Made by a program: the position numbers and the translations under genes. A stretch of DNA of 64,000 nt, taken from positions 308,501 through 372,500 of the forward strand of contig NZ_CP116902.1 in NCBI RefSeq assembly GCF_028471905.1, written 5' to 3'. Shown piece after piece: positions 1-64,000 of the stretch (positions are counted from its first letter, which is position 1; each line of letters starts with the position of its first letter). The DNA comes from Aneurinibacillus uraniidurans (GTDB lineage: Bacteria > Bacillota > Bacilli > Aneurinibacillales > Aneurinibacillaceae). The notes beneath the pieces were generated by a model that saw only the letters and a program-made list of their open reading frames with translations, made no database searches and was not told where the DNA came from.

Positions 1-2
1 GA

Positions 3-602
3 GAAGATATTTATACGAAGAAACCATTTCTTAGCATGAAAAAGTGGTTTGAAGATTATGTTACTATTTTTGAAAGAAATACGAATATCTATAATTGCAC
101 AGAAGGTGGATTGCCTATCAAAGGAATTCCAAATTATACATTTCAGCATTGCGTAGATGAATTTTGTACGAGGTTTTATCCAATCGAAGAAAAAATCAAG
201 AAGGTATACGAAGAAGGGGAAGGTCTTAATAAAGAGAAAGTAAGTCATCTGATGGGGAGAATAAAAGAGGAGATCGAGGAGATTGTAATTCTCTCCGGGG
301 AAAGACTAAAGAAACTCGAAAAAATAAAACCAGATGATCTGTGCTTTGACAAGGATTTTTCCGATATTATTAAAGTAGGCGAAAAAATAGAACAGACATT
401 TACATATGACTCTATTATTGCACATTCAGTGAATTGGTATCTGAATTTCCAGACACGTCATGCATATGAACAGATGGAAAGAGAAAAGGCTCAATCCACG
501 GAAGAAAAACGCAAATCACTTCTTGGAGATTTGTTAATACAGTATGCTTTTATTCATGACTATATCAAATTAGCGAAAGAAACTATAGAGGAGTGGGAGT
601 AA
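3..602 (+). CDS. DUF115/MAF-like flagellar protein, C-terminal part
   Basis: The reading frame is open to the left edge of the window, so this is the 3' part of a longer gene; the first internal Met is at position 36. The motif NCTEGGLPIKG about 30 residues into the visible part matches INATEGGALIEG near the end of the DUF115 protein encoded at 966-2309. This suggests a paralogous motility accessory factor (MAF, DUF115) with an extra helical tail of about 160 residues. MAF proteins are linked in other bacteria to transfer of nonulosonic acids onto flagellin. The tail is rich in Lys and Glu and looks helical. The stop lies 2 bases before the next gene's ATG. The family call rests on one motif and on context. 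Confidence 0.6.
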   Translation, partial: EDIYTKKPFLSMKKWFEDYVTIFERNTNIYNCTEGGLPIKGIPNYTFQHCVDEFCTRFYPIEEKIKKVYEEGEGLNKEKVSHLMGRIKEEIEEIVILSGERLKKLEKIKPDDLCFDKDFSDIIKVGEKIEQTFTYDSIIAHSVNWYLNFQTRHAYEQMEREKAQSTEEKRKSLLGDLLIQYAFIHDYIKLAKETIEEWE

Positions 603-604
603 TC

Positions 605-958
605 ATGCAAGAACAACAAATAAATAAGATTGAAGTGTTGGAAACAGCACAAGAATATATGGTGAAGTTATGCCAAGGGATTGAAACAGCTGGGGAGTAT
701 CTAATGGCTGGCAATGAAGGAGAAGCGTTGAATTATGTGGTGCAAATTATTGAAGGATTACAATGGCTATTAGAGGTAATTGTACTAACCCAAGATGCAC
801 AAAAAGAGTCGATTGATATTACTGAAATGCTGGCATATTTCCACGAGGCAAGAGAAGCATTGGAAAATCAAGACTATATTCTGCTCTCAGACTTACTAAG
901 CTATGAAGTGGCACCTATTCTTGAAGGTTGGCAGCAGAAAAATGCAATGAATTTGTGA
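605..958 (+). CDS. Small acidic helical protein in flagellar glycan locus
   Basis: This encodes 117 residues; I do not recognise the family. I chose ATG 605 over an upstream GTG at 593 because a GGAG-type ribosome site (about 594-599) sits just before it and the GTG lies inside the preceding gene. The protein has no signal peptide or membrane segment, is acidic, and appears to be all helix. It has regularly spaced Leu, Ile and Glu residues, as in small flagellar chaperone-like proteins such as FliS and FliT. It lies between two DUF115-type genes with only a few bases on each side, so it is probably co-translated with them. A helper role in flagellin glycosylation is a guess from context only. 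Confidence 0.6.
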   Translation: MQEQQINKIEVLETAQEYMVKLCQGIETAGEYLMAGNEGEALNYVVQIIEGLQWLLEVIVLTQDAQKESIDITEMLAYFHEAREALENQDYILLSDLLSYEVAPILEGWQQKNAMNL

Positions 959-965
959 GGGAAAG

Positions 966-2309
966 ATGTTCTGGAAAAAAAACGTAACGCTTCTCAAAAG
1001 AAAGTCAGTAGCTTTATATCAGGAAGTTTGCCGTCATTCCATTGATGAAACAGTGTATCAAGTAATGGAAAGTAGCAACAAAGAGGCATATACCGTACAA
1101 ATTAGGCAACAGAGATATGATCGAAAGCAGTATTTTTTTTTACATAGCAAATATCATCCATACAAAGAGGCTGTTGCATTTGCTGAGGGGAATTACAATG
1201 CACAGCCTGAAGAGCTAGTGCTTTATGGATTCGGCTTAGGATACCATGTAATAGAGGTCGGCAAGAGGCTACAAGGAAATCAACGATTATCTGTGTTTGA
1301 CATCAATCTCGATATTTTTTGTCTGGCCATGCACTATGTGGATTTAGAATCAGTATTTATACATCCAAATATTATCTTATGTGTTTCGGAAGATGGACAA
1401 GAGGTGGCCGGCCAGTTACGTTCTGTACTGCATAATCAATCAAAGCTAATGTTACACATGCCTTCTGTGCGCGCGATGCCTGATCAATATGAAAAGTTAC
1501 GCTTTGTCCTGGAAGATTGGAATATCCAGCAATCTGCCCGGTCCGATTATTTTGAGCTGATTCAGGCTAACTATCGGGAGAACCGAATGAATCAACACTC
1601 GAATGTGTCAAGTTTATTTGGTTCATTGCAGGGGAAGCCGATTGTGATCGTTTCAGCAGGACCATCACTAAATAAGAACGGTCATTTGTTGGCACAAGTC
1701 AAGGAGAAAGCATTTATATTTGCTGTCGGATCTGCTTTAAAACCTCTTTTACGTATGGGTGTGACTCCAGATATGTTCTGTATTATGGACCCGCAACAAA
1801 TCACGTATAAACAAATAGAAGGCTATGAAAACCTAGATATTCCATTTGTTTATCTGGATAGTGTTCATCCATATACAGTAGAAAAATACCAAGGCCCTAA
1901 ATATGTTGCATCTAGTGACATTTCCGATGTCCCTGATACACAGAAAGTCCAGTATGGCGGCTCGGTAGCGACGGCTGTTATGGATATGGCGATTCGATTT
2001 GGGGGCAATCCAATTGTATTTGTTGGGCAGGATTTGGCCTATACAAATAACGAACATCATGCGGATGGTAGCATGTATGGTGAAGAGAAATATATTGAGC
2101 CTGTTTCCACAATGAGGAAAGTGAAAGGGCAAAATGGAGAATGGCTTTATACGAGAATGGGATTGCTTAGTTTTAAACACTGGATTGAAAATAAAATTTC
2201 TGATCATCCTTCATTAACGTTTATTAATGCGACAGAAGGCGGGGCTCTTATTGAGGGGTGTGAGCATATCTCACTGCAAAATTTTATCTCATTATATTGT
2301 GATCGTTGA
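966..2309 (+). CDS. DUF115 (MptE-like) motility accessory factor
   Basis: This 447-residue protein carries the DUF115 core. The stretch IVIVSAGPSLNKN at about residues 225-237 is the characteristic glycine/serine loop. It is followed by VGSALKPLLRMGVTPDMF and later by GSVATAVMDMA and VFVGQDLAYTNNEHHADG. The C-terminus ends with the INATEGGALIEG motif. DUF115 proteins next to flagellar genes are known as MAF/Maf1-type factors and act in flagellin glycosylation with pseudaminic or legionaminic acid. The adjacent nonulosonic acid pathway genes fit that role here. The ATG at 966 follows a GAGGGAAAG ribosome site. At 447 residues it is shorter than the large MAF proteins, so it may carry only the catalytic core. 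Confidence 0.8.
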   Translation: MFWKKNVTLLKRKSVALYQEVCRHSIDETVYQVMESSNKEAYTVQIRQQRYDRKQYFFLHSKYHPYKEAVAFAEGNYNAQPEELVLYGFGLGYHVIEVGKRLQGNQRLSVFDINLDIFCLAMHYVDLESVFIHPNIILCVSEDGQEVAGQLRSVLHNQSKLMLHMPSVRAMPDQYEKLRFVLEDWNIQQSARSDYFELIQANYRENRMNQHSNVSSLFGSLQGKPIVIVSAGPSLNKNGHLLAQVKEKAFIFAVGSALKPLLRMGVTPDMFCIMDPQQITYKQIEGYENLDIPFVYLDSVHPYTVEKYQGPKYVASSDISDVPDTQKVQYGGSVATAVMDMAIRFGGNPIVFVGQDLAYTNNEHHADGSMYGEEKYIEPVSTMRKVKGQNGEWLYTRMGLLSFKHWIENKISDHPSLTFINATEGGALIEGCEHISLQNFISLYCDR

Positions 2310-2345
2310 TTCAGTAGAAAGAAGAGTAGGGAAGGATTGGGCATA

Positions 2346-3359
2346 GTGAACTCTTTTTTTACAGATAAAAAAGTACTGATTATCGGTGGGACGGGTACGA
2401 TTGGGCAAAGTCTTTTGAAACGGCTTTTGCTGCAAAATCCGTCTGTTATACGAATTTTTAGCCGAGATGAGCATAAGCAGTTTGAATTGCAGCAGCAAAT
2501 GAATGAGTTTCATAACATCCGTTATTTAATCGGAGATGTGCGTGATGCTGCTCGTCTAGAGCGTGCGATGCAGGGGATTGATTACGTATTTCATGTAGCA
2601 GCTATGAAGCATGTCCCTGCATGTGAATACAATCCATTTGAAGCGGTGCAGACGAATATTGTTGGTACGCAAAATGTCATTCAGGCTGCCCTAAACTCAG
2701 GAGTTAAAAGAGTTGTATTTACAAGCACAGATAAGGCGATCTCTCCTACTAATACATATGGTGCCTCTAAGCTTATGGCGGAGCGCCTTATTTCTTCAGC
2801 CCAGTATCACAGCGGTGCCAATGAAACAATATTTGCTGCTGTCCGTTTTGGAAATGTGATGGGCTCAAGAGGATCGGTTATTCCTTTGTTTAAATCACAA
2901 ATTCGTACAAACAACGAAATTACTGTTACCGACATGAGTATGAGTCGTTTTATGATGACCGTGAATCAGGCAACTTCTTTAACGATGCGTGCGATGGAGC
3001 GAGCGCTAGGAGGAGAGGTATTTGTTTTGAAAATGCCGGTGATAAGCTTGGCTGATTTAGCCTCTGTTATTATTGAGGAAACTGCTGCAAAATTTGAGTT
3101 TGATCCAGCTACTATATCCATTCGGGAAATTGGGTTGCGTCCAGGGGAGAAAATGTATGAAGAGCTAATGACATATGAGGAAGCTACGGGTGCCCTGGAA
3201 CTTCCGGATATGTTTGTTATTCCAAATGCATATGTAGGGCGGGAATATCGATACGAGGATGCAAAGCCAGCAGATAAGCAGAGTTATAGCTCATATGAAG
3301 TAGTTCCTTTAAGTAAACAAGACGTTAGAATACTATTGAGAGAAGAAGGATTACTTTAA
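2346..3359 (+). CDS. PseB/FlaA1-like UDP-sugar 4,6-dehydratase
   Basis: This is a short-chain dehydrogenase/extended NAD(P)-binding protein of about 337 residues. The nucleotide loop GGTGTIGQ lies near residue 14, FSRDEHKQ follows the second strand, and VAAMKHVPACEYNPFEAVQTN is typical of PseB and CapD-like polysaccharide enzymes. STDKAISPTNTYGASK contains the catalytic YxxxK pair, read as Y-G-A-S-K. PseB removes water from UDP-GlcNAc as the first step of pseudaminic acid synthesis, so that reaction is the likely one. GTG 2346 is favoured because GGGAAGG (2330-2336) is well spaced from it. A TTG at 2337 would abut that site, giving three extra residues if used. Confidence 0.82.
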   Translation: MNSFFTDKKVLIIGGTGTIGQSLLKRLLLQNPSVIRIFSRDEHKQFELQQQMNEFHNIRYLIGDVRDAARLERAMQGIDYVFHVAAMKHVPACEYNPFEAVQTNIVGTQNVIQAALNSGVKRVVFTSTDKAISPTNTYGASKLMAERLISSAQYHSGANETIFAAVRFGNVMGSRGSVIPLFKSQIRTNNEITVTDMSMSRFMMTVNQATSLTMRAMERALGGEVFVLKMPVISLADLASVIIEETAAKFEFDPATISIREIGLRPGEKMYEELMTYEEATGALELPDMFVIPNAYVGREYRYEDAKPADKQSYSSYEVVPLSKQDVRILLREEGLL

Positions 3360-3391
3360 AGATAATACTAGAAATACGAGGTAGCGCTATA

Positions 3392-4117
3392 ATGAAAACG
3401 ATTATTATTATTCAAGCCAGAATGGGATCTTCTCGTTTGCCAGGTAAGGTGTTGAAAGAGTTAGGAGATACAATAGTATTGGATTACGATGTTTCTCGCT
3501 GTCGAGAAATTCAGCCCATTCATGATGTGATTGTAGCCACCTCCCTATTAAGTCAGGATGATACGATAGAAGAGTGGTGTACTAAAAACGATGTGGCAGT
3601 ATTTAGGGGTTCCGAACACGATGTTTTGTCAAGATATTATGAATGTGCAAAATTATACAATCCAGATCATGTGATTCGTGTAACATCAGATTGTCCATTT
3701 GTTGATTATAAATTTGCCAACTCTATTGTAAAACATATGCAACAGAACCCTGTTGATGTAGCGAGAATAGAAGGAGATTTACCACGTGGATTAGCTATTG
3801 AAATGCTGTCTTTTGATGCTTTGGAGTACATACATCGAAACGGTCATGAACCGAGACATCGAGAACACGTAACATATTACGCTTATGAATATGCAGATCA
3901 ATTTACTTCTACATGGATTAGTGCACCAGTATCAATGCGACATCCACAACTTCGTATTACGCTTGATACTAAAGAGGACTATGCTCTTTGTCGGGCAATA
4001 GCTGAAAATTTTGTTGGTGATAAGTTAATATCTTCTCAGCAGGTGGTAGATTACTTGTTGGAAAATCCAGAGATAGCTAAATTAAATGCACATATTCAGC
4101 AAAAGCCGGTTATATAA
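3392..4117 (+). CDS. SpsF-like cytidylyltransferase
   Basis: This 241-residue nucleotidyltransferase opens with IIIIQARMGSSRLPGK (residues 4-19), the substrate-binding P-loop-like signature of the SpsF/NeuA-related CMP-sugar transferases. RVTSDCPFVDYKFAN (about residues 93-107) supplies the metal-binding Asp. In spore-coat clusters spsF sits next to spsE, and the spsE-like gene is close by on the other strand here. The most likely role is activating the nonulosonic acid with CMP before transfer. It follows the PseB-like gene by 32 bases on the same strand and ends at a strong bidirectional terminator. Confidence 0.8.
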   Translation: MKTIIIIQARMGSSRLPGKVLKELGDTIVLDYDVSRCREIQPIHDVIVATSLLSQDDTIEEWCTKNDVAVFRGSEHDVLSRYYECAKLYNPDHVIRVTSDCPFVDYKFANSIVKHMQQNPVDVARIEGDLPRGLAIEMLSFDALEYIHRNGHEPRHREHVTYYAYEYADQFTSTWISAPVSMRHPQLRITLDTKEDYALCRAIAENFVGDKLISSQQVVDYLLENPEIAKLNAHIQQKPVI

Positions 4118-4149
4118 AGACGTATGATAAAAGTGAAGTGTTTATAGAA

Positions 4150-4187
4150 AATCCCCTCACAGTTAGCAATGAGGGGATTAGTTTTTT
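4150..4187. terminator. Bidirectional intrinsic terminator
   Basis: A perfect 10-bp stem (4150-4159 with 4170-4179) is followed by a run of six T on the + strand; the - strand exit is also U-rich. It separates the + strand glycan genes from the convergent - strand operon. Confidence 0.85.
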
Positions 4188-4199
4188 ATACAGCCCATG

Positions 4200-4721
4200 T
4201 TAATCGTTTACTAGGATACTATAGAATAAAGAGTCATGCCATTTTCCTTCTGACCAGTGTGTTTCCCGATGTTTTCCATCTTGAGTGAATCCTAACTGAT
4301 CAAATAGCCTTTTCTTCGGTTCATCAAAGTCATAGATTTCAGCCCAGATTCTATGAAGGCCCAATTCTTCAAAACCGTACTTTACCAATAATTTTCCTGC
4401 ATCAGGGGCAAAAAAATCATCAATATATATATTGTCTTTTCCAATATAAATTGAAAAATCTGCACTTTTGTTAACCCAGTCTATGTAACATAAACCACAT
4501 GCACCGATTAATGAGTGTGTTTCCTGATCAATGATCGAAAACATCAAAGTATTTCGATCTTGCAGTACGACTCGCTCATACCACATGGTTTGATTTTCCA
4601 TGCTTAACTCTCTGTACTCCCGAAAATAACGTCGATATTCAGGTTGGTTTCTCCACGTTAATAACTGTGGCAGATCTTCTTTTTCGATCGCCCGGAGGCA
4701 AACCTTTTCTGCTTTTAACAT
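4200..4721 (-). CDS. GNAT N-acetyltransferase, PseH-like
   Basis: This 173-residue protein of the RimJ/RimL-type GNAT fold begins LKAEKVCLRAIEKEDLPQLL and contains the N-P-E-Y motif after LLTWR. The acetyl-CoA strand region is IGACGLCYIDWVNKSADFSIYIG, followed by GFEELGLHRIWAEIYDFDEP and RLFDQLGF, all typical of the family. In pseudaminic acid pathways PseH acetylates the 4-amino group of the UDP-sugar intermediate. This gene overlaps the NeuB-like gene by 7 bases, so that role is likely, but the fold alone does not define the substrate. It is the last gene of the - strand operon. Confidence 0.8.
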   Translation of the reverse strand: MLKAEKVCLRAIEKEDLPQLLTWRNQPEYRRYFREYRELSMENQTMWYERVVLQDRNTLMFSIIDQETHSLIGACGLCYIDWVNKSADFSIYIGKDNIYIDDFFAPDAGKLLVKYGFEELGLHRIWAEIYDFDEPKKRLFDQLGFTQDGKHRETHWSEGKWHDSLFYSILVND

Positions 4722-5803
4722 TTTTCCACCTCAAAGTCTGCAAGATACAATGCCTCGCCATGTTTTTTATTTGAACGTAGTTTCTTTCCGATTACACAAT
4801 GTAGTTCGTAAGGCTCTAAAGCTCCTGATGGAGCTGGACGTAAGCATTCGATATCATCTTCGCTCAGTATTTCCCCTGCGTTCATGTCACGAGGTACACG
4901 TAAACAACGCCGTTGAAGTACAACCGTTTCTTCTTCATTTTTTTCTACTCGCTTTGTTCCATCCCCAAGTGAGAATTCAAGTTCGCGACTTCTATCTACC
5001 ATTTCTCTCCACGTTTTTGGATTCATGGAAAAAGGATGGTCTGGGCCAATTCGATTGTTATCATCAGTAAAATGTTTTTCGATTACTCTTGCTCCTAATG
5101 CAATGGCTCCCAGTACAGTGGAATGTCCTGGTGTGTGATCGGAAAGTCCTAGTAATAATCCAGGGTATTTCTTCGTATATGTAAGTAACACATTAAGGTT
5201 TACATATTTGAAATTTTCCAGACTTCCTGTGTAATTTGTATTACATTGTAGTAAAATTAGCTGTTTATTAAGTCTGGTAACAGCTTCAATAGCTCGATCA
5301 ACATCCTTCATAGTAGAAGCACCTGTTGCTAAAATAACAGGCTTCTCTCTTTGTGCCACTTGTTCGAGAAAATCTATCCAGGTAATGTCCCCGGAACCAA
5401 TCTTATAAGCAGGTATATATTGATCTAATAGCGTCAGAGCCTCCGAGTCATATGGAGTTGTCATAAAGTCAATCTGGGCTTCCGCTGCCGTTTTTGCCAA
5501 TTCTTCACTCCAAGACCGATTACATTCATATTGTTCAAATACTTCATACACACTTTTTTTCCAGGTAGCTTGGTGACTCCCATGCAAGCTAAGGCTTTTA
5601 AACCCGTAGTCGCTAACAATTTTTTCGGCCTTAAAATGTTGGAATTTTGCTGCATCAGCCCCGGCTTCTTTAGCAAGCCATATTAATTCCTTGGCGCGTT
5701 CAAGATCTCCATCATGGTTGGATGCAATATCAGCGATGAAATAAGAAGGAGAGTCAATGGATATTTTTCTTCCGTTAATATAAATAATATCTTGATACTT
5801 CAT
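4715..5803 (-). CDS. NeuB/SpsE-family nonulosonic acid synthase
   Basis: The 362-residue protein matches the NeuB family, which condenses phosphoenolpyruvate with an N-acetylhexosamine to make sialic, legionaminic or pseudaminic acid. The N-terminal TIM barrel has FIADIASNHDGDLERAKEL and GADAAKFQ. Further in are YKIGSGD, ILATGAS, and GLSDHTPGHSTVLGAIALGA with the metal-binding His in IEKHFTDD. The last ~60 residues form the SAF (antifreeze-like) domain, starting near RRCLRVPRDMNAGEILSEDD. Its TAATG junction with the upstream reductase gene shows translational coupling. Which nonulosonic acid it makes cannot be read from the sequence. Confidence 0.88.
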   Translation of the reverse strand: MKYQDIIYINGRKISIDSPSYFIADIASNHDGDLERAKELIWLAKEAGADAAKFQHFKAEKIVSDYGFKSLSLHGSHQATWKKSVYEVFEQYECNRSWSEELAKTAAEAQIDFMTTPYDSEALTLLDQYIPAYKIGSGDITWIDFLEQVAQREKPVILATGASTMKDVDRAIEAVTRLNKQLILLQCNTNYTGSLENFKYVNLNVLLTYTKKYPGLLLGLSDHTPGHSTVLGAIALGARVIEKHFTDDNNRIGPDHPFSMNPKTWREMVDRSRELEFSLGDGTKRVEKNEEETVVLQRRCLRVPRDMNAGEILSEDDIECLRPAPSGALEPYELHCVIGKKLRSNKKHGEALYLADFEVEKC

Positions 5804-6678
5804 TAATAACGCCTCCTATACTCTGAAGCTAAGCTTTCGACTACTTGTGTTAAATTTGGGAGTGAGCGACCTAAAACTTTTTCGGTTTTTGATACCTCAA
5901 GCCCTAAACTCTCAGCGCGAACTACATTACATAGGGATGTTACACTCCCTATTGAAGTTCGATTTGTTAACGAAAAACCAAGTTGCTCGGCCAGTGCTGA
6001 AATAAACTGCTTTTTAGTTGACACTTCTTTGCTTGCAAGATTGATAGTACCCGTAATTTTTTTTGGTATTAAATCAAATAAGGCGGTAGAGAAGTGTGCA
6101 ACATCAATGCTTGATGTGTAGAAGTCATCGAATAAAGTTAAATGTTCTCTTTCATCTTGGAATTTTTTAATTATTTCTTCCACAAAAGTAGGTTGATCTG
6201 GACGATCTCGAAAACCTACGATGTTAGTTCGTACTACTAGTGAATTTTGATAAGTTAAAGCAAAGAGTTCACCTACGTATTTAGTACGTGCGTATTCGTT
6301 TAATAATGAAATGGGGCTTGACTCATTATGCAAGAGGTTTTTATCTCCTGTATAATAATGATCGGTAGAAATTTGGATAAAATAAGCTCCTAATTTTTCC
6401 GCCTGTTTTGCTATAATACTAACTGCACGGCCATTTACTAGGTAAGCATAATCAGGTTTTTTTTCGCACAAGCTTAAATTAGTAATAGCTGCAGTGTTTA
6501 TGATAACATCAGGGCGTACATACTCTATTTTTTCTTGTATATCAATATCGTTAGTAATCTCTATAGTAGTCTGTGATCCAGTTCTACTTGAGCCTATGCT
6601 TTCGATCCCTCTATAGGTTGCCTCTTTTATTAATGCCTGACCTAACATGCCTGTAGAGCCAATGATAAGTACCTTCAT
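5803..6678 (-). CDS. SpsK/RmlD-like NAD(P)-dependent sugar reductase
   Basis: The 291-residue protein starts MKVLIIGSTGMLGQALI, the GxxGxxG nucleotide loop of the RmlD (dTDP-4-dehydrorhamnose reductase) family. It continues with DVIINTAAITNLSLCEKKPDYAYLVN, ISTDHYYTG and EYARTKYVGE, which carries the YxxxK pair. In sps-type clusters the RmlD-like member SpsK accompanies SpsE and SpsF, and the same trio occurs here. It is the first gene of the - strand operon and overlaps the next start by one base (TAATG). The precise sugar substrate is not known. Confidence 0.75.
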   Translation of the reverse strand: MKVLIIGSTGMLGQALIKEATYRGIESIGSSRTGSQTTIEITNDIDIQEKIEYVRPDVIINTAAITNLSLCEKKPDYAYLVNGRAVSIIAKQAEKLGAYFIQISTDHYYTGDKNLLHNESSPISLLNEYARTKYVGELFALTYQNSLVVRTNIVGFRDRPDQPTFVEEIIKKFQDEREHLTLFDDFYTSSIDVAHFSTALFDLIPKKITGTINLASKEVSTKKQFISALAEQLGFSLTNRTSIGSVTSLCNVVRAESLGLEVSKTEKVLGRSLPNLTQVVESLASEYRRRY

Positions 6679-6810
6679 AACTCTTTTTCCTCCGAAATCT
6701 CATATGAGATGTATTATACATGCATTCTAGCTCTTTTTTATTTTGCCTGATTTTAAAATTTATCTCAATGATGAACCTCATTCATATAACGTAAAAATTA
6801 AGAATCTAAT

Positions 6811-6837
6811 TCAATTTTGCTCTTGCACAACCGATAA
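6811..6837 (+). promoter_or_regulatory. Sigma-D-type promoter for fliD
   Basis: TCAA (6811-6814), a 15-base spacer and ACCGATAA (6830-6837) fit the motility sigma factor pattern TAAA-N14-16-GCCGATAT closely. It lies 43 bases before the fliD ATG. Confidence 0.65.
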
Positions 6838-6879
6838 TAATTATAAATATAGTCATTGACAATATCGGAGGCGATTAAA

Positions 6880-9093
6880 ATGCCAAATATGAGAATTACT
6901 GGAATGTCGGGGTTTGATACAGAAGGTACTGTGAAAAAGTTAATGGATGCTGAGCGTATTCCACTTAATAAAATGATGGGACAGCAGCAAGTTCTACGGT
7001 GGAAGCAGGATTTGTATCGTGACATTAACAAGAGTTTTGCTGCTCTAAACAGTGCTGTAGATAAGATGCGCTACGTATCAAGCTGGGGCTCATACAAAGT
7101 CTCATCTTCTAACAGTGGTGCAGTCTCGGTTACAAATGGAAGTGCAAATGGAGAAGCGACGCATTCAATAGAAGTAACACGTCTTGCGGAAACTGCTAAG
7201 AAGACAGGAACATCGCTTGCTACCCTTTCGACAAGTGATGTCATTCAAGGTAACATATATTTGGCTCCGCCTGCTACGTTGCCTGATTTTTCGTCACCTC
7301 GCTCTATGAGTGTAGCGTTTGGTGGAGTTACAAAAACGATCCAGATTACGAGCGCTGATAATGTAAAAGATACTGATACTTTACAATCAGCTTTACAAAG
7401 TAAACTGGATGCTGCTTTTGGAAGCGACGCTATCGCTGTTGATTTGAGTACAGGAAGTATTACCATGAAGCCGGGTGTAGCATTTGCTGCCTCTAAGCCA
7501 GGAATTAAAGTAATGAACTATGGAAGCGATGCGCTGGCAACTGAGCTCGGACTTGATGGTTTAACATCTAAAATTGAACTTACTACTAAAATTGAAGACC
7601 TTAGAAGTAAATTAGGTATTAGTAGCACTGTTGATATTGTTGGACAAAAGGATATTACGACTCTTGCTTCCAACTATTTTACATCTACATCCCCATCGCC
7701 GCGCCAGATGAATATAGAAATTAATAACATTTCGCACACAATCGATATCCCAAGTGACGGTAGTGTTACGAACGCAAATCTGGCAACATATTTGCAATCT
7801 CAGATTGAAAGTATACCTGGAGTTGGTGCGGGAAACGTAGCTGTTACGGAAGACCCATCTACTCATCAGCTTAAAATAAATACTGCGGGAGCACTGGCAG
7901 GCCAGAAGATCAAAATAGCGAACAGTGGAAAAGATACGCTAGCAGCAGACTTAGGACTGAATGGTCAGAGCAATTTTGATTTAACAGGAATTCAGATTAA
8001 CGGGGCGAATATCCCTCGCGTATCCGCAGGACAATCCGTACAGTCGTTAATGAATGCCATTAGTGCTTCGAGCGCTGGTGTGCGACTTTCCTATGAAAAT
8101 ACAAATCAGACATTCTCGTTTACAAGCAAAGACTCCGGTGCTACGTCGATGGTTAATTTCTCTGGAAGTAATGGCGCAGGGCTCGATTTTCTAAACAAGA
8201 TTGGAGTTTCACCAGCTACTTCCGTATATGGTCAGGATGCAGAAGTGAAAATCGATGGAATAACGATGACACGTAGCAGCAATACGTTTACACAGGATGG
8301 AGTTACGTATACACTTAACCAAGTTACAACGGGACCGGTTGGGGTGAATGTGCAGCAGGATACAGACGGGATATTTGAAAAAATCTCTGATTTTGTCACG
8401 AAGTATAATGATATGGTATCCCTTGTTTCTGGGAAACTTACAGAGAAAACAACATATCGTAAATATGCGCCTTTGAATGCTGACCAGAAGCAAGCGATGA
8501 AAGATACAGAGATTACGATATGGGAGGAGAAAGCAAAAGGCGGTCTGCTGCATAATGACTCGATGTTGAAGAGTGCTTTGGACGATTTGCGTTCTCGCGT
8601 GACAAGTCCAGTCTCGGGAACAAAGCCGGGAGATCCTAGCATGTTGTCACAGATCGGAATTGATACATCGAAAAATATGAGTGAAAGTGGAAAGCTAGTC
8701 ATTGATGAAGAAAAGCTGCGTAAAGCTATCTCTGATAATCCTAGTGGTGTAATTGCTCTGTTTACAGCTAAATCATCTGTAAGTGACAAAAAATCTGAGC
8801 AATATAAGAGTGAAAGCGGGATTGCCGTTCGACTGTTTCAGAGAATCGACGTGTTTAATCATGGTATTATGGATGAAATCAATACTAAAATTGAGAACAA
8901 GTTGAATGCCTCAGACAGTTCAGCACTTGAAAAACAAATTCAGGATTTCCAACGTCGGATTGATGATATGAATACGAGTTTATCTCAAAAAGAAGATGCA
9001 TATTACCGTAAATTCGCTGCGGTAGAAAAAGCGTTATCTAACGCTAATTCGCAGAGCAGTTGGCTGGCTTCACAATTAGGTGGAGGAAAATAA
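6880..9093 (+). CDS. fliD: Flagellar hook-associated protein 2 (filament cap)
   Basis: FliD caps the flagellar filament and guides flagellin assembly outside the cell. The N-terminus MPNMRITGMSGFDTEGTVKKLM and the C-terminal coiled coil ending ANSQSSWLASQLGGG are typical. ATG 6880 is chosen because GGAGG lies 8 bases upstream; a TTG at 6856 has no such site. At 737 residues it is much longer than the roughly 500 of the B. subtilis protein. The extra length is in the middle, where residues about 143-227 and 277-362 look like a duplicated module, each ending in an A(T/D)xLGL(D/N)G motif. A sigma-D promoter precedes it, and flaG and fliS follow closely. Confidence 0.93.
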   Translation: MPNMRITGMSGFDTEGTVKKLMDAERIPLNKMMGQQQVLRWKQDLYRDINKSFAALNSAVDKMRYVSSWGSYKVSSSNSGAVSVTNGSANGEATHSIEVTRLAETAKKTGTSLATLSTSDVIQGNIYLAPPATLPDFSSPRSMSVAFGGVTKTIQITSADNVKDTDTLQSALQSKLDAAFGSDAIAVDLSTGSITMKPGVAFAASKPGIKVMNYGSDALATELGLDGLTSKIELTTKIEDLRSKLGISSTVDIVGQKDITTLASNYFTSTSPSPRQMNIEINNISHTIDIPSDGSVTNANLATYLQSQIESIPGVGAGNVAVTEDPSTHQLKINTAGALAGQKIKIANSGKDTLAADLGLNGQSNFDLTGIQINGANIPRVSAGQSVQSLMNAISASSAGVRLSYENTNQTFSFTSKDSGATSMVNFSGSNGAGLDFLNKIGVSPATSVYGQDAEVKIDGITMTRSSNTFTQDGVTYTLNQVTTGPVGVNVQQDTDGIFEKISDFVTKYNDMVSLVSGKLTEKTTYRKYAPLNADQKQAMKDTEITIWEEKAKGGLLHNDSMLKSALDDLRSRVTSPVSGTKPGDPSMLSQIGIDTSKNMSESGKLVIDEEKLRKAISDNPSGVIALFTAKSSVSDKKSEQYKSESGIAVRLFQRIDVFNHGIMDEINTKIENKLNASDSSALEKQIQDFQRRIDDMNTSLSQKEDAYYRKFAAVEKALSNANSQSSWLASQLGGGK

Positions 9094-9122
9094 GCATAAT
9101 AAGAAAATAGGAGGATTCAGTG

Positions 9123-9506
9123 ATGAAAATTTCTGATCAAGCTTTTTCGTCGTCTTTTCCCCCTCCGCCCCAGGAACCAGCAGGTACACCTGCTCACGAA
9201 TTAAAGAATGAGAAGGGGACAGAAGCAAAGCTCCCTACATCGATCGAACTTCGAAATAAGCCGGAGTATGATCTAAGTATCTCTGATGCTGCAATCAAAA
9301 AGCAGATGGAACGCATTGCTAAATTAATGGACGGAACAAAGGTGAATCTTGAGATCTCCTTCCACAAAGATGTGCACCAGATGATTGTAAAGGTGATTGA
9401 TGCTGAAACAAGTAAGGTAATTAGAGAAATACCTCCAGAGAAGATTGTAGACATGGTTGCTCAATGGATGAAGCAGGCTGGGCTGATTATTGACAAGAAA
9501 ATGTAA
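9123..9506 (+). CDS. flaG: FlaG family flagellar protein
   Basis: The 127-residue protein has a Pro-rich N-terminus (SSFPPPPQEP) and a conserved C-terminal half. NLEISFHKDVHQMIVKVIDAE, VIREIPPEKIVDM and the ending GLIIDKKM are the hallmarks of the FlaG domain. ATG 9123 has AGGAGG about 9 bases upstream; the GTG directly before it would be too close. FlaG genes sit next to fliD in many bacteria and influence filament length, but the biochemical function is not well defined. It lies between fliD and fliS in one operon. Confidence 0.92.
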   Translation: MKISDQAFSSSFPPPPQEPAGTPAHELKNEKGTEAKLPTSIELRNKPEYDLSISDAAIKKQMERIAKLMDGTKVNLEISFHKDVHQMIVKVIDAETSKVIREIPPEKIVDMVAQWMKQAGLIIDKKM

Positions 9507-9530
9507 TAAGATTGAAAGGAGAGTTTCTTG

Positions 9531-9905
9531 ATGAGTGGCATTCTAGCCAAGCAAACCTATCAGCAAAACGCTGTGAAAACTGCTTCCCCAGGCTCATTAA
9601 CATTGATGCTTTATAAGGGAGCTGTACGATTTATTAATGCAGCTATTCAAGACTTGCAGCAAGGTAAGTATGAAGATGCACATAAACATAATGTGCGAGC
9701 GCAGGATATTGTTAATGAACTCATGATTACCTTAAATAAGGATATTCCAATTTCTAAAGAACTTTTAAAGATGTATGACTACATTCATTATCGTTTGGTA
9801 CAGGCGAACGTCTACAAAGATGTTGCTATGCTCGAAGAGGCCAAAGGATATATGGAAGAGTTCGTAGAAGTATGGGAACAGGTTATGAAGAAGGCCAAGG
9901 CGTAA
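9531..9905 (+). CDS. fliS: Flagellin export chaperone FliS
   Basis: FliS binds the C-terminal disordered tail of flagellin in the cytoplasm and prevents early polymerisation. The sequence of about 124 residues has the family signatures YQQNAVKTASPGSLTLMLY near the start, IVNELMITLN in the middle and DYIHYRLVQANVYKD before the last helix. ATG 9531 has AAAGGAGA 8 bases upstream, so the TTG just before it is unlikely. The gene is followed after one base by the FliT-like gene. A divergent second FliS-like protein is encoded at 17669-18157. Confidence 0.93.
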   Translation: MSGILAKQTYQQNAVKTASPGSLTLMLYKGAVRFINAAIQDLQQGKYEDAHKHNVRAQDIVNELMITLNKDIPISKELLKMYDYIHYRLVQANVYKDVAMLEEAKGYMEEFVEVWEQVMKKAKA

Positions 9906-9906
9906 C

Positions 9907-10299
9907 ATGGGCATGTACGTACAGGAAAAGCAACAATTGCTTTGTCTGTTTCAAGAACAGACAGAAGGATTACTGCAAAGTATTGAACAGGAGAATTATG
10001 ATCAGGTTGAAGAATATTTTGAGTTGCGTGCCCAGATTATTAACCGGATTAACCAGCTAGATGCAGCATTTCCGCAAGAACTTGTTCAGAGTCGTGGTAC
10101 GTTGCAGGCTCTTCTGGTAGAAATCAGCTTGAACGATCAGAAATTGCAGGACGTCCTGAAGCAGCAGCATAAGAACGTAAGTGAGCAGTTAAAGAAATTA
10201 CACATGGCTCGTCAGACAAATCGCTCTTATGCTCAGAGTGCATATAGCACAGAAGGATATTTTGTAGATGAGACAATCAGACCTGGATGGAAAACATAG
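9907..10299 (+). CDS. fliT: FliT-like flagellar chaperone
   Basis: This 130-residue all-helical protein lies one base after the fliS stop, the position of fliT in B. subtilis. It has no signal peptide. Features such as QTEGLLQSIEQENYDQVEEYFELRAQIINRINQLD fit the short helical FliT chaperones, which bind the cap protein FliD, but sequence conservation in that family is weak. The assignment therefore rests on position, length and helical character. A terminator begins inside its last codons. Confidence 0.75.
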   Translation: MGMYVQEKQQLLCLFQEQTEGLLQSIEQENYDQVEEYFELRAQIINRINQLDAAFPQELVQSRGTLQALLVEISLNDQKLQDVLKQQHKNVSEQLKKLHMARQTNRSYAQSAYSTEGYFVDETIRPGWKT

Positions 10300-10340
10300 T
10301 TAAGGCTCTGTCCTTAGCTATGTTTCTTTGTTTTTAAAAG
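10293..10340 (+). terminator. Terminator after the fliD-fliT operon
   Basis: A 13-bp stem with one mismatch (10293-10305 with 10312-10324) is followed by a T-rich stretch. A second hairpin, GTTTCTTT (10322-10329) with AAAGAAAC (10337-10344), overlaps it, so the two folds exclude each other. Confidence 0.7.
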
Positions 10341-10370
10341 AAACCAAGTATTACAAAAGGAGCCGGGACT

Positions 10371-11336
10371 ATGAATATACTTGTAACAGGTGGAGCAGGA
10401 TTTATCGGGCGCTGGGTCGTCCAGCGTCTGCTGAATGATAAACATAACGTGTGGATTCTTGATGATCTTTCGAATGGTCGGAAGCAAAATGTTGATGAAT
10501 TTTTTGGTCAAGATGGCTTGAAAGAATTTATCGTCGGTGACATTAAAAATGAAGCTCTTCTGGATGAATTGTTCAAACGTGGACAGTTTGATGTGTGCTA
10601 TCATCTTGGTGCGTCGATTAACGTACAAGATTCCATCGACGATCCACGCACGACATTTAACAATGATACAATTGGGACTTTCAATATTATGGAGCAATGT
10701 CGTGTCCATAACGTCAAGGTTGTATTTATGAGCACATGCATGGTATATGATCGCTGTGCAGATGAGACAGGCATCACGGAGCAGCATCCAACGAAGCCGG
10801 CGTCTCCGTATGCCGGGGCAAAAATTGCTGCAGAGAATATGGTGCTTTCATACTTTTACGCATATGGGCTTCCTGTTGTGGTGGTTCGTCCGTTCAATAC
10901 ATATGGTCCGTTCCAGAAAACAGGTGGCGAAGGCGGTGTTGTGGCGATTTTCGTTCGTAACCAGCTGAAAGGACTGCCGATTCATATTTATGGGGAAGGA
11001 ACACAGACACGTGATTTACTATATGTAGAAGATTGTGCCCGTTTTGTTGTCGAAGCGGGGTATTCAGATGCAGTAAATGGTGAGATCGTAAATGCTGGTC
11101 TGGGGCGCGACATTACAATCAATGACCTGGCAGAACTGATCGCAGCAGGTAATGAGCATAATCCCGAGCAAGTAGAAATTGCGCATGTTCCTCATATTCA
11201 CCCGCAGAGTGAGATTCAGAAATTGCTTTGTAATTATGATAAGGCATTCCGCCTGCTTAGCTGGAAGCCGAATGTTTCGCTTGATGAAGGCATTAAGCGG
11301 ACGCGCGAGTGGATACGTACAAGTGATCTGATGTAG
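10371..11336 (+). CDS. NAD-dependent epimerase/dehydratase (UDP-glucose 4-epimerase-like)
   Basis: The 321-residue extended short-chain dehydrogenase begins MNILVTGGAGFIGRW (Rossmann loop, residues 6-13). It has LDDLSNGRKQN for the cofactor ribose, HLGASINVQDSI, MSTCMVYD and SPYAGAKIAAE with the catalytic YxxxK. RPFNTYGP and RDLLYVEDCARFV are also typical of GalE/WbpP-like enzymes. It stands alone between flagellar genes, so a role in supplying a sugar for flagellin glycan is plausible. The strong ribosome site AGGAG lies 11 bases before the ATG. Substrate and direction are not determined by sequence. Confidence 0.83.
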   Translation: MNILVTGGAGFIGRWVVQRLLNDKHNVWILDDLSNGRKQNVDEFFGQDGLKEFIVGDIKNEALLDELFKRGQFDVCYHLGASINVQDSIDDPRTTFNNDTIGTFNIMEQCRVHNVKVVFMSTCMVYDRCADETGITEQHPTKPASPYAGAKIAAENMVLSYFYAYGLPVVVVRPFNTYGPFQKTGGEGGVVAIFVRNQLKGLPIHIYGEGTQTRDLLYVEDCARFVVEAGYSDAVNGEIVNAGLGRDITINDLAELIAAGNEHNPEQVEIAHVPHIHPQSEIQKLLCNYDKAFRLLSWKPNVSLDEGIKRTREWIRTSDLM

Positions 11337-11399
11337 TGGAAGATGAAAAAAGATCCAGCGGACTGAGAAGTTCTATTATCAAAAATAACCATATCACCG

Positions 11400-11437
11400 A
11401 GCCTTTTTCGTTTATTTTAACGGGAAAGGCTTTTTTG
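11400..11437 (+). terminator. Terminator after the epimerase gene
   Basis: AGCCTTTTTCGT pairs with ACGGGAAAGGCT across an 8-base AT loop, with two internal mismatches, followed by T6. It lies between the epimerase and the promoter of the giant flagellar gene. Confidence 0.75.
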
Positions 11438-11441
11438 TTTG

Positions 11442-11467
11442 TAAAGAGCCCATGTTTCTTCCGATAT
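11442..11467 (+). promoter_or_regulatory. Sigma-D-type promoter for the giant FliK-like gene
   Basis: TAAA (11442-11445), a 14-base spacer and TCCGATAT (11460-11467) match the motility promoter consensus TAAA-N14-16-GCCGATAT at all but one position. It is 39 bases before ATG 11507 and just after a terminator. Confidence 0.75.
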
Positions 11468-11506
11468 TCACTTATAGAACAGTACGTACGGAAGGGGTAT
11501 GAAAGC

Positions 11507-14500
11507 ATGCGAGTTTCAGACTTTATGCGCGGCATTGGTAATATGGCTGCGCGGACAACGGAAGAGCGTCTGCCTCAGGTAGAAGCGACAATTAAACAGC
11601 GTATTTCTGCCAGCGAAGCAGTTGTACAAATAGAAGGACGTGAAGTGCGAGCTACATTTGAGAAAGGGGTTCCATCCCAATCGCGTGTAACCGTTCAGAT
11701 CACAGGCGAGACAGATACAACGATTGAGGTACGTACCGTATCAGGAGGACGTACCACAGGAACATCCAGTGAATCTGCTGAAGCGGCAGCCGAGAAACTA
11801 TTGCGTGATGCCGGAGCGAAACCGACCTCAGAAATGAAAGAAGCTGTGCGCATCCTGACATCAAATAAAGCTCCGGTGACAAAGGAAACAGTTGCCACCG
11901 TACAGCAAATCATGAGCAAAGGCGAAGGTACAGTCCAGCAGAAGCTAGACGTGCTGACTGCCATGGCACAAAAAAATATTGATGTGACACCAAAAAGTTT
12001 TGAAGCGGTGTTTCGTACAATGCATGGCCCTACGCTCGGGGCACTGATGGAAGAACTGGCAAACGAACTGCCGGAGCTTGCGCCGTCTGCAAAACAGGCG
12101 GTAGCAAATGAAGTACAGACAGCAGCTAACAATCGTATAGTTGGAGCCTCTTCTACAGATGCAGCTCGGCTTGTTCAGCAGATGCAATCCGTCGCCTCTG
12201 CCATCGAACAAGCCGCACGTGCAGGTGGTTCATTAAATAAAGACGAGCTGCAGAAAGCTGTAAAAGTGATGGAACAGCAGCTAGAACGTCTGGAACACCA
12301 GCCGGGAGCAGTTAGTGAGGAAACGACCCAAAAAGTAAAACAGGTAGTCGATGGTATTAAGCAAGCGATACAGGAAACACCTGCGACTGAACAAAAAGTA
12401 GCGGCAGAACGTGTGCTAAAGCACGTATCTGCGCGTGATGTAGAACTGGCGGCCAAACAGGTAGCGCAGGAAGTCAAAACAAACGCTGTAAGAAGCGCTG
12501 AGCAGGTTCGTTCCGTGCCGCAGCAAGCATCAGACAACAAGCTGTCGCGACAGCTTGAGACGATTGCACAGGTAATTAGCGATGGGAAACCGATCGACAA
12601 AGCTGCCCTTCAGGCACTTGTGCGGCAGATGAAGACCAGTCAGGAACTCGTAAAGCTTCCGCTCGATACGCAACAGAAAGTGCAGGAAGTCATTCGGAAT
12701 GTGGAGCAAGCTATTCGCCGGACGCCTGTGGCTGAACGTACGGTAGGGCCGGAACGCTTGGCACAGCAAGTACCGGCACGTCAAATCACGGAAGTGGCGA
12801 AGCAGGTAGAGGCTGTTACGCCAAAAGAGGAACCGTCTGCTCAGCCTGAAGTGGCCAAAAGATCAACGACCACAGTTGCTTCTTCTGTATCCGCTGTATC
12901 ATCTACCCGTGCCGAGACAAGTAAACTAGCGCAACAGCTTAGTGTGCTTGCGGAAGCAATGGAAAGCCGCCAGCCATTGAATAAAGAAGCGATCCAGCGA
13001 CTGATGCAGCAAATCAAGATGAATCCAGAGCTGCCTACCCTTAGCCGGGATGTGCAGCAGCAAGTACGTGCCATTGCAGAAAAAGTAGGGCAAGCCGTGA
13101 AAGAAACACCGCCATTGGAACCGGCTGTTTCGCCGGAAAGAATGGCGCGTTACGTACAAAGCCGGGATGTGCAGGAAATAGCGCGACGTGCAACGGACGA
13201 ATTGACCCGTTCAGCCGAGACGAAATCTGCTGGAACGTCCCAGACGTCATCATCGGCTCAGTCATCAGCACCTGCTTCGCAAAGTGGGACACTGTCGCGA
13301 CAGCTTGAGACGATTGCACAGGCAATTAGCGATGGGAAACCGATCGATAAAGCAGCACTTCAGGCGCTTGTGCGGCAGATGAAGACCAGTCAGGAACTGA
13401 TAAAGCTTCCGCCTGATACGCAACAGAAAGTGCAGGACATCATTCGGAATGTGGAGCAAGCCGTTCATCGGACGCCTGCGGCTGAACGTACGGTAGCGCC
13501 GGAAAGGTTGGCCCAGCAGGTACCGGCACGCCAGATTGTGGAAGTGGCCAAGCAAGTAGAGGCTGTTACGCCAAAAGAGGAGTCATCTGCTCAACCTGAA
13601 GTAGCAACAAGACCGACAACCACAGTTACTTCTTCTGTATCCACTGCATCGTCTACTCGTGCCGAGACAAGTAAACTGGCGCAACAGCTTAGTGTGCTTG
13701 CGGAAGCGATGGAAAGCCGTCAGCCGTTGAATAAAGAAGCGATCCAGCGGCTGATGCAACAAATTAAGACGAACCCAGAGCTGCCAAAAGCGGAACCTGC
13801 TATTCAGCAGCAAGTGCAGCGCATTGTGCAAGGTATGGAAGCTGCGATCCAGCAGACACCATCTAAGGAGACGGTGATTCCGTCGGATCGTCTTGCGGCA
13901 CATGTCTCAGCAACGGAGGTTAAGCAGGCAGCGGAAGCGGTTCGAATTTCAGAAAATCGTCAGTCGACAGAGTCAATCATTCGTACGGGAGCCTCAACAC
14001 AAGTAGCAGGTACACGTACTGTGGCACTGCAGGGCGAGCAGGCTGTTCATCCAGAAAGTACAGTAACAAAACAACTGGATATACTGGCACAGGCGATTTC
14101 GCGTCAGCAACCACTAAACAAAGATATTCTGCAAAAACTGGCGCAGCAGATTCTGCGGAATCCAGAGCTGCCTACCTTTAGCCGGGATGTGCAGCAGCAA
14201 GTGCGTGTTATTGCAGAAAAAGTCGAGCAAGCTGTGAAAGAAACATCGGCATCCGAACCAGCCGTTACGCCTGAAAGACTGGCACATTATGTCCAAAATC
14301 GGGATGTGCAGGAAGTGGCACGGCGTGCAACGGACGAATTGACCCGTTTGGCCGACGAAAAACCTGCTGGAACGTCACAGACGTCATCTTCGGCACAAAA
14401 AGAAGTCTCGTCGTTTGCATCTGTTCCGCAAAATAGAGAGCTGACTCGTCAGCTTGAGATACTGAACCAGGCTGTTTCCAGTCGGCAACCGCTGGATAAA

Positions 14501-17146
14501 GAAGCGCTTCGTCAGTTGACAGAGCAGATTAAGCAAAATCCAGGACTTTCGATGGTAAGTCGTGCGGCAGCACAGCAGATTCACCAAGTTGCTGAGCAGG
14601 TTGAGAGAGCCATTCAGGAAACACCGGCAGAGGAACGAACTGTATCGCCAGATCGTCTTGCTCGTTATATTACCCCGCGCGATATCTCTATGGCGGCAGG
14701 AAGAATCACGAAAGAGCCACAGAGTGTACTTGCTGACCAGTCTGATACTAGGCAGGTACGGCAGACTCAGCCTTCTGATACTCCGCAAAAGGAGAAAGTG
14801 GAGCAAGCGGCTCGCCAATTGGAAATGATCGCAGCGAGAACAGCCAGTGGTAAACCCATCCCGCGTGAAATGCTTGAACAGGCAGTACATCAAATACGGG
14901 AGACTACGAGCGAGATACAATCCAATCGTGATGCCACTGCGCAATTACGAAATACCGCAGACAAGCTTGAGCAGGTTCTCCGACAGCTACCACAGACTGT
15001 ACGCGAAGTGCCGACTGAGCAGATTGAACGCCGAGTTTCGGCGCAGGACATGAAGCGTGCGGCAGAAGTCGCCTTACAGCAAGTAAAAGAAACTGAAGTG
15101 AGGTCAACGGAGCCAACTGTATCATCTGAGCGCCGTCGCCTCGCCGAGATGGTGCTTGATATACGCACAACAGGAAAAGTTACACGCCCGCAGATCGAAG
15201 CCATCCAGCAGGCGGTCGAACAAGTTGTAACAGAAGCAGGCGGGAGTGAGAAGCTACGCCAGAGCACAAGTGAATTCATGGATCGACTAGGACGGGATCT
15301 CCGCATGTCGATGAGCTATGAGGCTGTCGGTCGCTCCGCTGAAGCGAAAGCGATGGTCCAGCGCTCGGTTGATCAGCTTGTTCAGCTATTCAAGCTCCCG
15401 GTGGCAGAAGCAGCGCGTACATCATCCGTAGCGCCAACAGGGGAGATGACGTCTGAAGCATCGCCACGCATGCTGGAAACGATGGGTCAGATGTACGATC
15501 GCTTAAGCGGAATTGTGGCAGCCGCCCGCGCTGAGATGAAGAGCGCACAGGGGGTAACTGCAGCTCAACTGTTAGGTGGTATAAGTGACACGCCAGATGT
15601 TGCTGATTTGCTGCAAGCACGCACACCGCAGCAGATTATGCAGGATGTAGCACAGACTTTGCTTAATACAGCCGAAGCAGAAGGAATTCCTTCGGAGATG
15701 AAGCAGAAGATCAGTGGCATACTTGAGCAGATGGGGCAGGCTGTTAACGGGGAAGAAGAGTATCTTTCTAGCGAAAGTAAAGTGGAAACTCCAACGGCAT
15801 CAAAGGTTGATGTAGATGTTCAGATGCAGCAACTTCAACAATTGTTTGACGAAGAAGCAGGACGCATGGCAGCTTATGCAAATGTACAAACAGCTAATTT
15901 CGAACGTGTTTCCCATTATATTCCTGATCACCTACGTGAGACTGCTGCGCAATTCAAGCAAGTGAAAAAGGAGATTGGAAACAACGTTGATCGGATGATG
16001 CAGTTTCTGGATAAAAACGTCCCACAGGCATCCTCTTATATTAAGAAGATTATTGAACCGACAATTGAAATGGTAGATCGCTTAGTTTCCAAAGGAGAAT
16101 TTGCGCTTTTTGCCGATATGGAGTTCGAACATGATGTACTTACGTTATCAAGTCGGCTTCAAGAAATTAAAGGAATGCTTTCTAAAGGACAAAATAGCGA
16201 GGCATTGACGGCATTCCGTGATGTGCGTCAGCAGCTGGATAAGTTGAATTGGCAACCGTCTTATATGAAAGTAGAACGATTTTTCTCCAAGCAAGTAGGA
16301 GAAGGAGCGATGCAAAATCCTTTGGAACTGTATACACGAGACTGGCGAAATGAGCAGTTGACTGGGCGAGGGATACAGGAATGGATGCGTGGTATGGGAA
16401 TGAACCACGAACGGGAGGCGATTGACTGGATGATGCAGCGAGCAGCAGACAATCGTGACCTAAACGGAGGCATGAACAACTTTAGTTCGCAGCAAAGCCA
16501 GGTATCTAGCCGCAGTGTGCATGTAGGTGCAGGTGGAGCATTTGATCATGGAGACTCACAATCTTCTGGGCAGGGGCAGCCGCATTCGATGAAGTCTTTC
16601 CTTATGGAACAGATCGAAAACAACACGGTTTCTCCGCGTGCCAAAGAAATGATGGAACAAGCACTATCAAATGTAACCGGTCAACAGCTGTTATCACGGC
16701 AAGATCCAGGCGTACCGATGCAATCTATGTATGTACAGCTCCCGCTTCCATGGGAAGAGGGAATGAAAACCGTCCATGTTCAAATTAATTCTCGCAATAA
16801 CGGCGAGCAGATGGACTGGGAGAACTGTAGCTTGTTCTTCTTCTTAGATACGCCGAAGTACGGGGATACAGGGATTGGGGTAACCGTAGTGGATCGAGAA
16901 ATGACCATCCGCGTTCAGAACAACTATCCGAATACAGAACAAGTATTCGCTCCGTACATTCCGCAACTTAAAAATGAACTGCAGGGACTTGGCTATCGTG
17001 TGCAGGCAGTATCGTTTGGGGCGTTTGCTCCAACAGAAGAAACGAAGCACGATCTGCCATCGGGACCGGCTGTCGATGTGCAAGCAGCACGCGCTGATGT
17101 AGCCAAGCAGCTATCTGGTAGGGAAGGAGTCGACTTCTCAGTATGA
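11507..17146 (+). CDS. Giant repeat protein with FliK/YlqG-like ends
   Basis: ATG 11507 is preferred because a terminator and a sigma-D-type promoter lie just upstream; a longer frame back to 11336 crosses both. The product is 1879 residues. Residues 1-75 look like the small beta domain of YlqG/FliK-like proteins (EAVVQIEGREVRATFEKG). Residues 80-215 are helical. About residues 218-1200 hold eight copies of a ~95-residue helical unit with consensus LxxQLexLAqAI...PLnKeAlqxL...QqxV...AIxeTP..E..VxPeRLAxxV..rdvxxxA, joined by Ser/Thr/Ala linkers. Residues ~1735-1858 resemble the FliK hook-length C-domain (LPLPWEEG, LFFFLDTPKYGD). FliK proteins are usually 400-700 residues and set hook length while switching the export gate. 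The stop overlaps an FlhB-like gene. Confidence 0.75.
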   Translation: MRVSDFMRGIGNMAARTTEERLPQVEATIKQRISASEAVVQIEGREVRATFEKGVPSQSRVTVQITGETDTTIEVRTVSGGRTTGTSSESAEAAAEKLLRDAGAKPTSEMKEAVRILTSNKAPVTKETVATVQQIMSKGEGTVQQKLDVLTAMAQKNIDVTPKSFEAVFRTMHGPTLGALMEELANELPELAPSAKQAVANEVQTAANNRIVGASSTDAARLVQQMQSVASAIEQAARAGGSLNKDELQKAVKVMEQQLERLEHQPGAVSEETTQKVKQVVDGIKQAIQETPATEQKVAAERVLKHVSARDVELAAKQVAQEVKTNAVRSAEQVRSVPQQASDNKLSRQLETIAQVISDGKPIDKAALQALVRQMKTSQELVKLPLDTQQKVQEVIRNVEQAIRRTPVAERTVGPERLAQQVPARQITEVAKQVEAVTPKEEPSAQPEVAKRSTTTVASSVSAVSSTRAETSKLAQQLSVLAEAMESRQPLNKEAIQRLMQQIKMNPELPTLSRDVQQQVRAIAEKVGQAVKETPPLEPAVSPERMARYVQSRDVQEIARRATDELTRSAETKSAGTSQTSSSAQSSAPASQSGTLSRQLETIAQAISDGKPIDKAALQALVRQMKTSQELIKLPPDTQQKVQDIIRNVEQAVHRTPAAERTVAPERLAQQVPARQIVEVAKQVEAVTPKEESSAQPEVATRPTTTVTSSVSTASSTRAETSKLAQQLSVLAEAMESRQPLNKEAIQRLMQQIKTNPELPKAEPAIQQQVQRIVQGMEAAIQQTPSKETVIPSDRLAAHVSATEVKQAAEAVRISENRQSTESIIRTGASTQVAGTRTVALQGEQAVHPESTVTKQLDILAQAISRQQPLNKDILQKLAQQILRNPELPTFSRDVQQQVRVIAEKVEQAVKETSASEPAVTPERLAHYVQNRDVQEVARRATDELTRLADEKPAGTSQTSSSAQKEVSSFASVPQNRELTRQLEILNQAVSSRQPLDKEALRQLTEQIKQNPGLSMVSRAAAQQIHQVAEQVERAIQETPAEERTVSPDRLARYITPRDISMAAGRITKEPQSVLADQSDTRQVRQTQPSDTPQKEKVEQAARQLEMIAARTASGKPIPREMLEQAVHQIRETTSEIQSNRDATAQLRNTADKLEQVLRQLPQTVREVPTEQIERRVSAQDMKRAAEVALQQVKETEVRSTEPTVSSERRRLAEMVLDIRTTGKVTRPQIEAIQQAVEQVVTEAGGSEKLRQSTSEFMDRLGRDLRMSMSYEAVGRSAEAKAMVQRSVDQLVQLFKLPVAEAARTSSVAPTGEMTSEASPRMLETMGQMYDRLSGIVAAARAEMKSAQGVTAAQLLGGISDTPDVADLLQARTPQQIMQDVAQTLLNTAEAEGIPSEMKQKISGILEQMGQAVNGEEEYLSSESKVETPTASKVDVDVQMQQLQQLFDEEAGRMAAYANVQTANFERVSHYIPDHLRETAAQFKQVKKEIGNNVDRMMQFLDKNVPQASSYIKKIIEPTIEMVDRLVSKGEFALFADMEFEHDVLTLSSRLQEIKGMLSKGQNSEALTAFRDVRQQLDKLNWQPSYMKVERFFSKQVGEGAMQNPLELYTRDWRNEQLTGRGIQEWMRGMGMNHEREAIDWMMQRAADNRDLNGGMNNFSSQQSQVSSRSVHVGAGGAFDHGDSQSSGQGQPHSMKSFLMEQIENNTVSPRAKEMMEQALSNVTGQQLLSRQDPGVPMQSMYVQLPLPWEEGMKTVHVQINSRNNGEQMDWENCSLFFFLDTPKYGDTGIGVTVVDREMTIRVQNNYPNTEQVFAPYIPQLKNELQGLGYRVQAVSFGAFAPTEETKHDLPSGPAVDVQAARADVAKQLSGREGVDFSV
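12542..13037 (+). repeat. First copy of a 750-base-period internal duplication
   Basis: This segment of the giant gene is nearly identical to 13292-13787. Three anchor points checked (12542/13292, 12671/13421, 12911/13661) are all exactly 750 bases apart, which is 250 codons. The block covers one whole helical unit and the first half of the next. Confidence 0.9.
13021..13260 (+). repeat. Repeat block shared with 14158-14397
   Basis: This 240-base block recurs at 14158-14397 at a constant offset of 1137 bases (379 codons), checked at three anchor points. It covers the second half of one helical unit plus the linker GTSQTSSSAQ. Confidence 0.85.
13292..13787 (+). repeat. Second copy of the 750-base-period duplication
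   Basis: This is the partner of 12542-13037. Only scattered, mostly third-position changes separate the copies, which suggests recent tandem duplication or gene conversion. Confidence 0.9.
14158..14397 (+). repeat. Second copy of the 240-base block
   Basis: This is the partner of 13021-13260. The copies keep the reading frame and the flanking linker, so the giant gene is a mosaic of exchanged half-units. Confidence 0.85.
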
Positions 17147-17553
17147 TTTATAAGCATTTTGGTCGTCCGGACCCGAAGGAGAAGAAAAAATCGACCCGTG
17201 CAGCTGTTATTCGTTATGACAAAGATAACGATAAAGCACCTGTTGTTGTAGCGCAAGGACGCGGGGAAGTTGCACGCAAAATTATTGAAAAGGCGAAAGA
17301 GCATAACATTGCCATGCAGGAAGATGCATTGCTGTTGGATAATTTGCTTTCGCTTGATTTGGGGAGTAGTGTGCCTCCTCAGATGTACCAGGTAGTGGCG
17401 GAAATGATGCTGTTTGTGCGGCGTGCAAATGAAGGTGCGCCGCCCTCACCTATACGTACCCCTGCTCTTCATCAGACGTCATATTGGGAGGACGAGGAGC
17501 AGGATGAAGAGGTAAGTATTGATGATTTACTTTCTGCTATTAAAAAAATGTAG
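17143..17553 (+). CDS. Stand-alone FlhB C-terminal domain protein (FlhX/YlqH-like)
   Basis: The 136-residue protein aligns with the cytoplasmic C-domain of the export-gate protein FlhB/YscU, but has no membrane part. AAVIRYDKDNDKAPVVVAQG, then ARKIIEKAKEHNIAMQEDALLLDNLLSLDLGSSVPPQMYQVVAEMMLFV follows the FlhB_CC pattern. The self-cleavage motif NPTH of full FlhB is absent, and the sequence begins about where the cleaved fragment would. Its ATG overlaps the stop of the giant FliK-like gene (ATGA), so the two are coupled, like the ylqG-ylqH pair of B. subtilis as I recall it. FlhB_CC contacts FliK during the export switch, so the pair may work together. The C-tail is very acidic. Confidence 0.82.
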   Translation: MIYKHFGRPDPKEKKKSTRAAVIRYDKDNDKAPVVVAQGRGEVARKIIEKAKEHNIAMQEDALLLDNLLSLDLGSSVPPQMYQVVAEMMLFVRRANEGAPPSPIRTPALHQTSYWEDEEQDEEVSIDDLLSAIKKM

Positions 17554-17583
17554 GCAATAAAGCATAATTTTTGCTGTAAAATC

Positions 17584-17610
17584 TCAACTCATGCTTTTTT
17601 ACGCCGATAT
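17584..17610 (+). promoter_or_regulatory. Sigma-D-type promoter for fliS2-flagellin
   Basis: TCAA (17584-17587), a 15-base spacer and a perfect GCCGATAT (17603-17610) match the motility promoter. It overlaps an upstream in-frame ATG at 17591, so translation of the next gene must start further downstream. No other promoter is visible before flagellin. Confidence 0.8.
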
Positions 17611-17668
17611 AATAGATAGTTGCAATAAGAAAAGGCACATTGAATTAAAGAAAGCAGGGTGGCAGGAG

Positions 17669-18157
17669 ATGGAACGTGTAGTCACACTTGAAAATGTCGA
17701 GATCAGTGACATTCATGATCGCCCGGAGTTAATTACTTCTTTGTTGTATAAGAAGCTTTTACAAAAAATAGATGAAGCTATTGTTTGTATTCCTAAAAAA
17801 GATTTTGCTAAGGCTAACAGTGCCCTGCAGTTAAGCTGCGACATAATAGAACGCCTTGGTGCTGGCATCAAGTATGAAGCAGGAACGCTTGCTGACCATT
17901 TGGAAATGCTATATCAATATTGCTTCGATCGTGTTGTAAAAGCTAATTTTACAAAAGATATTTCTATTTTGCAGGAAGTAAAAGACATGATCAATCAGTT
18001 GGATGAAGCCTGGACGACTGCAATGGAGCAGGAGAAAGACAATCCTCAAGCAGGGGCTGTCCAACTTAAGAAACCAGCTGCGCTTAATCCTTATTTGAAA
18101 AAGGAAATCGAGCAGGAAGTATTTGAAAGAGCACAGGAAAATCCAAAAAGTTTGTAA
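17669..18157 (+). CDS. FliS-like protein upstream of flagellin
   Basis: The frame could begin at ATG 17591, but a sigma-D promoter covers that codon. ATG 17669 (MERVVTLENVEI) is the next in-frame start, giving 162 residues. LITSLLYKKLLQKIDEAIVCI, a helix near SALQLSCDIIERLG and the segment MLYQYCFDRVVKANFTKDISILQEVKDMINQLDEAW follow the FliS four-helix pattern. The N-terminal anchor seen in true FliS (SPGSLTLMLY) is altered, and about 40 residues are added at the C-terminus. It lies 25 bases before flagellin in one transcript, so a dedicated flagellin chaperone or regulator is likely. Canonical fliS is also present at 9531. Confidence 0.72.
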   Translation: MERVVTLENVEISDIHDRPELITSLLYKKLLQKIDEAIVCIPKKDFAKANSALQLSCDIIERLGAGIKYEAGTLADHLEMLYQYCFDRVVKANFTKDISILQEVKDMINQLDEAWTTAMEQEKDNPQAGAVQLKKPAALNPYLKKEIEQEVFERAQENPKSL

Positions 18158-18182
18158 AAACCATAATTAGGGGGAAAATAGC

Positions 18183-19034
18183 ATGAGAATCAATCATAAT
18201 CTACCAGCATTAAACTCGTATCGTAATCTTACGCAAAACCAGCAGGGCATGGGTAAAGTTCTAGAGAAGCTTTCTTCTGGATATCGTATCAACCGTGCGT
18301 CTGACGATGCGGCAGGGCTTGCTATTTCTGAAAAAATGCGCGGACAAATTCGTGGTCTTGAGCAAGGTCAGCGCAATACACAGGATGGAATTTCACTGAT
18401 TCAAACAGCAGAAGGTGCGCTTCAGGAAGTTCATTCTATGCTGCAGCGTATGCGTGAGCTGGCTGTACAGGCAGCGAATGATACGTATAATACGGATGAT
18501 AAAAATGCATCTCAGCAAGAAGTAGCCCAACTGACAGAACAAATTAAAAATATTGCGGAAACAACGGAGTTTAATGGTATTCCATTGATTGGTGAGGGGG
18601 CTAAAACGTTAGAAGATGTGCAAATTCAGTACGGTCCTAATGAAGGAGATAGTTTGTTATTAGAATTGACAGCTAAACCAACTTCTGCGGGATCAACAAA
18701 AGTTGATCCGACATCTTTAAAAATTGACAGTGTCAAAATTGATACTACTGCTGATGCATCAAAGGCTATCACAACCTTCCAAGATGCAATTAAACAGGTG
18801 TCGGAGATTCGTTCTTATCTGGGTGCGATTCAGAACCGACTGGAACATGCGGTTAATAACCTTTCTAACTACACAGAGAACCTGACAGCAGCAGAATCTC
18901 GTATTCGCGATGCTGATATGGCGAAAGAAATGACAGAATATACTCGTTTCAACATCATCAATCAGTCTGCTACTGCGATGCTGGCTCAGGCGAATCAGCT
19001 TCCACAAGGTGTGCTTCAATTGTTAAAAGGATAG
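18183..19034 (+). CDS. hag: Flagellin
   Basis: The 283-residue filament protein has the conserved N-terminal D0/D1 region (RINHNLPALNSYRNL, LEKLSSGYRINRASDDAAGLAISEKMRGQIRGL, MLQRMRELAVQAANDTY). The C-terminal D1/D0 region includes AESRIRDADMAKEMTEYTRF, NIINQSATAMLAQANQLPQGVLQLL. The variable centre is only about 60 residues, so the exposed D2/D3 domains are almost missing, as in the short Bacillus flagellins. AGGGGG lies about 10 bases before the ATG. It is transcribed with the FliS-like gene from a sigma-D promoter and ends at a strong terminator. Downstream genes for a glycosyltransferase and a lysine methylase suggest heavy modification. Confidence 0.97.
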   Translation: MRINHNLPALNSYRNLTQNQQGMGKVLEKLSSGYRINRASDDAAGLAISEKMRGQIRGLEQGQRNTQDGISLIQTAEGALQEVHSMLQRMRELAVQAANDTYNTDDKNASQQEVAQLTEQIKNIAETTEFNGIPLIGEGAKTLEDVQIQYGPNEGDSLLLELTAKPTSAGSTKVDPTSLKIDSVKIDTTADASKAITTFQDAIKQVSEIRSYLGAIQNRLEHAVNNLSNYTENLTAAESRIRDADMAKEMTEYTRFNIINQSATAMLAQANQLPQGVLQLLKG

Positions 19035-19047
19035 TAAAGAATTCTAT

Positions 19048-19084
19048 AAAGCCTCAAGCATAATCAACGCTTGAGGCTTTTGTG
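19048..19084 (+). terminator. Flagellin terminator
   Basis: A perfect 12-bp stem (19048-19059 with 19069-19080) with a 9-base loop is followed by a short T run. A degenerate relative of it follows the truncated flagellin at 23921-23957. Confidence 0.88.
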
Positions 19085-19366
19085 TATCAATGTAAGTAAG
19101 GTATTTGAAATCAAAATAATAAACATGAGAAAGTGCTTGAGATTATTTGACGACAAGTATCCATAATTGAAAAATCTAAGTTTTCTGGATTGGGGCGATA
19201 GCTTCAATAAAAACGGTTAAAATATTCATCGTTCTCCTACGTCAGACGGATTGAAAAAAGTACGGCGCATAAAGAAGAAAACGTGTGAAATTGTCATGTC
19301 CTGAGCAGTTACCAGACCTGATCTTAGGCGATACAATTAAGATAAGGGAAAAGAGAGGGGATTTTA
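19085..19366. other. Intergenic stretch without a recognisable gene
   Basis: I see no convincing coding region here. A stretch around 19230-19300 reads as a short basic peptide with stops and could be a decayed gene, but I cannot name it. The ribosome site AGAGAGGGG for the glycosyltransferase lies at the right end. Confidence 0.5.
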
Positions 19367-21571
19367 ATGAGGATAGCTATAGGTGTAACTTTTGGTCTAG
19401 AGATAGAAAAAAGAATGGAAAGTGTATTAGGCTTATTTGAAGAAGATGGATTTACAGTAGAAGTATTTCCTATCGAGTCAAATAACATTAATATAACTTC
19501 ACTTCCGCTTATTGTTAATCTAATAAAAGAGAAGTATGGGACAAATTTAGAAGAGGTCATCGTTGTTTCAAATGTAGAAGAGTTAATTTTTAGTTGGTAT
19601 CGTTGCTATAATTATATAGTAGATCATTTTGTATATATTCCATCTGCTTATACATATAAAGGAGAATATAACGAAGAAGTTAGAGGAATTATTGATGTAC
19701 TTATAAGTTTTATAGGAGCTGAAAGTGAAAATTTACAAGGAAGAATATATATTGATTTATCACCAGATACATATAATCTAGTAGTTGGAAAGTTTTTGGG
19801 AAATTATTCGTTTAGTTATTTTGAGCTTTTAAATGAATTTAAAAATAGAAACAAGTTAGTTAAAAAAATTTCACATAAAAAATATTTGTATAAGGAGCTT
19901 GAATTTAGTCTTGAAGATATATCAGATGGATCTTCTTCAATTGTAAAACTTACGCCAGAAAATATAGATATACAAAAACTCTTAAAACAATTAGAGTTAT
20001 GTCCGAATTTTATTCCGTATGTAGTTTTTGATTTGTTTTATAGTAGGAGTTTTATTCCTAAAGCCGAACAGTTATTTTTATATATAATGAGAAACATTCG
20101 TAAAGCAAAACAAGAGCTTATTAATGAGGCTTGTGAAGTGATTATTTCTATTATGAAACTCAGTACTTTTTCTTTCAGTGAACAATTATATATAATTTCT
20201 TTGCTTGTTGAAATGCAACCAAAATATCCAGGTATCATTAAAATGTTTATAAGTTTGTTATTGGAAGACCAAAGACATATTAGGTATCATCATAATGTTT
20301 TAGTACAGACTGGGGGGTATATTGCTTATGCTGGTGCGCTAAAATATGATGGATATGAAGCAGATAAACGAAAAATACTTGAAAGTATTGGCGATTATCT
20401 TATTGATAATTATGAGATTCAAATGAACATACCACAGGAAAGAAACAAGAACATCGTAATTCTGACTGATCAACTTCTATCACTGCTACATTCACCAACA
20501 AAAATTACGTTAGAATATGCGATTTTTATAAAGAAATTATATCCAGACTATAGAATTGTAATTTTTGCTGAAGATAATTATATAGATATTGGAGTAAAAG
20601 AATCTATTGTTGGAGGGTACGGTGCGGTTTCATCTTATAGGTGCAGGGAAGAGCATGCAGCTTTTTTGGAAGGAACGGATATTGAGATTGTATATGCTAA
20701 TGATAATGAAGAATTTTTAATAAGAGGTAAGAAAAATATAGAAAAGATCCAAATTTTAAATCCACATTTTATTTTTACAAATGCAGAAATTTCTATAGTG
20801 CAACAGGTGTTGTTCAAAATGTATCCAGTAGTGTATCTTTCATTTGGGTCGGTAGTTCCAGGGGGGCCGGCAGATGTGTACATGTTTAAAGATAAGAGAG
20901 AAGCCGTTGCTTTAAATGAAAAATTGAATACCATCCCCGAAAAGCAAATTCAACAGTATACATGTGCATTTAATATGCCGGATTCACAGAAAATTATAAG
21001 GCGTGAAGATTATGGATTTTTAGAAAGTGATTTTGTTTTGGTAACAGTAGGGAACCGTTTAAACGGGGAGATGGATGAAGGGTTTATTAATATGGTATTT
21101 AACTTTCTTCGTCAGCATTCAGACGCTAAATGGTTGATAGTAGGCCCTCAAAAGATTCCGTATATTCATGAAGTATGGAAAGAAGATGAAAAGCAGGTTG
21201 TTTTTGTGGATTATGAAAAAGATTTAGTAGCATTATACGGTATATGTGATGCTTTCCTTAATCCGATTCGACATGGAGGAGGGTATAGTGTTGTGGCTGC
21301 TATGGCAGCAGGACTTCCGATAATCATTTCCTCCATGCCATCAGATGGACTTGTGTTTGTTGGTGAAAAACATGGGTGTGGGCTAGAATATGAAGATTTT
21401 TATCAAGAGATGGAAAAATTATATCAAAATAAGATGTACAGAAAGCAGAAGGGAGAAATGATGAAGGAAAGACTTTCTAAGTTTAGTTATGAGCAGTTAG
21501 AAAAAGAATTTCGTCAGTATTTTATTATGGCAGAGGAGGAATATCAAAAAAGAGTGGTGTTGCTAACATGA
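19367..21571 (+). CDS. Large GT-B glycosyltransferase next to flagellin
   Basis: The 734-residue AT-rich gene encodes an unrecognised, largely helical N-terminal half (1-360) and a C-terminal GT-B type domain. Visible glycosyltransferase features are VTVGNRLNGEMDEGFINMV, WLIVGPQKIPYI, VVFVDYEKDLVALYGICDAFLNP and RHGGGYSVVAAMAAGLPIIIS. The last is the nucleotide-sugar loop of GT4/GT41-like enzymes. The arrangement, helical front part plus GT-B domain, recalls enzymes that glycosylate proteins directly. Its position right after flagellin suggests flagellin is the acceptor, which is inference. Codon use is much more AT-rich than in the flagellar operon before it, a sign of transfer. Confidence 0.75.
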   Translation: MRIAIGVTFGLEIEKRMESVLGLFEEDGFTVEVFPIESNNINITSLPLIVNLIKEKYGTNLEEVIVVSNVEELIFSWYRCYNYIVDHFVYIPSAYTYKGEYNEEVRGIIDVLISFIGAESENLQGRIYIDLSPDTYNLVVGKFLGNYSFSYFELLNEFKNRNKLVKKISHKKYLYKELEFSLEDISDGSSSIVKLTPENIDIQKLLKQLELCPNFIPYVVFDLFYSRSFIPKAEQLFLYIMRNIRKAKQELINEACEVIISIMKLSTFSFSEQLYIISLLVEMQPKYPGIIKMFISLLLEDQRHIRYHHNVLVQTGGYIAYAGALKYDGYEADKRKILESIGDYLIDNYEIQMNIPQERNKNIVILTDQLLSLLHSPTKITLEYAIFIKKLYPDYRIVIFAEDNYIDIGVKESIVGGYGAVSSYRCREEHAAFLEGTDIEIVYANDNEEFLIRGKKNIEKIQILNPHFIFTNAEISIVQQVLFKMYPVVYLSFGSVVPGGPADVYMFKDKREAVALNEKLNTIPEKQIQQYTCAFNMPDSQKIIRREDYGFLESDFVLVTVGNRLNGEMDEGFINMVFNFLRQHSDAKWLIVGPQKIPYIHEVWKEDEKQVVFVDYEKDLVALYGICDAFLNPIRHGGGYSVVAAMAAGLPIIISSMPSDGLVFVGEKHGCGLEYEDFYQEMEKLYQNKMYRKQKGEMMKERLSKFSYEQLEKEFRQYFIMAEEEYQKRVVLLT

Positions 21572-21661
21572 TTCATGTAACCAAAAGCTATCGTAACAGG
21601 CTGAACAGTTACCCAATATTAAAGCCATAAATTCAAAAACGATTTTGAAAGGAAGACTTAA

Positions 21662-22357
21662 ATGACAAAATCATGGAGAGGACTGCCTATCGTTATTTTG
21701 GGGATTGGTGGTTTTGCTAAAGAAGTAAGGTGGTTAATACATGATATAAATTTAGCATCTAACACACCTGTTTTTGACTTAATTGGATATATATCCCATA
21801 GTGATGAAGACATTGGTATTGATATAGAAGGTGTGAAAGTAGTAGCATCTAATAACAATTTTAAAGGTTTTAGTGAACAGTTTGGAGTATTAGGAGTTAC
21901 TATCGCTTTGGGAAATCCTAAATGGAAAGAAGCTATTGAAACGGAAATTTTAGAGGGATGTGCAAATCTTGTATATCCTAATCTTATTCACCCTAAAGCG
22001 AACATACTTGCATCAAATTTAAATGATTTTGGTGTAGGTAGTATTATATGCGCTGGAGTAAGCATAACTACCAATGTTAAATTTGGTAGGTTTGTGATTG
22101 CTAATATTAATTGTACAATAGGCCATGATACGGTAATTGGGGATTATTGTACGATAAATCCTTTGGCAGCTGTTTCAGGTAATATAAATATAGAGAAGTT
22201 ATCCTTAATAGGAGCAGGGGCTTCGATTATAGAGAAAACTACTATTAGTGAAAATAGTATTGTGGGGCTTGGGGCTATTATAGTTAAAGATATAGAAAAA
22301 AATAGTGTAATGATTTGTAAGGCAGCTCACAAACTAGAAAAGAAATTAGAGAATTAG
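21662..22357 (+). CDS. NeuD-family sugar O/N-acyltransferase
   Basis: The 231-residue protein has the N-terminal Rossmann-like PglD/NeuD domain (IVILGIGGFAKEVRWLIHDI) followed by a left-handed beta-helix. The hexapeptide repeats run over about residues 105-215 (VGSIICAGVSITTNV, GRFVIANINCTIGHDTVIGDYCTINPLAAVSGNI, LIGAGASI). GHDTVIGDYC contains the catalytic His. Such enzymes acetylate 4-amino sugars (PglD) or sialic acid (NeuD). With a DegT aminotransferase directly downstream, a 4-amino-4,6-dideoxy sugar that is then acetylated is the simplest reading. AT-rich codon use matches its neighbours. Confidence 0.85.
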   Translation: MTKSWRGLPIVILGIGGFAKEVRWLIHDINLASNTPVFDLIGYISHSDEDIGIDIEGVKVVASNNNFKGFSEQFGVLGVTIALGNPKWKEAIETEILEGCANLVYPNLIHPKANILASNLNDFGVGSIICAGVSITTNVKFGRFVIANINCTIGHDTVIGDYCTINPLAAVSGNINIEKLSLIGAGASIIEKTTISENSIVGLGAIIVKDIEKNSVMICKAAHKLEKKLEN

Positions 22358-22398
22358 GAGATCCTCTAATTCCCTAATTCGCAAAGGATTGATATATT

Positions 22399-23517
22399 GT
22401 GGAGTGTTTCGAAAAACCAATAATGGTTACAAAATCTTTTTTACCCCCCATGGAGGAATATACTGAAAAAATAGGAGAAATATGGGCGAGTGCTTGGTTA
22501 ACCAACAATGGGAAATTTCACAATGAATTTGAAAAAGGCTTAAAAAAACGTCTGGGTGTTAATGAGGCTTCTTTATTTGTTAATGGACATTTAGCTTTAG
22601 AGACAGCCATTAAAACTTTGAAGATAAAAGGGGAGATTATTACAACTCCCTTTACATTTGCATCAACTACACATGCTATTATTAATCGCGGATTAGAGCC
22701 TGTATTTTGTGATATAGAGGAAGGGACGTTTAATATTGACCCAGAAAAAATAGAGAATCTTATTACAGAGAAAACAAGTGCGATTTTACCTGTTCATGTT
22801 TTTGGGAATCCTTGTAACGTTAAAAAGATCCAGGAGATCGCAAAAAGGTATAATCTTAAAGTTATATATGATGCTGCTCATGCTTTTGGTGTAAAAGTAA
22901 ATGATGTTGGCATTGGAAAATTTGGGGATATCTCTATGTTTAGTATGCATGCAACCAAAGTATTTCATTCAATCGAAGGAGGGGTTTTAACTTACAGTAA
23001 TGATAAATATAAGAGTGAAATCGAACTCCTGAAGAACTTTGGTATAAGCGGCCCTGAAAGTGTAGAATTAACAGGTATTAATGCAAAAATGAACGAGTTT
23101 CAAGCTGCAATGGGAATAGTGAATTTAAACTATATTGATGAACAGATTGACAAAAGAAAATTAATAACTAATAAATATAGAAGTTTGCTAAGTAAGATAA
23201 AAGGAATTAAATATTTAGAGGATATGGAAGGAGTTCAGCATAACTATTCGTATTTTCCGGTCCTTATTGATAAAGAAGAGTATGGTTTAGATAGAGATGA
23301 GCTTCATGAAAAATTAAAGGAATACAACGTTTTTACAAGGAAATATTTTTATCCTCTTTGTACAGATTTTAAATGCTATCGTAATTATAATGATCTATAT
23401 AAATTACCAGTTGCTCGATATGTTGCGGATAGAGTTTTGACGTTACCTATTTACTCTGATTTAGAATTAAAAGATGTAGAGCATATATGTGAGATTATTA
23501 TGTGTGCAAAGGTATGA
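22399..23517 (+). CDS. DegT/DnrJ/EryC1/StrS sugar aminotransferase
   Basis: The 372-residue PLP enzyme has KPIMVTKSFLPPMEEY at the start, LTNNGKFHNEFE, and NGHLALETAIKTL. TTPFTFASTTHAI, VIYDAAHAFG (PLP-binding Asp158) and SMHATKVFHSIEGG follow, the last carrying the PLP Lys at about residue 187. This matches the VioA/DesI-like group that aminates a dTDP-4-keto-6-deoxyhexose. The conserved KPIxVTKxFLPP start supports GTG 22399 over ATG 22423. Genes for making the dTDP-keto sugar are not in the window. With the NeuD-like acyltransferase it forms an amino-sugar pair probably used on flagellin. Confidence 0.85.
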   Translation: MECFEKPIMVTKSFLPPMEEYTEKIGEIWASAWLTNNGKFHNEFEKGLKKRLGVNEASLFVNGHLALETAIKTLKIKGEIITTPFTFASTTHAIINRGLEPVFCDIEEGTFNIDPEKIENLITEKTSAILPVHVFGNPCNVKKIQEIAKRYNLKVIYDAAHAFGVKVNDVGIGKFGDISMFSMHATKVFHSIEGGVLTYSNDKYKSEIELLKNFGISGPESVELTGINAKMNEFQAAMGIVNLNYIDEQIDKRKLITNKYRSLLSKIKGIKYLEDMEGVQHNYSYFPVLIDKEEYGLDRDELHEKLKEYNVFTRKYFYPLCTDFKCYRNYNDLYKLPVARYVADRVLTLPIYSDLELKDVEHICEIIMCAKV

Positions 23518-23554
23518 TAACTCACATTCCGCACCCCCTAGCTCTCTGAAAATG

Positions 23555-23692
23555 GGCGGAACGTCAAGATTTAGACAAGTTAATACGAGAAGGAATACAA
23601 GCGTCCTAGTTCAATGATGATGCCATCGGCCGTCACATAGATCGAATCGAAGAAGCCGATGTCCATAAAGTAGTCTCAGAATGGCTCTAATA
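23555..23692 (+). pseudogene. Transposase remnant, possibly IS1634-like
   Basis: A short frame reads ERQDLDKLIREGIQAS, a stop, then FNDDAIGRHIDRIEEADV and KVVSEWL before two stops. The phrase NDDAIGRxxDRIxEA resembles the N-terminal DUF4277 part of IS1634-family transposases. Only about 45 codons survive and no terminal repeats are visible. The family call is tentative. Confidence 0.45.
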
Positions 23693-23694
23693 AA

Positions 23695-23904
23695 GGCGAT
23701 AACCTCACGTTAAACTTAATATCGCAGCCTACTCCACCAGGGAATACAAAAGCTGACCCTATATCTTTAAAAATTGCTACTGCTGATATGGCACAAGAAA
23801 TAACAGAGTATACTCGTTTTCACATTATTAATCAGTCTGCTACTGCGATGCTAGCTCAGGCGAATCAGCTTCTACAAGGTGTACTACAGTTATTGAAAGG
23901 ATAA
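23695..23904 (+). pseudogene. Truncated second flagellin, C-terminal remnant
   Basis: Seventy codons in one frame match the flagellin at 18183-19034. The first part, GDNLTLNLISQPTPPGNTKADPISLKI, corresponds to its central region. After an internal deletion it jumps to ADMAQEITEYTRF, then INQSATAMLAQANQL and LQGVLQLLKG with stop. The whole N-terminal D0/D1 domain is missing. The left border touches the transposase remnant, and the right side keeps a decayed copy of the flagellin terminator. It cannot make a filament protein by itself, but it could serve as a donor for recombination. Confidence 0.88.
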
Positions 23905-23920
23905 CATTTCTGCAAAAATA

Positions 23921-23957
23921 CGAAGCCTTGATTAAGCGTGTAGCTTGTTCGAGGCTT
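23921..23957 (+). terminator. Decayed flagellin-type terminator
   Basis: AAGCCTTGA pairs with TCGAGGCTT (one mismatch) across a 17-base loop and is followed by TTTT. It resembles the terminator behind the intact flagellin and supports a duplicated flagellin unit. Confidence 0.6.
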
Positions 23958-23986
23958 TTCTATATCAATCACAGGAGGAAAGTGAC

Positions 23987-25222
23987 ATGACGAAGACTCA
24001 CATTGGACTACAGCCTCAGTATATGGGTGAATTTTCTTGTATTGGAGCAGAGTGTGAAGATACATGCTGCCAGGCATGGACGATAACAATTGATAAAGAA
24101 ACATATAAGAAGTATAAAAATCTTCCAGAAAGCCCGTTGAAAAAGAAGATTATAAAAAGTATGGGCAGAATTCGTAAGGATGCAAACGATTATAACTATG
24201 CGAAAATGAAATTGGATGATCAGGCCAGATGCCCTTTGATGACGGAGCAGAAGCTATGTGGTATTCAGCTTGAACTGGGGGAGCGTTACTTATCACATAC
24301 TTGTACTGTATATCCAAGGCAAACGAATATGGTAGATGGGAGGATAGAGTTGTCAGCTGCTGTATCCTGTCCGGAAGTTGCTCGTTTAGCCTTGCTGAAT
24401 CCAGCAGGAATAGACTTTGATGAGTTAGAGATTGAAATCGAAGCGAAGACACCCATCTTTTCTATACTAAATACAAAAGCACATGGAAGAGATGAATTAG
24501 CTTTTTACTTTTGGGACTTACGCTTTTTTACTATTAAATTGCTGCAGAATCGTATGTATTCAGTAGCCGATCGACTTGTTCTATTAGGTATTTTCTTCGA
24601 TAAATTAGAAAATATCGTTCAGAATAAAAAGATAAGACAGTTACCGGCCTTGATTCAGGAGTTTGAGGCACGCGTCGAGGCAGGTAAATTTTTGAAAGAT
24701 TTATCACTTTTAAAGATCCCATCCATTGTACAACTTACAATTACTAAAGGAATTGCGAGTATGATGAAAGGAGTTAATAAAAACAATAGACGATATATGG
24801 AATGCCTTCATGAGATGCTGGAGGGACTCGGATATAACGAAGATATAGATGAGGAAGCAAGAGTTCAAAGATACACATCAGCTTACGAAAAATATTATCA
24901 ACCGTTTATGGAACAGCATGATTATATCTATGAAAACTATATGGTTAATTACGTATACAGAAGTATGTTTCCAATGAAGAATACCACTCATCCTTTTGAA
25001 AATTTTATTACGCTTACTGTGCATTTTGCGCTTATCAAGCTTCATCTTGTCGGTATAGCGGCTTTCCATAAAGAACTTACGCCTTCATCAGTGATCCGAG
25101 TTATCCAGATTTTGTCCCGAACAGTGGAGCATAATCATATTTATATTAAGGAAATACATAAGGTGCTAGAATCTCATCAATTTGATAATTTAGCCTATTT
25201 GTCGGTTTTAATAAAAAATTAG
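23987..25222 (+). CDS. fliB: FliB-family flagellin lysine N-methylase
   Basis: The 411-residue protein has the cysteine-rich start of the FliB family: GEFSCIGAECEDTCCQAW (Cys 18, 23, 27, 28) followed by WTITIDKETYKKYKN. Further cysteines lie in ARCPL, LCGIQLELGERYLSHTCTVYPR and SCPEVARL. This Cys pattern suggests a metal or Fe-S site. FliB methylates lysine residues of flagellin in Salmonella. AGGAGG stands 8 bases before ATG 23987; an in-frame start at 23945 would lie inside a terminator. Its position directly behind a flagellin remnant suggests it was acquired or duplicated together with that second flagellin. Confidence 0.88.
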   Translation: MTKTHIGLQPQYMGEFSCIGAECEDTCCQAWTITIDKETYKKYKNLPESPLKKKIIKSMGRIRKDANDYNYAKMKLDDQARCPLMTEQKLCGIQLELGERYLSHTCTVYPRQTNMVDGRIELSAAVSCPEVARLALLNPAGIDFDELEIEIEAKTPIFSILNTKAHGRDELAFYFWDLRFFTIKLLQNRMYSVADRLVLLGIFFDKLENIVQNKKIRQLPALIQEFEARVEAGKFLKDLSLLKIPSIVQLTITKGIASMMKGVNKNNRRYMECLHEMLEGLGYNEDIDEEARVQRYTSAYEKYYQPFMEQHDYIYENYMVNYVYRSMFPMKNTTHPFENFITLTVHFALIKLHLVGIAAFHKELTPSSVIRVIQILSRTVEHNHIYIKEIHKVLESHQFDNLAYLSVLIKN

Positions 25223-25276
25223 GATGGTGCAAACGATAAGCTAGCAGACAAAATTTTTGGGAATGAAGAAATAACT

Positions 25277-25304
25277 TTGCAAACGAATTTTTATTCGTTA
25301 TACT
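25277..25304 (+). promoter_or_regulatory. Sigma-A-type promoter
   Basis: TTGCAA (25277-25282), a 16-base spacer and TATACT (25299-25304) form a good housekeeping promoter for the permease gene. Confidence 0.6.
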
Positions 25305-25323
25305 AAATATGTTATGCACAAAG

Positions 25324-25354
25324 AGGTGCGCTATGGACAAGGTCCGGCGCACCT
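25324..25354 (+). other. Leader hairpin before the permease gene
   Basis: AGGTGCGC (25324-25331) pairs perfectly with GCGCACCT (25347-25354) in the predicted leader, followed by only three T. It may be a weak terminator or a leader structure; the function is unknown. Confidence 0.45.
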
Positions 25355-25404
25355 TTCGTCCCGTTACGGCGCAAGTATGCTATTTCGGAAAGGTTGGTAA
25401 TGAT

Positions 25405-26076
25405 ATGGATTGGGGAGTCGTGTATGAATACCGTGAATTGTTCATTCGTGGTTTCGGATACACTATATTGTTTACATCGGTTGGCGTAGGAGTTGGAACA
25501 ATCCTTGGCCTGCTGCTTGGGCTTGGTCGGTTGTCCAATAATTTTTTGCTTCGTGGGTTTTCGATTGGATACATTACATTGTTCCGTGGTACGCCGTTGT
25601 TCGTGCAAATTTTAATTATCCACTTTGCGGTCATCCCAGATGTTTGGGGGGCCTTGGTAGGAGGAGAACCACCAGGACCGGTGTTCTCCGGGTTTGTTGC
25701 GCTGTCACTAAATGCCGGGGCTTATATTGCTGAGATCTTCCGTGGAGGAATTCAGTCCATTGACAAAGGGCAGATGGAAGCAGCTCGTTCACTTGGAATG
25801 AATCATGGACAAGCGATGCGCTCGGTAATTTTGCCTCAGGCGTTCAAGCGGATGATTCCACCGCTTGGAAATGAATTTATTGCGTTATTAAAGGATTCAT
25901 CTATCCTTTCCATTATCGCAGCACCTGAGTTTGCTTATGCAGGACAAGCGACAGCTAAATCGACATTCGAACGCTGGCCACCTTATTTAACACTTGCTGC
26001 AGGGTATCTAATCCTGACAATTGTGATCGCACGTGTGGTTAGTTATATGGAGAAACGCCTTCGTACAGACAGATAA
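25405..26076 (+). CDS. Orphan polar amino-acid ABC transporter permease
   Basis: The 223-residue membrane protein of the His/Glu/Gln/Arg permease family has about five hydrophobic helices. The EAA loop is GQMEAARSLGMNHGQAMRSVILPQAFKRMIPPLGNEF, the contact for the ATPase. RGTPLFVQILI and SLNAGAYIAEIFRGGIQSI are further family marks. ATG 25405 follows GGAAAGG and fits the family's start; an upstream frame to 25309 covers the promoter and a leader hairpin. No ATPase or binding protein lies beside it, so it must pair with proteins encoded elsewhere, possibly those at 56.6-59.6 kb. Confidence 0.85.
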   Translation: MDWGVVYEYRELFIRGFGYTILFTSVGVGVGTILGLLLGLGRLSNNFLLRGFSIGYITLFRGTPLFVQILIIHFAVIPDVWGALVGGEPPGPVFSGFVALSLNAGAYIAEIFRGGIQSIDKGQMEAARSLGMNHGQAMRSVILPQAFKRMIPPLGNEFIALLKDSSILSIIAAPEFAYAGQATAKSTFERWPPYLTLAAGYLILTIVIARVVSYMEKRLRTDR

Positions 26077-26127
26077 ACCTGCGTAAAAACTTGTCGAATC
26101 AGGGCTTGTTTCGTCGACTAAATTCAT

Positions 26128-26157
26128 TTGACGCTGTATATTCCTAGGTGGTATATT
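26128..26157 (+). promoter_or_regulatory. Promoter of the cold-shock gene
   Basis: TTGACG (26128-26133), an 18-base spacer and TATATT (26152-26157) with an extended TGG before the -10 make a strong sigma-A promoter. It leaves an untranslated leader of about 50 bases. Confidence 0.7.
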
Positions 26158-26213
26158 CAAGATGTGGGGACCCACTCGTTCCCATATTTTATCGACGGAA
26201 AGGGATGTATCTG

Positions 26214-26411
26214 ATGCAAGGTAAAGTAAAATGGTTTAATGCTGAAAAAGGTTATGGCTTTATCGAACGTGAAGATGGTGGAGATGTATTCGTACATTTT
26301 TCTGCGATCCAATCTGAAGGTTTCAAATCGCTGGAAGAAGGACAAAGCGTTGAATTCGAAATCGTTGAAGGCGCTCGTGGACCGCAAGCAGCGAACGTTA
26401 TTAAGTTGTAA
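26214..26411 (+). CDS. Cold-shock protein, CspA/CspB family
   Basis: This 65-residue single OB-fold RNA chaperone has the two RNA-binding motifs GYGFI (RNP1, about residues 13-17) and VFVHF (RNP2, about residues 25-29). The start [17 protein letters not shown] is nearly invariant in the family. ATG 26214 has AAAGGGA about 10 bases upstream; the longer frame from 26148 overlaps the promoter. The leader could fold, as in other csp mRNAs, but I cannot show a thermosensor. It is monocistronic between its own promoter and a terminator. Confidence 0.95.
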
Positions 26412-26471
26412 TCAGCATCACCTTTCCATACTATAGGAAATAAGGTAGAGCTACATATACAACACACGATG

Positions 26472-26497
26472 CCCTCGGGATTTCCTGAGGGTTTTTT
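26472..26497 (+). terminator. Terminator after the cold-shock gene
   Basis: CCCTCGGG (26472-26479) pairs with CCTGAGGG (26484-26491) with one mismatch, and T6 follows. Confidence 0.8.
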
Positions 26498-26586
26498 ATT
26501 TTTGTCATAAAAAAATGTCGTCCCATGGAGGATTTTGCGTTCCGAAGGGGAATATATAAAGCATAGACGAAAGGAGGAGTATCTAT

Positions 26587-27147
26587 ATGCAATACAACAC
26601 CCGTGGTGAGAATATTGAAGTCACTCCTGCACTTCGAGACTATGTAGAGAAGAAAATCGGGCGCTTAGAGCGCTACTTCGAAGAAACAACAGCATTTAGC
26701 TGCAACGTCACCATGCGCGTTCAGCGCGGGGAACATACCGTGGAAGTAACCATTCCGATGCCGGGGGTCATTCTTCGGGCGGAAGATACGAACAACGATA
26801 TGTATGCGGCCATTGATCTGGTCGTCGAGAAGTTAGAACGCCAGATTCGTAAGCATAAAACAAAAGTAAACCGCAGAAACCGTCAGACTGGAACCGGGGC
26901 TGTATTCCTGGATGTAGAGCCGGTATTTGCGGCACAGGAAGACGATCATGAGGAAGAAGAGGCTGTCCAGATCGTCCGCACCAAGCGCTTTAACTTAAAG
27001 CCGATGGATGCGGAAGAAGCGGTTCTTCAGATGGAAATGATTGGTCACAACTTCTTCGTATTCCAGAATGGGGAAACGGATGATGTGAACGTGGTGTACC
27101 GCCGCAAAGATGGACGCTACGGTCTGATCGAACCAGAAAGTGTATAA
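26587..27147 (+). CDS. hpf: Ribosome hibernation promoting factor, long form
   Basis: The 186-residue protein has the N-terminal ribosome-binding domain (MQYNTRGENIEVTPALRDYVEKKIGRLERYFEE). A variable linker and the C-terminal dimerisation domain (VRTKRFNLKPMDAEEAVLQMEMIGHNFFVF, NVVYRRKDGRYGLIEPE) follow. The long form joins two 70S ribosomes into inactive 100S dimers during slow growth. The start is preceded by AAAGGAGG. Its place upstream of secA is the same as in B. subtilis (yvyD). A perfect terminator follows directly. Confidence 0.95.
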   Translation: MQYNTRGENIEVTPALRDYVEKKIGRLERYFEETTAFSCNVTMRVQRGEHTVEVTIPMPGVILRAEDTNNDMYAAIDLVVEKLERQIRKHKTKVNRRNRQTGTGAVFLDVEPVFAAQEDDHEEEEAVQIVRTKRFNLKPMDAEEAVLQMEMIGHNFFVFQNGETDDVNVVYRRKDGRYGLIEPESV

Positions 27148-27162
27148 TTGTATAATAATGAA

Positions 27163-27193
27163 GAAAAAGGCGCCCCTTGCGCCTTTTTCTTTT
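27163..27193 (+). terminator. Terminator after hpf
   Basis: A perfect 10-bp stem (27163-27172 with 27180-27189) with a 7-base loop runs into a T-rich tail. Confidence 0.88.
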
Positions 27194-27282
27194 TGTTTGT
27201 TTTTGCTACAATTAAATTTTAGAACAGGACTTCTTGCTCGCTAAGGAAGAACAGTGATGACTTGGAAGGGGACAGATACCCG

Positions 27283-29796
27283 ATGCTAGGAATACTTAAG
27301 AAAATTATTGGCGATTCCAACGAACGGGATGTCAAGAAATTGTACAAGCGCGTGGAGAAAATTAATGCGCTTGAACCCGAGATACAGGCTTTAAGTGATG
27401 AAGAATTGCGTAATAAAACGGTTGAATTTAAGGAGCGTCTAGCGAAAGGTGAAACGTTAGATGACATTTTATACGAAGCCTTTGCGGTTTGTCGGGAAGC
27501 GGGCCGCCGTGTGCTTGGCATGCGTCATTATGACGTACAGCTAATCGGTGGTATGGTGCTTCATGAAGGCAAAATCGCCGAGATGCGCACCGGGGAAGGG
27601 AAAACCCTCGTGGCGACCCTGCCAACGTATTTGAATGCGTTAGCGGGCAAAGGCGTACACGTGATTACGGTCAATGAATACCTGGCAGCACGTGACGCAG
27701 AGGAAATGGGGCAAATCTATAACTTCCTCGGCCTAACTTGTGCCGTCAACTTAAACGGCATGTCACCGGATGAGAAGCGTGCAGTGTATGCGGCTGATAT
27801 CACATACGGTACGAATAATGAATTCGGGTTTGATTACTTGCGCGATAACATGGTGCTGTATAAAGAACAGATGGTACAGCGTCCGCTGTATTATTGTCTG
27901 GTCGATGAGGTGGACAGCATCCTCATCGATGAAGCACGGACTCCGCTCATTATTTCTGGAGAAGCGGAGAAATCGACGGAATTGTATAAAGTGGCGGCGC
28001 GATTTGCGCAGCGTTTGCAGGAAGAGAAGCATTACACGATTGACATTAAAGCAAATTCAGTTGCCCTAACGGAAGCAGGCGTGGCCGAAGTAGAGCGTGC
28101 GTTTAACATTGATAACTTGTATGACAATGACCATATTTTGTTGAATCACCATGTAAATATTGCGCTGAAGGCACGTGCGCTGATGAAGCGGGATATTGAT
28201 TATGTCGTCGATAACGGTGAGATTGTCATTGTTGATGAATTCACTGGTCGTCTGATGCAGGGTCGTCGCTACAGCGATGGTTTGCACCAAGCGATTGAGG
28301 CGAAGGAAGGTCTGGTTGTGCAGAACGAAAGCATGACCTTGGCTACCATTACGTTACAGAACTACTTCCGGATGTATAAAAAGCTGGGCGGTATGACTGG
28401 TACAGCGAAGACAGAGGAAGAAGAGTTCCAGAAAATTTATGGTTTATATGTTGTGGTTGTTCCAACGAACAAGCCGGTCATTCGGGAAGATAAGCCGGAT
28501 GCGATCTATAAGTCTGAGCAGGGAAAATACCGTGCCGTGGTTGAAGATGTAGAGAAACACTACAAGCTGGGCCGTCCGGTGCTTGTCGGAACGACATCGA
28601 TTGAGAAATCAGAGTTGATTGCAAGCTTGCTGAAGCGCAAAGGGATTCCGCATGAGGTACTGAATGCGAAGCAGCATGCACGTGAAGCCGAAATCGTCTC
28701 GATGGCCGGACGCAAAGGTGCGGTTACGATTGCAACGAATATGGCGGGTCGTGGTACTGATATTAAGCTTGGCGAAGGTGTGGCAGAAGCGGGTGGTCTT
28801 CATATTATAGGTACGGAGCGTCACGAAAGCCGCCGCATTGATAATCAGCTGCGCGGTCGTGCTGGACGTCAGGGAGACCCTGGTTCTTCTCAATTCTTCA
28901 TCTCGCTTCAGGATGAGCTGATGCGTAAGTTCGGTGCGGAGAACATCATGGGCATGATGGATCGTCTGGGCATGGAAGAAGATATGCCGATTGAGAGTCG
29001 AATGGTATCGCGTGCCATCGAGGCTTCCCAGAAGCGTGTAGAGGGTGCAAACTTTGATATGCGCCGTAACGTCCTTCAGTATGACGACGTGATGAATCAG
29101 CAGCGTACAGTCATTTACAAACAGCGTCATGATGTACTGGAAGCTGAGACACTGCGTGATGTCGTCATCGGTATGATTATGTCACATGTAGAACGTCTGG
29201 TTGATATACACTGCCCGGATGAAGTGGTCGAGGAAGAATGGGAACTGGATGCGCTTCTTGCACATTGCAACGGATCGTTCCTGCACGAAGGACAACTCGA
29301 TAAGAAAGACATCTGGGGCAAAGACCGGGAAGAAATTATGGAAGTGTTCCGCGAGCTGGTTGAGCAGCTTTATACAGAGCGCGAATCGCTCATGGATGAA
29401 GCTGAATTCCGTGAGTTCGAGAAAGTTGTTGTACTGCGTGCCGTTGATAGTAAATGGATGGATCATATCGATGCGATGGATCAATTCCGTCAGGGTATCC
29501 ACCTGCGTGCATACGGTCAGACTGACCCACTGCGTGAATATCAGATGGAAGGCTTCGAGATGTTCAATGAGATGATTGCTACGATTGAAGAAGAAGTAGC
29601 TACCTATATTATGAAAGCAAACGTCGGCAATAACCTGGAGCGCCAGGAAGTAGCCAAAGGGCAAGCGGTTATCTCATCGGATGAACCAGCACCGAAAAAG
29701 CCGCAGCGTCGACAGGAACCAAAAGTTGGACGCAATGATCCGTGCTACTGCGGTAGCGGCAAAAAGTACAAAAACTGCTGCGGGCAGGAGGACTAA
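27283..29796 (+). CDS. secA: Protein translocase ATPase SecA
   Basis: SecA is the motor of the Sec export pathway at the membrane. The 837-residue product has the start [24 protein letters not shown], Walker A MRTGEGKT (residues 101-108) and the DEAD-type [39 protein letters not shown]-type helicase motif V (read here as [14 protein letters not shown]) is present. The C-terminal zinc motif [13 protein letters not shown] binds SecB or the ribosome. ATG 27283 follows GGAAGGGGAC; an upstream GTG-type start gives a non-homologous extension. prfB follows after 5 bases, the classic secA-prfB pair. Confidence 0.98.
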
Positions 29797-29801
29797 ATAG
29801 T

Positions 29802-30909
29802 ATGCCGTTAACGGAAGCAAAACAGCAGATGTCAGCCATCGGCAAACGTCTGTCGGAAATCAGGGGGTCTCTTTGACCTCCCTGGCAAACAAAAGCAAAT
29901 CGCCGCGCTAGAAGAAAAAATGGCGCTTCCGAACTTCTGGGATGATAATGATATGGCTCAGAAAGTTATCGGGGAAGTGAATGTGCTTAAAGATGCGGTG
30001 ACATCGATTGAGGGCATGGAAACCGAGTCTGAAGATATTCAGGTCATGATGGATCTTGTCGCGGAAGAGAACGATGAGTCCTTGATTCCGGATATTATTG
30101 AGTCGGTGGAAGGGCTGCAAAAGCGACTGGAAGACTATGAACTTCAATTGCTCTTAAGCCAGCCGTATGATAAGCGAAATGCGATTCTGGAACTTCACCC
30201 CGGTGCAGGTGGTACCGAGTCGCAGGATTGGGCAGAGATGCTGTTGCGCATGTATACGCGCTGGGCGGATAAGCAAGGCTATAAAGTGGAGACACTTGAT
30301 TACCTGCCAGGTGATGAAGCCGGGGTCAAGAGTGTTACGCTGCTGATTAAAGGTCATAATGCATACGGCTATTTAAAAGCGGAAAAAGGTGTGCATCGTC
30401 TTGTCCGCATTTCCCCGTTTGATTCATCAGGCCGTCGTCATACGTCATTCGTATCGTGTGATGTCATGCCGGAGATTGATGATGATATTACGATTGAGGT
30501 GCGTCCGGATGAGATCAAAGTTGACACATATCGGGCAAGCGGTGCAGGTGGTCAGCACATTAATACGACCGATTCTGCCGTACGGATTACGCATGTGCCA
30601 ACCGGAGTTGTTGTAACGTGTCAGAATGAACGTTCCCAGATTAAAAACCGGGAGCGTGCGATGCAAATGCTGAAATCGAAGCTGTATGAACGCGAAATTC
30701 AGCGGCAGGAAGAAGAGGCGGCACAGCTGCGCGGCGAGCAGAAGGAAATCGGCTGGGGCAGCCAGATTCGTTCCTATGTATTCCATCCGTACAGCATGGT
30801 GAAAGACCATCGTACGAATAAGGAAAGTGGGAATGTGCAGGCGGTCATGGATGGCGATGTGACGCCGTTTATTGACGCTTATTTGCGCCAGCAGTTACAT
30901 CACGAGTAA
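29802..30909 (+). CDS. prfB: Peptide chain release factor 2 with programmed +1 frameshift
   Basis: RF2 ends translation at UGA and UAA. The gene begins at ATG 29802, with AGGAGG upstream, and reads 24 codons to CTT (29871-29873), followed by an in-frame TGA (29874-29876). An internal AGGGGG (29862-29867) sits just before CTTTGAC, the known self-regulating +1 slip site. After skipping one base the frame continues from GAC 29875 to 30909, giving 368 residues. The peptidyl hydrolysis motif GGQ lies in [17 protein letters not shown]. The stop-codon recognition motif SPF lies in [15 protein letters not shown]. Annotating only the ORF from 29920 would lose the N-terminus. Confidence 0.97.
29862..29876 (+). 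promoter_or_regulatory. prfB programmed frameshift site
   Basis: The SD-like AGGGGG is followed after three bases by CTT TGA C. Low RF2 lets the ribosome slip +1 on CTT-T, so RF2 controls its own synthesis. The layout is the classical one. Confidence 0.95.
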
Positions 30910-30928
30910 TCATAAAGGCAGGATATAC

Positions 30929-31807
30929 ATGCAGGCGACAGGAGCAAAGCGGCCAAACCGGGCCGCACCTGCTGCATGGGCGGTGGTGCTGCGCGAATAT
31001 GTGCTGTTGACGATTGGTGCGTTTCTCGTCGCCGTGGCGTTTAATCTGTTTTTGAATGCATTTCAGATTGCGTCCGGTGGCGTGAGCGGCATCAGTATTA
31101 TCATCAATTATTTGTTCGGGATTAAGCCCGCCTATACGCAGTGGGTATTTAATTTTTTGTTTATTATTTTGGGCTTTTTTACATTGGGCCGCCAGTTTGG
31201 CGTCAAAGCGATATATGGTACGTTTATTTTGCCACTGTTCGTTTTGATGACAGAAGGCTGGCAGACGATTACACATGAGCCGCTGCTTGCTGCCTTATAT
31301 GGCGGTGTCGGTGTTGGTGTGGGAATCGGTCTTGTGTTTCGGGCGAATGCGTCCACAGGTGGCACAGATTTAATTGCCCAGATTGTACATAAATATATGG
31401 GCATCAGCTTGGGAGTAGCAGTTCTCGCCATTGACGGCTTTGTGGTATTGACAGCGGCATTTGTATTCGGACCGGAAAAGGCACTGTATGCACTGATTAC
31501 GCTGTTTGTAACGGGTCGGACGGTGGATGCGGTCCAGATGGGCCTTGGCTACGCCAAAATGGCGTTTATTATTTCAGAAAAGCGTGATGAAATTCGGGAT
31601 GCGATTTTGTATGAGATGGATCGCGGTGTCACGCGCCTGTCCGCGCACGGTGGGTATACAGATGAAGAACGTCCGGTCCTGATGTGTGTAGTGAATCAAA
31701 ATCAGCTGGGACGTTTGAAAGCGATCGTTCGGCAGCATGACCCTAATGCCTTCGTCATCGTAAGCGAGACGCATGAAGTGCTTGGGGAAGGCTTCCGGCG
31801 AAATTGA
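30929..31807 (+). CDS. YitT/YvjA-family membrane protein (DUF161 + DUF2179)
   Basis: The 292-residue protein has about five membrane helices in its first 200 residues, including LLTIGAFLVAVAFNLFLNAFQIASGGVSGISIIINYLFG. The conserved loop FRANASTGGTDLIAQIVHKY and a soluble C-terminal DUF2179 domain (YEMDRGVTRLSAHGGYT, VLMCVVNQNQLGRLKAIVRQHDP) follow. ATG 30929 follows AAAGGCAGGA, and the upstream frame overlaps prfB. B. subtilis has yvjA, a member of this family, between prfB and cccB, so this is probably its counterpart. The transport role is unknown. Confidence 0.88.
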   Translation: MQATGAKRPNRAAPAAWAVVLREYVLLTIGAFLVAVAFNLFLNAFQIASGGVSGISIIINYLFGIKPAYTQWVFNFLFIILGFFTLGRQFGVKAIYGTFILPLFVLMTEGWQTITHEPLLAALYGGVGVGVGIGLVFRANASTGGTDLIAQIVHKYMGISLGVAVLAIDGFVVLTAAFVFGPEKALYALITLFVTGRTVDAVQMGLGYAKMAFIISEKRDEIRDAILYEMDRGVTRLSAHGGYTDEERPVLMCVVNQNQLGRLKAIVRQHDPNAFVIVSETHEVLGEGFRRN

Positions 31808-31831
31808 TTGTAATAGATGGAGGAGAGGCAA

Positions 31832-32677
31832 GTGAGTATACTTACGCAAGAGCAAACAACGCAGCTGGCACAGCATGCGGGTAACATCCGCCAGGAAATC
31901 GTTAAGATGGTAGCAGCGGCTAATTCTGGTCATCCAGGCGGTTCTTTATCAGCAGCCGATATTTTGACTGTGCTGTATTTCCATGAGATGAATGTTGATC
32001 CAAATCAATTGGATAACCCGGATCGTGACCGTTTTATCCTTAGTAAAGGACATGCAAGCCCGGTTCTGTATGCGACACTGGCTGAAAAAGGATACCTGCC
32101 AAAAGATGAACTCAAAACATTCCGCAAGCTGAACTCTCGTCTGCAAGGTCACCCGAGCAAAAAGTTGCTTCCAGGTGTTGAGCAAAGTACAGGCTCGCTC
32201 GGTCAGGGATTGTCATCTGCAAACGGGATGGCACTGGCTGCCCGACTGGATAAGCGTGATTCTCGCGTTTACGTTGTGATGGGTGACGGCGAAATTCAAG
32301 AAGGTATGGTGTGGGAAGCAGCGATGGCGGCTGGTCATTACAAGCTGGATAACCTGGTAGCGTTTGTGGACTACAACCACCTGCAGATTGACGGAAATGT
32401 AGAAGATATTATGAATGTGCATCCAGTCGATGAGAAATTCCGTGCGTTTAACTGGCATGTGATTACGATTGATGGTCACGATTTTGAGCAGATTGCAGCT
32501 GCTCTTGCAGAAGCGCGTACTGTAAAAGGCAAGCCGACTTGTATCGTAGCGAACACGGTAAAAGGTAAAGGTGTTTCGTATATGGAAAATAACTGCGGCT
32601 GGCATGGCACAGCACCAAATGATGAACAGCTGGCGCAGGCGCTTGCTGAACTGTGCGGCCAAGGAGGGGACAAGTAA
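31832..32677 (+). CDS. Transketolase, N-terminal (TPP-binding) subunit
   Basis: The 281-residue protein corresponds to the first third of classical transketolase. [52 protein letters not shown] and the thiamine-diphosphate motif [20 protein letters not shown]...FVDYN are all present. GTG 31832 is favoured over ATG 31817, because GGAGGAG (31819-31825) overlaps the ATG but is well spaced from the GTG. The C-terminal subunit starts in its stop codon (TAATG), so the two chains are made together. Transketolase transfers two-carbon units in the pentose phosphate pathway. The split form is common in Firmicutes, Actinobacteria and archaea. Confidence 0.92.
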
Positions 32678-33618
32678 TGAGTAACGAGACAGCAAAGAAA
32701 ATTGCAACCCGCGACGCATATGGTCAGGCGCTTGTTGAGCTTGGACATGCGAATAAAGATATCGTTGTTCTTGATGCCGATCTGGCGAAATCAACGAAAA
32801 CAGCAGATTTTGCAAAAGCATTCCCAGAGCGATTCTTTGATGTAGGGATTGCAGAAGCGAATATGATCGGGATGGCTGCAGGTTTGGCAGCATCGGGGAA
32901 AATTCCGTTTGCTAGCACGTTTGCGCTGTTTGGCTCTCTGCGTGTAGCGGATATGGTTCGCAACTCGGTATGTTACCCGAATCTGAACGTGAAAATTGCC
33001 GTGACTCATCAAGGTCTGACACTTGGCGAAGACGGTGCTTCTCACCAGGCTGTTGAGGACGTAGCACTTATGCGTGCGATTCCGAACATGACAGTTATTA
33101 TGCCAGCAGATGCAACGGAAACGAAAAAAGCAATTCATGCGGCAGCGAATACATATGGCCCGATGTACATTCGGATGGGCCGTCCGGGCGTTCCGGTGTT
33201 GTTCGATGACAGCTATGAGTTTGAAATCGGTAAAGGTGTACAAATTCGCGAAGGAAACGATGTGGCGATCATCGCAACAGGCGTGATGGTTCATATCGCA
33301 GTTAAAGCAGCGGAACAGCTTGCTAAAGAAGGCATTCAGGCACGCGTGATCAATATGGCAACGATCAAGCCGATTGATGCAGATATTATCGTGAAAGCGG
33401 CGCGTGAAACGAAAGGGATCGTAACAGCTGAAGAGTGCAACATTTACGGTGGCCTTGGTGCTGCGGTAGCAGAAGTGCTGTGTGAACAGCATCCAGCTAA
33501 ACTTCGCCGTGTTGGTGTGGAAGATACATTCGGTGAATCTGGTACACCGGACGAACTGCTTCAGAAGTACGGTCTGACAGCGGAGAATATTGTGGCGAAA
33601 GCGAAAGAGTTGCTTTAG
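32677..33618 (+). CDS. Transketolase, C-terminal subunit
   Basis: The 313-residue protein has the pyrimidine-binding and C-terminal domains of transketolase. RDAYGQALVELGHANKDIVVLDADLAKST, FFDVGIAEANMIGMAAGLAASGKIPFASTFA, THQGLTLGEDGASHQAVEDVALMRAIPNM and the closing domain from EECNIYGGLGAAVAEVL are visible. AAGGAGGGG precedes its ATG, which overlaps the partner gene's stop. The pair is therefore a true two-subunit enzyme and not a broken gene. Palindrome A begins directly at its stop codon. Confidence 0.92.
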   Translation: MSNETAKKIATRDAYGQALVELGHANKDIVVLDADLAKSTKTADFAKAFPERFFDVGIAEANMIGMAAGLAASGKIPFASTFALFGSLRVADMVRNSVCYPNLNVKIAVTHQGLTLGEDGASHQAVEDVALMRAIPNMTVIMPADATETKKAIHAAANTYGPMYIRMGRPGVPVLFDDSYEFEIGKGVQIREGNDVAIIATGVMVHIAVKAAEQLAKEGIQARVINMATIKPIDADIIVKAARETKGIVTAEECNIYGGLGAAVAEVLCEQHPAKLRRVGVEDTFGESGTPDELLQKYGLTAENIVAKAKELL

Positions 33619-33885
33619 TACAAGGGTGGTAAATCAGCAGGGGGTGTGGTGGCGGGAAGCGGAGCAGGGAAACGTGCGTCGCTGTTTGATGCGTGATGGG
33701 GGTATGACTGTCCGCTCCAGGCGTTCAGCAGACTCGCCTGCAAAGCGCTTCCGAAGTGATGGCCAGGGGAGTAGATTGCAGGCAAAGGCCCGTCTGCTAC
33801 ACGCCTTCCGCTAGGTGGCGCATCAAAAGGCTTCCTTACTTTTCCCTGCTCCGCTCCCGACACGCTTTGCTGATTTCCACTTGTA
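33619..33885 (-). ncRNA. Long interrupted palindrome A (candidate structured RNA or repeat)
   Basis: No gene is supported here. The outer arms 33619-33672 and 33841-33885 pair over about 40 positions. Inside are perfect TTTGATGCG/CGCATCAAA (33685-33693 with 33819-33827), GGCGT..AGCAGAC with GTCTGCT..ACGCC (33720-33733 with 33792-33805), and GCCTGCAA/TTGCAGGC (33736-33743 with 33776-33783). On the - strand the core from 33789 to 33707 reads GCCTTTGCCTGCAAT, a 29-nt loop, CTTTGCAGGC, 15 nt and CTGGAGCGGACAGT. The same modules at the same distances occur in element C at 43820-43902. Strand is assigned only to match C; no promoter is evident. Confidence 0.5.
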
Positions 33886-33914
33886 CTTAAATCTCTGTTG
33901 TAATTAAGTATAGA

Positions 33915-33948
33915 AAGCATTCTGATTGCGCAATCAGGATGCTTTTTT
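33915..33948 (+). terminator. Terminator between palindromes A and B
   Basis: A 14-bp stem with one mismatch (33915-33928 with 33931-33944) is followed by T7. It probably ends the transketolase transcript after it has read through palindrome A. Confidence 0.85.
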
Positions 33949-33983
33949 TATTTAGCTACGAAGGGCTTGCTTCATCTGTTTTA

Positions 33984-34220
33984 TATGCACGTAACTTTGG
34001 AGAAGAGCGTGGGGGAGACACAGATAAACGTTTGCTTTTCCCTGTGGAGCTTTGTGAACATAGGGCGAATAAGACTGACCATTGTCTCCCTCATCGAATT
34101 ACCCAGATGTTTGGTCAGTCCGCCCGGCGCGAACAAAGCGGCCGTCTCCGCTTCCCTGCAGAAAAAGCAGCCGTGCATCAGTGTCTCCCCTACGCTCTTC
34201 CCACTAAACTTACGAGCATA
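33984..34220 (+). ncRNA. Long interrupted palindrome B
   Basis: The arms 33984-34023 and 34178-34220 pair over about 40 positions with few mismatches (GAAGAGCG and GGGGAGACAC are perfect blocks). The rod continues inward and ends in a perfect apical stem ACTGACCA/TGGTCAGT (34074-34081 with 34112-34119) around a 30-nt loop. The layout equals that of elements A and C, and CTTCCCTGCA (34151-34160) is shared with C (43908-43917), but the 83-nt core of A and C is not clearly present. Overlapping short ORFs on both strands look like by-products of the palindrome. Confidence 0.45.
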
Positions 34221-34296
34221 CATAAAACCGGATGAACAACCATTCCTCCGAACATACTAGGTGTGTAATCGTTATGATTTGGAGGAGGAATTTTGT

Positions 34297-34686
34297 ATGA
34301 AGAAGTCCATGATGATAGCAAGTTTTCTTCTCGTTATCGCACTAGCTGTGGGCTGTGGCGTTGCGAAGAGCGACAATCAAGGAAATAAGCCGACTGCACA
34401 GGCTCCAGCAGGCAAGCCAAGTGGCGGGGCAGCAGGGAAGACAGGAAGTACTGCGGGTGGTGCTCATGTTGAGGAGCAGAAAATATATCAGACCAGATGT
34501 ACAGCCTGCCATGGTCAGGATATGAAGGGTGGAGCGGGTCCGGATTTGACAAAGGTCGGAAGTCGTTACAAAAATACAAATGAAATCAAAACGATCTTGC
34601 TGAAAGGTAAAGATGGCATGCCGGGCGGGCTTGTGACAGAAGAGGAGGCGAAGAAACTGTCAGACTGGCTGATGACGATGAAGTAA
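34297..34686 (+). CDS. cccB: Cytochrome c-551-type lipoprotein
   Basis: The 129-residue protein has a lipoprotein signal (MKKSMMIASF... ending LAVGC, lipid Cys20). A flexible Gly/Ala/Lys linker follows, then one small haem domain with CTACH at residues 68-72 and axial Met108 in GMPGG. It is membrane-anchored on the outside and carries electrons to terminal oxidases. GGAGGAGG lies about 7 bases before the ATG. In B. subtilis cccB sits directly before ftsE; here an arginine block of about 15 kb separates them. Confidence 0.92.
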   Translation: MKKSMMIASFLLVIALAVGCGVAKSDNQGNKPTAQAPAGKPSGGAAGKTGSTAGGAHVEEQKIYQTRCTACHGQDMKGGAGPDLTKVGSRYKNTNEIKTILLKGKDGMPGGLVTEEEAKKLSDWLMTMK

Positions 34687-34694
34687 GGGCAAAG

Positions 34695-34733
34695 GATGCT
34701 TTTTCTCAAAATGGGGAGAAAGCATCTTTTTTT
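34695..34733 (+). terminator. Terminator after the cytochrome gene
   Basis: GATGCTTTTTCTC (34695-34707) pairs with GAGAAAGCATC (34716-34726), allowing for a small bulge, and T7 follows. It lies only a few bases before the argC promoter. Confidence 0.82.
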
Positions 34734-34736
34734 ATT

Positions 34737-34766
34737 GTTGAATTTTTATTCCTATGAACGTATAAT
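34737..34766 (+). promoter_or_regulatory. argC promoter with overlapping ARG box
   Basis: TTGAAT (34738-34743), a 17-base spacer and TATAAT (34761-34766) form a sigma-A promoter. Read on the - strand, 34756-34737 is CATAGGAATAAAAATTCAAC, very close to the B. subtilis AhrC/ArgR ARG box CATGAATAAAAATTCAAG. Repressor binding here would cover the -35 box, so arginine should shut the operon off. Confidence 0.75.
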
Positions 34767-34809
34767 AATTCATAACTTATGCAGACAGGACAAATAGGGG
34801 GAACGAGAC

Positions 34810-35844
34810 GTGAACATTTCGATTATCGGAGCAAGCGGCTATAGTGGAGCTGAGCTCATTCGCCTGCTTCTTCAGCACCCGGAAGCGAACATTACTGCGA
34901 TTTACTCCAACTCACAGGCGGGTAAAGCAATCCAGGAAGTGTACCCGCACTTGAATCATATTTTCACCGAGCAACTCGAGACAATTGATTGTGCCAAAAT
35001 TCAGGCAGAAGCAGACGTTGTATTTATCGCCACACCATCTGGTGTCAGCAGCAAGCTGACACCTGCGCTTATGAACGGGAAATTACGCATTATTGATGTT
35101 TCTGGAGATTTACGATTGGAAGCACCGGAACTTTATAAAGAGTGGTACGGCAAAGAGCCGATCACACAGGATTATCTTGATCAGGCAGTATACGGATTGT
35201 CCGAATGGAGTGCGGCGGCTATCGCGGATGCGAAGTTGCTTGCAAACCCAGGATGCTATCCGACAGCAACCCTGCTGAGCTTATTGCCGCTTCTAAACGA
35301 AGGATTGATTGATGGGAAATCTATCATTGTGGATGCGAAATCTGGCGTGACAGGTGCTGGACGTGGGGCATCACTTGGCACCCATTTCTGTGAAGTGAAT
35401 GAAAGCATCTCTGCGTACAAGGTAGGGAAGCATCAGCATACACCAGAGATCGAACAGACACTCCGTAAGCTGACAGGCCGGGATGCGATTATTTCCTTTA
35501 CCCCACATCTGGTGCCGATGAACAGGGGGATTCTCGCGACATCATATGCAACGCTTGCAGACGGTGTAGGTGCCGAGCAGGTCGCAGTGGCATTTAGTAA
35601 GGCGTATGAAGGTAAATCGTTTGTACGGTTACGTCCAGGTGCGTATCCGAAAACAAAAGAAGTAACCGGCTCGAACTACTGCGACATCGCCTGGCATATT
35701 GACGAGCGGGTAGGACGCATCGTGTTGCTGTCCGTCATTGATAACGTCGTGAAAGGCGCGGCCGGTCAGGCGGTGCAAAATATGAATATCATGTTTGGAC
35801 TTCCGGAAACAACCGGGCTTGCATTTACGCCGGTTTATCCATAA
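34810..35844 (+). CDS. argC: N-acetyl-gamma-glutamyl-phosphate reductase
   Basis: ArgC makes N-acetylglutamate semialdehyde with NADPH, the third step of arginine synthesis. The 344-residue enzyme has ISIIGASGYSGAELIRLL at the N-terminus (NADP loop), FIATPSGVSSKL and the catalytic Cys in LLANPGCYPTATLLSL. Further in are DAKSGVTGAGRG and the His-rich VGKHQHTPEIEQTL. GTG 34810 follows AGGGGGAA. It is the first gene of the arginine operon behind an ARG-box promoter. In B. subtilis argJ follows argC; here argB comes next. Confidence 0.97.
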   Translation: MNISIIGASGYSGAELIRLLLQHPEANITAIYSNSQAGKAIQEVYPHLNHIFTEQLETIDCAKIQAEADVVFIATPSGVSSKLTPALMNGKLRIIDVSGDLRLEAPELYKEWYGKEPITQDYLDQAVYGLSEWSAAAIADAKLLANPGCYPTATLLSLLPLLNEGLIDGKSIIVDAKSGVTGAGRGASLGTHFCEVNESISAYKVGKHQHTPEIEQTLRKLTGRDAIISFTPHLVPMNRGILATSYATLADGVGAEQVAVAFSKAYEGKSFVRLRPGAYPKTKEVTGSNYCDIAWHIDERVGRIVLLSVIDNVVKGAAGQAVQNMNIMFGLPETTGLAFTPVYP

Positions 35845-35876
35845 GCGGGTAACGTGAGCAGAGGAGAGAAACGAAT

Positions 35877-36677
35877 ATGGGAAATCAGCTCGTAATTAAA
35901 TGCGGCGGCAGCACGTTAGAACAGCTGCCTGCCTCTTTTTATGAAGATCTAACAGCCCTTCAGCAGGGTGAGACGAACGTGGTGATCGTACATGGTGGTG
36001 GCCCAGCCATTTCCAATACATTAAAGCAAATGGGGATTGAGCCGCACTTTATTGACGGACTGCGTGTAACTGACGCGCCGACGTTAAAGGTTGCAAAAAT
36101 GGTGCTCATTGGAGATACAAATAAGCAAGTTGTGACTAGCATCCAGCAGGCGGGTGGACGTGCAGCAGGCATTAGCGGCATTGACGGTAAGACAATTCAG
36201 GTAACACAAGGGCCGGAACACCTCGGGTTTGTCGGTGAGATTCAGCGCGTAGAACCAACGCTGATCGAAGCGTTGAGCGGAGCAGGGATGATCCCGGTCA
36301 TTGCACCGCTTGGTGTAGATGAAACAGGACAGGTATATAACATTAATGCGGATACCGCAGCGGGTGCAGTTGCTGGAGCGCTTGGCGTAGGGCAGCTCGT
36401 GATGGTAACGGATGTACCAGGCGTGATGCAGGAGATTGACGGTGTGAAGCAAGTACTTCCACAGTTGGATCGGATACAGATTGAAGCATTAATTGCGGAT
36501 GGTGTGATTTATGGCGGCATGATTCCGAAGGTGCGGGCAGCACTCGATGCGCTCGGCCAGCAGGTAGAAGAAGTGCTGATTATTAATGGCTATGAACCAG
36601 GGATTTTACGGAGAGTGGCAGCCGGGGATGCTGTCGGAACGAAAATTGTAGCGGAAGGCAAGGTGGAACACGCATGA
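35877..36677 (+). CDS. argB: N-acetylglutamate kinase
   Basis: ArgB phosphorylates N-acetylglutamate, the step before ArgC. The 266-residue protein has KCGGSTLEQLP near the start, VIVHGGGPAISNTLKQMG, IDGLRVTDAPTLKVAKMVL and NINADTAAGAVAGALG. VTDVPGVMQEIDGVKQVLPQL and GGMIPKVRAALDAL at the end are family signatures. The N-terminal helix that makes some ArgB hexameric and arginine-sensitive is absent, so it is probably the dimeric type. The stop overlaps the argD start (ATGA). Confidence 0.97.
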   Translation: MGNQLVIKCGGSTLEQLPASFYEDLTALQQGETNVVIVHGGGPAISNTLKQMGIEPHFIDGLRVTDAPTLKVAKMVLIGDTNKQVVTSIQQAGGRAAGISGIDGKTIQVTQGPEHLGFVGEIQRVEPTLIEALSGAGMIPVIAPLGVDETGQVYNINADTAAGAVAGALGVGQLVMVTDVPGVMQEIDGVKQVLPQLDRIQIEALIADGVIYGGMIPKVRAALDALGQQVEEVLIINGYEPGILRRVAAGDAVGTKIVAEGKVEHA

Positions 36678-37849
36678 GCAGCTTATTTCCAAACTATGGA
36701 CGTTGGCCGATCCAGATTGTAAAAGGGGAAGGGAATTATTTATGGGATGCGGAAGGTAACAAGTATCTTGATCTTGTTGCAGGTATTGCCGTTACATCGC
36801 TTGGCAATGTTCCACCGAAAGTAAAGGCAAAAGTACAGGAGCAGCTTGATACGCTGTGGCATTGCTCGAACTTGTTCGAAATTCCGGTGCAGGAGAAGCT
36901 AGCTGATAAGCTTGTATCGCTCACATGTGGCAGCCGGGCATTTTTCTGCAACAGTGGCGCGGAAGCGAACGAAGCGGCGATTAAGCTGGCTCGTCGTTAC
37001 ATGCAAAAAATCAAAGGTGAAAACCGTTATGAAGTGATCACCTTCACCCAGTCGTTCCACGGACGTACATTGGCAACACTGACAGCGACCGGACAGGATA
37101 AAGTAAAAGATGGATTTGCTCCACTGCCGGAAGGATTTGTGACCGTACCTTACAATGACCTTGAAGCTCTTAAAGCAGCGATTACCGATCAAACATGCGC
37201 GATCATGCTGGAGATGATTCAAGGTGAGGGCGGAGTTCATCCGGCTGACCCGGAATTTGCAAAAGGCATTAAACAATTGTGTGAGCAACACGATTTGCTG
37301 CTCATTGTCGATGAAGTGCAGACTGGCATTGGACGTACAGGCAAATGGTTTGCCCACCAGCATTATGGGCTTGAACCGGATATTATTACAGTGGCAAAAG
37401 GACTAGGCAGCGGCTTCCCGATTGGGGCGATTGTCGGCAAGGAAAAACTGGCCGATGCATTTAGCGCCGGTAGTCACGGCACAACATTCGGTGGCAATCC
37501 GCTCGCAAGTGCAGCCGGTCTTGCTACACTGGAAACGATTGAAGAAGACAACTACCTAGACCGTGTAACAGAGATTGGTGCATTTTTTGCCGAAGAATTG
37601 CAGAAGTTGGCTGTCAAGCATCAGGAAGTCATCACCGTTCGTGGCAAAGGTCTGATGATGGGTGTGGAGCTTTCGATAGAGGCAGCACCGATCGTAAATG
37701 CGATGCGTGAACAGCACCATATCTTGCTGCTAATGGCAGGTCCAAAGGTATTGCGCCTGCTGCCACCGTTTACGATTACAAAAGAGGAAATTGCGCATGC
37801 GGTGAATGTACTTGATGACGTATTAACCGCTGTAAAGGCGAACGTATAG
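36674..37849 (+). CDS. argD: Acetylornithine aminotransferase
   Basis: The 391-residue class-III PLP aminotransferase converts N-acetylglutamate semialdehyde to N-acetylornithine. GEGNYLWDAEGNKYLDLVAGIAV lies at the start and FFCNSGAEANEAAIKLARRY is the cofactor phosphate site. ITFTQSFHGRTLATLTATGQDK, LLIVDEVQTGIGRTGKWFA and the PLP lysine in ITVAKGLGSGFPIGAIVG follow. It is translationally coupled to argB by a 4-base overlap. The product acetylornithine then needs a deacetylating enzyme (ArgJ or ArgE), which this cluster lacks. Confidence 0.97.
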   Translation: MSSLFPNYGRWPIQIVKGEGNYLWDAEGNKYLDLVAGIAVTSLGNVPPKVKAKVQEQLDTLWHCSNLFEIPVQEKLADKLVSLTCGSRAFFCNSGAEANEAAIKLARRYMQKIKGENRYEVITFTQSFHGRTLATLTATGQDKVKDGFAPLPEGFVTVPYNDLEALKAAITDQTCAIMLEMIQGEGGVHPADPEFAKGIKQLCEQHDLLLIVDEVQTGIGRTGKWFAHQHYGLEPDIITVAKGLGSGFPIGAIVGKEKLADAFSAGSHGTTFGGNPLASAAGLATLETIEEDNYLDRVTEIGAFFAEELQKLAVKHQEVITVRGKGLMMGVELSIEAAPIVNAMREQHHILLLMAGPKVLRLLPPFTITKEEIAHAVNVLDDVLTAVKANV

Positions 37850-37881
37850 CACCATGCTGGAACAATAAAGGAGTGGAAGCG

Positions 37882-38958
37882 ATGAAAGGATACCTCGTAT
37901 TAAGTACGGGTGAAATTTTTGAAGGAGAATGGTTTGGCAGTGCTGCGGATTGCACCGGTGAGGTCGTATTTAATACAGGTATGACAGGCTACCAGGAAGT
38001 ACTGTCCGACCCTTCGTATGCCGGACAGATTATTACGTTCACGTATCCGTTGATCGGAAACTATGGAATTAATGACCGCGATTATGAAAGCTTGAAGCCA
38101 GCCTGCAAGGGATTGATCGTAGGTGACTTATGCGAGTTGCCGAGTCATTATGAAGCCGGTCACTCGCTTGCAGAGATTGCGGCGCACTATGGAATTGGGG
38201 TTCTGTCTGGTATTGATACCCGTGCGATTACCCACATTGTGCGGACGGAAGGTGAAGTGTACGGTTTGATGACGGCTGACCCGGCGAAGCTTGATTCGTT
38301 CAAGCCACAGCCAGTTGGCAATGTTGTGCCGGGTGTGTCGGTCAAAGAAGCACAAACGTACAGCGAAGATGCAGAAGGTCCACATGTAGCGCTGATTGAC
38401 TTTGGCTACAAAAAATCCATTTTAACCAATCTACTAAACGGTGGCTGTAAGGTAACCGTGATGCCGTACAGCGTGACATATAACGAAATTGTAGCACTCA
38501 ATCCTGACGGTGTATTTCTGTCGAACGGACCAGGGGACCCGAAAGATCTTACACCGCAGCTTGGAGAGTTGAAGCAGATCGTGGAAAACTATCCGACGAT
38601 GGGTATTTGCTTGGGACATCAGCTTATCTCATTGATGTTTGGCTGCGACACCGAGCGCCTGCCGTACGGACATCGCGGTAGCAACCATCCAGTGAAGAAC
38701 GTCATCACAGGTAAAGTGTATCTGACCTCACAAAATCACGGCTACGTTGTGAAGCCGGAGTCACTTGCGGTATCACCACTTGAATTGACATTTGTGAACG
38801 TAAACGATAAATCAGTCGAAGGTGTTCGTCATAAGACATTGCCGATCTCGTCTGTGCAGTTCCATCCGGAAGCACATGCGGGCCCGGATGATACGAATCA
38901 TTTGTTCGCGGACTTTATCCGCCAATGCCAGGCTACAGGAGAGAAGAGTTATGCCTAA
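37882..38958 (+). CDS. carA: Carbamoyl-phosphate synthase small subunit
   Basis: CarA provides ammonia from glutamine to CarB. The 358-residue protein has the N-terminal CarA domain (LVLSTGEIFEGEWFG, FNTGMTGYQEVLSDPSYAGQIITFTYPLIGNYG). The class-I glutamine amidotransferase domain has the nucleophile Cys in MGICLGHQ and the catalytic pair in SVQFHPEAHAGPDDTNHLF. ATG 37882 is well spaced from AAGGAGTGG; a GTG at 37873 lies inside that site. Its 3' end overlaps carB by 8 bases. Its place inside the arginine operon suggests an arginine-regulated enzyme. Confidence 0.97.
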   Translation: MKGYLVLSTGEIFEGEWFGSAADCTGEVVFNTGMTGYQEVLSDPSYAGQIITFTYPLIGNYGINDRDYESLKPACKGLIVGDLCELPSHYEAGHSLAEIAAHYGIGVLSGIDTRAITHIVRTEGEVYGLMTADPAKLDSFKPQPVGNVVPGVSVKEAQTYSEDAEGPHVALIDFGYKKSILTNLLNGGCKVTVMPYSVTYNEIVALNPDGVFLSNGPGDPKDLTPQLGELKQIVENYPTMGICLGHQLISLMFGCDTERLPYGHRGSNHPVKNVITGKVYLTSQNHGYVVKPESLAVSPLELTFVNVNDKSVEGVRHKTLPISSVQFHPEAHAGPDDTNHLFADFIRQCQATGEKSYA

Positions 38959-41900
38959 ATTACCCGACATCAAAAAAGTTCTCGTTTTAGGCTCCGGTCC
39001 GATTGTTATCGGGCAGGCGGCTGAATTTGACTATGCCGGTGCGCAGGCGTGTCTGGCACTGCGTGAAGAGGGCGTAGAAGTTATTCTCGTCAACAATAAC
39101 CCGGCGACGATCATGACCGATGATGAAGTCGCAGATCGGATCTATATGGAGCCGCTCACGGTTGAAGCGGTGGAAAAGATTATCGCCAAAGAACGCCCGG
39201 ATGGCGTGCTGCCAACGCTTGGCGGGCAAACAGGTCTAAACCTGGCGGTAGAATTGTCGAAGGCAGGTGTGCTGGAGAAGTATGATGTGCAGCTGCTTGG
39301 CACACCGCTTGACACGATTATTCGCGGGGAAGACCGCGAAGAATTCAAGCAGATGATGAAAGACATTGGGGAGCCGGTTCCAGAAAGTGAAACGGTGCAA
39401 ACGGTCGAAGATGCGGTTACGTTTGCGAACAGCATCGGGTATCCGGTTATTGTACGTCCGGCGTACACGCTTGGCGGTGCAGGCGGCGGTTTTGCCAATG
39501 ATGAGGTGGAACTTCGCGTGGTAGCAAAGCGTGGTCTGAATGCAAGTCCGATTCAGCAAGTATTGATCGAGCGTAGTATTAAAGGCTGGAAAGAAATTGA
39601 GTACGAAGTTATGCGTGATGCGAACGATACGTGCATCATCGTCTGCAACATGGAGAACTTCGATCCGGTGGGCGTGCATACCGGGGACTCGATCGTATTC
39701 GCACCGTCCCAAACATTAACAGATCGCCAGTATCAGATGCTGCGCTCGGTAGCATGTAAAGTCATTCGTGCACTTGGTGTTGTAGGGGGCTGCAACATTC
39801 AGTATGCGCTCGACCCGAATAGTGATGATTATTATCTTATCGAAGTTAACCCACGGGTAAGTCGCTCGTCTGCGCTTGCTTCGAAAGCAACTGGTTATCC
39901 GATTGCCCGTACAGCTGCGAAGCTCGCACTTGGCTATCATCTTGATGAAGTCGTGAACCCGATTACAGGCTACACGTATGCAAGTTTTGAACCAGCGATT
40001 GATTATGTCGTGGCGAAAATTCCGCGCTGGCCGTTTGATAAGTTTCCACATGCCGACCGTACGCTTGGCACGCAGATGAAGGCAACGGGTGAAGTCATGT
40101 CGATTGACCGTACACTCGAAGGTGCCTTACTGAAAGGCATCCGCTCGCTTGAGATTGGCATTCAGCACGTAGAGCTTAGCTATGTGAAAGAAGCAAGCGA
40201 CGATGAGCTGATTGAACAGATGGTGACGGCAACCGACGAGCGTATTTTCTACATCACAGAAGCACTTCGCCGTGGCATGAGTGTGGACATCATTCATGAG
40301 AAAACCCAGGTGGATCATTTCTTCCTGAACGCGCTTGCTCGGATCGTAAAACTGGAGAAAACCATGGCGGATGTGCGCTGGAGCGGCATGAAGCCGGAAC
40401 TGCTGAAAGAAGCAAAGCTGCGTGGTTTTGCAGACAGTACGATTGCCCGCCTGTGTGGCGCGAGTTTTGAGGAAGTGCGTACGGCCTTAAAAGAGTGGGG
40501 AATCCGCCCAGCTTACAAGCTTGTCGATACATGTGCGGCTGAATTCGTGGCAGCCACACCGTACTACTATTCAACGTGGCAGGGGCGCGACGAAGTTCCG
40601 GTTACGAAAGATGGCAAAAAAGTGCTGGTCTTAGGTTCTGGTCCGATCCGTATCGGTCAGGGTATCGAGTTTGACTATTGCTCAGTACATGCGGCGAAAT
40701 CGCTTCGTAAGCACGGCATTCAGGCGGTTGTCATTAACAACAACCCGGAAACCGTATCGACCGATTACAACACAGCCGATCAGCTGTATTTTGAACCGCT
40801 TGCGCTTGAAGACGTATTAAACGTGATTGAAAAAGAACAGGTAGATGGCGTTATGGTACAGTTCGGCGGCCAGACGGCGATCAACCTGGCAGAGAAACTG
40901 CAAAAAGCAGGGGTGCATGTATATGGTACGTCTGTAGAAGCGATTGATATGGTAGAAGATCGGGAACTGTTCTACGCGATGCTGCGTAAGCTCGACATTC
41001 CGCACATCCCGGGTCAAGGTGTGAACAGCCAGCAGGGGGCACACCTTGTCGCAGAAGAAATCGGCTACCCGGTGCTTATCCGTCCATCGTACGTTATTGG
41101 TGGACGTGGTATGGCCGTGCTGCACAATTCGGAAGAGCTGGATCAGTATTTTGCCGACTGGAATCGCTACACATCATCCGGTGCGCTGTTCCCGCTGTTG
41201 ATTGATAAATATGTGTCCGGTATGGAAGTCGAGATTGATGCGATTTGCGATGGAGATAATATTCTCATCCCGGGCATCTTCCAGCATATCGAACGTGCTG
41301 GGGTTCACTCCGGTGATAGTATGGCAATCTTCCCGTCTCCGCATCTTACAGATGCACAGCGTGAAGAGATTGGGCGCTATGCTGCGTTGATTGCAAAAGA
41401 AATGAACGCAAGCGGCTTGATTAACTTGCAGCTTGTGATTGATGATAAAGGTACAATCTATGTACTGGAAGTAAACCCACGTGCGTCCCGCACCGTGCCA
41501 ATCGTGAGCAAAGTAACCGGCGTACCGATGGTGGCACTTGCTACGCGAGCTCAAATGGGTGAGAAACTCGCTGATATGGGATATGGCACAGGCATGATGC
41601 CGCGCATTCCGTTCTATGCGGTGAAAGGTCCGGTATTCTCCACTATTAAGCTGAACGGTGTTGATCCGGCGCTTGGACCGGAGATGAAATCAACCGGGGA
41701 AGTAATCGGACTTAGCTACTCCGTAGAGGAAGCGATTGGCAAGGCGATTGCCTGGAAAGAAGGTATCTGCGATTGGTTGGTGAATGGCGATATGATTCTG
41801 CTATCGCTGTCGGAACAGGATAAAGCAGCATTCGTGCCACACATTGCGATGCTGAAAAAACTGGGCGTACAGGTGATTGCAACACCGGGTACAGCAGCTC

Positions 41901-42193
41901 TTCTGAACGAGCATGACTTGCAAGTGGCAGAAGTTGTGGAGACGGTAGAGCGTGTAAAAGCCATTTGTGCGGATCGTCCGGTAAAAGCGTTCGTGAATAC
42001 ACCGACGCTTGGAAACAAACGGGGGCGTTTCGGATTTGAACTGCGTCAGCTGGCCCTTGCGCTGAACATCCCGTGCTTTACATTCCTTGATACGTTTGCG
42101 TCGTATCTGGACGTACATGGACATGGTGCAGGTGAAGCGATTGACCTCGGCTCGTATTTAAACGGGGCAAAACGAAAGGAGTCTGTGAAATAA
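38951..42193 (+). CDS. carB: Carbamoyl-phosphate synthase large subunit
   Basis: The 1080-residue enzyme makes carbamoyl phosphate from bicarbonate, ammonia and two ATP. The duplicated ATP-grasp halves are clear: LVLGSGPIVIGQAAEFDYAG near residue 12 and LVLGSGPIRIGQGIEFDYCS near residue 560. Each is followed by a PTLGGQTGLNLAVEL- or QFGGQTAINLAEKL-type motif and by EVNPRVSRSSALASKATGYPIA or EVNPRASRTVPIVSKVTGVPM. The last ~140 residues are the MGS-like allosteric domain. ATG 38951 lies inside carA; upstream codons in the frame are just carA in another phase. Confidence 0.98.
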   Translation: MPKLPDIKKVLVLGSGPIVIGQAAEFDYAGAQACLALREEGVEVILVNNNPATIMTDDEVADRIYMEPLTVEAVEKIIAKERPDGVLPTLGGQTGLNLAVELSKAGVLEKYDVQLLGTPLDTIIRGEDREEFKQMMKDIGEPVPESETVQTVEDAVTFANSIGYPVIVRPAYTLGGAGGGFANDEVELRVVAKRGLNASPIQQVLIERSIKGWKEIEYEVMRDANDTCIIVCNMENFDPVGVHTGDSIVFAPSQTLTDRQYQMLRSVACKVIRALGVVGGCNIQYALDPNSDDYYLIEVNPRVSRSSALASKATGYPIARTAAKLALGYHLDEVVNPITGYTYASFEPAIDYVVAKIPRWPFDKFPHADRTLGTQMKATGEVMSIDRTLEGALLKGIRSLEIGIQHVELSYVKEASDDELIEQMVTATDERIFYITEALRRGMSVDIIHEKTQVDHFFLNALARIVKLEKTMADVRWSGMKPELLKEAKLRGFADSTIARLCGASFEEVRTALKEWGIRPAYKLVDTCAAEFVAATPYYYSTWQGRDEVPVTKDGKKVLVLGSGPIRIGQGIEFDYCSVHAAKSLRKHGIQAVVINNNPETVSTDYNTADQLYFEPLALEDVLNVIEKEQVDGVMVQFGGQTAINLAEKLQKAGVHVYGTSVEAIDMVEDRELFYAMLRKLDIPHIPGQGVNSQQGAHLVAEEIGYPVLIRPSYVIGGRGMAVLHNSEELDQYFADWNRYTSSGALFPLLIDKYVSGMEVEIDAICDGDNILIPGIFQHIERAGVHSGDSMAIFPSPHLTDAQREEIGRYAALIAKEMNASGLINLQLVIDDKGTIYVLEVNPRASRTVPIVSKVTGVPMVALATRAQMGEKLADMGYGTGMMPRIPFYAVKGPVFSTIKLNGVDPALGPEMKSTGEVIGLSYSVEEAIGKAIAWKEGICDWLVNGDMILLSLSEQDKAAFVPHIAMLKKLGVQVIATPGTAALLNEHDLQVAEVVETVERVKAICADRPVKAFVNTPTLGNKRGRFGFELRQLALALNIPCFTFLDTFASYLDVHGHGAGEAIDLGSYLNGAKRKESVK

Positions 42194-42194
42194 G

Positions 42195-43136
42195 ATGACA
42201 GTAGCTGAACAAGTAAAGGGCAGAGATTTCCTCTGCCTCTCCGATTATACAAAAGACGAAATCCTGTATTTGCTCGATCTGGCGGCAAAGCTGAAGGATG
42301 AGCAGAAAAAAGGCATTCCGCATCCACATCTTGCGGGCAAAACGCTGGGTATGATTTTTGAGAAGTCTTCCACACGTACCCGTGTATCATTTGAAGTAGG
42401 GATGTATCAGCTTGGTGGAATGGCAATGTTTTTGAGCAGCCGTGACCTGCAAATCGGTCGTGGAGAACCGATCTCGGATACAGCGCAAGTACTGTCTCGC
42501 TATATTGATGGCATCATGATTCGGACGTTTTCGGATGATATGGTTCGCGAGCTGGCGGAATTCGCATCAATTCCGATTATCAACGGGCTGACTGATATGC
42601 AGCACCCGTGTCAGGTGATGGCGGACTTCCAGACAATCATTGAGCAGAAAGGCAAGCTGGAAGGATTGAAACTGGCGTACGTAGGGGATGGCAATAACAT
42701 GGTGCATTCCCTCATGATTGGGGCCGCGAAAGTTGGTATGCACGTATCGGTTGCTTCTCCAGCAGGTTATGAGCCAGATGCGGGTGTAACCGAGATGACC
42801 AAGCAATTCGCTCAGGAAACAGGCGTGAATGTTGTGGTTACGCATGATCCGATGGAGGCAGTAAAAGATGCTGACGTGATCTACACAGACGTGTGGGCAA
42901 GCATGGGCCAGGAAGCAGAACAGCAGGAACGGATTGAGAAGTTTAAAGGCTTCGAAGTGAACGGTGAGATGATGCAACAAGCGAAGCCGGATGCGATCTT
43001 CCTGCATTGTCTGCCAGCGCACCGTGGAGAAGAAGTGGCAGCAGAAGTGATCGATGGTCCACAATCTCACGTGTTTGATCAGGCAGAAAATCGTCTGCAC
43101 GCGCAAAAAGCGATTCTTGTAGCATTAATGGGATAA
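42195..43136 (+). CDS. argF: Ornithine carbamoyltransferase
   Basis: ArgF makes citrulline from ornithine and carbamoyl phosphate. The 313-residue protein has the carbamoyl phosphate loop SSTRTR (58-63), LGGMAMFLSSRDLQIGRGEPISDTA, and INGLTDMQHPCQVMADFQTI. DVWASMGQE and the ornithine-site HCLPAHRGEEV also fit. The ATG is one base after the carB stop, so it is the last gene of the operon. A terminator follows at once. Confidence 0.97.
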   Translation: MTVAEQVKGRDFLCLSDYTKDEILYLLDLAAKLKDEQKKGIPHPHLAGKTLGMIFEKSSTRTRVSFEVGMYQLGGMAMFLSSRDLQIGRGEPISDTAQVLSRYIDGIMIRTFSDDMVRELAEFASIPIINGLTDMQHPCQVMADFQTIIEQKGKLEGLKLAYVGDGNNMVHSLMIGAAKVGMHVSVASPAGYEPDAGVTEMTKQFAQETGVNVVVTHDPMEAVKDADVIYTDVWASMGQEAEQQERIEKFKGFEVNGEMMQQAKPDAIFLHCLPAHRGEEVAAEVIDGPQSHVFDQAENRLHAQKAILVALMG

Positions 43137-43141
43137 AGAAA

Positions 43142-43184
43142 AAGAAGGATGTAGGGGTTCAATCCACCTGCATCCTTCTTTTTG
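43142..43184 (+). terminator. Terminator of the argC-argF operon
   Basis: AAGAAGGATG (43142-43151) pairs perfectly with CATCCTTCTT (43171-43180), followed by further T residues. Confidence 0.87.
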
Positions 43185-43247
43185 TATAAAATTCCTCCTT
43201 CCGGTTACCCTACTACGTGACCAATTATGCCAGAAGGAGGAAAAATA

Positions 43248-43604
43248 ATGATGAAGAAAATCTGGAGATCGACGGTGCTGGCAGCAGCCCTAATGCTGAT
43301 GATGGCTCCAGCGCAGGTATTTGCCCATCCAGGAAGTGAAGCTATATCCCCGGAACTCAAGCAAATTCATGCGCAGATCAAAGAAATTAAGGATCAGAAT
43401 CATGAGTTGATGCGTAAGATCCACGATAAATTTCGGACGCAGATAGAAGCACTTAAGAAAGCAAAAGAGAGCCGGGATACAGCAGCAGAGCGTGAAGCGA
43501 TTAGCAAGCTGCGTGAGATGGAGCAGCAGATTGTTCAACTGAAAAAAGAGCGGTTACGCTTTGAGCAAAATACAAATGAGCAGTTGAAAAAGTTGGCACA
43601 GTAA
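43248..43604 (+). CDS. Small secreted coiled-coil protein
   Basis: This 118-residue protein has a clear signal peptide (MMKKIWRSTVLAAALMLM, cleaved after AQVFA at about residue 26). The mature part of about 90 residues is charged and entirely helical, with heptad-like Lys, Glu, Leu and Ile spacing (KEIKDQNHELMRKIHDKF, ISKLREMEQQIVQLKKERL). AGGAGG stands 7 bases before ATG 43248. It resembles Spy/CpxP-like periplasmic helical proteins in size and character only; I do not recognise a family. It is monocistronic and followed by a hairpin and palindrome C. Confidence 0.75.
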   Translation: MMKKIWRSTVLAAALMLMMAPAQVFAHPGSEAISPELKQIHAQIKEIKDQNHELMRKIHDKFRTQIEALKKAKESRDTAAEREAISKLREMEQQIVQLKKERLRFEQNTNEQLKKLAQ

Positions 43605-43616
43605 TAGAAAACTACA

Positions 43617-43669
43617 AGAGGCTATCTCAAAAGCTGTAACACGGCGACTGAGGCAGCCTCTTCTTTCTT
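43617..43669 (+). terminator. Large-loop terminator-like hairpin
   Basis: AGAGGCT (43617-43623) pairs with AGCCTCT (43655-43661), with a nested CTCA/TGAG, and the strand runs on into TTCTTTCTT. It probably ends the secreted-protein transcript. Confidence 0.6.
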
Positions 43670-43707
43670 AGGATGAGGTTTCCGCCAAAGTGTGGAGGAG
43701 GAGCGGG

Positions 43708-44003
43708 ACCGGGCGGGGCCTGTTTTTTGTAAAACAAAACGTTGTGCGGGGAGTGGGAGAAGGAAGGAGCAAGAGAGCACTTGTACGCGCCTACTCAGCG
43801 GAGGGAGATCGGCGAACGAGCCTTTGCCCGCAATCCTCCAGTGAATCAACATCTCAGGCTGTTCTTTGCGGGCACGTTCGGTGGGCTCCCGGAGCGGACA
43901 GTTCCAACTTCCCTGCAAGCGTACCGAAGCGAACGGCTCTTTCCTTTTCCCACTCCCTTCCACCACACGTTGTCGATTCTACAAACAAAGCCGCCCCGCC
44001 GGC
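43708..44003 (+). ncRNA. Long interrupted palindrome C (candidate structured RNA or repeat)
   Basis: The arms 43708-43790 and 43917-44003 pair over about 80 positions with short bulges, including GGGGAGTGGGAGAAGGAA against its partner and GTACGC/GCGTAC (43783-43788 with 43919-43924). Several arm mismatches are G opposite T, which pair as G-U in + strand RNA. The core has CGAACG/CGTTCG (43813-43818 with 43875-43880) and a perfect TGCCCGCAA/TTGCGGGCA (43825-43833 with 43866-43874) around a 29-nt loop, then CCGGAGCGGACAGT at 43889-43902. The modules and distances equal those of element A. A frame open through it belongs to no known protein. Confidence 0.5.
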
Positions 44004-44109
44004 CATATTCCAGCTTTTGTTCTTTTTTGTCTGGAAAACGATGTTTTTTAAGAGAAGTGCTACTATAATGAAAAGTAAGACAGGTTCGATACAGAAAAGA
44101 GGTTCAGCT

Positions 44110-46584
44110 ATGTGGAAAACTGTAGACAAGAATGTGTTAGATAAACGAAAAGTACCGGCAACCCGCCTACGAGCTCGGATTGATCCAACTGTATTTCCAT
44201 TTGAAACAACCGCCGAAGCAGAACCGCTGCATGACGGAATCATCGGGCAAGAACGAGCGGTTCGGGCCATGGAGTTCGGACTGCAAGTTCGGCAGGCCGG
44301 ATACAATCTTTTTGTCATGGGGCAGCCTGGGACTGGAAAGACGACATACGCCCGGACAAAAGTCGCACAGCTTGCCGTAAACAAGCCAACACCTGCTGAC
44401 TGGTGTTACGTATATAACTTCTCGCGTCCGGATTACCCGCTTGCGCTATCGTTTCCAGCGGGAGAAGGCCGTGTTTTTAAAGCATATATAGATGAGTTGT
44501 TCCAGGGAATCGAGCGTGCAATCCGGTCTACCTTCACCGGAGAGGAATATGAAAAGCAGCGTCAGTATACGGTACAGAACTTCAATAATCGCGCACAAGA
44601 ATTATGGGACAAGCTAGCGGATAAAGCAGAAGAAGTAGGCTTTGCGCTAGAGCGTACTCCTGAAGGGATTGCGACCATTCCGCTTGTATCTGGCGAGCCA
44701 ATGAGCAATGAGGCATTTAGCCAATTATCTAAAGAAGAGCAGGAAGTCTGGGAGAAAAAAAGCAGACAGCTTGAACAAGACGCGGCGGAGACACTGCGTC
44801 AGGTACATCTGATTGAGCGAGAGCTTGCACAGACTATTGCTTCGATGAACAAAGACTCGGCCCGCCATGCAGTCTATCATCTGTTCCAGCCTTTGTATAA
44901 GCTATACCGCGATGAACAGGTACAGGCGTATATAAAAGCATACGAGGAAAATGTGATCGAAAACTATCAACTGTTCACCGAGCAGGAAAAAGAAGCAGAT
45001 CCGATGGAAAGCTTGCTTGAACCCGATCGGAAAAGCGCGTACTACCGTTACCGTGTCAATGTGGTAGTGGACAACAGTGAAGTGGAAGGAGCGCCCGTCG
45101 TCTTTGAGACGAATCCGTCCTATTATAATTTGTTTGGAAGGATGGAATATCGCAGTACGCTTGGTACGATGACGACTGACTTCACGATGATCAAGCCAGG
45201 TGCCCTACATCTAGCAAATGGGGGCTATCTGATTATGCAGGCTGGTGAATTGCTGCGGAATCCGTATGCCTGGCATGTTTTAAAACGAACCTTAAAAATT
45301 GCCAGCATCCAGATTGAGAATGTAGCGGAAGAGCAGGGACTTGTGGCGGCAAGTGGGCTGAAGCCAGAGCCGATTCCTCTTCAAGTCAAAGTCGTATTGA
45401 TCGGAGATTACGATGTGTACCGCGCACTTGCAGAGTGGGATGATGATTTTTCTGAGTTGTTCCAGGTTAACGTCGAATTTGATACCGAGATGAAAAATGA
45501 ACAGGCCAATCATCTTGCGTTCGCATCGTTCGTGCGAAGCTACGGGGAAAAAGAAGGACTGCGCCCGTTTCACCGCTCGGCGCTAGCGGGGCTGATTGAA
45601 CACAGCGCCCGGCTTGCGGAAGATCAACGAAAACTAACAACTGGATTTCAAGCTGTTACACGTCTGCTCGTGGAAGCTGCGTTCTGGGCTGAGCAGGAAG
45701 CAAGTGATATCGTATATGGTCAGCATGTACAAAAAGCGCTTGCTGAGCAGGAGTACCGATCCAACGGAATGGATGAGAGAATGCGGGAGATGATTGAAGA
45801 CGGCACCATTATGGTCGATGTAACCGGAGAACGTGTGGGACAGATCAATGGGCTTGCGGTCCTGCAGATTGGTGAGTACGCGTTCGGCCAGCCGCACCGG
45901 ATTACTGCCCAGACATTCATCGGGCGCAGCGGGATTATTAACATTGAAAGGGAAACTTCGCTAAGCGGGCAGATTCATCACAAAGGCTTGTTGATTTTAA
46001 GCGGATATTTGGCCGGAAAGTTTGCTCAGGATAAACCCTTGCCGCTATCGGCTAGTATCACATTTGAACAAACATATAGCATGATTGACGGAGATAGTGC
46101 GTCTAGTACGGAGCTGTATGCACTGCTTTCTTCTTTGTCAGATATTCCAATTCGCCAGGGAATTGCGGTTACGGGTTCCGTGAATCAGTGGGGCGAGATT
46201 CAGCCAATCGGAGGCGTAAACGAAAAAATTGAAGGCTTTTTTGCGGTATGTCGGGCGCTAGGCTTGACCGGCGAGCAAGGAGTCATCATTCCACACCAGA
46301 ATGTGAAAAACTTGATGCTGCGTCGGGAAGTCGTCGAAGCAGTAGAGAGTGGAACATTCCACATCTGGCAGGTGCGGACCATTGAAGAAGGGATCGAAAT
46401 TCTTACCGGTATTGAAGCAGGAATGTATGAAGAGAAAACAGGCTATCTTGATGGAACATTATTCGCTGCGGTCAACAAACGACTGGAGCGAATGGCAGCT
46501 GTCGGAAGCGATTCAGCCGATCTCGTCATTGATGTTGATTCCGATGTGGTACAACAAATTATCAGGCAAGAAAGTGGTAAATAG
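44110..46584 (+). CDS. LonB-like ATP-dependent protease
   Basis: This 824-residue AAA+ protease is of the YcbZ/LonB-like type (AAA_32 plus Lon_C). Walker A is GQPGTGKT (71-78) after IIGQERAVRAMEFGL. The insert between Walker A and B is large and coiled. The middle has RSTLGTMTTDFTMIKPGALHLANGGYLI. The C-terminal protease has the catalytic Ser in DGDSASSTELYALLSSLSDIPI and the Lys in GGVNEKIEGFFAVCRA. ATG 44110 is chosen; the frame runs upstream to 43690 but there it only crosses palindrome C and has no homology. It has no link to arginine synthesis, although it separates argF from argG. Confidence 0.88.
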   Translation: MWKTVDKNVLDKRKVPATRLRARIDPTVFPFETTAEAEPLHDGIIGQERAVRAMEFGLQVRQAGYNLFVMGQPGTGKTTYARTKVAQLAVNKPTPADWCYVYNFSRPDYPLALSFPAGEGRVFKAYIDELFQGIERAIRSTFTGEEYEKQRQYTVQNFNNRAQELWDKLADKAEEVGFALERTPEGIATIPLVSGEPMSNEAFSQLSKEEQEVWEKKSRQLEQDAAETLRQVHLIERELAQTIASMNKDSARHAVYHLFQPLYKLYRDEQVQAYIKAYEENVIENYQLFTEQEKEADPMESLLEPDRKSAYYRYRVNVVVDNSEVEGAPVVFETNPSYYNLFGRMEYRSTLGTMTTDFTMIKPGALHLANGGYLIMQAGELLRNPYAWHVLKRTLKIASIQIENVAEEQGLVAASGLKPEPIPLQVKVVLIGDYDVYRALAEWDDDFSELFQVNVEFDTEMKNEQANHLAFASFVRSYGEKEGLRPFHRSALAGLIEHSARLAEDQRKLTTGFQAVTRLLVEAAFWAEQEASDIVYGQHVQKALAEQEYRSNGMDERMREMIEDGTIMVDVTGERVGQINGLAVLQIGEYAFGQPHRITAQTFIGRSGIINIERETSLSGQIHHKGLLILSGYLAGKFAQDKPLPLSASITFEQTYSMIDGDSASSTELYALLSSLSDIPIRQGIAVTGSVNQWGEIQPIGGVNEKIEGFFAVCRALGLTGEQGVIIPHQNVKNLMLRREVVEAVESGTFHIWQVRTIEEGIEILTGIEAGMYEEKTGYLDGTLFAAVNKRLERMAAVGSDSADLVIDVDSDVVQQIIRQESGK

Positions 46585-46603
46585 TTTTTTTGCAAAAAAG
46601 GTA

Positions 46604-46632
46604 TTGAATTTTTATAAATAAGGATGCATAAT
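46604..46632 (+). promoter_or_regulatory. argG promoter with ARG-box-like operator
   Basis: TTGAAT (46604-46609), a 17-base spacer and CATAAT (46627-46632) form the promoter. Read on the - strand, 46618-46603 contains ATAAAAATTCAA, the core of the ARG box. The same -35/operator overlap is seen before argC. Confidence 0.65.
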
Positions 46633-46689
46633 ATTGCATAGTGAATCAAACGAAAAATTAGCTCGTTTTAAAAGGAGAGACCTATAATC

Positions 46690-47943
46690 ATGGCAAAGGA
46701 CAAAATTATTCTCGCTTATTCTGGCGGCTTAGATACTTCCGTAGCAATCAAATGGTTGCAAGAAAACTATAACTACGACGTTATTGCAGTAGCACTTGAT
46801 GTCGGCGAAGGCAAAGACCTCAATTTCGTACGTGATAAAGCAATCCAGGTTGGTGCGATCAAGTCATACGTAGTCGATGCAAAAGAACTATTCGCAAACG
46901 AATTTGTACTTCCAGCTCTGAAAGCAAATGCAATGTATGAAGGTAAATATCCAGTTGTATCTGCACTGTCTCGTCCACTTATTTCAAAAGTGCTGGTTGA
47001 CATCGCAGCAGAAGAAGGCGCGGTTGCGATCGCACACGGCTGCACAGGGAAAGGAAACGACCAGGTTCGTTTTGACGTTTCCATCACAGCATTGAATCCA
47101 GACCTTAAAATCGTTGCTCCAGTACGTGAGTGGGGCATGAGCCGTGACGAAGAAATTAAATATGCAATGGAGCACAATATTCCGATTCCAATCGATCTCG
47201 ACAACCCGTTCAGCATCGACCAGAACTTGTGGGGACGTGCATGCGAGTGCGGTGAACTCGAAAATCCGTGGAACGAGCCGCCAAAGGGTGCGTATGACCT
47301 GACTGCTCATCTCGAAGATACACCGGATACACCAGAAGAAATCGAAATCGAATTCGTACAAGGTAAACCGGTTGCGCTGAATGGCAAACAAATGCTTCTG
47401 AGCGAACTGATTCTCGAACTGAATAAAATCGCAGGTAAGCATGGTGTAGGTCGTATCGACCACGTAGAAAACCGTCTGGTTGGGATCAAATCTCGTGAAG
47501 TATACGAAGCACCGGGTGCGATCACACTCATTTTGGCTCACCGTGAGCTTGAGTTCTTGACACAGCCGCGTGAAGTTGCGCAGTTCAAGCCGATCATCGA
47601 GCAAAAAGTTTCTCAGGTGATTTACGAAGGTCTGTGGTTCTCTCCAATTACAGATGCACTCAAAGCGTTCGTGGAAGAAACACAAAAATTCGTAACAGGT
47701 ACTATTCGCGTGAAACTGTTCAAAGGACATGCGATTGTTGTGGGACGTAAATCTGAGTCTTCCCTGTACGATGAAAACCTGGCGACATACGGCACAGAAG
47801 ATACATTCGATCACCAAGCAGCGATTGGGTTTGTTAAACTGTGGGGTCTGCAAACACAAGTATTCGTTCAAACAAACAAAGACAAGCTTGACCATACACC
47901 GAAAGCGGTTATTATCGATAAAAAAGAAGCGGTACAGCAATAA
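46690..47943 (+). CDS. argG: Argininosuccinate synthase
   Basis: ArgG joins citrulline and aspartate using ATP. The 417-residue enzyme starts [20 protein letters not shown], the PP-loop ATP site. [16 protein letters not shown] binds aspartate and citrulline, and [19 protein letters not shown] and [26 protein letters not shown] are further family marks. AAAGGAGAG precedes ATG 46690 by about 10 bases. It follows its own ARG-box promoter and is transcribed with argH. Confidence 0.97.
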
Positions 47944-47965
47944 TAAAGACAGGAATGCAATAGCA

Positions 47966-48024
47966 GAGAGGGGGGAGGCGTTTTCCGTTCGGGCACAGCC
48001 GGGGCTGGGAAACGCCTTGTATTT
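47966..48024 (+). promoter_or_regulatory. argH ribosome site separated from ATG by a hairpin
   Basis: A very strong SD (AGAGGGGGG, ~47967-47975) lies 50 bases before the argH ATG. Between them AGGCGTTT (47976-47983) pairs with AAACGCCT (48010-48017), with inner CAGCC/GGCTG. Folding leaves about 7 bases between stem and ATG, so the hairpin would bring the SD to normal distance. No other SD or nearer start is visible. Confidence 0.55.
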
Positions 48025-49449
48025 ATGAAACTATGGGGCGGTCGCTTTACGAAAGCCACAGATAAGCTGGTAGAAGAATACACAGCATCGATTCAGTTCG
48101 ACCAGCAACTATGGAAAGAAGATATCACAGGCAGCCTTGCACATGTGGCGATGCTTGGAAAATGCGGCATTATCGGTGAAGATGAGGCGGCAACGATTGC
48201 GGAAGGTTTGAAAAAAGTAGCGAAAATCATTGAAGCAGGCAAAGCCGAGTTCACGATTTCGAATGAAGACGTACATATGAACGTCGAAAAAATGCTGCTT
48301 GATGAAGTGGGACCAGTTGGCGGCAAGCTGCATACAGGCCGCAGCCGTAACGATCAGGTGGCGACTGACATGCACCTGTATTTGCGTGCGCGTGTTGTCG
48401 AACTCGTAGCATTGATTGCGCAAGTACAGGAGGCTCTTTTAGAGCAGGCAAAAGCAAACGTGGATACTATTTTACCAGGCTATACGCATCTGCAGCGCGC
48501 ACAGCCGATTTTGTTCGCCCATCATTTGATGGCTTATTACTCTATGTTCCAGCGTGATGCGGAACGCTTGATGGATAGCTTCAAGCGTATTAATGTGCTG
48601 CCGCTTGGCGCAGGTGCGCTTGCGGGTACAACATTCCCGATTGACCGGGAGTATGTAGCGGAACTGCTTAAGTTTGATGCGGTTTATACAAACAGCCTGG
48701 ATGCAGTAAGTGATCGGGACTTTATCATTGAATTCCTCAGCGGGTCGTCACTTCTGATGGCGCATTTGTCTCGTCTGTGTGAAGAGATGATTTTATGGAT
48801 GAGCAACGAGTTTAATTTTGTGGAGTTGGATGATGCATTCTGCACAGGATCAAGCATCATGCCACAGAAGAAAAATCCGGACGTAGCCGAGCTTGTACGT
48901 GGGAAAACGGGTCGTGTGTACGGCAATCTCATGGGAATGCTGACGGTACTGAAAGGGCTACCGCTTGCTTATAACAAGGACATGCAGGAAGATAAAGAAG
49001 GCATGTTCGATACAGTTACAACACTGCACGGTGCTCTGTCGCTGTTCGCTCCAATGATTCGGACGATGAAAGTGAAGAAAGAAAACATGCGTCAGGCAGT
49101 AGCAGAAGACTTCTCGAATGCGACTGATCTTGCGGATTATCTTGTAGGGAAAGGCATGCCGTTCCGTCAGGCGCACGAAGTTGTCGGCAAAAGCGTACTG
49201 TACTGCATTGATGCAGGAAAATATTTGCTTGATATGAAGCTTGATGAGTATAAGCAGTTCTCCGAGTTGTTTGAAGATGATATTTACGCCGCTCTTGATC
49301 CGAAGCAAGTTGTGAATGCACGTAACGTGCTCGGTGGCACGGCGAAAAACCAGGTAGAAATTCAACTGAATGCCGCTTCTATCGATTTGCAGCGCACGCA
49401 TCAGTGGGTAGAAGATCACGAGAAAAAAATCGATGTGCATCTTTTATAG
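48025..49449 (+). CDS. argH: Argininosuccinate lyase
   Basis: ArgH splits argininosuccinate to arginine and fumarate. The 474-residue enzyme begins [26 protein letters not shown] and has [27 protein letters not shown] and [21 protein letters not shown]. The superfamily signature [19 protein letters not shown] carries the catalytic Ser on its flexible loop. The universal start MKLWGGRF fixes ATG 48025, although its ribosome site is unusual. It is the last gene of the argGH operon, followed by a terminator. Confidence 0.97.
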
Positions 49450-49499
49450 AATGAATCGTGAACGCTAGTATTCGGCAGAATTTAGCATTATTTATCCCG

Positions 49500-49536
49500 T
49501 CATCCCTTTCCAGAGCAGGAGAGGGATGATTTTTTT
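49500..49536 (+). terminator. Terminator of argGH
   Basis: TCATCCCTTTCC (49500-49511) pairs with GGAGAGGGATGA (49518-49529) with one mismatch, and T7 follows. Confidence 0.87.
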
Positions 49537-49587
49537 CGGAAATGCTCAAAAATGGTGTACGATTGTTCATGCGTTTTTATCGACAAA

Positions 49588-49596
49588 TGGTATAAT
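49588..49596 (+). promoter_or_regulatory. Extended -10 promoter for ftsE
   Basis: TGGTATAAT (49588-49596) is a perfect extended -10 element, TGnTATAAT. No good -35 is seen at 17 bases, as often with extended -10 promoters. Confidence 0.6.
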
Positions 49597-49673
49597 AGCA
49601 TAGGGGTTTTGTGTTGAATGATGTCACTTTCTAGTAAAAGCAGTAAAATATATTGTAGTCTGGGTGATCCAAT

Positions 49674-50372
49674 TTGATAGAAATGCAGGATGTATGGAAG
49701 ACGTATCCGAACGGCACGATCGCGCTGCAAGGCATTAATGTTCGCATTAAAAGTGGCGAATTTGTCTATGTGGTGGGACCTTCCGGTTCGGGAAAATCAA
49801 CGTTTATTAAATTAATGTACCGTGAAGAAAACGCAAATAAAGGCCAGATCATGTTGACCGCAGAAGGAGAGACTTTTGCGATTAATCGTATCAAAGAAAG
49901 GCAAATTCCGTATGTGCGTCGCAAGATTGGCGTCGTATTTCAGGATTTTAAACTGCTGCCGCGTCTGACAGTTTATGAGAACGTAGCGTTTGCGATGGAA
50001 GTTATTGAAACACCGGTCAAAGATATTAAGCCGCGTGTGATGGAAGTACTTGAGCTTGTTCGCTTGAAACATAAAGCACGCTCGCTTCCCGATCAGCTTT
50101 CTGGTGGGGAGCAGCAGCGGGTAGCCATTGCGCGGGCGATCGTAAATAACCCAAGCATCATTATCGCCGATGAGCCGACCGGGAACCTTGATCCCGAGAC
50201 GTCGATGGATATTATGCAGACGCTACTTGATATTAACCGACGTGGCACCACAGTTGTGATGGCCACGCATAATAGAGAAATTGTGAATAGCGTCCGGAAG
50301 CGGGTTATTGCCATTGAAGCAGGCCGCATCATTCGAGATGAGCAGAGAGGGGAGTACGGCTATGAAGACTAG
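49674..50372 (+). CDS. ftsE: Cell division ABC transporter ATPase FtsE
   Basis: FtsE powers the FtsEX complex that activates peptidoglycan hydrolases at the inner membrane. The 232-residue ATPase has Walker A GPSGSGKS (35-42), the Q-loop VVFQDFKLL, signature [15 protein letters not shown], and Walker B IIIADEPTGNLDPETS. The start is TTG 49674, giving LIEMQDVWKTYPNG, with GGGTGATC upstream. The gene overlaps ftsX by 11 bases. Confidence 0.95.
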   Translation: MIEMQDVWKTYPNGTIALQGINVRIKSGEFVYVVGPSGSGKSTFIKLMYREENANKGQIMLTAEGETFAINRIKERQIPYVRRKIGVVFQDFKLLPRLTVYENVAFAMEVIETPVKDIKPRVMEVLELVRLKHKARSLPDQLSGGEQQRVAIARAIVNNPSIIIADEPTGNLDPETSMDIMQTLLDINRRGTTVVMATHNREIVNSVRKRVIAIEAGRIIRDEQRGEYGYED

Positions 50373-51255
50373 CACGATGACCCGTCATCTGCGTGAAGGA
50401 TGTAAGAACTTAGGTCGTAACGGCTGGATGACATTTGCCTCGATCAGTGCCGTGATGATTACCCTGCTGACTCTCGGCGTGTTTCTCTTGCTGGCGTTGA
50501 ATATACAGCATTTGGTTGAGAAGGTAGAGAAGCAGGTTGAGATTCGTGTTATGCTTGATGTTACGAGTGATCAGGCACAAGCTAAGCAGGTAGAAGCAGA
50601 GATACGCAAGTTTCCAGAATTACAAGGAATTGAGTTTGTCTCCAAGCAGCAAGGATTGAATAGCTTGAAGCAAAGCTTTGGAAAGCAAGGTTCGCTCTTA
50701 AATGGGCTGGAAAAAGAAAATCCGCTGCCTGATTCGTATGTCGTGAAGGCAAAATCACCACAGCAGACGGGAGCACTCGCCAAAAAGATTGAAAAGATTC
50801 CAGGTGTAAAGAGTGTAAATTACGCGGAGCAAACAACGGCAAAGTTGTTTGAGGTTACGGATGTAATCCGCTTTGTTATTGTAGCGTTTATTTTTGCGCT
50901 TGCCTTTACGGCCATGTTTGTCATCGCGAATACAATCAAGTTAACGATTTTCGCACGCCGCCGCGAGATTGAGATTATGAAGCTTGTCGGAGCAACAAAT
51001 GGCTTTATTCGCTGGCCATTTTTTGTAGAGGGCGCGTTGATGGGTGTTTTCGGTGCGATCTTACCGATTGTGATTCTAGCAGTGAGCTATAAATGGCTTT
51101 TGAACTTCGTGGAAGGAAAGCTTGCACTTTCTTTTCTAGATTTACTGCCGCTTCATCCATTAATGCTGCAGGTTGCGTTTATCTTGCTCGGCATTGGTGC
51201 CTTTATCGGTATTTGGGGAAGTATGATGTCCGTGCGCAAATTCTTGCGCGTGTAA
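50362..51255 (+). CDS. ftsX: Cell division protein FtsX
   Basis: FtsX is the membrane part of FtsEX. The 297-residue protein has one N-terminal helix (MTFASISAVMITLLTLGVFLL...), and an outside domain of about 120 residues (VEIRVMLDVTSDQAQAKQVEAEI, PDSYVVKAKSPQQTG). Three C-terminal helices follow, with the conserved TIKLTIFARRREIEIMKLVGATNGFIRWPFFVEG. The ATG at 50362 overlaps ftsE and follows GGGGAG. In B. subtilis FtsX signals to the CwlO hydrolase. The M23 peptidase directly downstream could be its target here, which is inference. Confidence 0.95.
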   Translation: MKTSTMTRHLREGCKNLGRNGWMTFASISAVMITLLTLGVFLLLALNIQHLVEKVEKQVEIRVMLDVTSDQAQAKQVEAEIRKFPELQGIEFVSKQQGLNSLKQSFGKQGSLLNGLEKENPLPDSYVVKAKSPQQTGALAKKIEKIPGVKSVNYAEQTTAKLFEVTDVIRFVIVAFIFALAFTAMFVIANTIKLTIFARRREIEIMKLVGATNGFIRWPFFVEGALMGVFGAILPIVILAVSYKWLLNFVEGKLALSFLDLLPLHPLMLQVAFILLGIGAFIGIWGSMMSVRKFLRV

Positions 51256-51300
51256 AAGGTAGATATAAAAATAAGAGATTTGCAATTCGGGGAGGAAAAG

Positions 51301-52500
51301 ATGAAAAAGAAATTCCTGATTCCGCTTGTAGCAGCTCTTGCAATTACGGGGCTTACTCCGGCAGCTAGCCGGGCTGGTAGTGTATCTGATGTGCAGCAGG
51401 AAATTAACCAGATTCGTCAGCAAAGCGAAGCAGCAAAGGCAAAAGTAGGAACGATTAATCAGCAGATTAATAAGCTGCACACTCAGCAGCAGGATACAAA
51501 AGAAGACATCATGAGCATTGACCTGAAAATGAATGACACGCAAGCGAAAATTGATCAATTGAATCAAAAAATCCAGGCGACAACCGTTGAGCTTCAGGAA
51601 GCTGCTAAAGAACTTCAGGCAGCGATGGAGCGCGTGCAGAAGCGGGATAAGCTGCTCAAAACACGTGTGACAGCTATCTATGAAGCAGGCGACATTTCGT
51701 ATTTGGAAGTGCTGCTAGGCTCTCAGGATTTCGCAGATTTCCTGGAACGTCTGGATGCGGTCAAATCGATTGTCGATCAGGATGTAACGATTTTAGAAGA
51801 TAATAAGCGTGACCGTGATATTATCGAGAAACGCAAAAACGAGATTCAGGCGAATCTGACTAACTTGAAAACGATGCAGGCAGAAAATCAGCAGTTAATT
51901 GCTGAGATGACAGCGCAGAAAGCGGATCGTGAACGCATTCTGAAAGAGTTGGAGAAGCAGGAAGGCGATCTTGTTGAAATTAAAGACGAGCAGGAGCAGG
52001 CAGCACTCGAACTGGTAAACCAGCTTCAGCGAAAACTCGATGAGCAGAACCGGGCTAATTCTGGTAGCGGTGGGGACTCAGGCGGAGAGCCTTCTTTCCA
52101 CGGAAATGGACAACTTAGTAATCCGCTGCCAGGAGCGCGCTTGTCGTCTCCGTTCGGATACCGCATCCATCCGATTTTGCACACTCGCAAATTCCATGAT
52201 GGACAGGACATGGCGGCTCCAGAAGGAAGCACAATCATGGCAGCAGGTGATGGGGTGGTAGCGTCAACCGGTTATATGAACGGCTATGGTAATACCGTAG
52301 TTATTTACCACGGAAACGGGTTGAGCACATTGTATGCGCATATCCGCAACGGCGGTATTATGGTGTCAGAAGGTCAAAGGGTAAAAGCCGGACAGAAAAT
52401 CGCAGAAGTAGGGGCAACTGGACGTGCGACCGGGCCGCATCTTCATTTTACAGTGATTCAAAACGGACAGAAAGTAAATCCGATGTCATATATAAATTAA
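51301..52500 (+). CDS. Coiled-coil M23 peptidoglycan endopeptidase
   Basis: The 399-residue secreted protein has a signal peptide (MKKKFLIPLVAALAI..., about 25 residues). A long coiled coil (about 28-245) and a Gly/Ser linker follow. The C-terminal LytM/M23 domain has zinc ligands in YRIHPILHTRKFHDGQDMAAP and in GPHLHF near the end. This is the EnvC/CwlO-like layout, where the coiled coil is controlled by FtsEX. It follows ftsX after 45 bases, strong support for that link. GGGGAGG precedes ATG 51301; an in-frame start at 51280 lies before this site. Confidence 0.9.
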   Translation: MKKKFLIPLVAALAITGLTPAASRAGSVSDVQQEINQIRQQSEAAKAKVGTINQQINKLHTQQQDTKEDIMSIDLKMNDTQAKIDQLNQKIQATTVELQEAAKELQAAMERVQKRDKLLKTRVTAIYEAGDISYLEVLLGSQDFADFLERLDAVKSIVDQDVTILEDNKRDRDIIEKRKNEIQANLTNLKTMQAENQQLIAEMTAQKADRERILKELEKQEGDLVEIKDEQEQAALELVNQLQRKLDEQNRANSGSGGDSGGEPSFHGNGQLSNPLPGARLSSPFGYRIHPILHTRKFHDGQDMAAPEGSTIMAAGDGVVASTGYMNGYGNTVVIYHGNGLSTLYAHIRNGGIMVSEGQRVKAGQKIAEVGATGRATGPHLHFTVIQNGQKVNPMSYIN

Positions 52501-52511
52501 GCAACTCACAA

Positions 52512-52540
52512 TGACGGATATATCCAGGGTATATCCGTCA
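52512..52540 (+). other. Perfect 11-bp hairpin without T tail
   Basis: TGACGGATATA (52512-52522) pairs exactly with TATATCCGTCA (52530-52540) around a 7-base loop. No T run follows. It may be an mRNA-stabilising stem or an operator; I cannot say which. Confidence 0.55.
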
Positions 52541-52585
52541 TATACTAGGTGGTAGAAATCGGATTATACAAAGGTGGTGCGTATA

Positions 52586-54034
52586 GTGGTAGTGAAACGC
52601 CGCACATTCATCACCATCATTCTGTTAGCTGTTGTATGTACAAGCATCGTGACGCTTGCGGCTGCCAAATACGTTGGACAGGCGTGGGGCAGCAGTGGTA
52701 CAGCAGGAAATAAGCAGGAGATGGTGACGGCACCGAACCCGGAACTGGCGAAGATTTACGAAGCGTACCAGATCATTCAGGGAACGGCTCTGGAGAAGCG
52801 GGAACAAACTAAGCTGATTGACGGTGCTATCGACGGCATGGTTAAGACGCTCGATGACCCATTCTCCGATTACATGAATCAGAAAGAAACGAAAGATTTC
52901 AACTCATCCATTCAGTCCACCTTTGAGGGGATTGGGGCCGAAGTCACGCTGAAAAATGATAAGGTGACAATTGTTTCCCCGTTCAAAGGTTCTCCTGCGG
53001 AACGTGCAGGCTTGCGTCCAGGAGATCAGATCCTAAAAGTAAATGGAAAAAGCTTGAGCGGTATGAGCTTAACGGATGCCGTTCTACAGATTCGTGGACC
53101 AAAAGGAACGAAAGCAGAGCTTGAAATCATGCGAGCCGGTCTATCTGATCCGATGCAGATTACGGTTGTCCGGGATGATATTCCGGTTGAAACCGTATAT
53201 GCGGACACTGTTGAGAAGGATGGCAAAACGTACGGTAAGATCGAGATTACACAGTTCTCTGAAAACACCGCGCAGCATTTTGAAAATGAACTGAAGAAGC
53301 TCGAAGCCAAAAACATTAGCGGTCTGATTGTGGATGTACGAGGCAATCCAGGAGGCCTGCTGAAATCAGTAGAGGCAATCGGGAATCTCCTCGTACCGAA
53401 TAAAGGGATTATCCTTCAGATACAGTACAGTGATGGTCGCAAAGACATCGTTCGTTCTGATCTTAAGCAGGCGAAGTATCCGGTTGTAATCTTAACGGAT
53501 AAAGGAAGTGCGAGCGCATCGGAGATTCTTGCGGGAGCCCTTCAGGAAAATGGCTACAAAGTAGTCGGTGACCAGTCATTCGGGAAAGGAACCGTACAGA
53601 ATACGATTCCGTTAGAAGATGACAGTCAGTTGAAAATCACAGTCGCCAAGTGGCTGACGCCGAAAGGAAACTGGATTCACAAAAAAGGCATCACACCGGA
53701 TGTGAAAATTAATCAACCGGACTATTTCACGGCGGCTCCGATTTCGGACAAAACAGAGCTTGTGCGTGATATGAACAGTGCGGATGTGAAAAACTTACAA
53801 TTGATTCTCAAAGGGCTTGGCCAGGCACCGGGGCGTCAGGATGGCTATTTTGATAGTCATACGGAAACAGCAGTAAAAGCATTCCAGAGTCTGCACCAGC
53901 TCCCGATGACGGGACGAGTAGATAAGAAGACAGCACAGCTGATGCAGGAAGAGTTGATTACGCGTATTCGTGATCCGAAGAATGACTTGCAAATGCAGGG
54001 TGCGTTGGAAGTATTGTCAAGAGAAGCAAAATGA
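52586..54034 (+). CDS. S41 carboxyl-terminal processing protease (CtpA/CtpB)
   Basis: The protein of about 482 residues has one N-terminal membrane anchor (FITIILLAVVCTSIVTLAAA), a PDZ domain (GIGAEVTLKNDKVTIVSPF, AERAGLRPGDQILKVNG) and an S41 protease domain. The catalytic Ser lies in TDKGSASASEILAGAL and the Lys in QSFGKGTVQ. The C-terminal peptidoglycan-binding repeat includes AVKAFQSLHQLPMTGRVDKKTAQLM. The order ftsEX, ctp, minJ is the same as around ctpB in B. subtilis. There CtpB cuts the sporulation regulator SpoIVFA, so this may be its counterpart. GTG 52586 is well spaced from AAAGGTGG; 52574 and 52592 are alternatives. Confidence 0.9.
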   Translation: MVVKRRTFITIILLAVVCTSIVTLAAAKYVGQAWGSSGTAGNKQEMVTAPNPELAKIYEAYQIIQGTALEKREQTKLIDGAIDGMVKTLDDPFSDYMNQKETKDFNSSIQSTFEGIGAEVTLKNDKVTIVSPFKGSPAERAGLRPGDQILKVNGKSLSGMSLTDAVLQIRGPKGTKAELEIMRAGLSDPMQITVVRDDIPVETVYADTVEKDGKTYGKIEITQFSENTAQHFENELKKLEAKNISGLIVDVRGNPGGLLKSVEAIGNLLVPNKGIILQIQYSDGRKDIVRSDLKQAKYPVVILTDKGSASASEILAGALQENGYKVVGDQSFGKGTVQNTIPLEDDSQLKITVAKWLTPKGNWIHKKGITPDVKINQPDYFTAAPISDKTELVRDMNSADVKNLQLILKGLGQAPGRQDGYFDSHTETAVKAFQSLHQLPMTGRVDKKTAQLMQEELITRIRDPKNDLQMQGALEVLSREAK

Positions 54035-54072
54035 TTTTTCAGCAGGGATTAGGAGCTGAAATAGAGAATTTT

Positions 54073-54108
54073 ACAACCACGGTGTAGAAATGGCCGTGGT
54101 TGTTTTTT
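54073..54108 (+). terminator. Terminator after the ctp gene
   Basis: ACAACCACGG (54073-54082) pairs perfectly with CCGTGGTTGT (54094-54103), followed by T6. Confidence 0.88.
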
Positions 54109-54127
54109 ATGAGGTGGAGGAATAGAT

Positions 54128-55429
54128 ATGATAGACTGGTCTACTTTTTTGGTTGATCTGCTTATACAAATTCCGCGTACGCTGCTTAGTCCAGCACTGT
54201 ATGCGTTTATTCTCTTGCTCTTCTGGTATGCAAGTCGGCAGATTAAACAGGAACGGCGCCTTTTTTCCGTGCGGGTGACGTCTGCACCACGTGAGATTGT
54301 ACAGGCACTTGTTCCGGGGATCATAGTCGGAGCGGCGATATCGATTCTCTTGTTGGGATTCGGCATTGCATTGTCATACTTCGATGTATTGTCACTCTGG
54401 ATTGGGAGTTTACTTCTGGGATTGATTGCTCCGCGTTTTGCGGCGGCGGGATATGCGGGTGGTGTGTTGATCGTGCTGTCTGCGCTATTCCGTCAGGTGG
54501 ATGCGAGTGGGACGGGCCTATTCGCGTCGCTGGCAGGGTGGATGCAGCAGGTGCATGCTCCGGCAATTGCGGCACTGCTTGGCCTTTTATATGTGGCAGA
54601 AGGGATATTATTGCGGCGCCCTTCATTATACGGCTGTTCGCCGATGCTGCTTACTAGTCAGCGGGGGCTTGTGGTGGGAGCGTACCGTGTACGTAGGTTG
54701 TGGCTCGTCCCGCTGATCACGTTCATTGCAGATGGAACAGGCTCTTATTCATTTGTACTGCCGTCCGGCTGGCCTTGGTGGGCAGGCGCTGCGGTTTTAA
54801 GTCTGCTTCCCCTTCCGCTTATGATTGGACATGAGGATACGGCGATTGTCGCGACACCGGACGAGCAGATGCGCAGGCCTGGTACATGGATAATGGGGCT
54901 CGGTCTGTTGATTTTTGTGCTTGGTTATCTTGGCACGTACTGGTTACCGTTTGCTGTGCTGGGTGGCGTACTGGCGTTGGCCGGGCATGGTACCTTGCGT
55001 ATGTACAGCCGCTGGCAGCAGAAGCTTCATGCACCATTATATGTGCAACGGAATAAAGGGGTATGCGTGCTGGGAGTTCTGCCGGGGAGTCCGGCGGATG
55101 AGATGGAGATTGTGACGGGCGATGTGATCATGCGAGTGAATGGACAGAGCATTGCTGGGGTAGAGGACTTGTATCCGGCGTTGCAGCAGCAGTCCGCCTT
55201 TTGTAAAATGGAAGTGTTGAATCGGGACGGACATATTAAATATGTGCAGCGCTCGGTATACCAGGGAGATCATCATCAGCTCGGATTGATTTTGGCACCG
55301 GAAGCAACAGGAGAGATGGTAGGGGTGTCCCGAATGCGTCGCGGGGGGCTTTTGGAACGAAATCATCAGCCGATGGATGAACCTGAATCGAGTGTGCCGT
55401 TGGATCAAGGAAAGGATGTTTCATTTTGA
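54128..55429 (+). CDS. minJ: MinJ-like multi-pass membrane protein with PDZ domain
   Basis: The 433-residue protein has about seven or eight hydrophobic segments over residues 1-310, including ALVPGIIVGAAISILLLGFGIALSY and WIMGLGLLIFVLGYLGTYWLPFAV. A cytoplasmic PDZ domain follows (RNKGVCVLGVLPGSPADEMEIVTGDVIMRVNGQSIAGVEDLYPAL). In B. subtilis MinJ has this build, lies after ctpB, and links DivIVA to MinCD at the cell poles. The location after a ctp gene supports the same identity. GGTGGAGG precedes the ATG. Sequence similarity in MinJ membrane parts is low, so the call rests on layout and synteny. Confidence 0.72.
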   Translation: MIDWSTFLVDLLIQIPRTLLSPALYAFILLLFWYASRQIKQERRLFSVRVTSAPREIVQALVPGIIVGAAISILLLGFGIALSYFDVLSLWIGSLLLGLIAPRFAAAGYAGGVLIVLSALFRQVDASGTGLFASLAGWMQQVHAPAIAALLGLLYVAEGILLRRPSLYGCSPMLLTSQRGLVVGAYRVRRLWLVPLITFIADGTGSYSFVLPSGWPWWAGAAVLSLLPLPLMIGHEDTAIVATPDEQMRRPGTWIMGLGLLIFVLGYLGTYWLPFAVLGGVLALAGHGTLRMYSRWQQKLHAPLYVQRNKGVCVLGVLPGSPADEMEIVTGDVIMRVNGQSIAGVEDLYPALQQQSAFCKMEVLNRDGHIKYVQRSVYQGDHHQLGLILAPEATGEMVGVSRMRRGGLLERNHQPMDEPESSVPLDQGKDVSF

Positions 55430-55656
55430 TTGTCAGTTATATAGTTGCATTGATCATGCCGCTTGTGCTGGCGGCTGTTCTCTCGCGTGCCATACGAAAT
55501 GTATGGGTAGGTATCATCGCGACATTTGGTATCATGATGGTCGGCTTCGATGGGGCGTATCAACCGCTTCCGGTTATACTCATCGGTGCTGCAGCTGGAT
55601 TGATCGGTATGTACATCGGGTATCTTTGGTTGAAGTCGAATAATCTTACAGAATGA
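55426..55656 (+). CDS. csbA: Small membrane protein, CsbA-like
   Basis: The 76-residue protein has three hydrophobic helices (SYIVALIMPLVLAAVL, WVGIIATFGIMMVGF, LPVILIGAAAGLIGMYIGYLWL). It starts at TTG 55426, overlapping the stop of the MinJ-like gene (TTGA), with AAGGAAAGGA upstream. Size, membrane layout and position before uvrBA match B. subtilis CsbA (DUF2198), a small protein of the general stress regulon. Residue conservation cannot be judged from the sequence alone, so the name is tentative. Confidence 0.6.
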   Translation: MIVSYIVALIMPLVLAAVLSRAIRNVWVGIIATFGIMMVGFDGAYQPLPVILIGAAAGLIGMYIGYLWLKSNNLTE

Positions 55657-55660
55657 AAAG

Positions 55661-55695
55661 AGGCACCGTGACTTGTACTCACGGTGCCTTTCTGT
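55661..55695. terminator. Bidirectional terminator
   Basis: AGGCACCGTGA (55661-55671) pairs perfectly with TCACGGTGCCT (55679-55689). T-rich tails exist on both strands, so it can serve the + strand csbA-like gene and the convergent - strand repeat protein. Confidence 0.87.
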
Positions 55696-55721
55696 TGCTT
55701 ATAAATCAGATGCTGTCTGAA

Positions 55722-56432
55722 TTAATTTGTTGCTGCTGCTTGATGTTTTTCACCTTTAGCTGGGAATTTGATGCCGAGTGCTTCAAGCTGAGTTTTAGCT
55801 TCATCTTTTGTTAAAGTACCCGCTTTTACTTGATCACGAATGGCTTTTACTTTTGCTTTGGTAGCATCGTCAAGTTTATTGAAAGCACCTTGATGACGTT
55901 CTGGTGCTTTGATGCCGAGTGCTTCGAGCTGAGCTTTAGCTTCATCTTTCGTTAAAGTACCCGCTTTTTCTTGTTCGAAAATGGCTTTTACTTTTTCCTT
56001 TGTCGCAGCATCAAGGTTAGCGAAGTGATCTTGATGTTGTGGCAGTTTAATGCCGAGTGCTTCGAGTTGAGCTTTCGCTTGATCATGAGTTAAAGTGCCA
56101 GCTTTTTCTTGTTCGAAAATGGCTTTTACTTTTGCTTTGGTAGCATCGTCAAGTTTATTAAGAAACCCTTCGCGGTGTTGTGGGGCTTTGATACCGAGTG
56201 CTTCTAATTGAGTTTTCGCTGCTTCTTGTGTTAGTGTGCCAGCTTTCACCTGATCACGAATGGCTTTTACTTTTTCTTTCGTCGCAGCATCAAGGGTAGC
56301 ATGTGCATGATGTCCAGCATATTGTTTCTCTTGGGATGGTGATTGTGCAGGTGCATCAGCAGCAAACACAGATCCAACGGATGCCAGAGCGAATACAGCA
56401 CCTAAAGCAGTTGCAACAAGTTTCTTTTTCAT
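55722..56432 (-). CDS. Secreted protein of four tandem helical-hairpin repeats
   Basis: The 236-residue product has a signal peptide (MKKKLVATALGAVFALAS, cleaved near FAADAP). Four repeats of about 46-47 residues follow, with consensus LDxATKxKVKAIxxQxKAGTLTxxxAKxQLEALGIKxP. Each repeat reads as two short helices joined by AGTLT, similar in style to SHOCT/DUF2680-type hairpins. Repeats 1 and 3 start DAATKEK and repeats 2 and 4 start DDATKAK, while IRDQV marks 1 and 4 and IFEQE marks 2 and 3. The linkers are His/Gln-rich (APQHRE, LPQHQD, APERHQ), which could bind metal ions. I do not recognise a family. AAAGGAGA stands before the ATG. Confidence 0.82.
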   Translation of the reverse strand: MKKKLVATALGAVFALASVGSVFAADAPAQSPSQEKQYAGHHAHATLDAATKEKVKAIRDQVKAGTLTQEAAKTQLEALGIKAPQHREGFLNKLDDATKAKVKAIFEQEKAGTLTHDQAKAQLEALGIKLPQHQDHFANLDAATKEKVKAIFEQEKAGTLTKDEAKAQLEALGIKAPERHQGAFNKLDDATKAKVKAIRDQVKAGTLTKDEAKTQLEALGIKFPAKGEKHQAAATN

Positions 56433-56536
56433 AAATAGCCATCTCCTTTAATGTAAGTGGGGTTTTGTTTACGTCTTAATAATGGACTAGAAATATGGTA
56501 AGAATGTCAAACAATTATGGGGAATTATAAAAAATA

Positions 56537-56570
56537 AAAGCAGCGTCCTATTTACTAGGAAGCTGCTTTT
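56537..56570 (-). terminator. Terminator of the ABC transporter operon
   Basis: On the - strand AAAGCAGC...TCCTA pairs with TAGGA...GCTGCTTT (one unpaired base on each side) and runs into a U-rich tail. It lies just past the last permease gene. Confidence 0.83.
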
Positions 56571-56577
56571 ATACACA

Positions 56578-57225
56578 TTACCTCGCTTGCTCTAACCGTT
56601 TAGCCACAAGCGAAAGACTGAAGTTTACCACAAAGTACATCAATGCAATGATAAGCAAAATCGGGATGATATAGTTTGTGTGCGTATTGTAGATGATCTG
56701 TCCGTTATGCATGACATCTTCAAGGGTGATGATGATCGCAAGTGAGGTATCTTTCAACAGTGAGATGAATTGACTGACCATCGGCGGTGCCATGCGGCGG
56801 AGCGCCTGTGGGAGCACGATGTGTCGTAGTGTCTGCATATAGGACATGCCGGATGAACGGGCTGCCTCGATCTGTCCCTTGTCAACAGATTGCAGACCAC
56901 TGCGGACAATTTCAGAAATCATAGCCGCTTCAAATATAGTAAGAGCTGCAATTGCTGCGCTAAATACCTCAAGCTTAATACCGATATCCGGGAGTGCGAA
57001 GTAAACGAAAAAGATGATGAGGATGAGCGGTAGATTTCGAATCGTTTCTACACAGACGAACATCGCCTGTGACAGAACTGGAATTTTCATATAGCGAATT
57101 ACGCCAATAATGACGGCGAAAATAAATGATAGGATAATCGCGATTGCGGCGACCTCTAGGGTAACAAGAAAGCCCTCTAGCAAAAAGCGTAAATTAGCAG
57201 CGCTATAAGCACCAGCAAAATCCAT
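56578..57225 (-). CDS. Polar amino-acid ABC permease 2
   Basis: The protein of about 215 residues is of the GlnP/HisM permease family. It has five hydrophobic helices, ETIRNLPLILIIFFVYFALP, and the EAA loop GQIEAARSSGMSYMQTLRHIVLPQALRRMAPPMVSQF that docks with the ATPase. ATG 57225 is preferred because AAGGAGTG is well spaced from it; a GTG at 57234 would lie in that site. It is paired with the permease upstream, and together they form the membrane channel of the transporter encoded by this - strand operon. Confidence 0.92.
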   Translation of the reverse strand: MDFAGAYSAANLRFLLEGFLVTLEVAAIAIILSFIFAVIIGVIRYMKIPVLSQAMFVCVETIRNLPLILIIFFVYFALPDIGIKLEVFSAAIAALTIFEAAMISEIVRSGLQSVDKGQIEAARSSGMSYMQTLRHIVLPQALRRMAPPMVSQFISLLKDTSLAIIITLEDVMHNGQIIYNTHTNYIIPILLIIALMYFVVNFSLSLVAKRLEQAR

Positions 57226-57257
57226 AACGGTCACTCCTTTCGTAGTACAGTGTCTGC

Positions 57258-57920
57258 TTATCTATGTCCGACGCGCATGCGGCGTTCTAGCAAGTTGACC
57301 AGAATCGATAGTGGAACGGTAAGTAATAGGTAGAAGGCCGCTACGAGTATATACGTTTCGAATGTATGGAACGTACTGGTTGCTACAATATCGGCGTGGT
57401 ACATCAGGTCCATCCCGGCGATGACACCGAGAATGGCTGAGTTTTTTACCAGGTTAATAAATTGATTGCCGAGTGGCGGAATCACAATTCGGAATGCTTG
57501 CGGCAGAATGACGTAGCGCATTGCTTGCACATATGATAGACCCGACGAGCGGGCCGCTTCCATCTGTCCTTTGGAAATGGATTGAATCCCAGCTCGAATC
57601 GCTTCCGAGATAAAGGCTGCTGTATAAATCGTGAGGCCAAGTGTTCCGGCAGCAAAGGAGTTGATCTCGATTCCTAAACCCGGCAGTCCGAAATAAAAGA
57701 AGAATATCTGAATAAGTAGCGGGGTATTACGGATAAATTCAACATAAGCACGCCCAATAAAGACAAGTAGCCGAAATGGCGAAATGCAGAGCAAGGCTAC
57801 AAGTGTGCCGAGTGCTAAGCTTGCTACCAGTGCGAGTAGACTGACCTCCAGCGTGGTAAGCAGTCCACTTGTATATTCATGGGAGTAGGTTGAGTAAATT
57901 TCTACAATCGTGTTTAGCAT
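57258..57920 (-). CDS. Polar amino-acid ABC permease 1
   Basis: The 220-residue membrane protein of the same permease family has EFIRNTPLLIQIFFFYFGLPGLG, LGLTIYTAAFISEAIRAGIQSI, and the EAA loop GQMEAARSSGLSYVQAMRYVILPQAFRIVIPPLGNQF. It shares most of this loop with its downstream partner, so the two probably arose by duplication and act as a heterodimer. It lies between the binding-protein gene and the second permease. Confidence 0.93.
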   Translation of the reverse strand: MLNTIVEIYSTYSHEYTSGLLTTLEVSLLALVASLALGTLVALLCISPFRLLVFIGRAYVEFIRNTPLLIQIFFFYFGLPGLGIEINSFAAGTLGLTIYTAAFISEAIRAGIQSISKGQMEAARSSGLSYVQAMRYVILPQAFRIVIPPLGNQFINLVKNSAILGVIAGMDLMYHADIVATSTFHTFETYILVAAFYLLLTVPLSILVNLLERRMRVGHR

Positions 57921-57990
57921 GCTTCCCCGTCCTTTCTGTGAAAAAAAGGGCCTGTCGGTCAGTGAAGCGCACCGTCAGACCCAGTTCTGC

Positions 57991-58842
57991 TTATTTTTTC
58001 TCTGGCTTTTTGTTAAACCATTTCTCATGGAGTTTATCGTATTCACCGGAAGATTTCATTTCCTTGATTGTTTCGTTTACAGCTTTCAGCATTTCTGTGT
58101 CGCCTTTGCGAACCGCAATGCCATACGGTTCATCCGTGAACAGACCGCCTACGAGCTTATAATTCGGATCTTCTTTCTGCATGCCAAGCAGAATGGAGTT
58201 ATCAGTTGTAAGCGCATCACCTTTTTTCGACTTAAGCGCAGTGAATGCTTCCGCATAGTTCTCGTATTCCGCTACTTTTGCTTCGGGAGATTTCTCACGG
58301 ATGTTTTTCGCGGAAGTAGAGCCTTTTACCGCGATGACGGTTTTGCCTTTCAAATCCTGAATACCCGTAATCGGGGAGTTATTAGCAACGAGCAGCGATT
58401 GGCCTGCTTCAAAGTATACATCAGAGAAATCAACCTGTTTCTTCCGTTCCTCTGTAATGGTCATTGTTGCAACAATCGCATCGATGTCACCATTGTTAAG
58501 AAGCGGGATACGTGTTTTAGAGGTTACTTCTTTCAACTCAATTTTGTTTTCATCGCCAACGACCTTTTTTGCCACAGCTTTTGCCACATCAATGTCAAAG
58601 CCTTTAACCTGACCGTCTGCTGGGTCTTTTTTACCGAACAGGTTGGTGTCGTATTTTACACCGACAATGAGTTTTCCGCGTTCTTTTGCTGCGGCGACGG
58701 CACTTTTTACTGTTTTGGTGTCGCCGCCACTTGTAGCTGTTCCGGCTGCTGGTTTATCTCCACCACCACCACAACCTGTGAGAGCAGCAGTAATAGCAAG
58801 CGCCATTGTTATAACGGATACTTTCCATTTTTTCTTTACCAT
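57991..58842 (-). CDS. Substrate-binding lipoprotein, glutamate/glutamine type
   Basis: The 283-residue solute-binding protein (SBP family 3) has a lipoprotein signal with lipid Cys24 in ALTGCGGG. RGKLIVGVKYDTNLFGKKDP, GQVKGFDIDVAKAVAKKVVGD, LLNNGDIDAIVATMTITEERKKQVDFSDVYFEAGQSLLV, LKGKTVIAVKGSTSAKNIRE and YGIAVRKGD follow. The GFDIDVAKAVA motif is common in glutamate- and glutamine-binding members. It binds the amino acid outside the membrane and hands it to the two permeases encoded downstream. Confidence 0.93.
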   Translation of the reverse strand: MVKKKWKVSVITMALAITAALTGCGGGGDKPAAGTATSGGDTKTVKSAVAAAKERGKLIVGVKYDTNLFGKKDPADGQVKGFDIDVAKAVAKKVVGDENKIELKEVTSKTRIPLLNNGDIDAIVATMTITEERKKQVDFSDVYFEAGQSLLVANNSPITGIQDLKGKTVIAVKGSTSAKNIREKSPEAKVAEYENYAEAFTALKSKKGDALTTDNSILLGMQKEDPNYKLVGGLFTDEPYGIAVRKGDTEMLKAVNETIKEMKSSGEYDKLHEKWFNKKPEKK

Positions 58843-58885
58843 TAAAAAATCCCCCTTTATATATGTGTGATAAAAGAACTCAACA

Positions 58886-59614
58886 TTAGTGATTAAGTAA
58901 ACGACTTAGGAAAGCGCGAGCCCGCTCTTCTTTCGGATTCTCGAAGAAAGTATTCGGCTCGCTTACTTCAACAATCTGACCCTGATCCATAAAGACAACA
59001 CGGTTCGCTACTTCACGGGCAAATCCCATCTCGTGTGTCACAACGACCATCGTAATCCCTTCGTGAGCCAGACTTTTCATAACGTCCAGTACTTCCCCGA
59101 TCATCTCCGGGTCAAGTGCAGAGGTTGGCTCATCGAACAGCATAACTTTTGGCTTCATGGCAAGACCGCGAGCAATTGCTACACGCTGTTGCTGACCGCC
59201 TGACAGTTCGCCCGGATATGCATCGGCTTTATGGGCAAGTCCGACTTTTTCGAGATAGTAACGGGCTGTTTTATCCGCTTCCTGTTTCGGGATATTCCGG
59301 ACTTTACGCGGAGCTAGCGTAATGTTTTCAAGCACTGTCATGTGCGGGTACAGGTTAAAGTGCTGAAAGACCATGCCAATCTCTTGGCGCATTTCGTTAA
59401 GATTTGTTTTACGGTCATGAACACGTACGCCGTCCACAATCAGTTCACCAGATGAAATCGCTTCCAAACGATTGATGCAACGGAGCATGGTAGATTTACC
59501 GGAACCGGAAGGGCCGATTACAACGACAACTTCGCCTGCTGAGATCGTTAGGTTGATGTCTTTGAGAACGTGAAAGGAGCCGTAATGTTTATCTACCTGG
59601 CGAAATTCAATCAT
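58886..59614 (-). CDS. Polar amino-acid ABC transporter ATPase (GlnQ-like)
   Basis: The 242-residue ATPase has Walker [14 protein letters not shown]-loop [23 protein letters not shown], the signature [19 protein letters not shown] and Walker [16 protein letters not shown]. The H-loop lies in VVVTHEMGF. Start ATG 59614 follows TTAGGAGG; upstream codons to 59677 have no ribosome site. It is the first gene of the operon ATPase-SBP-permease-permease, a complete importer for an acidic or amide amino acid. Confidence 0.95.
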
Positions 59615-59663
59615 TCGCAATCCTCCTAAACAAAACAGTAAAAATTTTATTAATATTTTATTA

Positions 59664-59693
59664 ATGATACCCTGCATCAGTAAAAAATGTAAA
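59664..59693 (-). promoter_or_regulatory. Possible promoter of the ABC transporter operon
   Basis: On the - strand TTTACA (59693-59688), an 18-base spacer and TATCAT (59669-59664) form a plausible sigma-A promoter about 50 bases before the ATPase start. Confidence 0.4.
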
Positions 59694-59765
59694 TATTAAT
59701 TTATCGTAAAAATAAGAAAAATACATTTTCAATATGAACAAAACTCATGAACTTATAACCAGAGA

Positions 59766-59777
59766 GAACTTTTGTTC
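59766..59777. promoter_or_regulatory. LexA (SOS) box before uvrB
   Basis: GAACttttGTTC is an exact match to the Gram-positive LexA/DinR core GAAC-N4-GTTC. It lies upstream of and next to the uvrB promoter, as expected for a damage-induced uvrBA operon. Confidence 0.8.
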
Positions 59778-59784
59778 GGTTAAA

Positions 59785-59815
59785 TTGCGTTTTCGCATAG
59801 CTCATATGCTATAAT
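59785..59815 (+). promoter_or_regulatory. uvrB promoter
   Basis: TTGCGT (59785-59790), a 19-base spacer and an extended -10, TGCTATAAT (59807-59815), form the promoter. Transcription would begin near 59822, which argues against a GTG start at 59831 for lack of a ribosome site. Confidence 0.65.
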
Positions 59816-59848
59816 AGAAGGTAGTATTTTGTGCAGAAAGATGGTGAG

Positions 59849-61840
59849 ATGTTGGAAAGGCTTACGAAAAAATTCGAGCTCGTCTCTGATTACGAACCAA
59901 AAGGTGATCAGCCAACTGCGATTGCTGCACTAGTGAATGGAGTTGAAGCGGGCAAGAAGCATCAAACATTGCTAGGTGCAACTGGAACAGGGAAAACATT
60001 CACGATGGCACAGGTTATTAATCGTGTCCAGAAGCCAACACTGGTCATTGCCCATAATAAAACACTTGCTGCTCAGTTAGCCAGCGAGTTCAAGGAGTTC
60101 TTCCCGCATAATGCGGTAGAATACTTCGTCAGTTACTATGATTACTATCAGCCGGAAGCGTACATTCCGCAATCGGATACGTATATTGAGAAAGATGCTA
60201 GCATTAATGAAGAGATTGACAAGCTCCGTCACTCAGCAACGAGCGCATTGTTTGAGCGTAATGATGTCATTATTGTGGCGAGTGTGTCTTGCATTTATGG
60301 TCTCGGTTCACCGCAGGAATACGGTTCCCTTCTATTATCATTGCGTCGGGGAATGGAGAAAGGGCGGGACGACGTACTGCGCAAGCTGATTGACATTCAG
60401 TATGATCGGAACGACATTAACTTTACGCGCGGTACATTTCGCGTGCGTGGAGATGTGGTGGAGATCTTTCCTGCCTCTACAAGTGAACATGCGATACGTG
60501 TAGAGTTTTTCGGTGATGAAATTGAGCGGATCACCGAAATTGATGTGTTAACGGGTGCTGTGCTTCTGGAGCGGGAACACGTCGCGATTTTTCCGGCGTC
60601 TCACTTCGTAACTGGACCGGATAAGATGAGTAAGGCGATCATCAGCATCGAAGCGGAGTTGGAACAGCAGCTGGCGCATTTTAAAGAGCAGGGCAAGCTG
60701 CTAGAAGCGCAGCGCTTAGAGCAGCGAACACGCTATGACATCGAGATGATGCAGGAGATGGGCTACTGCTCGGGTGTAGAGAACTATTCACGTCATCTAG
60801 CGGGGCTTGCCCCAGGTGCGACACCGTATACGTTACTTGATTACTTTCCAGATGATTTTATGATTATGGCGGATGAGTCCCACATTACGATTCCGCAAAT
60901 TCGCGGGATGTATAACGGGGATAAGGCTCGTAAGGATATGCTCATTCAGCATGGTTTCCGCCTGCCGTCCGCAGCCGATAACCGCCCGCTGCAATTCAAA
61001 GAATTTGAGAAACATATTAATCGGATTGTTTATGTATCGGCGACACCAGGTCCGTATGAGCTGGAGAAGGCACCGGATGTAGTCGAGCAGGTGATTCGTC
61101 CGACAGGCCTGCTTGATCCAACCATTGATGTGCGTCCATCACAAGGTCAGATTGATGATCTAGTAGGGGAGATTCATGACCGGATTGCCTGTGGTGAACG
61201 GGTGCTGGTGACGACACTTACGAAAAAAATGTCGGAGGATTTAACCGACTACCTCAAAGAGATTGGAATCAAAGTGCGCTATTTGCACTCGGATATTAAA
61301 ACGATTGAACGTATGCAAATTATTCGTGATCTGCGGCTTGGTGTGTTTGACGTACTGATTGGCATTAACCTGCTGCGGGAAGGGTTAGATATACCGGAAG
61401 TATCGTTGGTAGCGATTCTTGATGCAGATAAAGAAGGCTTCCTGCGCAACGAACGTTCGCTGATCCAGACCATCGGGCGGGCGGCACGTAATGCGAGCGG
61501 TCATGTGATTATGTACGCTGATAAAATCACCCAATCCATTGAGAAGGCATTGGATGAGACGAGCCGTCGCCGGAAGCGGCAGATTGCGTATAACGAAGAA
61601 CATGGCATCACACCGCAGACGATTCAAAAAGCGGTGCGTGATGTGATTGAAGCAACGAAAGTGGCTGAGCAAGAGGAAGAGTATTTGCCGCAGAAGATGT
61701 ATAGCAAATTGAGTAAGAAAGAGCGTAAAGAAGTAGTGGCACGTATGGAAGACGAGATGAAGGAAGCAGCACGTGCCCTGAATTTTGAGCGGGCGGCTGA
61801 GCTGCGCGATCTGATTCTTGAATTGAAAGCGGAAGGATGA
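59849..61840 (+). CDS. uvrB: Excinuclease ABC subunit B
   Basis: UvrB checks DNA damage and loads UvrC in nucleotide excision repair. The 663-residue protein has [17 protein letters not shown] near the start, Walker A GATGTGKT (43-50), and the beta-hairpin region [27 protein letters not shown]. Helicase motifs include [15 protein letters not shown] and [23 protein letters not shown]. The C-terminal UVR motif, [19 protein letters not shown], binds UvrA and UvrC. ATG 59849 is chosen over GTG 59831 because of the promoter position. uvrA follows after 10 bases. Confidence 0.97.
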
Positions 61841-61850
61841 TGACGGGCGT

Positions 61851-64000
61851 ATGAGCCGTGAGAATATTGTCATTAAGGGCGCACGCGCCCATAACTTGAA
61901 AAATGTTGACATTACGATTCCGCGCGACAAGTTTGTGGTTCTGACCGGATTGTCCGGTTCAGGAAAATCGTCGCTTGCGTTTGATACGATTTATGCGGAA
62001 GGCCAGCGTCGCTATGTAGAGTCGCTCTCTGCGTATGCGCGTCAGTTCCTCGGTCAAATGGACAAGCCGGATGTGGACTCAATTGAAGGGCTTTCTCCGG
62101 CGATTTCGATTGATCAGAAAACAACGAGTCGCAACCCGCGTTCTACTGTCGGGACTGTCACTGAAATTTATGATTACTTGCGTCTGTTATACGCCCGTAT
62201 CGGACGTCCACATTGTCCGGAGCATGGGATCGAAATCACAGCACAGACAGTTGAGCAAATGGTAGATCGTATTGTGGTGTATCCAGAGAAAACCCGCTTG
62301 CAAATTCTTGCTCCGCTCATTCAAGGGCGTAAAGGCGAGCATGTTAAGCTGCTCGAAGAGATTCGTACGCAAGGATATGTGCGCGTGCGCATCGATGGAG
62401 AAGTACGGGATCTGTCTGAGGAGATTAAGCTAGAGAAGAACAAGAAGCATACGATTGAAGTCGTGATCGACCGGATTGTGGTGAAAGAAGGTATCGAGAG
62501 TCGTCTGGCAGACTCCCTTGAGACCGCACTTCGTTTGGCAGAAGGTCGTGTACTTGTCGATGTGATGGAGAAGGAAGAACTGTTATTTAGTCAGAACCTT
62601 GCCTGTCCGACTTGCGGCTTTAGCATGTCTGAGCTTGAACCGCGTCTGTTCTCTTTTAACAGCCCGTTTGGTGCTTGCTCGACTTGTGATGGGCTTGGCA
62701 GTCAGCTAGAGGTTGACCCAGATCTGGTCGTACCGGACAAGACAAAGAGCGTGAACGAAGGGGCGCTTGAACCGTGGAACAGTTCTACATCGGAATACTA
62801 CAGTCAGATTTTGAGCTGTGTTGCGAAGCATTATGCGATTGATCTGGACAAGCCGTTCGAGGAATTGACGGATGAACAGCAGCATGTGCTTTTGTTTGGT
62901 AGTGGGAAAGAAAAGATTCTGTTTCGTTACAAGAGCGATTTTAGCACGACGGTGCGGGAGACGCATACGACATTTGAAGGCGTAGTCAACAACGTGCAGC
63001 GCCGCTATCGGGAGACAGGCTCAGATCATGTTCGTCAGCAGCTTGAACTGTACATGAGCCAAAAGGATTGCCCGACTTGCAAGGGGGATCGACTGCGTCC
63101 TGAAGCACTTGCGGTGCTGGTAGGTGGGAAAAACATTGCGTATGTAACTGATTTGTCTGTTGTCGATGCTCATGCGTTTTTTGATACGCTGGAATTGACG
63201 GATAAAGAGATGCAGATTGCTCGCCTGATTTTAAAAGAAATCCAGGCCCGCTTGCAGTTCCTCGTTGATGTTGGACTGGATTATTTAACGATGAGCCGCT
63301 CAGCCGGTACGCTGTCCGGTGGGGAAGCCCAGCGTATTCGCTTGGCAACCCAGATTGGTTCGAGTCTGATGGGTGTGCTCTATATTCTCGACGAGCCAAG
63401 CATCGGCCTGCATCAGCGTGACAATGAGCGCCTGATCAAGACGCTTGAGCATATGCGTGATCTTGGTAACACGCTTATTGTGGTTGAACACGATGAAGAT
63501 ACGATGCTGGCAGCGGATTATATTATTGATATTGGACCGGGTGCGGGCATTCATGGCGGGCAGATGGTCGCGCAGGGAACGCCTGAGGAGATTATGAATG
63601 ATCCGAACTCGCTAACTGGTCAGTATTTAAGTGGACGCAAGTTTATTCCGGTGCCGCTCGAACGCCGTCAGCCGAATGGCAAATGGATTAAAGTGACGGG
63701 TGCGAAAGAGAATAACTTGCGCAATGTTACGCTCAAAGTGCCGCTTGGCTTGTTTACGTGTGTAACGGGTGTATCCGGTTCGGGGAAATCGACACTCATT
63801 AATGAAATTTTACACAAGGCGCTTGCGCGAGATTTGCATAAATCGAAAGCGAAGCCAGGTTCATTCCGTAAAATCGAAGGCATTGAGCATCTTGATAAGG
63901 TCATTGACATTGATCAGTCACCAATCGGACGGACGCCACGTTCTAATCCGGCCACATACACTGGCGTATTTGACGACATTCGCGACTTGTTCGCGCAGAC
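61851..64000 (+). CDS. uvrA: Excinuclease ABC subunit A, 3' end outside the window
   Basis: UvrA is the damage-sensing ABC-type ATPase of excision repair. The frame is open from ATG 61851 to the right edge, about 716 of an expected ~950 residues. The first Walker A is GLSGSGKS (33-40), after [20 protein letters not shown]. It continues with [30 protein letters not shown], zinc-type cysteines in [10 protein letters not shown] and [11 protein letters not shown], the signature [18 protein letters not shown], and [15 protein letters not shown] second Walker [10 protein letters not shown], follows. The last visible part is [28 protein letters not shown]. Confidence 0.97.

Follow-up and report, generated by a model that had tools for sequence, protein, structure and literature searches.

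A pair of overlapping genes in a late flagellar locus encodes a FliK-like protein and a stand-alone FlhB_CC-like protein, and represents a real, conserved and late-class version of a known switch pair that is apparently undescribed: no paper on the late pair or on ylqG was found in a literature search of incomplete coverage. Judging from sequence comparisons, many flagellated Bacillota carry such a pair beside a normal FliK and FlhB. The pair lies in a stretch of 64,000 nucleotides (hereafter the window; C1:308501–372500) of a 3.85-Mb, single-contig genome that is most closely related, among named organisms, to Aneurinibacillus species. Both genes proposed by a first-pass annotation of the window are genuine; ORF 11507–17146 (+ strand, ATG start) encodes a 1,879-aa protein of the YlqG/FliK type and ORF 17143–17553 (+) encodes its 136-aa partner (Table 1). 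The surrounding locus contains fliD, flaG, fliS and a fliT-like gene, with sugar-modification genes on the opposite side. Flagellin-glycosylation-type genes (Maf-like, epimerase, cytidylyltransferase, GNAT and NeuB; window 966–6678) adjoin the cap genes and vary in content among relatives.

Table 1 Features of the late locus (window coordinates)
Feature	Position	Strand	Basis
Sigma-D-type promoter TAAA-N14-TCCGATAT	11442..11467	+	11/12 consensus matches; equal score in 0.5% of shuffles
N-terminal domain, aa 1–80, homologous to YlqG N-domain	11507..11746	+	hhalign probability 94.3, E = 1e-7
Conserved region, aa 82–200; DUF6240 match, aa 82–157	11750..12106	+	Pfam 28.8 bits (cut-off 26.6); genus-conserved
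Helical repeat 1, aa 231–318	12197..12460	+	
Helical repeat 2, aa 346–433; 89% identity to repeat 4	12542..12805	+	Helices and disordered linker predicted
Helical repeat 3, aa 474–561	12926..13189	+	Helices and disordered linker predicted
Helical repeat 4, aa 596–683	13292..13555	+	
Helical repeat 5, aa 724–810	13676..13936	+	
Helical repeat 6, aa 854–940	14066..14326	+	
Helical repeat 7, aa 979–1065	14441..14701	+	
Helical repeat 8, aa 1102–1187	14810..15067	+	
Highly conserved region ahead of C-domain, aa 1451–1650	15857..16456	+	62–75% mean identity, ten family members
FliK/T3S4 substrate-specificity-switch domain core, aa 1738–1838	16718..17020	+	AlphaFold model; Foldseek; Pfam Flg_hook below cut-off
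C-terminal tail GVDFSV (G-φ-D-φ-x-[IV]-COOH)	17126..17143	+	54/57 relatives; YlqG ends YKGVDFRI
ATGA stop/start overlap of FliK-like and FlhB_CC genes	17143..17146	+	Sequence; same -4 overlap in 52/58 relatives
136-aa stand-alone FlhB_CC-like protein without NPTH	17143..17553	+	Pfam; TIGR00789; FlhB C-domain structures
Second sigma-D-like site TCAA-N15-GCCGATAT, before fliS2	17584..17610	+	Sequence
Second FliS-family chaperone (FliS2)	17669..18157	+	Pfam FliS 1.2e-22; start moved from 17591 by homology
Second flagellin (flagellin2), 283 aa	18183..19034	+	55% identical to canonical flagellin at C1:306388

Domains and repeats of the pair

As the first-pass annotation had proposed, the ends of the FliK-like protein resemble proteins of the YlqG/FliK type. 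At the N-terminus, ~70 residues align with YlqG N-domains (hhalign 94%, E = 1e-7), and the last 170 aa match YlqG (E = 1.7e-32) and, weakly, the lineage's own FliK (E = 2.5e-4). An AlphaFold model of the C-domain (core pLDDT 82–90) has a FliK-type fold; its two best PDB matches are the PscP switch domain (5cuk; E = 6e-3) and FliK-C (2rrl; E = 7e-3), both with a Foldseek probability of 1.00. With Pfam Flg_hook, the 1,879-aa protein stays below the cut-off of 29.8 bits (1.1e-4; 22.4 bits), and two relatives exceed that cut-off, scoring 32.6 and 32.7 bits. The switch domain and the C-terminal tail (EGVDFSV, compared with YKGVDFRI in YlqG) are among the best-conserved segments of the protein. DUF6240 was rejected as a family name, being shared only in part and present in Lachnospiraceae-like giants with no adjoining FlhB_CC gene. 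In three such loci (L189, L190 and L191), DUF6240 proteins of ~1,000 aa are encoded immediately ahead of genes for a flagellin and a small FliS-like protein; they are possibly a distant counterpart of the late FliK-like protein.

The 136-aa partner belongs to the FlhB family but lacks the N-terminal membrane part, given that its Pfam Bac_export_2 match (E = 4.5e-15) covers only the last 73 profile positions (263–335 of 335). It also scores 94.7 bits with TIGR00789 (flhB_rel; cut-off 117) and matches FlhB C-domain crystal structures in sequence searches. The NPTH autocleavage motif, which was found in 27 of 27 FlhB proteins, occurs in none of 53 late FlhB_CC proteins; both absences had been read correctly from the window. 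The substrate pocket of Salmonella FlhB (A286, P287, A341 and L344; PMC13344023) aligns with A32, P33, A86 and M89 of the late FlhB_CC, among which P33 and A86 are invariant in 11 relatives. In a tree with YlqH and FlhB, all 53 late FlhB_CC proteins form a single clade (support 0.998) that does not group with YlqH; FlhB forms another clade and the position of YlqH is unresolved. Aneurinibacillus versions carry an acidic tail of ~40 aa (window 17440–17553), ending roughly in D(I/V)S(I/L)(D/E)DLLxAIxxI, that is absent in most other lineages.

Three places in the genome are of the FlhB type (full FlhB, YlqH and the late FlhB_CC), and three of the FliK type rise above noise (fliK, 442 aa; ylqG, 487 aa; and the 1,879-aa giant). 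A search for a normal fliK and flhB located both ~1 Mb from the late pair, fliK within the hook/basal-body operon at C1:1344166, which agrees with the earlier placement of the pair away from the hook genes. The ylqG and ylqH genes overlap by the same four bases as the late pair. Given the presence of these other genes, the late pair is best seen as the third FliK–FlhB_CC pair of the genome, built like YlqG–YlqH. The proposal that the pair is a separate switch device stands in part: it has a FliK-type switch domain and a cognate FlhB_CC, but also a known relative with the same overlap and tail in the same genome.

The centre of the FliK-like protein does hold eight helical units, as first noted. 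Their homologous cores span 83–88 aa at a spacing of 115–130 aa, and each repeat is predicted to be all-helical with a disordered linker. The repeats were detected by HMM and window scores (blastp self-comparison missed them even where present), and no tandem repeats were found at the DNA level. Sub-cut-off matches of the repeats to Rsd ('sigma D regulator') were put down to the chance resemblance of helical sequence rich in Q, E and A. Across ten Aneurinibacillus genomes, protein length equals 812 + 138 × the number of repeats (in aa; r = 0.996). In an Anoxybacillus-like genome (G264), the FliK-like protein (1,885 aa) shows 14 matches to another unit, ~100 aa long; no similarity between the two units was detected, which indicates independent expansions. 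Because length tracks repeat number and unrelated units occur in separate lineages, the core is, as far as these comparisons go, a 570–850-aa protein with a site where helical repeats get added repeatedly. Repeat-driven length would permit a ruler without showing one.

Two earlier statements about size need revision. The protein is about four times the normal length rather than three, since the genome's own FliK has 442 aa. Nor is great length a defining trait, because relatives range from 571 to 2,316 aa, most have 570–900 aa and the long forms arose repeatedly, through expansion of repeats. The notion of a unique giant was likewise rejected in favour of a family of variable length, represented by the 62 loci examined.

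Gene linkage, late class and the second flagellin

We examined the neighbours of the FliK-like gene in 62 loci. In 58 of them the next gene encodes FlhB_CC, and in 52 of these the two genes overlap by exactly 4 bases (some of the four loci scored as lacking FlhB_CC do carry the gene, which was missed in ORF calling). FliS follows in 51 loci, flagellin in 50 and a DUF327 (YaaR) gene in 43; this conserved linkage supports a link of the pair to flagellin export. The late pair is present in all ten family genomes that have any FlhB match. In a class sample, a giant-type C-domain was clear of YlqG in 28 of 399 genomes (at least 133 bits for giant-type versus at most 110 bits for YlqG), with Halalkalibacter, Alkalihalobacillus, Anoxybacillus, Lederbergia, Metabacillus and Priestia among the named carriers. 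The full set also occurs in a second class (G440), with further cases in G691, G485, G447 and G508, one of them of 2,316 aa. Some loci are more elaborate. Ammoniphilus resinae has one FliK-like gene flanked by two stand-alone FlhB_CC genes (L055:15847–18584), and a genome with 13 flagellin-type matches carries the module twice (L217:4104–15560), first as a 2,316-aa FliK-like protein with its own FlhB_CC and then as a second FliK-like gene, broken into two frames, with another FlhB_CC.

Sequence data support assignment of the pair to the late (sigma-D) flagellar class, as the first-pass annotation had suggested. Beyond the promoter in the window, sites matching at least 10 of 12 consensus positions were found in 34 of 57 upstream regions of relatives, 33 of them 16–58 bp from the start, compared with 6% per upstream region in shuffled controls. 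Several Lederbergia-type loci have no such site; in these, the FliK-like gene comes immediately after a small gene, inside the late operon, and by order and size this small gene is putatively flgM.

Here, as in every other genome checked, the module flagellin is an extra copy. In this genome the canonical flagellin, of 270 aa and encoded at C1:306388, lies, by gene order, behind flgK, flgL, fliW and csrA. Relatives of FliS2 begin with MERVVT or MERVIT. Some Geobacillus strains lack both the extra flagellin flaA1 and a second fliS (PMC5109656). Eleven loci retain the FliK-like gene without an adjoining FliS2–flagellin2. The FlhB_CC core is intact in five of these and degenerate in six (L118, one further case, was counted intact by eye), whereas each of the 52 module loci that have flagellin2 keeps it intact (by eye in two of them, after a motif miss). 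However, five of the six degenerate cases come from one family, and the tie between FlhB_CC decay and flagellin2 loss is therefore suggestive only. In loci L101, L127, L129, L143, L144 and L145, where FliS2–flagellin2 is gone and the FliK-like gene is still present, FlhB_CC has lost the APxVVAxGxG part and kept a PxQLYAVIGE-type helix. Two genomes with degenerate FlhB_CC (G282 and G114) are among the three whose FliK-like protein has lost the tail motif.

When FliS2 and DUF327 are controlled for, distances of the FliK-like C-domain still correlate with those of FlhB_CC (r = 0.30, p = 0.002); this partial correlation is modest, and it is as strong with DUF327 (0.39). Between DUF327 and the pair, distances are as strongly correlated as between the two pair members themselves. 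The DUF327 gene closes the module in 43 of 62 loci (for example, L096:12842–13276; L096–L146); it is the sole copy in several Bacillaceae genomes, and in Aneurinibacillus the single copy lies elsewhere (C1:3790875). Flagellin-like proteins of ~270–286 aa with an odd N-terminus (...MERLATGQRINRAADDPAG) are encoded at L222:1327–2184, L042:15445–16305 and L043:2282–3088; two of these three genes adjoin the module on the other strand.

A possible second switch and its alternatives

The FliK–FlhB switch is regarded as one irreversible event. In Salmonella, FlhB_CCD keeps the export gate in early mode and is lost in a FliK-dependent manner at hook completion, with the FliK switch fold and the last five FliK residues as the proposed ejector (PMC13344023). 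Late expression, the missing cleavage motif and the overlapping FliK-type partner fit a second round of docking, state setting and ejection, and we tentatively favour the possibility that the late pair is such a second switch. We infer docking, ejection and an effect on flagellin order as follows. Once the hook is complete and FliK has ejected the native FlhB_CCD, the late FlhB_CC would dock on the membrane part of FlhB, at the site left empty, and impose a gate state in which the FliS2–flagellin2 complex is exported preferentially or with a delay. The FliK-like protein would then be secreted, pausing on its switch domain, and its G-φ-D-φ-x-I tail would displace the late FlhB_CC, ending this state; the repeats would lengthen the secreted chain and may set how long or how far it travels. 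That the gate state concerns the second flagellin is suggested by the flagellin and chaperone genes adjoining the pair. Weighing against this reading are the 11 loci with no adjoining FliS2–flagellin2, five of them with an intact FlhB_CC, the origin of five of the six degenerate FlhB_CC in one family, the modest partial correlation, which DUF327 matches, and the narrow precedent, in that docking of a free FlhB_CC on FlhB is reported, as far as is known, only for Helicobacter pylori. More speculatively, and on balance improbably, many Bacillota would have two successive FliK–FlhB switches, one at hook completion and one during filament growth; an FlhB_CC that can be exchanged and a secreted FliK-like protein extended by repeats would then determine how two flagellin segments follow one another and how long they become.

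The pair might instead back up or tune the ordinary hook switch, with FlhB_CC as a spare part for FlhB, the FliK-like protein adjusting hook length or switching efficiency, and the flagellin as mere operon company. Stand-alone FlhB_CC has a reported spare-part precedent in H. pylori HP1575, ylqG–ylqH has the same architecture away from flagellins and flagellin2 is missing at some loci. However, the sigma-D promoters place the pair after hook completion, ylqGH, fliK and flhB are already in the genome, and FlhB_CC decays only where flagellin2 has been lost; we consider this reading unlikely. We are similarly doubtful that the FliK-like protein is mainly a secreted, filament-associated protein (a junction, cap or surface factor) with a switch domain for timed export only and FlhB_CC as a cytosolic escort against premature switching. 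Such a role is consistent with the highly variable, independently expanded, repeat-built middle and with the DUF6240 giants of another lineage, which are encoded ahead of flagellin and a small FliS-like protein and have no FlhB_CC, and a compact escort would account for the gene overlap, but the switch domain and tail would hardly be among the best-conserved parts if they served export alone.

Still less probable is a filament-segment ruler, in which the length of the FliK-like protein fixes how long a cell-proximal segment of one flagellin becomes, the other flagellin being used after it. Repeat number does set length (by the relation above), long forms with unrelated repeats occur in separate lineages and the module flagellin is extra to the canonical one; nevertheless, lengths vary from 571 to 2,316 aa across species (compared as protein lengths alone), a string of beads joined by disordered linkers is ill suited as a rigid ruler and the pair persists without flagellin2. 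Segmented filaments occur in Campylobacter, where their order was attributed to expression timing (PMC7332011). Degenerate FlhB_CC and tail loss in a few lineages might point to a decaying paralogue without present function, which is very improbable given open frames, a conserved tail, the overlap and the promoter throughout a phylum. Were the second-switch reading correct, export specificity could be reset or graded once filament assembly has begun. Late pairs are also natural material for testing the FlhB_CCD ejection model, and their natural length variants, with independent repeat gains, make it possible to ask what the FliK-like chain measures.

Comparison with known systems

The late pair shares the T3S4 switch fold (2rrl) and the FlhB_CC fold with the FliK/FlhB hook-length switch, from which it differs in lacking the FlhB membrane part and NPTH and in lying apart from the hook genes, with canonical FliK and FlhB coexisting. 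Helicobacter HP1575, a stand-alone FlhB C-terminal homologue, likewise provides a soluble FlhB_CC besides full FlhB, and was reportedly described by Wand et al. in 2006 (title cited in PMC3040844) as a 'spare part' for FlhB; we know of no FliK-like gene overlapping it. The Geobacillus flagellin island resembles the module in its extra flagellin (flaA1), second fliS and an annotated flhB in the locus, with neither FliK nor a FliK-like partner mentioned in the text (PMC5109656). YlqG–YlqH of Bacilli (FliK-like and TIGR00789 FlhB-like) is like the late pair in N- and C-domain homology, ATGA overlap, an FlhB_CC without NPTH and a similar tail (GVDFR[IV]). In contrast to its separate rnhB–ylqG–ylqH–yraN locus, the late pair has a flagellin neighbourhood and a sigma-D site, its FlhB_CC forms its own clade, and it has an expandable repeat region; both pairs coexist in the same genomes.
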